From: Terriglobales bacterium
GTDB taxonomy: Bacteria; Acidobacteriota; Terriglobia; Terriglobales; Acidobacteriaceae
DNA length: 39,877 nucleotides
Assembly: GCA_035454605.1 (NCBI GenBank)
Contig: DATIGQ010000015.1
Location: forward strand, 1-39,877
Direction: 5' to 3'
The notes under the pieces are model-generated. The model made no database searches. It saw only the letters and a program-made list of their open reading frames with translations, and was not told the DNA's origin. This document shows positions 1 through 39,877 of this stretch, in pieces (within the stretch, counting starts at the first letter, position 1; the number at the start of each line of letters is the position of its first letter). The position numbers were made by a program, and so were the translations under genes.

Positions 1-27
1 CTGGAGTTCGTCTTCGAGGTTTGCCAT
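1..27 (-). CDS. 5' end of an unidentified minus-strand gene (partial)
   Basis: An ATG on the minus strand at 27-25 opens a frame that runs off the left edge, giving MANLEDELQ. An AAGGTG ribosome-binding site lies about 6 bases upstream of it, which is why I accept so short a fragment. Nothing in nine residues identifies the product. It would be divergent from the DUF2064 gene, sharing the roughly 200-bp region 28-224. Confidence 0.4.
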
Positions 28-71
28 GCCGCACACCTTACCCTCAGCGGCCGGGTCGCTGCAAAGGGACT

Positions 72-95
72 TGTGACACTGCGTGGAGTATCACA
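72..95. repeat. Interrupted inverted repeat in divergent intergenic region
   Basis: Arms TGTGACACT and AGTATCACA, 9 bp with one mismatch, are separated by 6 bases. It sits between the left-edge gene and the DUF2064 gene, so it could be an operator or the stem of a leader hairpin. The spacing is too wide for a CRP half-site pair. Function unknown. Confidence 0.3.
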
Positions 96-224
96 GTGGG
101 GACAAAGACTCGCAGTGGATTTTCACCTGGGACGAAGTGACCAGCCGGTATACCGCGCCCCCTGCTTGCTGCGTCCAAGCCTGCGACCCTAGGCAGGACA
201 GGGAAACTCTTGGGACCAGCGAGA

Positions 225-884
225 ATGAAAGGGGACGGCGTTGTCTGCGTCTTTGCCATGCCGCAACGCAGCGGGGCAGAGGGCTTGATCTCTGCCCTTG
301 GAACCGCTCAGGCCGCCGGACTGGCGGCAGCCTTCTTCCGAGACACCTGGCGCATGGTCTGCTCCCTGCCCTGGGCAAGGCCGGTTGCGGCGACCTCCGG
401 CCGGCTGGCGGCGGATCTCGATCCGCCTCCGGCTGCAGTCTGGCCGCAGGGTGGCGGCGACCTCGGGAAGCGCCTGGAGCGGATTTTGCGACAGGCGCTC
501 CGCGAGGGAGACTTCGCCATCGCTGTCGCCGCCCATCATCCCGGCCTGCCCGCCCGCCTGCTGGAGGACGCCCGGGCCCAGTTGCGCTCTGCCGATGCCG
601 TGCTCGGTCCCTCCGAGGACGGCGGCTTCTACCTGCTGGGCCTGAAGCGCTGTCCTGCTCGCCTGCTGGCCGGACTCCCCTGGAACCAGCCCGAGACCTT
701 TGCCCACCTCCTGGTCCGCCTGCGGGAGCATGGCCTCGCCACACACGTGCTCGAATCCTGGGCTGCCCTCGACGACACCGGCGACCTGGAGCGCCTCGCT
801 GAGCTGCTCATTTCCCGGCGGCTCCATGCTCCGGAAACGGCCCGCGTCCTGGCCGGCATTCGCAAGGCCACCGTCACCGGCTGA
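225..884 (+). CDS. DUF2064 / TIGR04282-like nucleotidyl- or glycosyltransferase-fold protein
   Basis: About 219 aa. The hallmarks of the DUF2064 family (GT-A-like fold, related to CofC and MobA-type nucleotidyltransferases) are present in the second half: a GGGDLGKRL block near residue 84 and a GPSEDGGFYLLGL block near residue 135, where the acidic pair normally binds metal. The N-terminal P-G-x-x-K-T-R-L nucleotide-binding motif usual in this family is not recognisable; the equivalent stretch reads VFAMPQRSG. Activity is therefore uncertain, and members are mostly uncharacterised. I chose ATG 225 because VVCVFAMP then falls where the family's first strand begins; an in-frame TTG at 210 is an alternative with an upstream AGGG. 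It precedes the NAD-salvage pair, but a good -10 hexamer lies between them, so co-transcription is unclear. Confidence 0.7.
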   Translation: MKGDGVVCVFAMPQRSGAEGLISALGTAQAAGLAAAFFRDTWRMVCSLPWARPVAATSGRLAADLDPPPAAVWPQGGGDLGKRLERILRQALREGDFAIAVAAHHPGLPARLLEDARAQLRSADAVLGPSEDGGFYLLGLKRCPARLLAGLPWNQPETFAHLLVRLREHGLATHVLESWAALDDTGDLERLAELLISRRLHAPETARVLAGIRKATVTG

Positions 885-921
885 ATCCGAAGGATTCCGC
901 CCCGCCCACCTCTGGGCTTCT

Positions 922-927
922 TATAAT
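922..927 (+). promoter_or_regulatory. Candidate -10 element upstream of pncB
   Basis: A perfect TATAAT stands out in GC-rich sequence 25 bases before the pncB ATG, which would give a leader of about 20 bases. I see no convincing -35 hexamer at 16-18 bp spacing, so this is a candidate only. Confidence 0.4.
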
Positions 928-952
928 TGGTTAAGGTCCGCATTCGGGCGCC

Positions 953-2323
953 ATGTCGCAGACAGCCCATTCCGCGCTCCTCACCGACCTTTATGAGCTG
1001 ACCATGGCGGCCGCGTACTTCGACCGCGGCTTCGAGGCGTCGGCCACCTTCGAGCTGTTCGTGCGCGACTTGCCGCCCAAGCGGGGCTTTCTGCTGGTGG
1101 CAGGATTGGAACAGGCTCTCGATTACCTCGCCGATCTGCGTTTCACCCACGACGACATCGACTATCTCCGGCGCCATCCCGCATTCGGGAACGTGAGCCG
1201 GGGCTTCTACCAGTACCTGCGCGACTTCCGCTTCACCGGCGAGGTCTGGGCCATTCCCGAGGGCGTTCCGGCCTTTGCCGGCGAACCTTTGTTGCGCGTG
1301 ACTGCGCCCATCATAGAAGCCCAGGTGGTGGAGACGTTTCTGCTGACCACCATCACCTTCCAGACCATGATCGCTACCAAGGCGGCCCGCATCGTCCAGT
1401 CGGCCGCGGGACGCGTGGTCGTGGACTTCGGCACCAGGCGCGCCCACGGGCCGGAAGCTGGTACGCTGGCCGCGCGCGCGGCATTCATCGGCGGCTGCAT
1501 CGGAACGTCGAATGTCGAGGCTGGCCGCCGCTTCGGCATCCCCACCTATGGCACGGTAGCCCACTCCTACGTGATGGCGCACCAGCAGGAGGACGAGAGC
1601 TTCCGCGATCTCCTCGCAACCTTCCCGCAGCACGCCGTCCTGCTGGTAGACACCTACGACACACTGGCCGCCATCGACCGCTTGGTGGCCCTCGGTTTGA
1701 AGCCGCGCGGCGTCCGCCTGGACAGCGGTGACCTGGTCGAGCTTTCCCGCCAGACGCGGCGCCGCCTCCGCCAGGCTGGTCTCGCCGACACCCAAATCTT
1801 CGCCTCGGGCGACCTTGACGAGTACCTCGTCGCCGACGCCCTGCGCGCCGGCGCGGAAGTGGACGCGTTCGGTGTGGGCACCGCGCTGGCCACTTCCAAG
1901 GACGAGCCTGCACTGAGCGGCGTCTACAAGCTGGTAGAGATCGAAAGCGGAGGCCAACGCCAGCCCCGCGCCAAGTTCAGCGAAGGGAAAGCTACGTATC
2001 CCGGGCCCAAACAGGTATTCCGGTTTCCCGCTGCTGACGGAAGCTACAGCCACGACCTGATTGCTTGTGATACGGAGCAGTACCCCGGCGCCGACGCTTT
2101 GCTTGCCCGGGTGATGATGGACGGCAAGCCGACCGCTCCTTCGCCGCCGCTCACCGAACTGCAGCAGCGTGCGCGCCGCGAGCTGTCCCGCCTGCCGGCG
2201 CGGCATCGCGCACTGCGCGATCCTGCATCGTATCCTGTAGGGATCAGCCGAGGTCTGGAGGCGCTCATGGAGGAGGTACGCAGCCGCATCCTGCCCACGG
2301 TTGCAAAGGAGGAAGGCCGATGA
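953..2323 (+). CDS. pncB: Nicotinate phosphoribosyltransferase
   Basis: 456 aa, normal for the family. It joins nicotinate and PRPP with ATP hydrolysis to make nicotinate mononucleotide in the Preiss-Handler branch of NAD synthesis, in the cytoplasm. The N-terminus (LLTDLYELTMAAAYF) is the diagnostic start of the family. Further hallmarks are the IGTSNVEAG segment near residue 184, GTVAHSYVM near 200 carrying the histidine that is phosphorylated, and VRLDSGDL near 255, which binds the phosphoribosyl group. The ATG at 953 fits the family start exactly. The stop overlaps the start of the nicotinamidase-like gene (ATGA), so the two are translationally coupled and carry out consecutive steps, nicotinamide to nicotinate to NaMN. 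Confidence 0.95.
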   Translation: MSQTAHSALLTDLYELTMAAAYFDRGFEASATFELFVRDLPPKRGFLLVAGLEQALDYLADLRFTHDDIDYLRRHPAFGNVSRGFYQYLRDFRFTGEVWAIPEGVPAFAGEPLLRVTAPIIEAQVVETFLLTTITFQTMIATKAARIVQSAAGRVVVDFGTRRAHGPEAGTLAARAAFIGGCIGTSNVEAGRRFGIPTYGTVAHSYVMAHQQEDESFRDLLATFPQHAVLLVDTYDTLAAIDRLVALGLKPRGVRLDSGDLVELSRQTRRRLRQAGLADTQIFASGDLDEYLVADALRAGAEVDAFGVGTALATSKDEPALSGVYKLVEIESGGQRQPRAKFSEGKATYPGPKQVFRFPAADGSYSHDLIACDTEQYPGADALLARVMMDGKPTAPSPPLTELQQRARRELSRLPARHRALRDPASYPVGISRGLEALMEEVRSRILPTVAKEEGR

Positions 2324-2934
2324 GGTTCGTTTTTTGGGACGAAGATACGCAAGTGGACTTCATCCATCCCGGCGGCAAGCTGTATGTGCCGGGCGCGGAA
2401 GCCATCCTGCCCAACCTGAAACGGCTCACCGACTGGGCCGTCCAGCACAAGATCCTGATTGTGGCCACCACGGACGCTCACCCACCGGATTCGGCTGAGT
2501 TCGCGAACTGGCCGCCGCATTGCGTGGTCGGCACTGCGGGACAACAAAAGGTCGCCGAGACGCGCGTACCGGATCCTTTCCTGATTCCTAACCATCCTGC
2601 TGCGGTTCCGCAGCGCGTGGAGGACTACGCGCAGGTCATCCTCGAAAAAGACAGCCTCGATAACTTCACCAACCCGAACGCGGAAGCTCTTCTGGAGCGC
2701 ATCGGCAAGGATGCGCAGATCGTGCTTTATGGCGTGGTAACGGAGATCTGCGTGGCTATCGCTGCCCGCGGCCTGCTCGACCGCGGCTTCAGCCTGTGGC
2801 TGGTGCGCGACGCCGCCCATCACCTCGACCGGGCCAAGGGCCGCGCCGCCATGGAAGAGATCGAACGCCGGGGAGCAAGGCTCGTGACTACCGATCAGGT
2901 GATCGGCGAACTCGCCGTCCTCACCGCGGCTTAG
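2320..2934 (+). CDS. pncA: Nicotinamidase-like isochorismatase-family hydrolase
   Basis: 204 aa. It probably deaminates nicotinamide to nicotinate, feeding the enzyme encoded just upstream. The Asp-Lys-Cys triad of the isochorismatase/nicotinamidase fold is visible as D9 (in DTQVDF), K110 (in LEKDS) and C144 (in VVTEICVA). The metal-binding set matches PncA: D52 and H54 in TTDAHPPD and H67 in WPPHC. The first strand reads FWDEDTQVDF rather than the usual IVDMQNDF, which is a little unusual. The start overlaps the pncB stop by four bases. Its 3' end overlaps the 3' end of the convergent CRTAC1-like gene by 14 bases, so no separate terminator fits between them. Another cysteine hydrolase of the same fold is possible, but the context makes nicotinamidase the best call. 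Confidence 0.85.
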   Translation: MRFVFWDEDTQVDFIHPGGKLYVPGAEAILPNLKRLTDWAVQHKILIVATTDAHPPDSAEFANWPPHCVVGTAGQQKVAETRVPDPFLIPNHPAAVPQRVEDYAQVILEKDSLDNFTNPNAEALLERIGKDAQIVLYGVVTEICVAIAARGLLDRGFSLWLVRDAAHHLDRAKGRAAMEEIERRGARLVTTDQVIGELAVLTAA

Positions 2935-4642
2935 TCTGACGCTTGGTCGCGGGAGCCGCGCCCGCCGCAGGCCCGAACGGCCGCGCACTCGCTATTCCCT
3001 TACCTTCTTCCACTACGATGGTCTGCCCTGCGGCGACGTTCTTCAGGTGGTCGGTCTGGCCGCTTGGCCACTTGATTTCCACCTGGTCGGCGCGCTCGCG
3101 TGTGCCCAAACCGAAAGTCAGCACCAACTCACTCTGCGAAAGATAGCTCGATCCGCTGCGCAGCATCTCAGAGTGCTTCTCGCCGCCCACCGTCGCCGTC
3201 ACCACGGCGCCGATCCCGTCGCGGTTCGAGCGCACGCCCACCAGCTTCACCCTCAAGCTGCGGTTGCTTCCACCTTCGTTGCGGAAGAGGGCGGCCGCAC
3301 CCCCGTTCGTCATGATCAGCAGATCCAGGTCGCCGTCGTTATCGAAGTCGCCGTAGGCGGCGCCCCGTGCTACTCGAGGGCGTATGAATTGCGCGCCCAG
3401 GGTTTCCGTGGTCTCCACGAACTTCCCGCCGCCCAGGTTGCGGAACATGTGCGGCGGTTGTGCATACTTCACCCGCTTCTGGATGCGCTCGATCTCGTTC
3501 TCGATGTGCCCGTTAGCCACGAAGATGTCCAGCCAGCCGTCCAGGTCGTAGTCGAAGAAGAAGCAGGCGAAACCCAGAGTCAGCAGGCTCTTGCGCCCCA
3601 CCTCCGAACGCGGCGCCTCGTCCACGAACAACCCGTTCCGCTCGTTGTGGTAGAGCGCCAGCATCTGGTTGGAGAAATTGCTGATCAGGATACTGGGATA
3701 CCCGGAGCGGTCGTAATCCGCGGCGTCCACGCCCATCCCTGCGCGTGCCACGCCATCCTCACTGAAGCCCACGCCCGCCAGCACGCCCTTCTCCGTGAAT
3801 CCCCCCTTGCCGGTGTTGATGTAGAGCTTGTTGGGCTGGGTGTCGTTGGCCAGCAGCAGGTCGGGCCAGCCATCCTGATTGGCATCGAGCACGGCGACGC
3901 CCAGTCCCTTGGAAGTTGGGTCGAAGAGTCCGGCTGCCTGGGTCGCGTCCTGGAACTTTCCCTCGCCTGCATTCCGCCACATGCGCAGCGAGGCGCCCTT
4001 GTACGACTCCGGCGTGCAGTACGACTTGGCGCGCCCGTCCAGCGTGCAGAACAGATCCTTCTCCGCCGACCACTGCACGTAGTTGGCTACCACGAGGTCG
4101 AGCCGCCCGTCCTTGTCGTAGTCAAGAAACGCAGCCGAGGTGGAGAATTCGTTCGGCCCTTCCAGTCCGGCCGCCTTGGTGACGTCCGTGAACGTGCCGT
4201 TTCCATTGTTGCGGTACAAACGGCTCTGCCCCAGCGCCGTGAGAAAGATGTCGTCATGGCCGTCGTTGTCGTAGTCACCCACGGCCACGCCCAGTCCGTA
4301 TAGGCTCACCGCCAGCCCGGCCCTGGCCGTGACGTCGGTAAACGTGCCGTTGCGGTTGTTGCGATAGAGCTTCGGGGACGCGGGCCGCTGCGGCCGCCCC
4401 GGCCAGTCCTTACCGTTCACCAGCAGGATGTCCTGCCAGCCGTCGCCGTCGTAATCCAGGAAGGCGCACCCCGAGCCCATCGTCTCCGGCATGTACTTCT
4501 TGCCAAAGGCGCCGTTGTTGTGCGTGAAGCGGATGCCCGCCGCTTGGGTCACATCACGGAAGGTGATCTTGGAATCCTGAGCCGCAGCCGGCATCCCGAG
4601 CGACATGCCAAGGAGAAGAAGGAAACCCGCGCGCTTGCGCAT
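2921..4642 (-). CDS. Secreted CRTAC1-like FG-GAP/VCBS and ASPIC/UnbV protein
   Basis: 573 aa. A signal peptide (hydrophobic LLLLGMSLGM, cleavage after AAA around residue 21) leads into a series of FG-GAP/VCBS repeats. These are recognisable as repeated FLDYDGDGWQD, VGDYDNDGHDD, YDKDGRLD and FFDYDLDGWLD calcium-binding-type loops, which together should form a beta propeller. The last ~75 residues form an ASPIC/UnbV domain (GIGAVVTATVGG, then VEIKWPSGQ). Such proteins are exported; their biochemical role is largely unknown, and in Acidobacteria and Planctomycetes they often sit beside TPR or cytochrome genes. The start codon overlaps the stop of the upstream cytochrome gene by one base (TGATG), indicating translational coupling, so the two probably work in the same envelope process. 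Confidence 0.88.
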   Translation of the reverse strand: MRKRAGFLLLLGMSLGMPAAAQDSKITFRDVTQAAGIRFTHNNGAFGKKYMPETMGSGCAFLDYDGDGWQDILLVNGKDWPGRPQRPASPKLYRNNRNGTFTDVTARAGLAVSLYGLGVAVGDYDNDGHDDIFLTALGQSRLYRNNGNGTFTDVTKAAGLEGPNEFSTSAAFLDYDKDGRLDLVVANYVQWSAEKDLFCTLDGRAKSYCTPESYKGASLRMWRNAGEGKFQDATQAAGLFDPTSKGLGVAVLDANQDGWPDLLLANDTQPNKLYINTGKGGFTEKGVLAGVGFSEDGVARAGMGVDAADYDRSGYPSILISNFSNQMLALYHNERNGLFVDEAPRSEVGRKSLLTLGFACFFFDYDLDGWLDIFVANGHIENEIERIQKRVKYAQPPHMFRNLGGGKFVETTETLGAQFIRPRVARGAAYGDFDNDGDLDLLIMTNGGAAALFRNEGGSNRSLRVKLVGVRSNRDGIGAVVTATVGGEKHSEMLRSGSSYLSQSELVLTFGLGTRERADQVEIKWPSGQTDHLKNVAAGQTIVVEEGKGIASARPFGPAAGAAPATKRQTKPR

Positions 4643-7470
4643 CAGTCCGAGCTCCCCTGACGAACGTGAGGAGCAGGAACCGCCGCCGTGCGGCGGGCCG
4701 GCGCGGCCGTTTTCCCTAACGGAGCCGAGACGTGTTCGTGGATGGCCTGGCGCTCGTTGTTGTCTTCCGGATTCGCCTGCCGATAGGGGCCGGTGATGGC
4801 CTGCGCAGCTTCATCGGCCTTGAATCTCAGGTAACGCTTCTGATGCTCGGCGGCCCGGGCCTCGTTGCCCAGCCCGTTGTAGCAGAGCATCAGGTTGTAG
4901 TGCGCCTGTAAGTCCTCGGGGTCCACCTCGAGCACCTTTTCGAACTCGCGAACGGCGTCCGCATACTGCCGCTTGAGGAACAGGATGCGCCCCAGCTCGT
5001 TGCGCACCACGCGGTCGCGCGGATATTGCGCCAGCGTCTTCCGCAGATGCGCGATGGCGTCGTCGTAGCGCCCGTCGGCCTTGAGCACTCGCGCGTAGAA
5101 ATAGTGCGCCCGCGCCAGGTCCGGCTTAAGTTCGAGCGCTTTCTGCAGCACCGCGCGCGCCCCCTCGTTGTCGCCTTCCTGCACCCGCGCCCGGCCGATA
5201 TTCACCCAGCCGTCGGGATTCTTGGGGTCGATCTCCGTGATTTTCTGGAATGCAGCCTGCGCGGCCTTCAGGTCGCCCTGCAACAGCAGGCCGATGCCGT
5301 AATCGTTCCAGCGCTCCCAATCCTTGGCATCGAGCTGGACGCGCGGCTCCTGCGCCCGGGCGGAGCGCGGCGCCACCTCCAGCGTCACTTCGTCGGACGC
5401 CAGCGTAACGATGGGCAGGTCCGGAATCTGCTTCAGCTTCCCGGAAACCTTCGAGGTATCTCCCGTGAACACGAAGCGCCCGTCGTCGTAGTCCGGAGTA
5501 TGCGGACCCGGCTGCGCCGGATCGCGCACTCCCGCGAACGAAAACTGCGTGTTCCACCAAGAGAACTTGCGGTAATGCAGGCGCGCTTCCAGCTTGATCT
5601 TTCCGCCTGCATCTTCTGGAACTTTCATACGGTAGTGGACGGTATCGGCCGCGCCCGGCGGGATCAGGCGCACATACACCACGGAACGCGCCGCCCAGGC
5701 GTTGCGCTTGTTGATGGGATTGCCGTGCGCATCCACCAGCAACGACCGGTAGAAATGCGCTCCCTTCTCCACCGGTCCCTTGCCGTCGTTTTCCACCGAG
5801 CCGCTCCAGAACACGACGCGCCCGCGATCATCGGTCGCCTTCAGTTCCAGCCAGACGTCGAATGCGTCCACGGTGCCGCCGGGGAAGAAGTGGCCCACTT
5901 TGCGCGTGCGCACCACTACGTCCACGCGCACGGTTTCGCCGCGCCGCACCACCGGCTGCACGCGATCGAGCGGCGCAGTCACCGGCGCGGCCGGCGCCGC
6001 TGGACCGCCCGCGGGCGCAGCCAGTTCCGCTTCTTCACCCACCGCGAACGTGGTCGCCAGTTCGCCCGGAACCGCGGCGCCTCCCGCAGTCATCGGCTCG
6101 GCCTCGGACAGCGCAAAGATGTCCACGCTGACGATGTTGTCCTGCAGGAACTTCTTGGTGACCTCAAGTTGGATTGCGTCCTGGTTAGCTGTCGGCAGCG
6201 CGGTGTTGGCGCCGGGAAAACGATGCGAATGTACTTTGCCCGCGATGTTGCCCTGATCCTGGCTTTCCACCAGTGGCATGTGGCAGTCGGCGCACTTCTG
6301 CGCCTTGGGCGGATAGTAGAACGACCTTGCTCCCTGCCCGGAGACCCCGGACGCCTGCCAGTTGTCGTATTCGTTGAATCCGCGGATCCACCGATAGTGG
6401 TTTACCGGCGAATCCAGGTGGACCTTGTGGCAGGTGGAACAGAACTCGGCCGTCTGGTCGCGCATGAACGGCTTGAGGAACGCCCGCCGGTGAGGCTCCG
6501 GGTTCACGTAGGTCAGGAAGTCGTGCACCCCGCGCAGCACCGGATTCTCGCTGGCCGCCAGCTCATGCAGATCGGGATACTCCAGCACGAAATCGCCCTG
6601 CCCCATGGAGCTTTTCACGTGCACGATGGAGTGGCACATCATGCAGCCCATGCCGGCGTGCGCTTCCGGCCGGTCCATCTGCTCCACGATGGGTTTGTCC
6701 ATCTTGCCCGCCAGAAGGATGGCGGGATCGTGGCAGCCGCCACACCACTTCGAAGGCTTCGTCCCCGCCACTTCCTGCATGTACTCGACGCTTTTGCGGT
6801 ACCACTGGTTGTTGAAGGACGAGAAATGGTGCGCCGAGCTGAACCACTGCTGGTAGATGTCCTGATGGCAGCGCTGGCAGGCGTCCGACTTCATGAAGAA
6901 CTCAGAAGGGATCAGCTTGCCGTCCTTTACCTGTGACGAGCTGGGGAAGAAGGGCCCTCGCGGTCCGTCGCCTTCGCCGTCCATCGACGTCGGCGGATTG
7001 AGCGGATTGCGAATGATGTTCGCGCTCAGCCACAGGTTGTGCCTTGAGTACTGGGCCGCCGTTGAAAGCGCAGCCACGAACAAGACGGCCACCGCAAACC
7101 GCGCCACCGCGGAACCCAGCCACCCGCGCCGCTCCATCCACGCCACCAGCAGCAGCGCCACGCCTGCCACCGTCAGCCCAATGTGCGCATAGAGCCAGGG
7201 TAGGTTGGGCCGAGTCGTGCCGATGGCAAAGAGGAGGACGCCAATCATCGCGCCCAGCCCCATGGCTATCCAGCCGAGCCGGGCGGTCCCCGGAAGGTCC
7301 GAAAGCCCCCTCCGCAACACTCGAGGTAGCAGCAGCGCAAGCAAAACGCCTGCTGCCAGATGCAGCACCACAATGCCCAGGTAGAAGACGCTCGTATCCG
7401 GAAGGCCGTAGAGGTAAAGGCCGGAAAGCGCCAGCAGGAAAATGAGCCGGTTAGAAAGCTTCACGCCCAC
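4642..7470 (-). CDS. Membrane-anchored multiheme c-type cytochrome with TPR repeats
   Basis: 942 aa. The N-terminal ~140 residues hold about five hydrophobic segments (approximately 8-24, 28-52, 65-84, 93-112, 121-139). Next come five CxxCH haem-binding motifs at residues 198 (CQRCH), 243 (CGGCH), 276 (CMMCH), 344 (CSTCH) and 393 (CADCH). A beta-rich region follows, then a TPR array from about 700 to 870 with typical A-x-F-x-K-x-L helices. This points to a periplasmic electron carrier or haem redox enzyme tethered to the inner membrane, with TPRs for protein contacts. The start is a GTG at 7470; a second GTG two codons later is equally plausible. It is first in a two-gene unit with the ASPIC/UnbV protein (TGATG overlap). 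Its electron donor and acceptor are unknown. Confidence 0.85.
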   Translation of the reverse strand: MGVKLSNRLIFLLALSGLYLYGLPDTSVFYLGIVVLHLAAGVLLALLLPRVLRRGLSDLPGTARLGWIAMGLGAMIGVLLFAIGTTRPNLPWLYAHIGLTVAGVALLLVAWMERRGWLGSAVARFAVAVLFVAALSTAAQYSRHNLWLSANIIRNPLNPPTSMDGEGDGPRGPFFPSSSQVKDGKLIPSEFFMKSDACQRCHQDIYQQWFSSAHHFSSFNNQWYRKSVEYMQEVAGTKPSKWCGGCHDPAILLAGKMDKPIVEQMDRPEAHAGMGCMMCHSIVHVKSSMGQGDFVLEYPDLHELAASENPVLRGVHDFLTYVNPEPHRRAFLKPFMRDQTAEFCSTCHKVHLDSPVNHYRWIRGFNEYDNWQASGVSGQGARSFYYPPKAQKCADCHMPLVESQDQGNIAGKVHSHRFPGANTALPTANQDAIQLEVTKKFLQDNIVSVDIFALSEAEPMTAGGAAVPGELATTFAVGEEAELAAPAGGPAAPAAPVTAPLDRVQPVVRRGETVRVDVVVRTRKVGHFFPGGTVDAFDVWLELKATDDRGRVVFWSGSVENDGKGPVEKGAHFYRSLLVDAHGNPINKRNAWAARSVVYVRLIPPGAADTVHYRMKVPEDAGGKIKLEARLHYRKFSWWNTQFSFAGVRDPAQPGPHTPDYDDGRFVFTGDTSKVSGKLKQIPDLPIVTLASDEVTLEVAPRSARAQEPRVQLDAKDWERWNDYGIGLLLQGDLKAAQAAFQKITEIDPKNPDGWVNIGRARVQEGDNEGARAVLQKALELKPDLARAHYFYARVLKADGRYDDAIAHLRKTLAQYPRDRVVRNELGRILFLKRQYADAVREFEKVLEVDPEDLQAHYNLMLCYNGLGNEARAAEHQKRYLRFKADEAAQAITGPYRQANPEDNNERQAIHEHVSAPLGKTAAPARRTAAVPAPHVRQGSSD

Positions 7471-7537
7471 CGATAGAAGTTACCGCGTAAGCGCGGACCT
7501 CGCAAGGCTGCCGTCGAAGTAGGAGGGACAACAACCG

Positions 7538-8989
7538 CTATCCCTTGATCACCGCCACCGGCTCCAGCCGCGCCACCATCTTTCCGATGCCCGCGCGATG
7601 TACCACCTCGACCACCCGCGCCACGTCCTTGTAAGCCACCGGCGCTTCCTCGGCCAGCCCCGCCATCGAACCCGCGCGCACCACGATGCCGCGCGTTTCC
7701 AGTTCCTGGCGCAACTCCGCGCCGCGCACCGTCCGCTTGGCCTTGGCGCGGCTCATCACGCGTCCCGCGCCGTGGCAGGTGGAGCCGAAGGTCTGCTCCA
7801 TCGACCCCGGCGTCCCGAGCAGGATGTACGATGCCGTTCCCATCGACCCGGGAATGAGCACCGGCTGTCCCAGGTCGCGCAGATCGTTGGGCAGCACCGG
7901 CGATCCCGGCCCGAACGCCCGGGTTGCGCCCTTGCGGTGCACGCATACGCGCACGCTGGCGCCGCCGATCCTGTGCTCTTCGACCTTCGCCATATTGTGC
8001 GCGATGTCATAGATCTGGTGGAGGCCGAAGTCCTTCACCTTGCCCGCCAGCGCCTCCTCGAACGACCGCCGGATGTAATGCGCCAGCACCTGCCGGTTGG
8101 CGAAGGCGAAGTTGGCCGCGCACGCCATGGCGCGGAAGTAGTCCTGGCCTTCACCCGAGCTGAAAGGCGCGCACACCAGCTCGCGATCGGGCAGCGTGAT
8201 GCCGTACTCCCGCACCGTCCTCTGGAAGCGCGCCACGTAGTCCTCGCACACCTGGTGGCCGAACCCGCGCGAGCCGCAGTGGATCTGCACCACCGCCTGA
8301 TCGGGATAGAGTCCCAGTCGCCGCGCCGCCTCCTCGTCGTGCACCCGCGCCACCCGGTCCACTTCGATAAAGTGGTTGCCCGCCCCCAGCGTCCCGATCT
8401 GGTGGCGCCCGCGCTCTTTCGCCTTGTGCGAGACCAGCGCCGGGTCGGCGCCCGCCAGCGTCCCGAATTCCTCGGTGCGTTCCAGGTCCTCCGGCCGGGC
8501 GTAACCCTGCTTCAGTGCCCAGCGGCTGCCTTCAACCAGCGCCTGGTCCATTTCGGCGTCTTTCAGCCGGATGTGGCCCGTCACTCCTACGCCGCTCGGG
8601 CAGTTGCGGTACAACGCCGTCGCCAGGTCTGCGAGAAACGGCTGTATCTCTTCCACCGTCGCTTCGGAAGCCAGCATGCGAACGCCGCAGTTGATGTCGT
8701 AGCCCACTCCGCCCGGCGAGATCACGCCGTCCGGCAGCCGCGTCGCCACCACTCCGCCGATAGGAAAGCCGTAGCCCTGGTGGATGTCGGGCATGGCGAT
8801 GGCGTACTTCACCACTCCGGGCAGGGTGGCGGTGTTCACCAGTTGCTCCGTCGACTTGTCGCCCAGCGCGTCTTCCAGCAGCGCTTCGTCGGCATACAGC
8901 CGCGCGGGCGCGCGCATGTCCTCGCGGTACGACTGCGGGATCTCCCATACGTTCTGCGCCACGCGCACGAAATCAGACTTCTGCGGCAT
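7538..8989 (-). CDS. rtcB: RtcB-type 3'-phosphate RNA ligase
   Basis: 483 aa, full length. RtcB joins RNA 2',3'-cyclic phosphate or 3'-phosphate ends to 5'-OH ends using GTP and manganese, for tRNA or other RNA repair. Diagnostic segments are [15 protein letters not shown] near residue 65, [12 protein letters not shown] (D98 and C101 as metal ligands), [10 protein letters not shown] in the middle, [11 protein letters not shown], and the late CHGAGR motif containing the histidine that becomes guanylylated. AGGAG lies directly before the ATG. The archease gene lies 37 bases upstream on the same strand, and archease is the known activator of RtcB guanylylation, so the pair forms an RNA-repair operon. 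Confidence 0.95.
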
Positions 8990-9026
8990 TTCTCCTTTGC
9001 CCTCTTACCTTTGCCCTTTGCCTTCC

Positions 9027-9434
9027 TTACACGTCCACCACAACAGTTACCTCGAACCCGTCCTTGCTTTCAGTGATCCGCAACTCGTGGAAGGTCACCG
9101 CCTTGATGGGATTGACGTCGGACGCCTGTCGCGCTCGACCCTCCACGCGCGCCCGCAACCGGGTATCGAAAATCTCAATGACCTTAAAGCGATTGTATGC
9201 CTCGCACTCGGTCTCCTGCAGGTAGAGCAGTTCGTTCAACCAGTTGACCAGCAGCGTCTCCCGATCTACACCTTCTACCGAGACCTCGTGCGAAACGGTT
9301 GGCTCGAACTCCGGCGCTGCGCCCCGCGGCCAGCACACCACCCGGGCTGCGTTCACGAACAAATCCGCCAGTGTCCCGCCGCGTATGCGGAACGCCCAGT
9401 CCGCCGTGTGTTCGACTTCTTCGTAGGGCTGCAT
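9027..9434 (-). CDS. Archease, activator of RtcB
   Basis: 135 aa from the ATG at 9434. An in-frame TTG at 9449 would add five residues, but the sequence from the ATG (MQPYEEVEHTADWAF) matches the usual archease beginning. Archease is a small protein that promotes guanylylation and multiple turnover of RtcB; the Asp in HTAD and the acidic C-terminus (ending VVVDV) correspond to its metal-binding positions. The central LLVNWLNELLYL segment is typical. It is directly upstream of rtcB with a 37-base gap, which strongly supports the assignment. Confidence 0.9.
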   Translation of the reverse strand: MQPYEEVEHTADWAFRIRGGTLADLFVNAARVVCWPRGAAPEFEPTVSHEVSVEGVDRETLLVNWLNELLYLQETECEAYNRFKVIEIFDTRLRARVEGRARQASDVNPIKAVTFHELRITESKDGFEVTVVVDV

Positions 9435-9576
9435 GAAGCTCTCGTCCAAGCTTTGCCGGAGTAAAGGGAATACTGGGAAGTCCCTCGAAGGAACGACCTA
9501 TCCTAGCTCAGCCGTTTCAACGTTAGGTGGGCCAGATGCAGAAGGGGAAGCAGGTGTGGACGACGCCGGATCCTAC

Positions 9577-12500
9577 TTAATCCGCCGTTTCCGCCACCGC
9601 TCCTGCGTGCGCGTGCCGCACCGGCAACCATGCCCGCACGATCACGTACAGCACCGGGATGATAAACAGGTTGAGGAAGGTGGAAACGATCATCCCGCCG
9701 GCCACGGTGGTTCCCACCGAATGCCGTCCCGCCGAGCCCGCGCCCGAGGCGAACACCAGCGGCATCACTCCCATGATGGTGGCCACCGACGTCATCAGGA
9801 TGGGCCGCAGCCGCAGCCGTGCCGCTCCCGCCGCCGCTTCCATCAGCGGCACCCCGCGCGCCTGCAACTGCTCGGCAAACTCCACGATCAGGATGGCGTT
9901 CTTGCTCGCCAATCCGATCAGCATCACCAGTCCCACCTGGCAGTAGACGTCGTTCTGCAGCCCGCGCATCCACTGCGCTCCCAGCGCTCCCAGGATGGCC
10001 ATCGGCACCGAAAGCAGGATGATGAAGGGCAGCACGAAGCTCTCATATTGCGCGGATAACGTCAGGTAGACCACTAGCAGTCCCAGGGCGAACAACAGCA
10101 GCGACTGCCCTCCGGACTCGATCTCTTCCAGCGCCAGCCCCGTCCACTCGTAGGAATACCCCGAGGGCAGCGATTCGCGCGCCACTTCTTCCATGGCTGC
10201 GATCGCCTGCCCGGAACTGTATCCCGGCGCCGCGCTGCCGTTGATCTCCGCCGTGCGGAACAGGTTGTAGTGGCTCACGATGCTGGCCGTGGTGGTTTCT
10301 TTCACCGTCACCAGGCTGTCCAGCGGCACCATCTGGCCGGTCTCGGCGCGCACGTAGAACTGCCTGAGGTCGCGCGGCTGCGAGCGGAATTGCTTGTCCG
10401 CCTGCACGTACACCCGGTACGACCGGTTGTTGAAGTCGAAGTCGTTCACGTACTGGGAACCCATGTAGACCTGCAGCGCCGACGTGATCTCCGTGAACGG
10501 TACTCCCAGGCTCTTGGCCCTTTCCCGGTCAATCTCCACCAGGAATTGTGGATCGCGCGCGCTGAACGTGGTGAACAGGCCCTGCAGTTCGGGCCGCGTG
10601 CTGGCCTTGCGGATCAGTCCGCGCAGAGCGTTCTCCATCTCCTCCATGGTTCCCGCGCCGGTCTGCTGCAACTGAAACTGGAATCCGCCATACGCTCCCA
10701 GTCCCTCAATGGCCGGCGGGCCGAAAGGCACCACGCTCGCCTCTCGGATCCCGGCCAGCGGCCCGCGCACGGCATTCACCACCTCCCCCAGCGAATGGCC
10801 TTCTCCCTTCCGTTCCTCGATGTCCTTCATGTTCATGAAGATCATCGCCCGGTTCGGCGCCGCCCCGCTGAAGCTCCAGCCCGGCACCGAGAACACGCCG
10901 GTCACATCCGGATTCTGCAGCAGCACCTTGCTCGCCTGGTGCGAGACCGCGGTGGTGTACTCCAGCGACGCCCCTTCCGGGGCCTGCACCAGCACCATGA
11001 ACCAGCCCTGGTCCTCGTCGGGGACGAAGCTGGTCGGCACCGCCTGGTACACGCCGTAGGCCGCTGCCAGTCCGATCAGGAACACCACCACCACCAGCGC
11101 GCGCTTCCGCTCCAGCACCGGAATCAGGTTGCTGTAGGCCTCGGTGGCCCGCGCCAGTCCGCTGTTGAAAGCGTGCAGCAGCGGATTCCTGGAACCGTGG
11201 TAGCGCCGCAGAAGCAGCGCCGCCAGCGCCGGCGAAAGCGTGAGTGCATTGAACGCCGAGAGCGCGATGGAGAACGCGATGGTCAGCGCGAACTGCTGGT
11301 ACAGCCGCCCCGTCGTTCCTGGAAAGAATCCCACCGGCACGAACACCGCGACCAGCACCAGCGAGGTCGCGATCACCGCTCCGGTCACTTCGCCCATGGC
11401 CACTTGCGTGGCTCGCCGCGCATCGGCCATCCCTTCCTGGATGTGGCGCTCCACGTTCTCGATCACCACGATGGCGTCGTCTACCACCAGGCCCGTGGCC
11501 AGCGTGATGCCGAACAGGGTCAGCGTGTTGATGGAAAACCCGAACAGCTTGGCGAAGGCGAACGTGCCGATCAGCGATACCGGAATCGTCACTGCCGGAA
11601 TCAGCGTGCTCCGCCACGTCTGCAGGAAGAGGAAGATCACCAGAATGACGATGACCACCGCTTCCAGCAGAGTCTTCAGCACTTCGCGGATGGACTCGCC
11701 CACCGCCGCGGTAGTGTCAAAAGCCATCTGGTACTTCAGGCCCGGCGGAAACTGCTTCGCCAGCCGGTCCAGTTCCTCTCGCACTCCCGCCGCTACCTCC
11801 AGCGCGTTGGCGTTGGAGAGCTGCATCACGCCCAGGCCCAGGGCCTCATGTCCGTTGTAGAAAAGGTTGGAGCCGTAGTTCTCCGCTCCCAACTCGGCGC
11901 GTCCCACATCGCGCACCTGCACCAGCGACCCGTCTTCGCCCCGCTTCAGGACGATGTCCTCGAATTCCCTCGGCTCCGTCAGCCTTCCCACGGCACGTAC
12001 GCTGATCTGGAACTGCTGTCCCGGCACGGCCGGTGATTCTCCCACTTGCCCGGCCGCCACCTGCACGTTCTGTTCGCGCAGCGCCGCCACCACATCGCCC
12101 GCGGTGAGCTTGCGTTTAGCCAGTCGCAGCGGGTCCAGCCACAGGCGCATCGCGTACTTGCGCTCGCCGAAGATGATGACGTCGCCCACGCCCTTCACCC
12201 GCTTCAGCGGGTCGCGCACGTACACGTCCAGGTAGTTGCTGATGAACTGGCTGTCGTAGCGCCCGTCCTCGGAGTACACCCCTATGGCCAGCACGAACGA
12301 CCCGGAGTTCTTGTAGATGCCGAGGCCGGTGGTCTGCACCTCCCCGGGCAGGCGTCCCAGCACGGTCGAGGCGCGGTTCTGCACGTCCACGGCGGCGATG
12401 TCCAGGTTGCGGTCCAGCGCGAACGTCGCCGTTACCGAGCTCGAGCCGTCGTTGCCGCTGCTCGAGCTCATGTACCGCATGCCCTCGGCGCCGTTGATGG

Positions 12501-12705
12501 CCTGCTCCAGCAGCGTGGTCACGCTGCTCTCCACCGCCTGGGCGTTGGCCCCGGTGTAGTTCGCGAACACACTCACCTGCGGCGGCGCCAGCACCGGAAA
12601 CTGCGCCACCGGCAAGGTAGGGATGGCGGTCGCTCCCGCCAGGATGATCAGCAGCGAACAGACCGTCGCAAACACCGGCCGCCGTATGAAGAAATTAACG
12701 AACAT
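9577..12705 (-). CDS. RND (HAE1-family) multidrug efflux permease
   Basis: 1042 aa, the usual length of AcrB/MexB-type inner-membrane proton antiporters. It begins with FFIRRPVFATVCSLLIILAG, the canonical TM1. GLVVDDAIVVIENVERH carries the paired aspartates (D409 and D410) that relay protons, and IRRPVF, PVAQFPVLAPP and the paired large periplasmic loops are as in the HAE1 family. The gene ends in hydrophobic helices and a short tail. The adaptor gene lies 54 bases upstream on the same strand, so the two form an export operon. No outer-membrane factor of the TolC type is encoded here. It lies next to the monooxygenase operon and might export aromatic substrates or toxic intermediates, which is inference from position only. 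Confidence 0.93.
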   Translation of the reverse strand: MFVNFFIRRPVFATVCSLLIILAGATAIPTLPVAQFPVLAPPQVSVFANYTGANAQAVESSVTTLLEQAINGAEGMRYMSSSSGNDGSSSVTATFALDRNLDIAAVDVQNRASTVLGRLPGEVQTTGLGIYKNSGSFVLAIGVYSEDGRYDSQFISNYLDVYVRDPLKRVKGVGDVIIFGERKYAMRLWLDPLRLAKRKLTAGDVVAALREQNVQVAAGQVGESPAVPGQQFQISVRAVGRLTEPREFEDIVLKRGEDGSLVQVRDVGRAELGAENYGSNLFYNGHEALGLGVMQLSNANALEVAAGVREELDRLAKQFPPGLKYQMAFDTTAAVGESIREVLKTLLEAVVIVILVIFLFLQTWRSTLIPAVTIPVSLIGTFAFAKLFGFSINTLTLFGITLATGLVVDDAIVVIENVERHIQEGMADARRATQVAMGEVTGAVIATSLVLVAVFVPVGFFPGTTGRLYQQFALTIAFSIALSAFNALTLSPALAALLLRRYHGSRNPLLHAFNSGLARATEAYSNLIPVLERKRALVVVVFLIGLAAAYGVYQAVPTSFVPDEDQGWFMVLVQAPEGASLEYTTAVSHQASKVLLQNPDVTGVFSVPGWSFSGAAPNRAMIFMNMKDIEERKGEGHSLGEVVNAVRGPLAGIREASVVPFGPPAIEGLGAYGGFQFQLQQTGAGTMEEMENALRGLIRKASTRPELQGLFTTFSARDPQFLVEIDRERAKSLGVPFTEITSALQVYMGSQYVNDFDFNNRSYRVYVQADKQFRSQPRDLRQFYVRAETGQMVPLDSLVTVKETTTASIVSHYNLFRTAEINGSAAPGYSSGQAIAAMEEVARESLPSGYSYEWTGLALEEIESGGQSLLLFALGLLVVYLTLSAQYESFVLPFIILLSVPMAILGALGAQWMRGLQNDVYCQVGLVMLIGLASKNAILIVEFAEQLQARGVPLMEAAAGAARLRLRPILMTSVATIMGVMPLVFASGAGSAGRHSVGTTVAGGMIVSTFLNLFIIPVLYVIVRAWLPVRHAHAGAVAETAD

Positions 12706-12759
12706 GCCCTGCTTTCCCGCTCAGAATGAGGAAAAGGCGAGGACTACTCACGGGCCAAC

Positions 12760-13866
12760 CTACTCCGCCTTTACCGGCGTCCCGTCCGCCAGCATTTGCA
12801 CGCCGGTCACGATCACCTTCTCGCCCGGCTCGATCCCCTCCAGCACCACGTACCGGTTCCCCAGGATCTCTCCCAGTCGCATCGCTCTCTGCCGGGCTAC
12901 GGTCTGCTTGCCATCGCTCTCCACCACGAACGCGAAGGTCTGTCCGGCCACGCGCTGCACTGCCGTGATGGGCAGCAGCACCCGTTCGCCCTCACTCCAG
13001 ATCACCCGCGCTCGCACCACTTCATCGTTGCGGAAACGTCCCTGCGGATTGGGCACGCTGGCCTTGATCAGCAACAGTTGCGTGGCGTCGTCCACGCGCG
13101 GGGAAACGAACGTGGTCACGGTGCGTATCGCGGTCTGTTCCCCGGGCACCACGATCTCGACCGGCGTCCCTGTACGCACAGCGCCAGATTTTTCCGCCGG
13201 AACCGAGATATAGGCTTCGAGTTCGCCGCCTTCGTCGAGCGTGGTGAGTACGGTGTCGGTGTTCACGCGGTCGCCCACCCGCACCGGGATGTCGCCGATC
13301 GTTCCTGCCGACGGCGCCGTCACCGTGTAGTAGCGCAACTGCACCTTCTGTTCGCTCACCGACGCCTCGAGCGCGTCCACCTCCGCCTTGGAGGCGTCAT
13401 AGGCCGTCTGGGCCTGGTCCAGTTCTTGCTTGCTGATCACTCCGGCGGCGAACAATTGCTTGCGCCGCTCCAGTTCTTGCCGGTTGTACTCCAGGGCCGC
13501 CCGGCGCGCCCGCTGGTTAGCTTCCTGCGCGGTAACCGTAGCCTCTTGCTTCCGCGGATCGATCTCCAGCAACGGCGCCCCGGCCGCCACCCGGTTCCCC
13601 GAGCGCACGAAGATGCGGGTGACCTGTCCCTCCACCTCCGGCTGGATCACGGACGACCGCCGCGACTTCAGCGTGGCGATGTACTCGGTGAAATCCGGCG
13701 CTCGCTCCCGCGTCGCCGTCTCCACTTTCACCGCGATGGCCTGCGGATCTGTTTCCGCGCCTCCTTGCGCTTTCTTGCTGCATCCGGTTATGGCCACCGC
13801 TACCACAGTCAGGACACACCATGACACGGTTGTCACCACGACCCGCGGTTGAAAGGAAGAGAACAT
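12760..13866 (-). CDS. RND efflux periplasmic adaptor lipoprotein (membrane fusion protein)
   Basis: About 368 aa from ATG 13866. The open frame extends further upstream, but AAGGGCGG is well spaced before the two adjacent ATGs at 13869 and 13866, and the signal peptide then begins correctly. The N-terminal hydrophobic segment ends in the lipobox ITGC, so it is a lipoprotein. The order that follows is typical of AcrA/MexA: a lipoyl half (VEGQVTRIFVRSGNRV), a helical hairpin of about 70 residues rich in Q, R, E and A, the second lipoyl half (TVTAPSAGTIGDIPV) and beta-barrel and membrane-proximal domains. It links the permease to an outer-membrane channel. The 161 bases separating it from the SDR gene suggest its own promoter. 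Confidence 0.9.
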   Translation of the reverse strand: MFSSFQPRVVVTTVSWCVLTVVAVAITGCSKKAQGGAETDPQAIAVKVETATRERAPDFTEYIATLKSRRSSVIQPEVEGQVTRIFVRSGNRVAAGAPLLEIDPRKQEATVTAQEANQRARRAALEYNRQELERRKQLFAAGVISKQELDQAQTAYDASKAEVDALEASVSEQKVQLRYYTVTAPSAGTIGDIPVRVGDRVNTDTVLTTLDEGGELEAYISVPAEKSGAVRTGTPVEIVVPGEQTAIRTVTTFVSPRVDDATQLLLIKASVPNPQGRFRNDEVVRARVIWSEGERVLLPITAVQRVAGQTFAFVVESDGKQTVARQRAMRLGEILGNRYVVLEGIEPGEKVIVTGVQMLADGTPVKAE

Positions 13867-14027
13867 CATGGCCGCCCTTATATGATTGCACCACGAATCC
13901 ATATGGCGCGTCGAGGTGTTACCCACAGGATGTTTACCTGGACGGGATGGATTCCTTTATTTGCGGGATGTACCGGCTCCAGTGCCGCAACCGGGCCTTC
14001 TGCTAGTGGGAACATCGGACCCGGGCA

Positions 14028-14816
14028 CTACCGGATCAGCTCTGGAATCGCATTCACCTTGCCCTCGGGGCCCATGGCGATGTAGCCGCCGTCCACCGCC
14101 ACATCGGTTCCGGTAATGAAGGAAGCGCCGTCGGAGCAGAGAAAGAGCACGGCCTGCGCGACTTCCTCGGGGTTGCCCACCCGGCTCAGCGCGTGGAAGC
14201 GCCCGCCGACCTGGTCCGTGAGGGCGCGGTCGCCGTGGGTCCATTCGTTCATCAGCCGGCACCAGATCCATCCCGGGGAAACCGAGTTGACGCGGATCTT
14301 GTCGGCCGCCAGCTCGAGCGCCTGGGTCCGCGTCAGATGGATCATGGCCGCCTTGGTGACCGGATATACCGCGCGGCCGGGTTGCGCCACCTTGCCGCTG
14401 ACGCTGCCGAAGTTGATGATCACGCCCCCACCGCGCTTCACCATGTGCGGCCGGCAAGCCTGCGCCATGACGATGCCCCCCAGCACGTTCACGTTGAACG
14501 CGTCCAGCCACTTCTCGCGGTTGGTCGCAAACCCCTCATCGGTATAGACACAGGCAAGGTTGATGAGGAAGTCCACGCCGCCGAATGTCTTCACGGTGCG
14601 CTCCACGCAGGCTGCGACTTGCTGATCATCGCGCAGGTCGGTCTGGACAAACAAAACGTCCTTGCCCAGCTCGGAGGCGGCAGCCTGGCCGCCCTTGGCG
14701 TCCACGTCCGCCACCGTCACCTTCGCTCCCTCGCCCACGAATCCTCGCACCACGCCCTGTCCCAGCAGCGTGGCCCCACCGGTAACGATCGCAACCTTGC
14801 CCTTGAGTCCTTGCAT
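14028..14816 (-). CDS. SDR-family oxidoreductase with atypical cofactor motif
   Basis: 262 aa, a classical short-chain dehydrogenase/reductase. The catalytic Ser (in FGSVSG), Tyr and Lys (in YPVTK) are present, and D-V-D after the second strand suggests NAD(H). The glycine-rich motif reads TGGATLLGQG, so the middle Gly of T-G-x3-G-x-G is Leu, and the usual N-N-A-G reads N-L-A-C; both are uncommon. It is the last gene of a four-gene minus-strand operon, 29 bases after the StyA-like gene. That position suggests oxidation of an alcohol or dihydrodiol, or reduction of a ketone, produced by the monooxygenases. The exact substrate cannot be told. Confidence 0.85.
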   Translation of the reverse strand: MQGLKGKVAIVTGGATLLGQGVVRGFVGEGAKVTVADVDAKGGQAAASELGKDVLFVQTDLRDDQQVAACVERTVKTFGGVDFLINLACVYTDEGFATNREKWLDAFNVNVLGGIVMAQACRPHMVKRGGGVIINFGSVSGKVAQPGRAVYPVTKAAMIHLTRTQALELAADKIRVNSVSPGWIWCRLMNEWTHGDRALTDQVGGRFHALSRVGNPEEVAQAVLFLCSDGASFITGTDVAVDGGYIAMGPEGKVNAIPELIR

Positions 14817-14845
14817 CTCTCGTGTCTCCCTCTTCCCTCGCAGCT

Positions 14846-16282
14846 TCAGGCCTGACGGGCCGGCACTGTCGCCGGCGCCTCTTTCTCCCAGAACCGTCGG
14901 CCGGGCGGCAGTGGCTCGGTGCCGGGATGTCCGGAACGCAGTCCCAGGGCTTGGCGCACCTGAGCGCCGGCAATGTTAACCCTTCCGCGGATGGCCGACC
15001 ACATCCAGTGATGGCCGGTCAGCTTCTCGATCAGGGCGCGGACCTTGGCCATGTCGTGAAAGGCCTCTGTGATGTAGGCCGGGTCGTTAAAGTTCTCCAC
15101 GAAGGCATTGGCGATGGTCTGGCAGCCGCGGGCGTCATCCAGTTCACCGCTGGAGCCGTACTGCGCGATCAGCAGCTCCTTGCCGGGATCGGTCAGCGGT
15201 TCCAGCAGCGTGTTGTTGAACATTTCGATAAAGCGGTGCCGCGCCCAGAACTTTTCAAAGGTGCTCTCCATCCAGGGCACGTCGAAGGGTTGATCCTGGC
15301 GTTCCAGAATGCACTGCACCAGGTTGCGCGCCATCTTGTTGCCGTTGTTCGCCCCTTGCCCGCCAATGGGATCCAAGGAATGGGCGGTGTCGCCGACGGA
15401 AATCACCGGCCGGCCCGAGGGAAGAACGCCCACGACTTTCCGCACCTCGGGAACGAAACTGCCCACCAGCCAGGCGTTTTCGTCCGCCAGTTCGGCGTTC
15501 TTGATCCACTCCGCATCCCAGGGCACCATCTCCCGCGTCACCTTCTTGGCGATGTCCAGAGCGTCCTGTCCGCTCTTCGCGCCGCGGAACTGGTCCATGG
15601 GACTGCCTTCCTTGGCTTCGAACACGCAGCTCCAGGCTTGGCTGCCGCCCTTGTGATACCAGGGAACCCAGAAGCACTCGCCGTAACGTCCGAAGAAGTT
15701 GAACTTCACCGGCAGGAACGGGCAGTAGTCCATGTGCATGGCAACGTTCACGACGTTGATCATGGCAAGAAACCGCGGCGGCTTCTTATACGTGCTGCGG
15801 CCATCATCGCGTGGAAACAGCTTCACCACCGGGCCGCGGCCTGCCGCCACAATCGTCAGATCATGCGCCGCGGCGATTTCCTCCAGGCGCGGGATGGTGA
15901 CCTCCTCAGTGGTGATCTTCCCCCCGATCTTTTCCAGGTCCTGCATCCAGCGGGCGCTCTGCAGGCGCAGATCGATAGCCAGGAAGGGTCGTGATAGCCG
16001 CCCCATCAGGGTGAGCAGAACGTTGCCCAGCGCTCCCGGCACGAACGTGAGGTGCACGCCCTCGCCCTTGGGCGCCAGGTGGTCCCAATGATTCAGGCCC
16101 AGTTCGCGTTCCCAGTCCAGTGACATATCGAATCGCGCGGCCGTGCCCGTGGGCCGGCTGCGATTCAGAAAGTCTTCCGGCGTCTTGTCGGAAAAAAGCG
16201 TGACCTCATAGCCGTGGCGCCGCAGGTCATGCGCAATCAGCAGGCCTGCCTGTCCCGCTCCGACGATGGCCACTCTCCTCAT
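14846..16282 (-). CDS. StyA-like FAD-dependent monooxygenase (group E), divergent
   Basis: 478 aa, longer than the ~415 aa of styrene monooxygenase StyA. It has the N-terminal FAD fold GAGQAG at residues 8-13, a DLRLQSARWM segment matching the VDxRL block of StyA, and the late FAD contact GDTAHSLDPIGGQGANN. These place it with styrene/indole monooxygenases, which take reduced FAD from a separate reductase and epoxidise or hydroxylate an aromatic or heteroaromatic. It is clearly the most divergent of the three copies in this window: the middle region (YCPFLPVKFNFFGRYGECFW) differs from the other two. The start overlaps the stop of the LLM gene by four bases (ATGA). Reduced flavin may come from the reductase domain of the fused protein two genes upstream. 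The substrate is unknown. Confidence 0.82.
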   Translation of the reverse strand: MRRVAIVGAGQAGLLIAHDLRRHGYEVTLFSDKTPEDFLNRSRPTGTAARFDMSLDWERELGLNHWDHLAPKGEGVHLTFVPGALGNVLLTLMGRLSRPFLAIDLRLQSARWMQDLEKIGGKITTEEVTIPRLEEIAAAHDLTIVAAGRGPVVKLFPRDDGRSTYKKPPRFLAMINVVNVAMHMDYCPFLPVKFNFFGRYGECFWVPWYHKGGSQAWSCVFEAKEGSPMDQFRGAKSGQDALDIAKKVTREMVPWDAEWIKNAELADENAWLVGSFVPEVRKVVGVLPSGRPVISVGDTAHSLDPIGGQGANNGNKMARNLVQCILERQDQPFDVPWMESTFEKFWARHRFIEMFNNTLLEPLTDPGKELLIAQYGSSGELDDARGCQTIANAFVENFNDPAYITEAFHDMAKVRALIEKLTGHHWMWSAIRGRVNIAGAQVRQALGLRSGHPGTEPLPPGRRFWEKEAPATVPARQA

Positions 16283-17361
16283 CGGCCCTGCGGCTCACCT
16301 CCCATCAACTCGATCACATCGCCGATCACCTTCAGGTAGTCGGGAAATGAAAAGGGCGGCAGTTCCACGCCCTCCGGAAAGTGCCCCTGGAAAAGCGGGA
16401 AGTACACGTCCGGCGGAGAAGGATTCAGCACCACGGTCGTGGCGCCGGCGGCGCGATAGTCGGCAATACGCTTGCGCACCTGTTCCGCCGTGCCGGCGAG
16501 CGTGAACGCGGCCGCCATCTCGTCGCTCACCAGGCGCAGCGCCCCCTTCAAGTCTCCGCGCGCCACCAGATCCTGGATCTGGCGGACCTCGCTGCCAAAA
16601 CCGGCTTGCGCGAAGCTTTCAGCGTAGAAACGCGACGAGCCGCTGGCGGTGGCGAACATCAAGACCTGTCCTTTGATCTGCTCCAAGGCGCGGCCGTCCC
16701 GGCCGACGATGGCGGGAAGCCCGCAGGCAATGTCGAAACCGTCAAGCGACCGTCCAGCGCGCTCGGCGCCGGCGCTGATATTCGGCAGTACGACCTTGCC
16801 CAGGTACGGCAGCGAATAGAAGTAGCCCAGGATGCCATCCGCCACTTCGCCCGCCAGATGCGCCATCTTGGGTCCGATGGCCGCCAGGTAGATCGGAATC
16901 GGCGGGCTGGGAGGAGGCACCTGAAGCTGGAAATTCCTGACGCGAAACACCTCGCCTTCGTAGGTGACACATTCTCCCGCGAGGATGCGCCGCAGGATGG
17001 TCACATACTCGCGCATGGCCGTGAGCGTCTTGGCGTAGCGGGCGCCATGCCAGTCTTCGACATAAGAGCGGGCTTGCAATCCCAGTCCCAGGATCATGCG
17101 TCCCGGGCAAAGTTGACTCAAGCTCACGGCGCTTAGCGCCATGGCCACCGGAGACCGGCTCCATATGCCGACCACGCCGGTCGCCAGCCTCAGCCGTTCG
17201 GTCTCCAGCGCAGCCGCAGCCGCCGGTATGAAGGCGTCGCCGAAGGTGATTTCCGGGAACCATGCGGTCTGCCAGCCACACTCATCGGCGCGGCGGGCGA
17301 AACGGCGGACCTCCGCCAGCGGCAGGGCCTCCAGGAAGACTCCCAGTCTGTTCGATCCCAC
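16279..17361 (-). CDS. LLM-class flavin- or F420-dependent oxidoreductase
   Basis: 360 aa with the luciferase-like TIM barrel. ARRADECGWQTAWFPEITFGDAF near residue 23, LATGVVGIWSRSP near 60, and GRMILGLGLQ near 90 are typical, as is the PIPIYLAAIGPKM segment. It could be an FMN monooxygenase or an F420-dependent dehydrogenase/reductase; the sequence alone does not decide. The start is GTG at 17361, with GGGAG about 10 bases upstream, right after the fused monooxygenase stop (15-base gap). Its stop overlaps the next StyA-like start. This tight arrangement places it firmly in the monooxygenase operon. Confidence 0.85.
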   Translation of the reverse strand: MGSNRLGVFLEALPLAEVRRFARRADECGWQTAWFPEITFGDAFIPAAAAALETERLRLATGVVGIWSRSPVAMALSAVSLSQLCPGRMILGLGLQARSYVEDWHGARYAKTLTAMREYVTILRRILAGECVTYEGEVFRVRNFQLQVPPPSPPIPIYLAAIGPKMAHLAGEVADGILGYFYSLPYLGKVVLPNISAGAERAGRSLDGFDIACGLPAIVGRDGRALEQIKGQVLMFATASGSSRFYAESFAQAGFGSEVRQIQDLVARGDLKGALRLVSDEMAAAFTLAGTAEQVRKRIADYRAAGATTVVLNPSPPDVYFPLFQGHFPEGVELPPFSFPDYLKVIGDVIELMGGEPQGR

Positions 17362-17376
17362 GTGCAGTCGTCTCCC

Positions 17377-19101
17377 TCAGTCCGGAATGTCGGGATGCCG
17401 AGTCGCCAAGCGATACCGGCCGGAGTGGAACACCAGCGGCTCGCCTTCCTGGTACTTGTAGTCTTCCACTTCCCCGAGAAGGATCACGTGGTCGCCGCCG
17501 TCGTATTGCCGCACCTTGCGGCACACGAACCAGGCGACGGCGCCGTTGAGCAGCGGGCAGCCGGCTCTGCCTTCCGTGCACTCCACGCCCGCGAACTTGT
17601 CCGCCATCGGGGTGGAAAACTGGCGGGAAAGATGGTGTTGCCGCGACTCGAGCACGTTCACCGCGAAGTGACTCGCGCTGCAGAAATCCTGGAAGCTGCC
17701 CGCGTTGCGTGCCAGGCTCCACAAAATCAGTGGCGGATCGAGTGAGACCGATGAGAACGAGTTCACCGTGACTCCCACTCGCCGTCCGTCCGATGTGCCT
17801 GCCGTTACCACCGTGACTCCGGTGGCAAACTGGCCCAACGCGCGCCGAAAATCGCGGCGATCGAACCGGTCTGCCACCGCTTTGGCTTCCTGCTGGATCA
17901 ACTTTTCCGCTTCCGCCGCCTCCATGAACCAGGGAAAGAAGGTGCGGGGATCGTCGAAGCCGTTCACGAAGGCCCGGGCGACGGCGGTGATCTTGCCGCA
18001 TGCTTCCAGGATCTTCATCACGTGCGCCGGCGGGTTCAGCATCAGGTTGGTCCACTCCGTGACCCACTTCGCATATCCCGTCCAGTAGCGATCGAAGGTC
18101 TGCTGCATCCACTCCGGATCGGCCGCCCGGTCGCCGCGCTCCAGAATGCTTTCCAGGTACGATTCCGCGCACTTGGCCGCGTTGTTCGACCCCTGCCCGG
18201 TGATGGGATCGTTGAGCACCACGGTGTCCGCCATGCCCAGGACGTGCTGCCCCGAAGGCAGCCTGGCCAACGGCTTCCGCACCACCGGGGTCAAGCGCCC
18301 GGTGAGAACGCCGTTGGCGTCGGTCAGTTCGACTTCCCGGCAGCGCTCCGCTTCCCAGGGCAGCCAGCGCTCCAGGATCTGTTTGCTGCGGGCCAGGTGT
18401 TCGCCGGGTGTCTTCACGTCCTGCCAGCAGTCCATGGGCCCGCCCACCACGCCTTCGAACGTCATGATTTCGCAGGGACCGCTGGTGGTGAGCGCGGGAA
18501 ACGCGAAGTACTCGCCCACCTGCGGAATCAGGTTGAAAGAAACCAGGCTGAAGGGCTGGCGCGGCGCCATGTTGCGCACGTAGGTGAGCGCCAGGGCACG
18601 CTGCGGTTTTTCGAAGCACGAGCGTTCGGCATCGCGCTCGAAAAGCTGCCCGATGGCGCCCTTCCCTGCCGCCACGATCACCAGGTCGTGGGTGCGTGCG
18701 CACCGCTCCAGGTCGTCCAGGTCGGCTTCCTTGATGCGCAGTTCGCCGCCGCGCCGCTCGAACTCCGTGATCCAGCGCGCCACTTTCAGACGCAGGTCCA
18801 CCGACTGCGCAGGATCATCCAGTTGGGTGGCCCAATCGACCACTTTGCCGCCCACGCCATCCGGCACGGCGAAGCCCATGCCCTCCACGCGGGGGCAGTC
18901 CGCTTCCCAGAAGTTCAGGCCCAGTGCTCGCTCCGCCTCCAGCGCCGAGTCGAACATGCACTGGCTGGACATCACCGGTCCATCGTGAATCTCCTCCGCC
19001 GAGCGGCCCGCGTAGATGGTTACCTCATAGCCGCCGGCCAGCAGGCCCAGCCCAAGTTGTAGTCCCGACTGGCCGGCTCCAATGATGGCGATACGCTTCA
19101 T
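17377..19101 (-). CDS. Self-sufficient styrene/indole monooxygenase: StyA-StyB type fusion
   Basis: 574 aa with two domains. Residues 1 to about 403 are a StyA-type FAD monooxygenase: GAGQSG at 8-13, VDLRLKVARW at 101-110, FEKPQRAL at 163-170, and GMADTVVLNDPITGQGSNN at 289-307. Residues from about 412 to the end are a StyB/HpaC-type flavin reductase: FRRALGQFATGVTVVT near 418, VTVNSFSSVSLDPPLI, then the C-terminal HxGRY block. Having both in one chain resembles the StyA2B proteins known from Rhodococcus opacus 1CP; the fusion would deliver FADH2 within the protein. It is first in the operon with LLM, StyA-like and SDR genes, and divergent from a second, close StyA homologue. In Rhodococcus, StyA1 takes reduced flavin from StyA2B, and the same partnership is plausible here. 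Confidence 0.9.
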   Translation of the reverse strand: MKRIAIIGAGQSGLQLGLGLLAGGYEVTIYAGRSAEEIHDGPVMSSQCMFDSALEAERALGLNFWEADCPRVEGMGFAVPDGVGGKVVDWATQLDDPAQSVDLRLKVARWITEFERRGGELRIKEADLDDLERCARTHDLVIVAAGKGAIGQLFERDAERSCFEKPQRALALTYVRNMAPRQPFSLVSFNLIPQVGEYFAFPALTTSGPCEIMTFEGVVGGPMDCWQDVKTPGEHLARSKQILERWLPWEAERCREVELTDANGVLTGRLTPVVRKPLARLPSGQHVLGMADTVVLNDPITGQGSNNAAKCAESYLESILERGDRAADPEWMQQTFDRYWTGYAKWVTEWTNLMLNPPAHVMKILEACGKITAVARAFVNGFDDPRTFFPWFMEAAEAEKLIQQEAKAVADRFDRRDFRRALGQFATGVTVVTAGTSDGRRVGVTVNSFSSVSLDPPLILWSLARNAGSFQDFCSASHFAVNVLESRQHHLSRQFSTPMADKFAGVECTEGRAGCPLLNGAVAWFVCRKVRQYDGGDHVILLGEVEDYKYQEGEPLVFHSGRYRLATRHPDIPD

Positions 19102-19142
19102 TCCACCCGGTTCCCCAACGCGGAAAGCAAACTATCACGCAG

Positions 19143-19155
19143 GTTGGTGACGAAC
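19143..19155. promoter_or_regulatory. Imperfect palindrome in divergent monooxygenase promoter region
   Basis: GTTGGTGACGAAC pairs at five of six symmetric positions around a central G. It lies in the 199-base region between the divergent StyA-StyB fusion and stand-alone StyA genes, where a shared operator would be expected. No regulator gene is nearby to match it, so this is a weak candidate. Confidence 0.25.
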
Positions 19156-19300
19156 AAGGGAGCCGGACTGTAAAGAGATGAAAACGGCGCAACTCTCGGG
19201 TATATTTGGCTCCCCATCGAACGGATTCCGCGCCCGTCCCTACATGCAGGATCGCCGGACCCGTGGGCCGCACTTCAGGAAGCGAGGGAGACAGCGCTCC

Positions 19301-20539
19301 ATGAGAAAGATCGCGATTGTCGGAGCCGGACAATCCGGCCTGCAGTTGGCGCTAGGGCTGCAGCAGCAGGGTTACGGCGTCACCGTCGTCTCCAACCGCA
19401 CGCCCGAGCAGATTCGCGCCGGCCGGGTCACATCCAGCCAGTTCATGTTCCACGACTCCTTGCAGAACGAGCGCGACCTCGGCATCAACCTCTGGGAGAA
19501 GCAGTGTCCCATCACCGAAGGCATCGCCTTCTCCATCCCTGCTCCCGATGGCAGCCGCGCTCTCTTCTGGGAGGCCCGGCTCGACCACTACGGCCAGTCC
19601 ATCGATCAGCGCGTGAAGTTCTCGGGTTGGATGGCGGAGTTTGCTCGCCGCGGCGGCAAGCTGGTGATCGAGGACGCCGGTCCGGAGCACCTGGAGCAGT
19701 ACGCCCACACCCACGACCTCGTCCTGGTCGCTTCCGGCAAGGGAGAAATCGCCCGCCTGTTCGAGCGCGACGCCTCCCGCTCTCCCTACTCCACTCCCAT
19801 GCGCGCCCTCGCGCTCACCTACGTCACCAACATGGTGCCCCGCGAGCCCTACCCCGCGGTGGCCTTCAGCCTCATGCCCGGCGTGGGCGAATACTTTGTT
19901 TTCCCCGCCCTCACCCTCAGCGGCCCCTGCGAGATCATGGTGTTTGAAGGCGTGGTCGGCGGGCCCATGGACTGCTGGCAGGATGTGAAAACGCCCCAGC
20001 AGCACCTGGCCCGCAGCAAGGAGATCCTCGCCAAGTTCCTGCCCTGGGAAGCCGCGCGCTGCCACAACATTCAACTCACCGACGACATGGGCATCCTGAC
20101 CGGCCGCTTCGCCCCCACCGTCCGCAAGCCTGTCTGCAAGCTGCCGTCCGGCGCCGTGGTCCTGGGTATGGCGGATGTAGTGGTGCTCAACGATCCCATC
20201 ACCGGCCAGGGCTCGAACACTGCCAGCAAGGCGGCGAAGGTGTACATGGACCGCATCCTGGAGCGCGGCTCGAAGCCCTTCGATGCCGCCTGGATGCAAG
20301 GCACCTTCGATGCCTTCTGGAGCTACGCCCAGTGGGTGGTGCGTTGGACCAACTCGTTATTGGTGCCACCTGAGCCCCAGATCCTGCAGCTCATGGGCGC
20401 CGCCAGCCAGATTCCGGCGCTCGCCAGCCGGATCGCGAATGGATTTAACAACCCGCCGGACTACAGCCCTTGGTGGTTCGGCACCGCAGAGGCCGAATCC
20501 CTGATTCAGCGCCTGCAGAAGGAGGCGTCGGTCGCCTAG
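19301..20539 (+). CDS. StyA-like FAD-dependent styrene/indole-type monooxygenase
   Basis: 412 aa, matching StyA length. I start at ATG 19301, preceded by GAGGGAG at a good distance; the open frame extends upstream to 19178, but the FAD motif GAGQSG then sits wrongly far from the N-terminus. Features are GAGQSG at 8-13, the IDQRVKFSGWM block, TPMRALALTYV, GEYFVFPALTLSGPCEIM, and the late GMADVVVLNDPITGQGSN. It closely resembles the N-terminal domain of the divergent fusion protein, with long shared stretches such as VFEGVVGGPMDCWQDVKTP. It has no reductase domain and so depends on reduced FAD from outside, most simply from the fusion. The amidase gene follows on the same strand after 133 bases. 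Confidence 0.88.
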   Translation: MRKIAIVGAGQSGLQLALGLQQQGYGVTVVSNRTPEQIRAGRVTSSQFMFHDSLQNERDLGINLWEKQCPITEGIAFSIPAPDGSRALFWEARLDHYGQSIDQRVKFSGWMAEFARRGGKLVIEDAGPEHLEQYAHTHDLVLVASGKGEIARLFERDASRSPYSTPMRALALTYVTNMVPREPYPAVAFSLMPGVGEYFVFPALTLSGPCEIMVFEGVVGGPMDCWQDVKTPQQHLARSKEILAKFLPWEAARCHNIQLTDDMGILTGRFAPTVRKPVCKLPSGAVVLGMADVVVLNDPITGQGSNTASKAAKVYMDRILERGSKPFDAAWMQGTFDAFWSYAQWVVRWTNSLLVPPEPQILQLMGAASQIPALASRIANGFNNPPDYSPWWFGTAEAESLIQRLQKEASVA

Positions 20540-20552
20540 GTACGCTGCCGAG

Positions 20553-20579
20553 TTGACAGCGGCCGCCCCCGGGTATGGA
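20553..20579 (+). promoter_or_regulatory. Candidate promoter upstream of amidase gene
   Basis: A perfect TTGACA at 20553-20558 is followed after 15 bases by TATGGA. The -35 is ideal but the spacing is short and the -10 is weak. It lies between the StyA-like gene and the amidase, so the amidase could have its own start of transcription. Confidence 0.3.
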
Positions 20580-20672
20580 ATGAGCATCTCCAGGATCGCT
20601 CACACTTCAGGGAAGGATTTTTTCTGGACCCGGGCAACATACTCAACGCCATCATGAACCAGGAGGTGCACC

Positions 20673-21782
20673 ATGGTTGAGCAATATATGGCTCTGGCTT
20701 TGCAGCCCACCATGCGCGGCTGCCGCAAGCGTTCCGAAGTCATCACCAACCTCAAGCACATCGGCGAACTCATCGACGCCTCGGTGTGGCTCAGCGCCAT
20801 CGATCTCCCCGTGCGCTTGATCACCATCCCCGAGGGCTCTCTGCAAGGCTTCACCGATGAGGTCTTCGACTGGGACCATCGCAAATACGTGCAGGAGATG
20901 GCGCTCGATATCCCCGGTGACGAAACCGAGTTCCTGGGTCGCAAGGCGCGTCAGCACAACGCCTTTGTCATCGCCCAGGCCAAGGTGAAGCACCCCGAGT
21001 TTCCCGAGCGTTTCTTCAACTGCGCCTTCATCATCGACCCCAGCGGCAACGTGATCCACCGGCACTACAAGCTGCAGGTGTTCGCGCGCGAGCACTCCAC
21101 CGTCCCCCACGACGTGTGGGATCGCTGGGTGGAACTCTATGGCGAGAACCTGGACGCCTTCTACCCGGTTTGCGATACCGAGATCGGCCGCATCGGCACC
21201 ATCATCTGCATGGAGGGCTCCTATCCGGAAACGGCCCGCGGCCTGGCCATGAACGGTGCCGAGATCATCTACCGGCCCAGCTACCCTGAGCCTTACGTAG
21301 CCAACGGCTTGTGGGAGATCCAAAACCGTGCCCGCGCCTTGGACAACACCTGCTATGTGATCGCTCCCAACGTCGCCTGTTACTACCTGACGCAGGAGTC
21401 GGAAACCGCCATCGACACCTTCGGCGGCGCGTCCATGATCGTCGACTACCAGGGACGCATGGTTTCCGAACACAAGTACGGTTCGGGTTCCTCCTACGCC
21501 GGAGGCATCATCGACATCGAAGCTCTGCGCCAGTACCGCACGCGCTCCCTGTGGGGCAACTGGATGAAGGACCTGCGCACGGAACAGTACCGGTTGATCT
21601 ATGACCGGCCCATCTACCCCAAGAACCTGTGCCTGGAGGAACCTCCCCGCCGGCACGAGCAGAACGACGCCATCGTTCGCGCCCAGATCGAGTCGATGAT
21701 TGACCGCGATATCTTCCGGCGCGCGGGCACGAAGAAGGGCGAAGCGAAAGAGCGGCCCGCCGAAAAAGTGCTCGCCGATTGA
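20673..21782 (+). CDS. CN-hydrolase (nitrilase superfamily) aliphatic-amidase-like enzyme
   Basis: 369 aa. The Glu-Lys-Cys triad of the nitrilase superfamily is intact: E54 in IPEGSLQGF, K133 in RHYKL, and C179 in IICMEGSYPE. E140 in AREHS corresponds to the second glutamate of AmiE/AmiF-type amidases. The DIPGDETEFLGRKA segment and GSYPExxRxLAMNGAE after the cysteine resemble aliphatic amidase and formamidase, although the residues directly after Cys (M-E-G) differ from the C-D-D-G or C-H-D-G of those enzymes. It probably hydrolyses an amide or carbamoyl-type C-N bond, releasing ammonia. A very strong ribosome-binding site (AGGAGGTG, 20661-20668) fixes the start. A nitrilase gene follows, and a paralogue lacking the Cys lies at 33529. 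Confidence 0.87.
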   Translation: MVEQYMALALQPTMRGCRKRSEVITNLKHIGELIDASVWLSAIDLPVRLITIPEGSLQGFTDEVFDWDHRKYVQEMALDIPGDETEFLGRKARQHNAFVIAQAKVKHPEFPERFFNCAFIIDPSGNVIHRHYKLQVFAREHSTVPHDVWDRWVELYGENLDAFYPVCDTEIGRIGTIICMEGSYPETARGLAMNGAEIIYRPSYPEPYVANGLWEIQNRARALDNTCYVIAPNVACYYLTQESETAIDTFGGASMIVDYQGRMVSEHKYGSGSSYAGGIIDIEALRQYRTRSLWGNWMKDLRTEQYRLIYDRPIYPKNLCLEEPPRRHEQNDAIVRAQIESMIDRDIFRRAGTKKGEAKERPAEKVLAD

Positions 21783-21804
21783 GGCCGCACGAACGTGCGA
21801 TCGG

Positions 21805-21829
21805 GCGCGGTCCTTTTAGGGGACCGCGC
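21805..21829 (+). terminator. Strong hairpin between amidase and nitrilase genes
   Basis: Arms GCGCGGTCC and GGACCGCGC form a perfect 9-bp stem around a 7-base loop that contains four T. No run of T follows, so it may be a terminator or attenuator, or an RNA-stabilising stem reducing readthrough from the amidase to the nitrilase. The nitrilase ribosome-binding site (GGAGGG) lies downstream of it. Confidence 0.45.
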
Positions 21830-21864
21830 TCGTCGCTTGTTGTGGTTCAAACCCGGAGGGAACA

Positions 21865-22980
21865 ATGAAGCCCCAGCAAAAGGTCCTGGGTGGTCGAGAC
21901 GTGGTCAAGGTGGCCGTCGTGCAGACTCCACCGGTCTACCTCGACCGTGAGCGCAGCGTGGAACGCGCCTGCCAGAAGATTGCGCAAGCCGCCGAGCACG
22001 GGGCGGAACTCATCGTCTTCACCGAGACCTGGCTGGCCGGCTACCCCTATTGGGGCGAGGGTTGGGAGTCGAAGCTCAATGACTGGGTGCCGGTGCGCAT
22101 CCGCTTCTATGACAACGCCCTGCTGATTCCCAGCGAAGACACCGAACGCCTCGGCGAGGCGGCCGCCAAGGCCAACGCGTACGTCGTGATCGGCTGCAAT
22201 GAGATGGATCCACGCCGCGGCGTGCACACCATCTACAACACTCTGCTTTTTCTCGATCGCTCCGGGAAGGTCCTCGGACGCCATCGCAAGACCATGCCCA
22301 CCTTCGTCGAGCGAGCGGTGTGGGGCAACGGGGACGGCAGCGACCTGGTCACCTATGACACCGACATCGGCCGTATCGGCGGCCTCATCTGTGGCGAGCA
22401 TCTCATGACCCTCATCCGCGCCCGCATGATCGAACAGGGCGAGGACTTCCACATCGCCGTCTTTCCGGGAGCTTTCGCGCTCCACTGCGGGCCCAAGTTG
22501 GAAGAGGCCGATGTCCAGGGCCAGTTCTTCTGGGGCCACACCCAGACGCGCGCCCATGCCCTGGAAGCGGGCGCGTTCGTGCTTTCCGCCTGCGGATACA
22601 TCACCCAGGACGATATCCCGGCAGACTTCCCCCTGCGGGATACCATCAATGTGGACTACGCCCAGGGCGGCAGCCAGATCGTGGCCCCGCTCGGTATCCC
22701 CCTGGTTCCCCCTACAACCGGCGACACCATCCTCTATGCCGAATGCCGCGCCGACATGATCAAGGTGTGGAAAGCCATCATCGATACCGTCGGCCACTAC
22801 GCCCGCCCGGACATCGTGCGACTGCAGTACACCGGCGCGCCGGCGCAGACTGCGGAACTGGTGAATACGGCACTGGAAAAAACTCCGCGTGACCGTTTGG
22901 ACGAAATCGCCGAACAACATGGCGTGAGCCGCCAAAGCGTCGAAACAGCACTGGAAGACCTGACCCGGCGCTCCGCCTGA
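21865..22980 (+). CDS. Nitrilase
   Basis: 371 aa, the length of true nitrilases, which convert a nitrile to a carboxylic acid and ammonia. The triad is E54 in FTETWLAGYPYW, K142 in RHRKTMPT, and C176 in GLICGEHL. The nitrilase-specific TMPTFVERAVWGNGDGSDL block follows the lysine. The residue after the catalytic cysteine is Gly where most nitrilases have Trp (C-W-E), a possible pointer to altered substrate range. Cyanide-acting and arylacetonitrile enzymes are alternatives. The last 31 residues (341-371), LDEIAEQHGVSRQSVETAL and neighbours, read like a helix-turn-helix. The ATG is preceded by GGAGGGAACA. It shares strand and proximity with the amidase and the TonB-dependent receptor. Confidence 0.9.
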   Translation: MKPQQKVLGGRDVVKVAVVQTPPVYLDRERSVERACQKIAQAAEHGAELIVFTETWLAGYPYWGEGWESKLNDWVPVRIRFYDNALLIPSEDTERLGEAAAKANAYVVIGCNEMDPRRGVHTIYNTLLFLDRSGKVLGRHRKTMPTFVERAVWGNGDGSDLVTYDTDIGRIGGLICGEHLMTLIRARMIEQGEDFHIAVFPGAFALHCGPKLEEADVQGQFFWGHTQTRAHALEAGAFVLSACGYITQDDIPADFPLRDTINVDYAQGGSQIVAPLGIPLVPPTTGDTILYAECRADMIKVWKAIIDTVGHYARPDIVRLQYTGAPAQTAELVNTALEKTPRDRLDEIAEQHGVSRQSVETALEDLTRRSA

Positions 22981-23070
22981 ACCTTTTCGTCAGGGTTCCG
23001 GCCGACCGTCTCCTGGCCGTTCCGGACACACCGAATCTCGGCAGGCATTCCTTCCCGCTCGACCCCGACC

Positions 23071-23086
23071 TGTGACGGTCGTCACA
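23071..23086. promoter_or_regulatory. CRP/FNR-family binding site (TGTGA-N6-TCACA)
   Basis: TGTGACGGTCGTCACA matches both half-sites of the CRP consensus without mismatch, with 7-bp symmetric arms. It is centred about 130 bases before the start codon of the TonB-dependent receptor and 90 bases after the nitrilase stop. I infer control of the receptor by a CRP-like protein; no such gene is in the window. Confidence 0.5.
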
Positions 23087-23208
23087 CCTCGGTGTACGTA
23101 GCTCACAGGTGCTCCGGTCACGAGTCACTGACACGACCGCTGCCTGCGGCCATCCTCTTCGCCATCCGGGGGATGAACCTAAGCTCCCCTTTTTTGCGGG
23201 AGAAAATG

Positions 23209-26200
23209 ATGACAACTGGACCCAGAAATACACATCGCGCAGTGTTGGCCTTGGGTGTGGCGATTTGCCTCGCGCTGGTTCTTCCGGTGGCTCAAGCTCA
23301 AACTTTGGCCAGCGTTTCCATTTCCATCCAGGACCAGACCGGGGCGGTGATTCCCCAGGCCAAGGTCGTTCTCAAGAGCATCGCCACGGGATTGCAGCGT
23401 GAAGCCACGGCGGATGGCCACGGGTTCGCGCAAATCGTCAACCTTCCCCCCGGGGTATACGAGCTGGGTGTCACGGCCGAACACTTCAAGCCGGCCACCC
23501 GCACCCTTCACCTGGAGGTCGGTCAGAGTGCTTCCGTTCCTATGACCCTGGTGGTGGAGACCACACAGGAAGTCACGGTGTCGGCGACCGAAGAGGGCGT
23601 GAGCACCTACAAGGCCGAGGTGAGTGAGGTCCTGAGCGAACGGCAGATTCACAACCTGCCCATCAAGGGACGCAACTTCATCGACTTCGTGATGCTGACG
23701 CCCGAAGTCACCCTCGGCAACAGCACCTCGGTGGGCAGTCAGGCGCCGTTCACCGAACAGACCCCCAAACTGAGTTTCGGCGGAGTGCGAGAGACCCACT
23801 CGGTATTCATCTCGCTGGATGGTGTCGACTACACCACCGGACTCTCCGGCTTGCAACGCGCTTCTCCCGCCCAGGACTGGGTACAGGAGTTTCGCGTGGT
23901 CACCGGAAGCTACGAGTCCGAAGTAGGGCGCACTCTAGGCGGGATCGTCAACACCGTCACCAAGTCCGGCACCAACCGGTTCCATGGCGGAGCCTACGAG
24001 TTCTTCCGCAACGGCGCCATCAATGCGAACAATCCCCTGGCAACTTCCAATGTAATCCGCCTGAACCAGTTTGGTGTCAATCTCGGCGGACCCATTGTCA
24101 AGGAAAAGACCTTCTTCTTCACCGGATACGAGGGACAGCGCCGGGGGCAGTCGCCCATCTACTCCAGCTTCATCTTGGCCACCATCGACCCGGACCCGGT
24201 CGCCTGCCCCGTCCTCCCGCCGCCCGGTACATTCAATCCGGCATGTATCAGCATTAACGGCACCAAGAATTTCTTCGGCCTGCAGCCGGAGAACCTGGCC
24301 TCAGTCCTCATCGTCAACGATTACGACAAGCTCATCGGCAAGGCGGACCACCAGTTCTCCAGCAACACGCTGCTGACGACGCGCTACCTGTTTTCCGACG
24401 AGCGCAATGAAGACACGCCTGGCGCCCCTCCGGGACTGGGATTGCCGAGCAGCTTCCGCTCCAACCCCATTCGGGATCAGTCCGTGGCCGCCAACCTGAT
24501 TCACACCTTCTCCCCCCGGGTTGCCACCGACACCATCGTGCAGTTCGCTCGTCGTACTTTCCACTTGGATCCCGTAGGCGCCGGTCGCGAACCGTTCATG
24601 GCCCTGGTCAACCTGGCGCAATCCGGCGGCCCCGTGGGAAGCTTCACCTTCTACCGCGAGAACCGGCTGCAGGTCGGCCAGAATGTGACCTACACCTTCG
24701 GCAATCACACCCTCAAGTTCGGCGGGGAGTTTCACAACATCTGGAACACCACCAAGTCCCCGATGTTCACCCCGGGCGTGGCGGCCTTTTGCCCGGACAG
24801 CTACTTTGGCACGCCCAATGTGTTCGGCTGCGGCGATTTCTCTGGCCTCGGCCCGACCGCCTTGGTGTTCTACTTCGGCATGCCGCGGTCCCTCTGGGGT
24901 CAGCCCTTGATCCCGCGCGGCACCGACTGGCAGGCCGGCCTGCTGCCTCAGACCATGTTCGACGAATTCGACGCCGCTTCCTCCGCGGATTTCACCCGGC
25001 AGATTTACAGCCTGTATATCCAGGATAAGTGGCGTATCGGTTCGCGCTTTACCCTGACATTCGGATTGAGGTACGACAATGAAACCCGGCCTTTCCACGA
25101 GCGCGACTGGTATCAGCCGGACCGCAACAACTTCCAGCCTCGCGTCGGATTCGCCTATTCCCCGGACGACAAGACGGTGATCCGTGGTGGCTTCGGCATC
25201 TACACCGGCCCCTTCAACTGGAGCGAGCTGGTGGGAACCACGACCGCTTTTGGCCCCGTCAACGGCTACATGAACAACCCCTTCGTGGGTGCGTTCGTCA
25301 ATCCCACCGAGACTCTGGTGGGCCTGGCCTTTTTCGGGCCCGTGGGCGTCGTCCCCGGCCCCTTCACCGCGGGTGTGGCCTTTGCCAACTTCACGGCCAC
25401 CGGCACCTACCCGGATCCGTCGCAACTCATCGGGTTTTCGCACGGCTTCACAACCCGCGATTTCCCCAATCCCTATGCGGAAAACGCCAGTCTGCAGGTG
25501 GAGCGGCAGTTAGGCAAGGACGTGCAGATTTCGGTGGGCTACTCCTTCATTCACGCGCTCAAGATCCACTACTGTGGATGCCAGACCAATGTCAGGCCCG
25601 ACGGGTTCCTGCCCAACGGGAAGGAAAGGCTGGCGCTCGCCGACCCCAACTTCGGCTTCGCTTTCCTGGATGAGCCCGCTGGGTACTCCATCTATCACGC
25701 CGGCTTCGTCACCGTGAACAAGCGCTTCAGCCACCACTTCAACTTCACCGCCAACTACACCTGGTCGAAGTCGATTGACAATCAAACCACCATCCAGTAC
25801 GCCACCGGGGCGGAGAACTACCTGCGCAAGGACCTGGAGCGTGCGGTATCCGATAATCACGTAGCGCACCGCTTCATCCTTACCGGACTGGCGGATTCAC
25901 CGTTCCGTAACTGGCTGGCCAAGAACTGGAGCCTGGGCCTCACCACGACCCTGCAAACCCCGCGCTACCAGGCGGTTCAGGTCGGATTCGACGTCAACGG
26001 CGACGGCTTCCCCTTCACCGATCGCGTCGGCCGGCTGGGCCGCAATACCTATCGCGGCGATGTGTTTCACAATATCGACCTGCGCGTGCAGCGCGACATC
26101 CCCTTCACCATCTCCAAGAGCGAAGCGCACCTGAATTTCAGCTTCGAGGTCTTCAACCTGTTCAACCGCGCCAATGTGCTTGATGTGAATAACATCTACG

Positions 26201-26334
26201 GCGCGCCCGACCTCATCGGGCCGGAACCGCGGCAGTTCGGGGATGGCGTGGGCGGAGCGAATCCCGGCTTCGGCCAGCCCCGCAGCATCGGCGACGCGCG
26301 CCAGTTGCAGTTCGCGCTTCGCCTGACGTTCTAG
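23209..26334 (+). CDS. TonB-dependent outer-membrane receptor with carboxypeptidase-regulatory-like domain (Oar-like), copy 1
   Basis: 1041 aa from ATG 23209. The frame is open further upstream, but this ATG has GGGAG at proper spacing and gives a clean signal peptide (hydrophobic stretch then AQAQ near residue 30). Residues ~32-117 are a CnaB/carboxypeptidase-regulatory-like fold (DQTGAVIPQAKVVLKS, LPPGVYELGVTAEHFKPA). A plug region follows (LPIKGRNFIDFVMLTPEV, then LDGVDYTTGLSGL), then a large beta barrel ending in the aromatic residue F. Proteins of this build import large or scarce solutes in Acidobacteria. It stands between the nitrilase and the molybdenum hydroxylase genes and is a close paralogue of the receptor at 30210. 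A CRP-like site lies upstream. The transported compound is unknown. Confidence 0.9.
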   Translation: MTTGPRNTHRAVLALGVAICLALVLPVAQAQTLASVSISIQDQTGAVIPQAKVVLKSIATGLQREATADGHGFAQIVNLPPGVYELGVTAEHFKPATRTLHLEVGQSASVPMTLVVETTQEVTVSATEEGVSTYKAEVSEVLSERQIHNLPIKGRNFIDFVMLTPEVTLGNSTSVGSQAPFTEQTPKLSFGGVRETHSVFISLDGVDYTTGLSGLQRASPAQDWVQEFRVVTGSYESEVGRTLGGIVNTVTKSGTNRFHGGAYEFFRNGAINANNPLATSNVIRLNQFGVNLGGPIVKEKTFFFTGYEGQRRGQSPIYSSFILATIDPDPVACPVLPPPGTFNPACISINGTKNFFGLQPENLASVLIVNDYDKLIGKADHQFSSNTLLTTRYLFSDERNEDTPGAPPGLGLPSSFRSNPIRDQSVAANLIHTFSPRVATDTIVQFARRTFHLDPVGAGREPFMALVNLAQSGGPVGSFTFYRENRLQVGQNVTYTFGNHTLKFGGEFHNIWNTTKSPMFTPGVAAFCPDSYFGTPNVFGCGDFSGLGPTALVFYFGMPRSLWGQPLIPRGTDWQAGLLPQTMFDEFDAASSADFTRQIYSLYIQDKWRIGSRFTLTFGLRYDNETRPFHERDWYQPDRNNFQPRVGFAYSPDDKTVIRGGFGIYTGPFNWSELVGTTTAFGPVNGYMNNPFVGAFVNPTETLVGLAFFGPVGVVPGPFTAGVAFANFTATGTYPDPSQLIGFSHGFTTRDFPNPYAENASLQVERQLGKDVQISVGYSFIHALKIHYCGCQTNVRPDGFLPNGKERLALADPNFGFAFLDEPAGYSIYHAGFVTVNKRFSHHFNFTANYTWSKSIDNQTTIQYATGAENYLRKDLERAVSDNHVAHRFILTGLADSPFRNWLAKNWSLGLTTTLQTPRYQAVQVGFDVNGDGFPFTDRVGRLGRNTYRGDVFHNIDLRVQRDIPFTISKSEAHLNFSFEVFNLFNRANVLDVNNIYGAPDLIGPEPRQFGDGVGGANPGFGQPRSIGDARQLQFALRLTF

Positions 26335-26379
26335 GGCGGCGGGCCTGTTCGGCCCCTGCCCTGTCGGAGGGAGGATGGA

Positions 26380-27282
26380 ATGGCAGTGACCGAGATCAAG
26401 CAGTACTTCCGGCCGGCCAACCCGGCGGAAGTGGTGGAACTGCTGGGCCGCTATGGTGCTGCGGCCCGGATCCTCGGTGGCGGAACCTTTCTGCACGGCG
26501 TCGCGGCCCGCGGCCTGGGCTTGCACCTGGATGCCCTCATCGATCTGCAGGGCGCCGGGCTTTCCTACGTTCGGCAAGAACAGGACGCGCTGGTCATGGG
26601 AGCGGCCACCACCATGGCCACTCTCGCGGCCGCCAATCCGCTACAGACTGCCCCCTTTGCCGGCATTGCGGACTCGCTGCGCTATCCCCCGGCCCAGATC
26701 CGCAATCTGGCCACGGTAGGCGGATGCCTTGCCGCGGCCTCACCGCTGTTTGATTTGCCCGTGGCATTGTTGGCGCTGGACGCCTCGGTCCACGTTCTCG
26801 GGCCGCGTGGGAAGCGCGCCATCCCTTTGCACGAATTCTTCCTTGACTACTTCGAGAGTGCGTTGCAGCCGGATGAGTTCCTGACCGAAGTGCGCATCCC
26901 CCGCTTGCCGCCGAAGTCAGCCAGCGCCTTCCTCAAGATGGAAACCAACGCCAATGACCTGGCAGTGCTCAACGTGGCCGTGCGGCTCACGCTTGTCGAT
27001 CCGGGAACTTGCCGCGAAGCGCGCGTCGTCCTGGGCGGTGGGGTTGGCAAGACGCCGGTGCGGGCGCTCTCTTCTGAGAAGGTCCTCGCCGGAAAGCAGA
27101 TCACTGCCGGACTGGTGGCAGAGGCCGCCGAGAAGGTGACTTCTGACGTCCACCCCGTTTCCGATCATCGGGCCTCGGCGAAGTATCGCAGTGCCTTGGC
27201 CAAGGTGCTGGTACGCCGGGCCCTGGGGCAGGCGCTGGAGCGCCTTGGCATCGAGCGCGGGCCGGCTCAGGAGAAGCGATGA
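26380..27282 (+). CDS. Molybdenum hydroxylase, FAD-binding medium subunit
   Basis: 300 aa. This is the medium subunit of the xanthine dehydrogenase/CO dehydrogenase superfamily, which passes electrons from the iron-sulfur subunit to an acceptor. The two FAD contacts are visible: an ILGGGTFLHG loop at 31-40 and TVGGCLAAASPLFDLPVALLAL from residue 112. The C-terminal part has the usual LGGGVGKTPVRA strand. It is the first of three genes in M-S-L order, and its stop overlaps the small-subunit start by four bases (ATGA). A GGAGGGAGG ribosome-binding region precedes the ATG. Confidence 0.9.
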   Translation: MAVTEIKQYFRPANPAEVVELLGRYGAAARILGGGTFLHGVAARGLGLHLDALIDLQGAGLSYVRQEQDALVMGAATTMATLAAANPLQTAPFAGIADSLRYPPAQIRNLATVGGCLAAASPLFDLPVALLALDASVHVLGPRGKRAIPLHEFFLDYFESALQPDEFLTEVRIPRLPPKSASAFLKMETNANDLAVLNVAVRLTLVDPGTCREARVVLGGGVGKTPVRALSSEKVLAGKQITAGLVAEAAEKVTSDVHPVSDHRASAKYRSALAKVLVRRALGQALERLGIERGPAQEKR

Positions 27283-27743
27283 AACAGGTCATCCAGCTCA
27301 ATATCAATGGTGAACCCCATGAGGTCATGGCTGAGCCCCACGACACCTTGCTCGGCGTGTTGCGCGAAGACCTTGGTCTGATGGGCACCAAGCAAGGATG
27401 CGACACCGGCGGCTGCGGCTGTTGCACCGTGCTCCTCGATGGCCAGGCGGTCTATTCCTGCATGCTCTTTGCCATGGCAGCCCAGGGCAGGAAGATCACC
27501 ACCATCGAGGGGCTCAAGAGCAACGGCAAACTGGATCCCCTGCAGGAAGCGTTCATCCAGACCGGAGCAGTCCAGTGCGGTTACTGCACCTGCGGAATGA
27601 TTCTGGCGGCCAAGTCCTTCCTGTCAGAGAGTCCGTCCCCGAGTGATGAGCAGATACGCGGCGGCATCGCCGGAAATCTGTGCCGTTGCACCGGTTATCA
27701 GAAGATCGTCGACGCTATCCGCATGGCCGCTACTCGCGGCTGA
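27279..27743 (+). CDS. Molybdenum hydroxylase, [2Fe-2S] small subunit
   Basis: 154 aa with both iron-sulfur centres. The plant-ferredoxin-type cluster uses C41, C46, C49 and C61 (GCDTGGCGCCT), and the all-helical second cluster uses C100, C103, C135 and C137 (CGYCTCGM, NLCRCTGYQKI). It carries electrons from the molybdenum site in the large subunit to the FAD subunit. The start overlaps the medium-subunit stop and has AGGAG upstream. The large subunit follows after 13 bases. The arrangement is that of bacterial dehydrogenases for aldehydes, purines, nicotinate, quinoline and similar rings. Confidence 0.93.
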   Translation: MKQVIQLNINGEPHEVMAEPHDTLLGVLREDLGLMGTKQGCDTGGCGCCTVLLDGQAVYSCMLFAMAAQGRKITTIEGLKSNGKLDPLQEAFIQTGAVQCGYCTCGMILAAKSFLSESPSPSDEQIRGGIAGNLCRCTGYQKIVDAIRMAATRG

Positions 27744-27756
27744 ACGAGGGCACGCG

Positions 27757-30081
27757 ATGTCCATGAACGTCATAGGAAATCCGATCCCCAAGCCCGATGC
27801 CTACGACAAGGTCACCGGCGGCAAAGGCTACCCGGTCAACGTTCGCCTTCCCGGAATGCTGCACGCCCGGATCCTTCGCAGCCCTTACCCCCACGCCCGC
27901 ATCCTTCAAGTGGATACCGCTGAGGCGGAGCGGCTGCCCGGCGTCAAGGCGGTGCTGGTGCCTTCGGATGTGCCCCAGATCAAGTTCCACCCTGTGTATT
28001 TCGCACCCAGCGAAGCCCTGAGCATGGTCCGCGACATGCTCATCCTCAGCGACACCGTGCGCTTCGCCGGCGAGCCTGTGGCCGCAGTGGCCGCCACCCG
28101 GCCGGAGATTGCGGAGAAGGCGCTGGAACTGATTCACGTGGAGTACCAGCAGCTTCCCGCCGTGTTGGATCCCGAGGAGGCCATGAAGCCGGGAGCGCCG
28201 CAGATCCACGCACACGCCCCCAATAACATTGCCCTCAACCCTTCGTTCAGTTTTGGAGACCTGGAGAAAGGCTTCGCCGAAGCGGACTTTATTTTCGAGA
28301 ACACCTATCAGACGCAGCGGGTGCACACCTGCTACATGGAGCCGCGCGTCTGCGTGGTCGACAGCGACGCTCGCGGCAACTTGACCGTCTGGTCCTCCAC
28401 CCAGCACCTGTTCGGATTGCGGGAGAAGCTGGCTTTCGCCCTCGGGATTCCGGTGGGCAAGGTCAAGGTAGTGCGGCCGCCTTACATTGGCGGCGGTTTT
28501 GGCGGCAAGCTCGACATGGGCTTCATCGAGCCTATCTGCGCCCTGCTCAGCCTGAAGGCCGGCCGTCCCGTACGCGCCGAACACACCCGCTATGAGGATT
28601 TCATCACCACCGCGCGCAACCCCATCAAGATCCACCTGAAGACCGGTGTCAAGAAGGATGGCACCTTCACCGCCCGCTACGCCAAGAGCATTCTGGACAC
28701 GGGTTCACACGCCACCCACGGTGCCGTGGTCCTGATGGTGCATGGCTTCTACGGCTTTCTGCTGCCCTATCGCTGTCCCAACCAGAAGTGGGAGGGCTGT
28801 TCCGTCTACACCAACAACATGATTGGTGGAGGCTTCCGCGGCTATGGCGCCCCGCAAGCTGCCTTTGCCGTGGAGTCGCACGTCGACGAGATTTGCCATG
28901 CCATGAAGCTCGATCCCATCGAGTTCCGCCTGAAGAATGCGCACCGGGAGGGCGAGCCTCATCCTTTCGAGCCGTCGTTCACGCTCTCCACCTATCGGCT
29001 GGCAGACTGTCTCCAGCAGGGATCGGCGAAAATCGGCTGGAACCAGCGGCACGCCAACCGGTCCAACGGCAGCAAGCGACGCGGTACCGGATTCGCCTGC
29101 CAGCCGCTTTGGGTGAGCGGCTGCGTGGGCTTCCCGGACATCTATGAGCATTCCGGGGCCATCCTCAAGCTCAACGTGGATGGCAGCGTCGATCTCTCCA
29201 CCGCCACCATCGACATGGGCTGCGGGCAGCACACGGTACTCGCCCAGATTGCGGCTGAAGAATTGGGCGTGCCCTTCGAAGCGGTGCGCATCACCTACGC
29301 CGACACCGAGACTGTGCCCTTCGACGCTCCCAGCCACGCCAGCCGCGTGACCTATTCCTCCGGCAACGCTGTGCGCGCTGCCGCCGCTTCGGCCAAGAAG
29401 CGTCTCCTGGCCATCGCCGGACCCATGCTGCAGGCACCGCCCGAAGAATTGGAGACGGCGAACGGCTTGGTGCGCGTCAAGGGTTCGCCCGACCGCTCGG
29501 TCTCCGTTGCCGATGTTGTCCGCCAGGCCGAGTCTCCCTACATCCAGATGGTCCCGGACGGTATGCGCAAGACTTCCCTCGACGAAAAAGGAACCATCCT
29601 GGGAATGGCCTCGCTGGCGCCGACCTCCAATCCTTCTCCCGCGACCGCCGAATTCGTCGAGGTCGAAGTGGACACCGAAACCGGCGAAGTCAAAGTGCTT
29701 CGCGTCGTGTTCGCCCACGATATCGGCCGCGTCATCAATCCCACCGGAGCCGAAGGACAGGTCGAAGGCGGCTTTCAGCAGGGACTCGGCTATGCGCTCA
29801 TGGAAGACCTGGCCTTCGATCATTCCAACGGCGCCTGCCTGGCGGCGGACTTCCTCAATTACAAGATCCCCACCGCATTGGAGATGCCCTCTCGGATCGA
29901 AAGCATATTCGTGGAATCCAACGAACCTACAGGGCCTTTTGGCGCCAAGTCGCTGGCCGAGTCTTGCCTCATCGTCCCCGCCCCTGCTATCGCTAACGCC
30001 ATCTACGATGCAGTGGGCGTACGCGTGCGTGACTTGCCCATTACTCCCGAAAAGATTCTCGCCGGACTCGGTAAGCTTTGA
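27757..30081 (+). CDS. Molybdenum hydroxylase, molybdopterin-binding large subunit
   Basis: 774 aa. I use ATG 27757, preceded by GAGGG and giving the usual start (VIGNPIPKPDAYDKVTGG); the frame is open upstream into the small-subunit gene. Molybdopterin contacts include GGGFGGK near residue 245 and GGGFRGYGAPQ near 360. The C-terminal GAKSLAE supplies E735, the expected base glutamate. The CO dehydrogenase active-site loop with C-S-F-R is absent, so this is not a form I CODH. The enzyme should hydroxylate a carbon next to nitrogen in a heterocycle, or an aldehyde, with water as oxygen source. Its place between two TonB-dependent receptors and near nitrilase-family genes suggests an N-heteroaromatic or aldehyde intermediate. 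No maturation genes (XdhC- or MobA-like) are nearby. Confidence 0.92.
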   Translation: MSMNVIGNPIPKPDAYDKVTGGKGYPVNVRLPGMLHARILRSPYPHARILQVDTAEAERLPGVKAVLVPSDVPQIKFHPVYFAPSEALSMVRDMLILSDTVRFAGEPVAAVAATRPEIAEKALELIHVEYQQLPAVLDPEEAMKPGAPQIHAHAPNNIALNPSFSFGDLEKGFAEADFIFENTYQTQRVHTCYMEPRVCVVDSDARGNLTVWSSTQHLFGLREKLAFALGIPVGKVKVVRPPYIGGGFGGKLDMGFIEPICALLSLKAGRPVRAEHTRYEDFITTARNPIKIHLKTGVKKDGTFTARYAKSILDTGSHATHGAVVLMVHGFYGFLLPYRCPNQKWEGCSVYTNNMIGGGFRGYGAPQAAFAVESHVDEICHAMKLDPIEFRLKNAHREGEPHPFEPSFTLSTYRLADCLQQGSAKIGWNQRHANRSNGSKRRGTGFACQPLWVSGCVGFPDIYEHSGAILKLNVDGSVDLSTATIDMGCGQHTVLAQIAAEELGVPFEAVRITYADTETVPFDAPSHASRVTYSSGNAVRAAAASAKKRLLAIAGPMLQAPPEELETANGLVRVKGSPDRSVSVADVVRQAESPYIQMVPDGMRKTSLDEKGTILGMASLAPTSNPSPATAEFVEVEVDTETGEVKVLRVVFAHDIGRVINPTGAEGQVEGGFQQGLGYALMEDLAFDHSNGACLAADFLNYKIPTALEMPSRIESIFVESNEPTGPFGAKSLAESCLIVPAPAIANAIYDAVGVRVRDLPITPEKILAGLGKL

Positions 30082-30094
30082 TGACCTCTCCCCA

Positions 30095-30130
30095 AGGCGT
30101 TGATTCGAGCTCGACCCGATCGCAACGCCT
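30095..30130. repeat. Inverted repeat after the molybdenum hydroxylase operon
   Basis: Perfect 8-bp arms AGGCGTTG and CAACGCCT are separated by 20 bases, starting 14 bases after the large-subunit stop. It may act as an end-of-operon stem or as part of the control region of the next receptor gene. There is no T-run. Confidence 0.3.
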
Positions 30131-30153
30131 GACCGCTAAACGCAAGATTCCAC

Positions 30154-30167
30154 TTGATTTAAATCAT
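30154..30167. promoter_or_regulatory. FNR-like site (TTGAT-N4-ATCAT) containing a 12-bp perfect palindrome
   Basis: TTGATTTAAATCAT matches the FNR consensus TTGAT-N4-ATCAA at nine of ten defined positions, and TGATTTAAATCA inside it is a perfect palindrome. It is strikingly AT-rich for this genome and lies 43 bases before the ATG of the second TonB-dependent receptor. I infer an operator for a CRP/FNR-family regulator; another dimeric regulator is possible. Confidence 0.45.
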
Positions 30168-30209
30168 TCGAAGTGACAGACTCGCTGCCTTGCAAGGGGG
30201 ACTAGGGCC

Positions 30210-33200
30210 ATGCGTCGACGTTTCGTTGAAGTGATTGCGACATTGATTGCTGCAGTCGTGTTTCTCATGGGCAGCGCCCTCGGCCAGCAACTGGCTACTT
30301 TGAGGCTGACCGTGGATGACTCCACCGGAGCCGTCGTTCCCGGCGCCAACGTCACACTGAGAAACAAGGAGACCGGCGCGAAGCGTACCGCCGTCACCGA
30401 CGCCAATGGCTCGGCTGTGCTTGCGGGCGTTCCCGCCGGCAGCTACGACCTGACGGCAGAGGCCAAAACCTTCAGCCCGCAAACCGTTCCCGTGCAACTC
30501 ACCGTCGGCCAGATCGCGACTCTCACCGTCCGCTTGGGGATCGAGGTGCGCCAGCAGGTCGAGGTGCAGGCTACGGCCCAGACCATCGATCCGGAAAAGT
30601 CTGACGTCAGCCAGGTCATCGAGTCGCGCAAGATCGCCGATCTTCCCATCTCCGGACGCGACTTCATCGACTTCGTATTGCTCACCCCCTCGGTGGCGGT
30701 GGGAAGAAGTACTGCGGTCGGCGCCCAGTCGCCCTTCACCGAGACCGTCCTCAAGCTCAGTTTCGGCGGCACGCGCGAGAGCCACACTTCCTTCTTCGCG
30801 CTCGACGGCATCGACTACACCACCAGCATCTCGGGCGTGCAGCGCGTCAGCCCTTCCCAGGACTGGGTGCAGGAATTCCGGGTCGTGGAAAGCCCTTACA
30901 ACACCGACACCGGACGCAGCCTGGGTTCGGTCGTCAACACCATCACCAAGTCCGGCACCAATGACCTGCACGGCACCTTGTACGAGTACTTTCGCAACAA
31001 CGCGTTGAATGCCAATAATCTTCTGTCGGCGCCCGGGTTTACCACCCTGCGATTCAACCAGTTCGGCGGCACCTTGGGCGGACCGCTCCGCAGGGAAAAG
31101 AACTTCTTCTTCGCCGGGTATGAAGGCCAGCGCCGGGCGGAGTCGCCCATTTACTCCAGTTTCATCCTCAACACCATCAACCCGAATCCAGCCACCTGCC
31201 CGGTGTTGCCGCCGCCCGGAACCTTCAATCCCGGTTGTCTCAGCATCAACGGCAGCAAGCAGTTCTTCGGCTTGCAGCCGGAGACTCTGGGCTCCATCCT
31301 TTCCGTGGACAACTACGACAAGTTCTTCGTCAAGATCAACAACGTCCTGAGCGAGCGCACCTTCTGGAACATCGGCTACCTGTTCAACGACACCCGCAAG
31401 GAAAACGTCCGTGGCGCGCCTCCGGGCGAGGGCTTGCCGTCTTCGTACCGCGATAACCCGGTCCGCGACCAGACTGTGTACACCAACCTGATCCACGTCC
31501 TTTCACCGGAGTGGACCACCTCCACGCTGTTGCAGTACGGCCGCCGCACCTTCGACCTCATCCCCAAAGGCGCAGGGCTGGAACCCGCCATCAGCATTCC
31601 CAATCTGCTTTCCGGCGGCGGATTCGTGGGCAGCGTCCGCTTCTATCGCGAGCAGCGCGTGCAGTTTGCGGAAAACGTTACCTGGACGCACGGCAAGCAC
31701 ACCGTCAGATTCGGCGGTGAGGTCCAGCCCGTCTGGACCAACACCCAGGTGCCGCTGTTCACTCCTGGCTTCGGGGTCTTCTGCCCCGACGGCTTCTTCG
31801 GACTGCCCATCTCCGGCTGTCGCCCCACGGTCACCCAGCCCATCGAGGAAGTCTTCCTTTTCCTCGAGCCGCGCGAATTCTTCGGCCAGCCCATCCCCGC
31901 GCGCACCGCTCCCTTCTTTAGCGACCTGTTCACCGGTCCCGCGGCCTCCATCTTCGACAACAGCACCCGAGTCAGCTACGTGCACAAGCTCTATTCGCTC
32001 TACGTGCAGGACCAGTGGCGGGTGAAGCCCAACCTCAGTCTGACCCTTGGCCTTCGCTACGACGTCGATGTCCTTCCGTCGGCCGTCGATACCAAGACCA
32101 CCGGCCCCGATCTGGTGAGCCCCGGTGCTTTCCATCCCACCGACTACAACAACTTCCAGCCACGCATCGCGTTCGCCTACTCGTTCCGAGGCGGCAAGGA
32201 CGTCCTGCGCGGTGGCTACGGCCTGTTCACCGCTCCTTTCGTTTACAGTGACATCCTGGTGAGCTGGATCGGCGCTTCCGAGTTCACCTACATGCTCGAT
32301 TCGAACGTCGGTCCCTTCGGCCCGCCCTTGCTGCCGGAATTCTCCGATCCCAATAACACCCTCATTGGATTTGGAGCTTCCGGGGCAGTCGGGCTGCCAT
32401 CCGGCATCTTCCCCGGACCTTCTGCCTTCTTTAACTTTGCCAGCACGGGCGCCTACCCCACGCCCATCGGTCCCTTCCCGCTGCAGTTCCCGTTGGGCTA
32501 CGCAATAAGGGATTTCCCCAACGCCTATTCGCAACTGGCCAGCCTCGAGCTGGAACATGAGCTCAGCAAGAACTGGTTCTTCTCCGCCGGATACCAGTAC
32601 ATTCACGCCCTGAACCTGCCCATCTACGACAGCGTGAATGGCCTTCCCAACCCGAATGGACGCGACCCCGTCACCGGCGTTCCTCTCCCTTGCGCTCCGG
32701 CCGGTTCCGTGGCTCCCACCCCGGTCGGCAAGGAGACCTTCTGCCCGGCCGATCCCAGTTTCGGCTTCACGCTCTACGTGCATCCCGCGGGATTCTCCAT
32801 CTACCATGCGGGCACAGCTAGCCTGCGCAAGAACTTTGCCAATCACTACAGCATCCTGGCCAACTACACCTATTCCAAGTCCATCGATATCTCCACCACC
32901 ATCAACCTGCCCAACGTGCCGGAAAACTACTTGCGGCACGACTTGGACCGCTCCGTCGGCGACAATGACATCCGCCATCGCCTCACCGTGGCGGTGTTGG
33001 GCGAGTCGCCCAAGCAGTGGCCGCGCATCGTGCGCGACTTCAAGGCTTCCATCCTGATGAACGCGCAGAGTGCGCGCTTCTTCACCATCAATGCCGGCTT
33101 CGACACCAACGGCGATATCTTCCCCTTCTCCGACCGCGTCGGCACCATCGGACGCAACTCGTACAAGGGCGATCCCTATTTCAATATGGACTTGCGGGTC

Positions 33201-33434
33201 CAACGGGGATTCCCGCTTACCGAGAAGCTTCGGGCGGATTTCAGCGCGGAGTTCTTCAACCTGTTCAACATCGTCAACGTCCAGGACGTAAGCCACGTGT
33301 ACGGCGCTCCCGATTTCTTTACCCCGATTCCGCAGGAGTTCGGCGATGGCATCACCACGCCCGCCGGCTTCGGGACGCCCAAGTTCGCTGCGCCGGCACG
33401 GCAGATTCAGTTCTCCATCCGCTTGAGCTTCTAG
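30210..33434 (+). CDS. TonB-dependent outer-membrane receptor with carboxypeptidase-regulatory-like domain (Oar-like), copy 2
   Basis: 1074 aa. The signal peptide (IATLIAAVVFLMGSALG) is followed by a regulatory-like domain (DDSTGAVVPGANVTLRN, VPAGSYDLTAEAKTF) and a plug region (LPISGRDFIDFVLLTPSV, LDGIDYTTSISGVQRV). A long beta barrel ends in SIRLSF. The aligned plug blocks show it is a close paralogue of the receptor at 23209, and both carry the same VLPPPGTFNPxCxSING insert in the barrel. It lies directly before the Cys-less amidase paralogue, which mirrors the first receptor's closeness to an amidase and nitrilase. The start has a purine-rich AAGGGGG region upstream. Substrate unknown; probably related to that of copy 1. 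Confidence 0.9.
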   Translation: MRRRFVEVIATLIAAVVFLMGSALGQQLATLRLTVDDSTGAVVPGANVTLRNKETGAKRTAVTDANGSAVLAGVPAGSYDLTAEAKTFSPQTVPVQLTVGQIATLTVRLGIEVRQQVEVQATAQTIDPEKSDVSQVIESRKIADLPISGRDFIDFVLLTPSVAVGRSTAVGAQSPFTETVLKLSFGGTRESHTSFFALDGIDYTTSISGVQRVSPSQDWVQEFRVVESPYNTDTGRSLGSVVNTITKSGTNDLHGTLYEYFRNNALNANNLLSAPGFTTLRFNQFGGTLGGPLRREKNFFFAGYEGQRRAESPIYSSFILNTINPNPATCPVLPPPGTFNPGCLSINGSKQFFGLQPETLGSILSVDNYDKFFVKINNVLSERTFWNIGYLFNDTRKENVRGAPPGEGLPSSYRDNPVRDQTVYTNLIHVLSPEWTTSTLLQYGRRTFDLIPKGAGLEPAISIPNLLSGGGFVGSVRFYREQRVQFAENVTWTHGKHTVRFGGEVQPVWTNTQVPLFTPGFGVFCPDGFFGLPISGCRPTVTQPIEEVFLFLEPREFFGQPIPARTAPFFSDLFTGPAASIFDNSTRVSYVHKLYSLYVQDQWRVKPNLSLTLGLRYDVDVLPSAVDTKTTGPDLVSPGAFHPTDYNNFQPRIAFAYSFRGGKDVLRGGYGLFTAPFVYSDILVSWIGASEFTYMLDSNVGPFGPPLLPEFSDPNNTLIGFGASGAVGLPSGIFPGPSAFFNFASTGAYPTPIGPFPLQFPLGYAIRDFPNAYSQLASLELEHELSKNWFFSAGYQYIHALNLPIYDSVNGLPNPNGRDPVTGVPLPCAPAGSVAPTPVGKETFCPADPSFGFTLYVHPAGFSIYHAGTASLRKNFANHYSILANYTYSKSIDISTTINLPNVPENYLRHDLDRSVGDNDIRHRLTVAVLGESPKQWPRIVRDFKASILMNAQSARFFTINAGFDTNGDIFPFSDRVGTIGRNSYKGDPYFNMDLRVQRGFPLTEKLRADFSAEFFNLFNIVNVQDVSHVYGAPDFFTPIPQEFGDGITTPAGFGTPKFAAPARQIQFSIRLSF

Positions 33435-33451
33435 CGGATTCTTCCAACCGT

Positions 33452-33479
33452 CGGCCGGGAGGCTCTGCCCTCCCGGCCG
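33452..33479 (+). terminator. Strong GC hairpin after the second TonB-dependent receptor gene
   Basis: Perfect 11-bp arms CGGCCGGGAGG and CCTCCCGGCCG enclose a 6-base loop, 17 bases after the receptor stop. It lacks a T-run, so it is either a terminator of an unusual kind or a stem that protects the receptor mRNA 3' end. The amidase-like gene starts 49 bases later. Confidence 0.5.
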
Positions 33480-33528
33480 GCCGCAGCTTGGGCCGCTCGC
33501 GGTTCTGTTCCGGCCCTTTCAGGAAGCC

Positions 33529-34596
33529 ATGATCAAGCCCTATACAGCCGTCGGTCTCATCCCTGCCATTCGTGGTATCCGCACCCGCAAAGACATCAAG
33601 GTCAACCTCGAGCACCTCAAGCACCTGGTGAAGGCCGCCAGTTGGCTCTCCGCTCTCGATATCCCCGTGCGCCTCATCGTCGTGCCCGAGGGCGGCTTAC
33701 AGGCCTTCAATGACGAGGTCCTCGACCTCGACCATGTCCAGTTCGCCCGCAAGTGCGCCATTGACATTCCCGGCGAGGAGACCGAGGAACTGGGCAAAAT
33801 CGCCCGCGAATACAACTCCTTCATCATGGCCCAGGCCAAGGCCCGCCATCCCGATCTGAAAGACCGTTTCTTCAACGTCGGCTTCGTCATCAATCCGCGC
33901 GGCAAGGTCATCCTCAAGCACTACAAGGTTTCCCCGCTGTTCCCCGTCGAGCATTCGGTTTGCCCGCACGATGTCTACGACTGGTGGGTGGAAAAATACG
34001 GTCGCAACCTGGACGCCTTCTGGCCGGTCGTGGATACCGAGATCGGCCGCCTCGGCATCATGATGGCCAACGAAGGCTCCTATCCCGAGAACGCCCGCGC
34101 GCTGGCCCTCAACGGCGCCGAAGTCGTCTACCGTGCCTCCTACCCGCATCCCGGGACCGGCAACGATTTCTTCGAGATCCAAAGCCGCGCTCGCGCCCTG
34201 GACAACAACTTCTATGTCGTAGCGCCCAACCTCGGCACCTACTACCTCTTCCCCGAAAGCGCCACCCCCATCGACACCTTCGGCGGGCGCTCGTTCGTCA
34301 TCAATTACAAGGGACAGATCGTGGGCCGTCAGGAATACAGCGGCTGCGCCACCTACGTGGCCGGCGTCATCGACATCGAGGCCCTGCGCGACCATCGCGC
34401 CCGCGCGCAGTGGGACAACTGGCTCAAGGACCTCCGCACCGAGCTTTACCAGATCCTGTACGAAAAGCCCATTTACCCCAAGAACCTGTATCTCAAGCGC
34501 GAGCCCATGAAGCACGCCGAGTACAAGTCCAAGGTCATCAAGCGCCAGATCCGCCTCATGCACGACCGCGGCATCTGGAAAAAGCCCAGCCGCTGA
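33529..34596 (+). CDS. CN-hydrolase (nitrilase superfamily) paralogue lacking the catalytic cysteine
   Basis: 355 aa and collinear with the amidase at 20673 over nearly its whole length (PVRLIVVPEGGLQAF, DIPGEETEELGK, RFFNVGFVINPRGKVILKHYK). E54, K133 and E141 of the active site are kept. The nucleophile is not: where the paralogue has IICMEGSYPE, this protein reads MMANEGSYPE, so the catalytic Cys is Ala180 (codon GCC at 34066-34068). There is no neighbouring Cys that could substitute. The frame is otherwise intact with a good AGGA ribosome-binding site, so this is not simple decay. It may be a non-catalytic partner of the amidase, a binding protein, or an enzyme using another mechanism. It heads a same-strand group with a RutB-like hydrolase, an LLM enzyme and an alpha/beta hydrolase. 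Confidence 0.85.
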   Translation: MIKPYTAVGLIPAIRGIRTRKDIKVNLEHLKHLVKAASWLSALDIPVRLIVVPEGGLQAFNDEVLDLDHVQFARKCAIDIPGEETEELGKIAREYNSFIMAQAKARHPDLKDRFFNVGFVINPRGKVILKHYKVSPLFPVEHSVCPHDVYDWWVEKYGRNLDAFWPVVDTEIGRLGIMMANEGSYPENARALALNGAEVVYRASYPHPGTGNDFFEIQSRARALDNNFYVVAPNLGTYYLFPESATPIDTFGGRSFVINYKGQIVGRQEYSGCATYVAGVIDIEALRDHRARAQWDNWLKDLRTELYQILYEKPIYPKNLYLKREPMKHAEYKSKVIKRQIRLMHDRGIWKKPSR

Positions 34597-34637
34597 TCTC
34601 GGGACGCGGCCCGCTGCTTGCCGGAGAACATAGCGCC

Positions 34638-35306
34638 ATGTCTTCCAATCTCAAGCCCAGTGACTTCTTCACCGCCGATCCCCGGCGGTCGGCTCTCATC
34701 GTCATTGACATGCAGAATGCCTTCGTCGCCGAGGGCGCTCCCTTTGAGACGCCGGGGGCGCGCGCCATGCTGCCGCGCCTGGAACGGCTCATCCGCTTTG
34801 CCCGCGAACACCGCATGCCCATCGTCTGGACCCAGTCCGACCACCGGCCTCCCTACGGCGGCCTGATGCTGCGCAAGTTTCCCATCATCCAGCAGCAGCG
34901 CGTGCTGTGGAGTGGCGAACCCAGCTTCGACATGTATCCCGAGATGTTGCAGCCCGAAGAAGGCGCGCTCGAATACCGCATTGTGAAGCACAAGTTCGAC
35001 GCCTTCTTCGAGACCGACCTCGACGCCATCCTCCGCTTTCACCACGTGGAGACCGTCATCGTCACCGGCACCGCCACCAACGCTTGCTGCGAATCCACCG
35101 CGCGCACCGCCTTCATGCGCGACTACCAGGTGGCCTTCCCCAGCGACGCCAACGCGACCTTTGACGCAGCCATGCATGAGGCCACGCTGCGCAACATCGA
35201 GTTGCTGTTCGGCCGCGTGATGACCACCGACGAACTCCTGGCGGAAATGGAGGGAGCGCTCGCTCCGGTTGCAGGTTCTGCCCAGAGTCATTTGCGCCGG
35301 TCCTGA
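34638..35306 (+). CDS. Isochorismatase-family cysteine hydrolase, RutB-like
   Basis: 222 aa from ATG 34638, which has GGAGA upstream. The triad is D24 (VIDMQNAF), K117 (VKHKFDAFF) and C150 (TATNACCEST). The TNxCxESTxR segment and the later EATLRNIELLFGRV tail recall RutB, the ureidoacrylate amidohydrolase of the pyrimidine Rut pathway, and N-carbamoyl or maleamate amidohydrolases of the same family. It should cleave an amide or carbamoyl C-N bond of a ring-opened product. The order isochorismatase hydrolase, LLM enzyme, alpha/beta hydrolase has the same enzyme classes as RutB, RutA and RutD. It lies 41 bases after the Cys-less amidase paralogue. Confidence 0.85.
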   Translation: MSSNLKPSDFFTADPRRSALIVIDMQNAFVAEGAPFETPGARAMLPRLERLIRFAREHRMPIVWTQSDHRPPYGGLMLRKFPIIQQQRVLWSGEPSFDMYPEMLQPEEGALEYRIVKHKFDAFFETDLDAILRFHHVETVIVTGTATNACCESTARTAFMRDYQVAFPSDANATFDAAMHEATLRNIELLFGRVMTTDELLAEMEGALAPVAGSAQSHLRRS

Positions 35307-35392
35307 TTCGGAAGATGGGTGCTCGGTACGGATAACAACATCGCGCGGCGCGCTCAACCGCACGCAACGTAGACGCTCTTGGCAGGTGTGAC

Positions 35393-36391
35393 TTGGCGAT
35401 TCGATTCAGCATTGCCTTTCAAGGCAGCAAGCCTTTGAAGGAGTACATCCGGCTGGCTCGCATGGTGGAGCAGTACGACTTCGACGCCATCACTGTGTAC
35501 GACGACCTGATGTTCAAGCCCACCTGGCCCATCCTTACCCTCATTGCGGAGCACACCGAACGCGTGCAGGTAGGGCCGGCCATCGTGCATCCCTTTCTTG
35601 TCCATCCGGCCTACACGGCCGGCAACCTGGCCGAACTCGATGAGATCAGCGAGGGCCGGGCGATTCTGGGCATCGGACGCGGAGCCTTTTATGAGTTCCT
35701 TGGCATCCACCCTGAGCGGCCCATCACCGCGGTGCGGGAAGCCATCCGGCTCATACGACGTCTGCTGGCCGGCGACCGCACTCCGTTCCAGGGCCAGGTG
35801 TTCACCGCCACGCCCGAGGCCTCGCTGCGCTGGAAGCCTTTGCGCGCCGATGTGCCGATTTTCGTCGGTACCTGGGGCCCGAAGATGTGCCAGGTGGCGG
35901 GCGAGCTGGCCACGGAAACCAAGTCCGACTGCCTGTGGAACCCCGACTACGTCAAGATCATCCGTCAGAACATCGACATGGGCGCGCGCCGGGCCGGCCG
36001 TGACCCGAAAGACATCGGCATCGCCGCCGGACCTTTATGCGCCATCTCCAACGACCGCGAGGCCGCGCGCAAGATGGCTCGTCTGGCCCTGGCGGTGTAC
36101 CTGCCGTACCTGCATCCCATGACCGAGGTGGCCGGCATCGCGCCCGAGGAGATTCGTCGCGTCCGCGAAGCGGCAGCGCGTGGCAACTTCGAGGAGGGCG
36201 CGACCTATGTCTCCGACCTCTCCGTGCAGAAGTGCTCGGTGGCAGGCCGTCCTTCCGACGTCATCCCGCAGATGGAAACCATGATCGCCGCGGGAGTCAC
36301 GCACATTGCTTTCGGCCACCCTCTCGGCCCCGATTTCGAGCAGGCGCTGCACTTGATCGGCCGCGAGATTATTCCCAGGTTCCGCCGCTAG
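35393..36391 (+). CDS. LLM-class flavin- or F420-dependent oxidoreductase, Mer-like
   Basis: 332 aa. The luciferase-like barrel is evident from EYIRLARMVEQYDFDAITVYDDL near residue 15, QVGPAIVHPFLVHPA near 60, GRAILGIGRGAFYEF near 86, and PIFVGTWGPKMCQ near 155. It resembles methylene-tetrahydromethanopterin-reductase-like members, many of which use F420, but FMN use cannot be excluded. The start is TTG at 35393 with AGGTG six bases upstream; the next in-frame ATG would remove the first conserved strand. It is not closely similar to the LLM protein at 16279. In this context a ring-oxidising or ring-opening monooxygenase is possible, by analogy with RutA. Confidence 0.82.
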   Translation: MAIRFSIAFQGSKPLKEYIRLARMVEQYDFDAITVYDDLMFKPTWPILTLIAEHTERVQVGPAIVHPFLVHPAYTAGNLAELDEISEGRAILGIGRGAFYEFLGIHPERPITAVREAIRLIRRLLAGDRTPFQGQVFTATPEASLRWKPLRADVPIFVGTWGPKMCQVAGELATETKSDCLWNPDYVKIIRQNIDMGARRAGRDPKDIGIAAGPLCAISNDREAARKMARLALAVYLPYLHPMTEVAGIAPEEIRRVREAAARGNFEEGATYVSDLSVQKCSVAGRPSDVIPQMETMIAAGVTHIAFGHPLGPDFEQALHLIGREIIPRFRR

Positions 36392-36431
36392 CGGCGGTTC
36401 GCGGCAGCACACGTATCGTAGGAGATCGCAA

Positions 36432-37157
36432 ATGTCCAACTTCGTTCTGATTCACGGCTCTTGGCACAGCGGCGACGCCTGGAGCCAGACCGCGCAGCAC
36501 CTGAAAGCGGCAGGTCACACCGTCTTCACTCCCACCATCGCCGGCCACGGCAAGGACAGCAACAAGGCCGTCAATCACGCCCAATGCACCCAGTCCATCG
36601 TGGACTACATCGCCGGCAACGACCTGCGCGATTTCGTTCTGGTGGGACACAGCTTCGGCGGCACCATCATCGCCAAGGTCGCCGAAGTCATGCCCGAGCG
36701 CATCCGCCGCCTGGTTTTCTGGAACGCCTTCGTGCTCCAGGACGGCAACTGCCTGCTCGATGAGATTCCGCCCTACTACCGCGAGCTGTTCGACCAGCTC
36801 GTCCGCCAGTCCGCCGACCACACCGTCCTGGCGCCTTTCCCCATCTGGCGCGAGGCCTTCATCAACGACGCCGACCTCGCCCTCGCCAAGTCCACTTACG
36901 AATCTCTTTCGCCCGAGCCCTACCAGCCATTCCAGGACAAGCTGGACATGAAGAAGTTCTATTCCCTCGAGATTCCCCGCAGCTTCCTCAACTGCACCGA
37001 GGACATCGCGCTTCCTCCCGGCGAATGGGGCTGGCATCCCCGCATGTCCAGCCGCCTGGGGCTCTGCCGCCTGGTGCAGATGCCCGGCAGCCACGAGGCG
37101 CTCTTCACCAACCCCAAGGGCCTGGCGGAAAAGCTCATCGAAGCCGGACGAGACTAG
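36432..37157 (+). CDS. Alpha/beta hydrolase of the plant-esterase/hydroxynitrile-lyase-like type
   Basis: 241 aa. The nucleophile elbow is GHSFGG with S74. D191 (NCTEDIALP) and H221 (GSHEAL) complete the triad. The compact form, FVLIHGSWHSGDAW start and MPGSHEALFTNPKGLAEKL end are those of the small esterase group that also contains plant methyl esterases and Hevea-type hydroxynitrile lyases. The lyase hallmarks, a Thr after L-I-H and a Lys after the catalytic His, are Gly9 and Glu222 here, so hydrolysis of an ester or amide is more likely than cyanohydrin cleavage. AGGAG is well placed before the ATG. It is the last gene of the right-hand catabolic group, 40 bases after the LLM gene. Confidence 0.83.
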   Translation: MSNFVLIHGSWHSGDAWSQTAQHLKAAGHTVFTPTIAGHGKDSNKAVNHAQCTQSIVDYIAGNDLRDFVLVGHSFGGTIIAKVAEVMPERIRRLVFWNAFVLQDGNCLLDEIPPYYRELFDQLVRQSADHTVLAPFPIWREAFINDADLALAKSTYESLSPEPYQPFQDKLDMKKFYSLEIPRSFLNCTEDIALPPGEWGWHPRMSSRLGLCRLVQMPGSHEALFTNPKGLAEKLIEAGRD

Positions 37158-37198
37158 CGGCTCTCTCGTGAAATGCTGCTAGCTTGGATTTGTATCAG

Positions 37199-37218
37199 GG
37201 CACGGCTTCAGCCGTGCC
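37199..37218. repeat. REP-like hairpin
   Basis: GGCACGGC and GCCGTGCC form a perfect 8-bp stem around TTCA, 41 bases after the alpha/beta hydrolase stop. It could end that transcript. The motif GGCACGGCTTCAGCCGTGCC looks like a dispersed palindromic repeat rather than a gene-specific terminator, as a second palindromic patch follows at once. Confidence 0.5.
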
Positions 37219-37383
37219 GAAAGGCCGCGGAAATCATGGGCTTTAGCCGCTGCGGTTAGCACCTCAAGCCTTCAGCGCTATACCTATCAGATGGCTTGAT
37301 GGCTTCTAGTGGCTTCGCCCAAGCTCTGGCGCTGGAGCGGCTTCCGTTGCTACGCTTACGGCGAGGCGGGTACAAGATCCGAT

Positions 37384-37451
37384 ACCCTTTGCTGCGCAAA
37401 GGAGTTGGGCACCCTCGGGTTATGTGGCAGCGCAGAAAGCGTGGGCCACCC
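37384..37451 (-). repeat. Hairpin repeat, copy A (inverted relative to copy B)
   Basis: Read on the minus strand this 68-bp stretch aligns with 38272-38341 on the plus strand. The best-conserved 23 bases (37394-37416) match at 21 positions, and the order of the flanking blocks GGGTGGCCCAC and AGCAAAGGGT is the same. It contains the stem CCTTTGC/GCAAAGG with a 3-base loop. Copy B keeps the stem through paired T-to-C and A-to-G changes. Confidence 0.7.
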
Positions 37452-37561
37452 GCACTAAGGAGAAAGTTGCCCAAGAAATCGTAAAGGCACAGGGCCATAC
37501 TAAGGCGATAGAACAGTTGATCAAAGAAATCAACAAGAACCCTTCTCCGGTTCGCAAATGA
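37452..37561 (+). pseudogene. 3' remnant of an unidentified gene, cut by repeat copy A
   Basis: A frame ending at the TGA of 37559-37561 encodes a believable helical C-terminus (KEKVAQEIVKAQGHTKAI and onward to PSPVRK). Upstream the same frame runs into the hairpin repeat, where the translation is no longer gene-like. Its stop overlaps the next start (ATGA), as in an operon. I infer that the 5' part of this gene was lost when the repeat arrived or recombined. No family recognised. Confidence 0.4.
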
Positions 37562-38253
37562 AAGCCAGGACCGTCCTGACGCTTAAGAAATCGGCCAGAC
37601 TCGCTGACCGCTACTGCAGCACGCCTCTCGAGGAGTTGAGGCAACTTGGACTGCAGCTTTCGGCGGAAGAGAGAGCGCAGCAACGGCGAGCGATGCAGCG
37701 CCTGCTAGCGCATAGCCGCTATTCGCACAATGGGCGCATTCGGCAAGGGGCAGTGTATTTCTTGCTCGCTACGCCTGAGCAGGGCATCTCCGTTCTGAGA
37801 AAACTCATGCGGGACTTTTCTAACCCGATCTCTTACGAGATCAGTTTCAACGCGTTCACCGGTCTCGGATTTCAGAAGCCGCCCGCCAGCGCGACCGAAC
37901 GGAAGCAGTTTCTTGACCTCGTCCAGTGGTATCTGTCAAACGTGCCGAGCAATCGGGGGTCCGCTGCCTTTGCGGCTGCGGACCTCTTAGGGGCACAGTG
38001 GAGGTTGCGCGCATCGATTTCAACTCTAATGCGCGTCGCCCGATTCGGCAAGACGCCCGCAGGTCGGGATTGGGCCGCCTCAGGCTTGGAAAGTGCCCTG
38101 AGGCTGGGCTGGCCTTCCAGTTCGGCAGCGAGAACCATCCGCAGACTCGTTCGTCGCGTTAGAAAGAGCGATCCTGGCCGAGGGCGACGCATGATCGCCG
38201 AAGTACTTGGTTCAAGGGGAAAGATAAAGGTGGCTCATGATATTGACCCTTGA
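37558..38253 (+). CDS. Hypothetical protein, HEAT-repeat-like
   Basis: 231 aa, not recognised as a known family. The sequence is basic, rich in Arg, Ala and Leu, and predicted helical. The stretch from about residue 120 to 185 (SAAFAAADLLGAQWRLRASI and following) has the spacing of HEAT or armadillo helical pairs. There is no signal peptide, membrane segment or obvious catalytic motif. The ATG overlaps the stop of the upstream remnant (ATGA). Its 3' end overlaps the start of a truncated frame by 17 bases, so it is probably the intact middle gene of a small former operon. Base composition is less GC-rich than the catabolic genes (35 of 60 G or C in 37561-37620). It lies between inverted copies of a hairpin repeat. 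Confidence 0.6.
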   Translation: MKARTVLTLKKSARLADRYCSTPLEELRQLGLQLSAEERAQQRRAMQRLLAHSRYSHNGRIRQGAVYFLLATPEQGISVLRKLMRDFSNPISYEISFNAFTGLGFQKPPASATERKQFLDLVQWYLSNVPSNRGSAAFAAADLLGAQWRLRASISTLMRVARFGKTPAGRDWAASGLESALRLGWPSSSAARTIRRLVRRVRKSDPGRGRRMIAEVLGSRGKIKVAHDIDP

Positions 38254-38362
38254 CGAACTCATTGAGCGGACGGGCGGCCCACCCCCTTTCGCACCGGCTC
38301 GGCCCTTGAGGGTGCCCCACTCCTTCGCGCCAGCGAAGGGTGGGATTGAAGAAAGCCCCTAG
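38237..38362 (+). pseudogene. 5' remnant of an unidentified gene, cut by repeat copy B
   Basis: An ATG at 38237 opens MILTLDELIERTG, a plausible N-terminus, overlapping the previous gene by 17 bases. After 12-13 codons the frame enters the hairpin repeat and reads through it without coding character to a TAG at 38360-38362. I interpret it as the start of a third gene whose remainder was replaced by the repeat. It could also be a chance frame. Confidence 0.35.
38272..38341 (+). repeat. Hairpin repeat, copy B
   Basis: 70 bp, the inverted partner of 37384-37451. It contains the stem CCTTCGC/GCGAAGG with loop GCCA, extendable through CCCAC/GTGGG with one mismatch. It lies between the hypothetical gene and the convergent aldehyde dehydrogenase gene, where it may also act as a two-way terminator. 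Confidence 0.7.
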
Positions 38363-39807
38363 AACGGGAACGGCCGCTTCCCTTGCTGGATGGTGATCCA
38401 CTTCACTTCTGTCATCTCTTCGATGCCGCAGCGCCCGTTCTCCCGTCCGAAGCCGCTGTTCTTCACTCCCCCGAAGGGTGCGGTGGGTTCGTCATGCAGC
38501 GTGCAGTCGTTGATGTGCACCATGCCCGCCTCCAGCCGCTCCGCGAACTTCAGCGCCGTGTCGATGTCCCGCGTCATCACCGAGGACGAAAGCCCATAGC
38601 TGGTGTCGTTGGCCACCTCCAGCGCCTGGTCCGCGTCCCTCACCCGGATGATCGAGGTCACCGGCGCGAACGTTTCCTCGTGGTACACCTTCATCTTCGG
38701 AGTCACCTCCGCCAGCACCGTGGGCTGGTAGAACGGCCCCTCGTGGGTGCCGCCTGTAAGCAGTTTAGCTCCGTGCGCCACCGCATCTTCTATATGGCCG
38801 TCCACGAAGGCGCAGTGCGACTTGCGGATGATGGGCCCGATCACCGTCGCCGGATCCCGCGGATCGCCCACCTTGACTGTCTTCGTCTTGGCCACGAACT
38901 TCTTGCAGAACTCGTCGTACACCGCGTCTTCCACGATGATCCGCGAGCTGGCCATGCACACCTGTCCCTGGTGGATGTAGGTCCCGAAGGCGGCGCAGTC
39001 CACCGCGTAGTCGATATCGGCGTCCTTTAGCACGATGAACGGATTCTTCCCGCCCAGCTCCATCACGAAGCGCTTGAAGTACTTCGCCGCCTCTGCGGCC
39101 AGGAGTCGCCCCACCCGGTCCGATCCGGTGAACGTGATCAGCTTCACGCGCGGGTCGGCGATCAGTTGCCGCACGATGTCCGGCCCCGGCCCCGAAACCA
39201 CGTTCAGCACCCCTGCCGGCAATCCCGCCGCCTCGAAGATCTCGGCGATCTTCAGCCCCACGATCGGCGTCTCTTCCGAGGGCTTCAGCACGAACGTATT
39301 CCCGGCGGCCAGCGCCATGGCTACTTTCTTCAGCGGCAGGAACATGGCGGCGTTGAACGGCCCGATCCCGGCCACCACGCCCAGCGGCCGTCGCACGGAG
39401 AACGAGAACTGCCCGGGCTGCAGCATGGGCATGGTTTCGCCGGTGATGCGCCGGCACTCTCCCGCCATGGCGCGCAGGAAATCGGTCACCAGGTGGACCT
39501 GGAAGTGCGCGAAGCCCACCGCCGCGCCCGTCTCCGTGATGAGCAGGTCCACCAGCGCCGCCGTTTGCGACTCGGCGATATCCGCCGCCTTCAGCAGGAT
39601 CCGTTCCCGCTGGGCCGCCGGCGTGTTCGCCCACGATGTTCTCGCGCCGTAGGCGGCGGCGATGGCCCGCTCCACGTCCTCCCCCGTCGCTTGATGAATG
39701 TTGCCGATCAGTTCCCCGGTGGCCGGATTGAGGTCTCCGAAGAGCACTCCGCCCGCGGATTCCACCCACGCGCCGCCGATGTAAAGCTTGTGTTCTACGG
39801 TCTGCAT
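38359..39807 (-). CDS. NAD(P)-dependent aldehyde dehydrogenase, aromatic-aldehyde type
   Basis: 482 aa from ATG 39807, with GGAG nine bases upstream; an in-frame TTG at 39822 would add five residues and overlaps that site. It oxidises an aldehyde to the acid. Catalytic Cys is in GQVCMASSR and the general-base Glu in MELGGKNPF; the Rossmann contact is FTGSDRVG, and the C-terminal APFGGVKNSGFGRENG block is typical. The overall sequence resembles vanillin, benzaldehyde and salicylaldehyde dehydrogenases more than betaine-aldehyde or semialdehyde enzymes. It could take an aldehyde made by the StyA-type pathway, as phenylacetaldehyde dehydrogenase does in styrene degradation, but it is separated from that cluster by the repeat islet and lies on the opposite strand. 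Confidence 0.9.
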   Translation of the reverse strand: MQTVEHKLYIGGAWVESAGGVLFGDLNPATGELIGNIHQATGEDVERAIAAAYGARTSWANTPAAQRERILLKAADIAESQTAALVDLLITETGAAVGFAHFQVHLVTDFLRAMAGECRRITGETMPMLQPGQFSFSVRRPLGVVAGIGPFNAAMFLPLKKVAMALAAGNTFVLKPSEETPIVGLKIAEIFEAAGLPAGVLNVVSGPGPDIVRQLIADPRVKLITFTGSDRVGRLLAAEAAKYFKRFVMELGGKNPFIVLKDADIDYAVDCAAFGTYIHQGQVCMASSRIIVEDAVYDEFCKKFVAKTKTVKVGDPRDPATVIGPIIRKSHCAFVDGHIEDAVAHGAKLLTGGTHEGPFYQPTVLAEVTPKMKVYHEETFAPVTSIIRVRDADQALEVANDTSYGLSSSVMTRDIDTALKFAERLEAGMVHINDCTLHDEPTAPFGGVKNSGFGRENGRCGIEEMTEVKWITIQQGKRPFPF

Positions 39808-39867
39808 AATTGTCGTCTCCAAAAGGACCTACCCCAACGGGAACTTCTGTCGGCAGGAAGGAAACGG

Positions 39868-39873
39868 ATTATA
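39868..39873 (-). promoter_or_regulatory. Candidate -10 element of the aldehyde dehydrogenase gene
   Basis: A perfect TATAAT on the minus strand lies about 60 bases before the ATG. The -35 region would be outside the window, so the promoter cannot be confirmed. Confidence 0.4.
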
Positions 39874-39877
39874 ACCC

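Follow-up and report, generated by a model that had tools for sequence, protein, structure and literature searches.

The nitrilase superfamily is defined by a cysteine nucleophile, and we know of no natural catalytic use of the nitrilase fold without it. In the formamidase AmiF, the cysteine attacks, a glutamate moves the proton, and a lysine stabilizes the transition state (PMC10781810). In MtCPA, two glutamates help to orient the substrate, and a mutant in which the nucleophile was exchanged (C158S) still binds putrescine (PMC4812014). Searches of the open-access literature found no relevant paper on nitrilase homologues that lack the cysteine naturally, and neither Pfam and NCBIfam nor that same literature yielded a described family like this one. 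The stretch of DNA analyzed here, which we refer to as the window (39,877 nucleotides from a Terriglobales bacterium), encodes an amidase-like protein with the cysteine and a paralogue in which alanine stands in its place. We call the latter the Ala protein and, together with its alanine-bearing relatives, the Ala family.

The alanine protein and its active site

The two genes and the codons of the active site are as follows.

33529..34596, + strand: cysteine-less nitrilase-fold protein, 355 amino acids (open reading frame, Pfam, alignment, AlphaFold2, Foldseek)
33688..33690, + strand: GAG codon of Glu54, general base of the superfamily triad (Glu in 95 of 95 family members)
33925..33927, + strand: AAG codon of Lys133, the triad lysine (Lys in 95 of 95)
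33949..33951, + strand: GAG codon of Glu141, the second glutamate (Glu in 95 of 95)
34066..34068, + strand: GCC codon of Ala180, in the position of the catalytic cysteine (Ala in 95 of 95)
20673..21782, + strand: paralogue with intact Cys179, along with Glu54, Lys133, and Glu140 (alignment, codons)

The reading frame at 33529-34596 runs through 355 codons with no internal stop, and its product contains a CN_hydrolase domain (PF00795; 97.8 bits against a Pfam cut-off of 23.2). Pairwise alignment gives 54% identity with the 20673-21782 product, the two differing in length only by an extra residue in the Ala protein ahead of Glu141 and small changes at the C terminus. Both the codons and this alignment bear out an earlier note on the same DNA, which had described a paralogue aligning without large gaps that keeps Glu54, Lys133, and Glu141 while Cys179 (TGC, 21207) has become Ala180 (GCC, 34066). 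Since the step from TGC to GCC takes two base changes, a single-base sequencing error is excluded as the source of the alanine.

The structure prediction places the protein among amidases. An AlphaFold2 model made from 34 window and locus sequences (pLDDT 79.7, pTM 0.86) has its lowest confidence at residues 63-66, 138-144, and 208-210. When it was searched with Foldseek, the top match was AmiF (2dyu, E 9e-23), aliphatic amidases were also ranked first, and the alpha-beta-beta-alpha nitrilase fold was matched with a TM of about 0.65-0.8 to AmiF and the amidases. The domain, the fold, and the Glu, Lys, and second Glu expected of the superfamily are thus all present, and the catalytic cysteine is the one feature that is missing. 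Judged from its sequence, the active site looks like that of an ordinary amidase apart from the nucleophile. A sequence search pointed to the same enzymes as Foldseek and aligned the loop that leads to the second glutamate, KVSPLFPVE in the Ala family, with KLFPWNPIE of AmiF, while the cysteine-bearing paralogues have a shorter loop there (FAREHS-type versus LFPVEHS). We had considered a coordinated remodeling of the loop before Glu141 and dropped the idea, as the P-x-E loop of the Ala family is formamidase-like and the cysteine-bearing paralogues are the deviants.

Conservation of Ala180 and other losses of the cysteine

Ala180 is found together with the Glu/Lys/Glu set in all 95 family members, which are 39-93% identical to the window protein and cover at least eight bacterial phyla plus haloarchaea; metagenome-assembled genomes are the source of most of them. 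When one genome per prokaryote species was scanned, 80 loci turned up at 68-91% identity, all of them with Glu, Lys, Glu, and Ala. One of the six search seeds covered the alanine site, but 40 of the 80 matches carry another seed too. The loci belong to Acidobacteriota, Rokuibacteriota, Chloroflexota, Pseudomonadota, Myxococcota, Actinomycetota, Binatota, Dormibacterota, and Methylomirabilota. Unbiased searches, run with the protein against about 800 Acidobacteriota genomes and by tblastn against plasmids, returned alanine in every homologue of at least 62% identity, and both types at 50-55% identity, where haloarchaea have alanine and Acidobacteria have cysteine. Specifically, the Acidobacteriota genomes contributed additional members at 82-93% identity, and plasmids contributed proteins from Tsukamurella (62%), three haloarchaea (52-54%), and Flammeovirga (39%), all with alanine.

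The coding sequences point in the same direction. Across the 95 members, all four alanine codons are used at position 180 (GCC 50, GCG 25, GCA 10, GCT 10), and pairwise dN/dS was 0.01-0.11 in the eleven pairs computed. Furthermore, in comparisons between the same genomes, the Ala protein was more similar than the cysteine-bearing paralogue (93.2 versus 89.7%, 83.4 versus 73.2%, and 83.7 versus 73.5%). Because the alanine is universal, dN/dS is low, and the Ala protein is the better conserved of the two, we attribute the loss of the cysteine to selection and not to decay, in agreement with the earlier note, to which the loss looked selected. Relatives that all carry cysteine would have refuted that note; instead, 95 of 95 carry alanine. 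These proteins show one hallmark of pseudoenzymes, the loss of an essential catalytic residue in a homologue kept by selection; the other, an absence of activity, would not hold if they carry out thiol-independent chemistry. The Ala family is almost certainly an ancient, selectively maintained nitrilase-fold family in which alanine has replaced the cysteine. A private mutation or an early pseudogene would be in keeping with the gene of one genome (G566), which is split by a frameshift or an assembly error at about residues 219-224. Yet this explanation has next to no probability and is refuted by the orthologues, given alanine in 95 of 95, the low dN/dS, the varied codon use, and the two base changes between TGC and GCC. 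The split copy itself lies at G566:C109:1625-2631 (L119/L126), with its break near residues 219-224.

A tree of 69 relatives, which has long branches and lacks a firm root, places the 25 representatives of the core Ala group on a single branch with full SH-aLRT support (100) and the close cysteine-bearing relatives (n=16) on the neighboring branch. The haloarchaeal and Flammeovirga proteins fall outside both. A second group with alanine for cysteine (L130, L131, and L132; LLAFDGKFPEA) belongs to Acidobacteriota family f62, and its L130/L132 pair is nested among cysteine enzymes, which suggests that this group lost the cysteine independently. In addition, eight Acidobacteriota proteins of the nitrilase fold (L009, L011, L014, L017, L019, L020, L021, and L030) sit on a very long branch and have serine for the cysteine, arginine for the lysine, and no second glutamate (ASEEILYPE); they represent another natural loss of the nucleophile. 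With a second alanine pair nested among cysteine enzymes and a serine group far away, this region of the superfamily has seen at least two losses of the cysteine; given the long branches and the lack of a firm root, any order of events, count of losses, or regain of the cysteine read from the tree is tentative. The relatives also include a distinct cysteine-bearing subfamily (CCSDGEYPEA; L140 from Paracoccus aminophilus pAMI1, L141, L143, L040, and L124), whose neighbors are an amidohydrolase and an M20 metallohydrolase on Streptomyces and Tsukamurella plasmids and ABC transporter genes on pAMI1.

Genomic context and indole-linked neighbors

Several genes of the window surround the Ala gene and its paralogue.

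19178..20539, + strand: StyA/indole-monooxygenase-type flavoprotein, true start probably near 19301 (profile and PDB matches)
21865..22980, + strand: nitrilase, with nitrilases as its closest solved relatives; also present in the L073 and L085 clusters
30210..33434, + strand: Oar-like outer-membrane receptor (CarboxypepD_reg and TonB-type beta barrel), directly upstream of the Ala gene
34638..35306, + strand: isochorismatase-fold cysteine hydrolase (75 bits to RutB), directly downstream of the Ala gene
35393..36391, + strand: luciferase-like (MER/F420-type) oxidoreductase
36432..37157, + strand: alpha/beta hydrolase, found near the Ala gene also in a genome of the same genus (L113)

One proposal of the earlier note was that the Ala protein is a regulatory or structural subunit that assembles with the cysteine-bearing paralogue (20673) or with the nitrilase (21865). 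The Ala gene and the paralogue do share one cluster in the window and in G573, G398, G405/L073, and G566. However, when 39 carrier genomes, 35 of them distinct because four came up twice, were searched with the paralogue at E <= 1e-40, the Ala protein itself was the sole match in 29 of the 35, and a further member was present in 6. Incomplete metagenome-assembled genomes would hide some cysteine-bearing relatives, but not most. The Ala gene is kept without such a relative even in streamlined marine Alphaproteobacteria of 1.4-1.7 Mb, and Ala180 is equally strict in genomes that lack one. The Ala protein does not depend on the paralogue. With the relative absent from so many genomes, an obligate partnership is rejected, and service as a subunit of the cysteine enzyme is not supported as the general role of the family; we now regard this proposal as improbable. 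A special role of this kind may exist in the genus of the window, where both genes lie in one cluster.

Among Acidobacteria, the surroundings of the gene are orderly. At 13 loci, the StyA/indole-monooxygenase-like flavoprotein is followed by the amidase and nitrilase in some cases, then by the Oar receptor, and then by the Ala gene. The earlier note had suggested looking at orthologues beside Oar-like receptors, and all of them have alanine; most Acidobacterial copies directly follow such a receptor. In the window, the flavoprotein, nitrilase, Oar receptor, and Ala gene lie farther apart, with a xanthine-dehydrogenase-type set and another Oar gene in between; this extra stretch appears to have been inserted into, or duplicated within, a cluster that is conserved in other respects. 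The three genes of the xanthine-dehydrogenase-type set are flanked by two large Oar-like receptors at 23092-26334 and 30210-33434. The best PDB match of the window flavoprotein is 7z4x (581 bits, versus 130 bits to StyA, 3ihm), which we take to be an indole monooxygenase of Acinetobacter; a search of the open-access literature did not yield a paper that describes 7z4x as such an enzyme. Downstream of the Ala gene, the trio at 34638-37157 (RutB-like isochorismatase, luciferase-like oxidoreductase, and alpha/beta hydrolase) recalls the Rut pyrimidine pathway. We rejected a Rut-like pathway as the role of the family, since other phyla do not have this trio next to the Ala gene.

Outside the Acidobacteria, the commonest neighbor is a gene for a TrpB2-type tryptophan synthase (TIGR01415). 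TrpB2 is present in 22 of the 35 genomes, and in 13 of these 22, spread over five phyla, it lies within 10 kb of the Ala gene, compared with a chance expectation of about 0.3 of 22 (for about 20 kb in genomes of at least 1.4 Mb, with related genomes not independent). The neighboring TrpB2 proteins retain the PLP lysine and the glutamate motif TETGAGQWG. Canonical TrpB was present in most of the 12 genomes tested (fragmentary or not found in three), so that TrpB2 is mostly an extra. According to a passage in PMC11917138 that cites Hettwer and Sterner 2002, TrpB2 enzymes have a high affinity for indole and bind it tightly. The flavoprotein occurs in 8 of the 13 genomes without TrpB2 versus 2 of the 22 with it (Fisher p 0.002), a split that follows phylogeny. 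On the Tsukamurella plasmid, an isatin hydrolase (257 bits) lies 13 bp upstream of the Ala gene, with an indolepyruvate oxidoreductase and a salicylyl-CoA 5-hydroxylase/oxidoreductase close by. The latter family is found near the Ala gene in three phyla (Tsukamurella, one chloroflexote, and one myxococcote locus). Isatin is an intermediate in the breakdown of indoleacetate (PMC6117287), and 2-aminobenzoyl-CoA monooxygenase provides one route of anthranilate use (PMC6221969). In seven alphaproteobacterial loci, mostly marine (L091-L098 except L094), the Ala gene forms a single row with a tartrate/isopropylmalate-dehydrogenase-type gene and TrpB2.

Linkage to indole-using genes (TrpB2, StyA/indole-monooxygenase-like, and isatin hydrolase) thus recurs in unrelated lineages, and we consider an indole-linked role for the Ala family somewhat more probable than its absence. 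Yet the same kind of neighbor is not found with every member: haloarchaea, Afipia-type bacteria, many Chloroflexota, and others differ. Other contexts include aldehyde and alcohol dehydrogenases, xanthine-dehydrogenase-type genes, and a haem-dependent demethylase-like gene, and the neighbors on haloarchaeal plasmids are uninformative. Given such varied neighborhoods, the catabolic contexts may simply be mixed, and the indole pattern could reflect bias in how we read them.

Possible functions and comparison with known systems

The Ala family probably does a different job from its amidase relatives. The loss of the cysteine with the other three residues kept fits ligand binding or thiol-free chemistry, not the standard mechanism. 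We tentatively propose that the family takes part in indole-type metabolism and, as the slightly favored option, carries out thiol-independent chemistry. The old amidase pocket would hold a small indolic ligand (an amide, a lactam, or an acid), whose polar group Lys133 and the two glutamates would grip; the chemistry could then proceed by Glu-activated water, by proton transfer, or by lyase-type cleavage. Thiol-independent catalysis in place of pure binding is a possibility toward which we lean slightly, because Glu54, Lys133, and Glu141 do not vary across such distant relatives, when drift would be expected in a mere scaffold, and because the serine group, by contrast, has exchanged its lysine for arginine and lost the second glutamate. 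A more specific version, in which a Glu-Lys-Glu enzyme would release or transform an indole compound and the neighboring indole-monooxygenase-type enzyme would oxidize the freed indole or TrpB2 would capture it, is speculative and rather unlikely as it stands. If true, it would be the first natural catalysis on this fold without cysteine that we know of.

Alternatively, the protein could be a noncatalytic sensor, carrier, or regulator. Alanine would then leave a pocket that stably traps the former substrate or an analogue of it, and the loaded protein would control the neighboring enzymes or supply them with ligand. Such a role is nearly as likely as thiol-free catalysis, though we would still bet against it, and the substrate-binding protein that the earlier note had listed is still a candidate. 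The invariant Glu/Lys/Glu set is also expected for amide binding alone, as it would hold an amide, and alanine, unlike serine, abolishes both thiol and hydroxyl chemistry. Moreover, a nucleophile mutant from the superfamily, C158S of MtCPA, still folds and binds putrescine (PMC4812014). On the other hand, a domain search of the window protein, a single domain of 355 amino acids, found no DNA-binding or fused signaling domain, and the neighbors are mostly enzymes and transporters with no conserved regulator among them. Far less plausible is an ordinary thiol amidase with a relocated nucleophile, of which we know no case in the nitrilase superfamily. Cys145, four residues past Glu141, was the candidate, and position 145 is indeed cysteine in 88 of the 95 members (serine in 4, threonine in 3). 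It is a weak substitute, since 27 of 38 cysteine-bearing homologues have serine or threonine there and the residue is therefore not specific to the loss of the cysteine. Between the remaining alternatives, our slight preference is for thiol-free chemistry.

Proteins of the Ala family are annotated by default as carbon-nitrogen hydrolases. Since they have fixed alanine across many phyla, archaea included, retain the remaining active-site residues, and persist in genomes that lack an active paralogue, this annotation is probably wrong for the whole group. The nitrilase fold would then have a second use, one that is directly testable, and the gene neighbors supply a short list of candidate indolic ligands that bear on the turnover of auxin and indole in soils and in the sea.

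The Ala family is a cysteine-less variant within the known nitrilase superfamily, and no described family in Pfam, NCBIfam, or the open-access literature searched matches it. It shares with AmiF of Helicobacter pylori and Bacillus cereus the fold (Foldseek matches 2dyu, 2e2k, and 5g3p), the Glu and Lys of the triad, and a second glutamate in a P-x-E loop, but it lacks the catalytic cysteine and is only about 22% identical in structural alignment; the window protein scored 54 bits against the curated formamidase family, well below its cut-off of 406. Likewise, the fold (2uxy, 2plq, and 4lf0) and Glu-Lys-Glu set are shared with AmiE of Pseudomonas and Geobacillus pallidus, but again the cysteine is not, and the window protein scored 48 bits against a cut-off of 427 for the curated aliphatic amidase family. 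The cysteine-bearing paralogue group (window 20673, L120-L123, L005-L007, and L140-L143) is closer, with about 40-57% identity, similar length, and the same Glu-Lys-Glu set, but differs by its cysteine and the shorter FAREHS-type loop before the second glutamate. The nearest parallel for a missing nucleophile with fold and pocket kept is MtCPA C158S in complex with putrescine (5h8l), which still binds its ligand (PMC4812014). That loss was engineered, whereas in the Ala family it is natural, ancient, and fixed.
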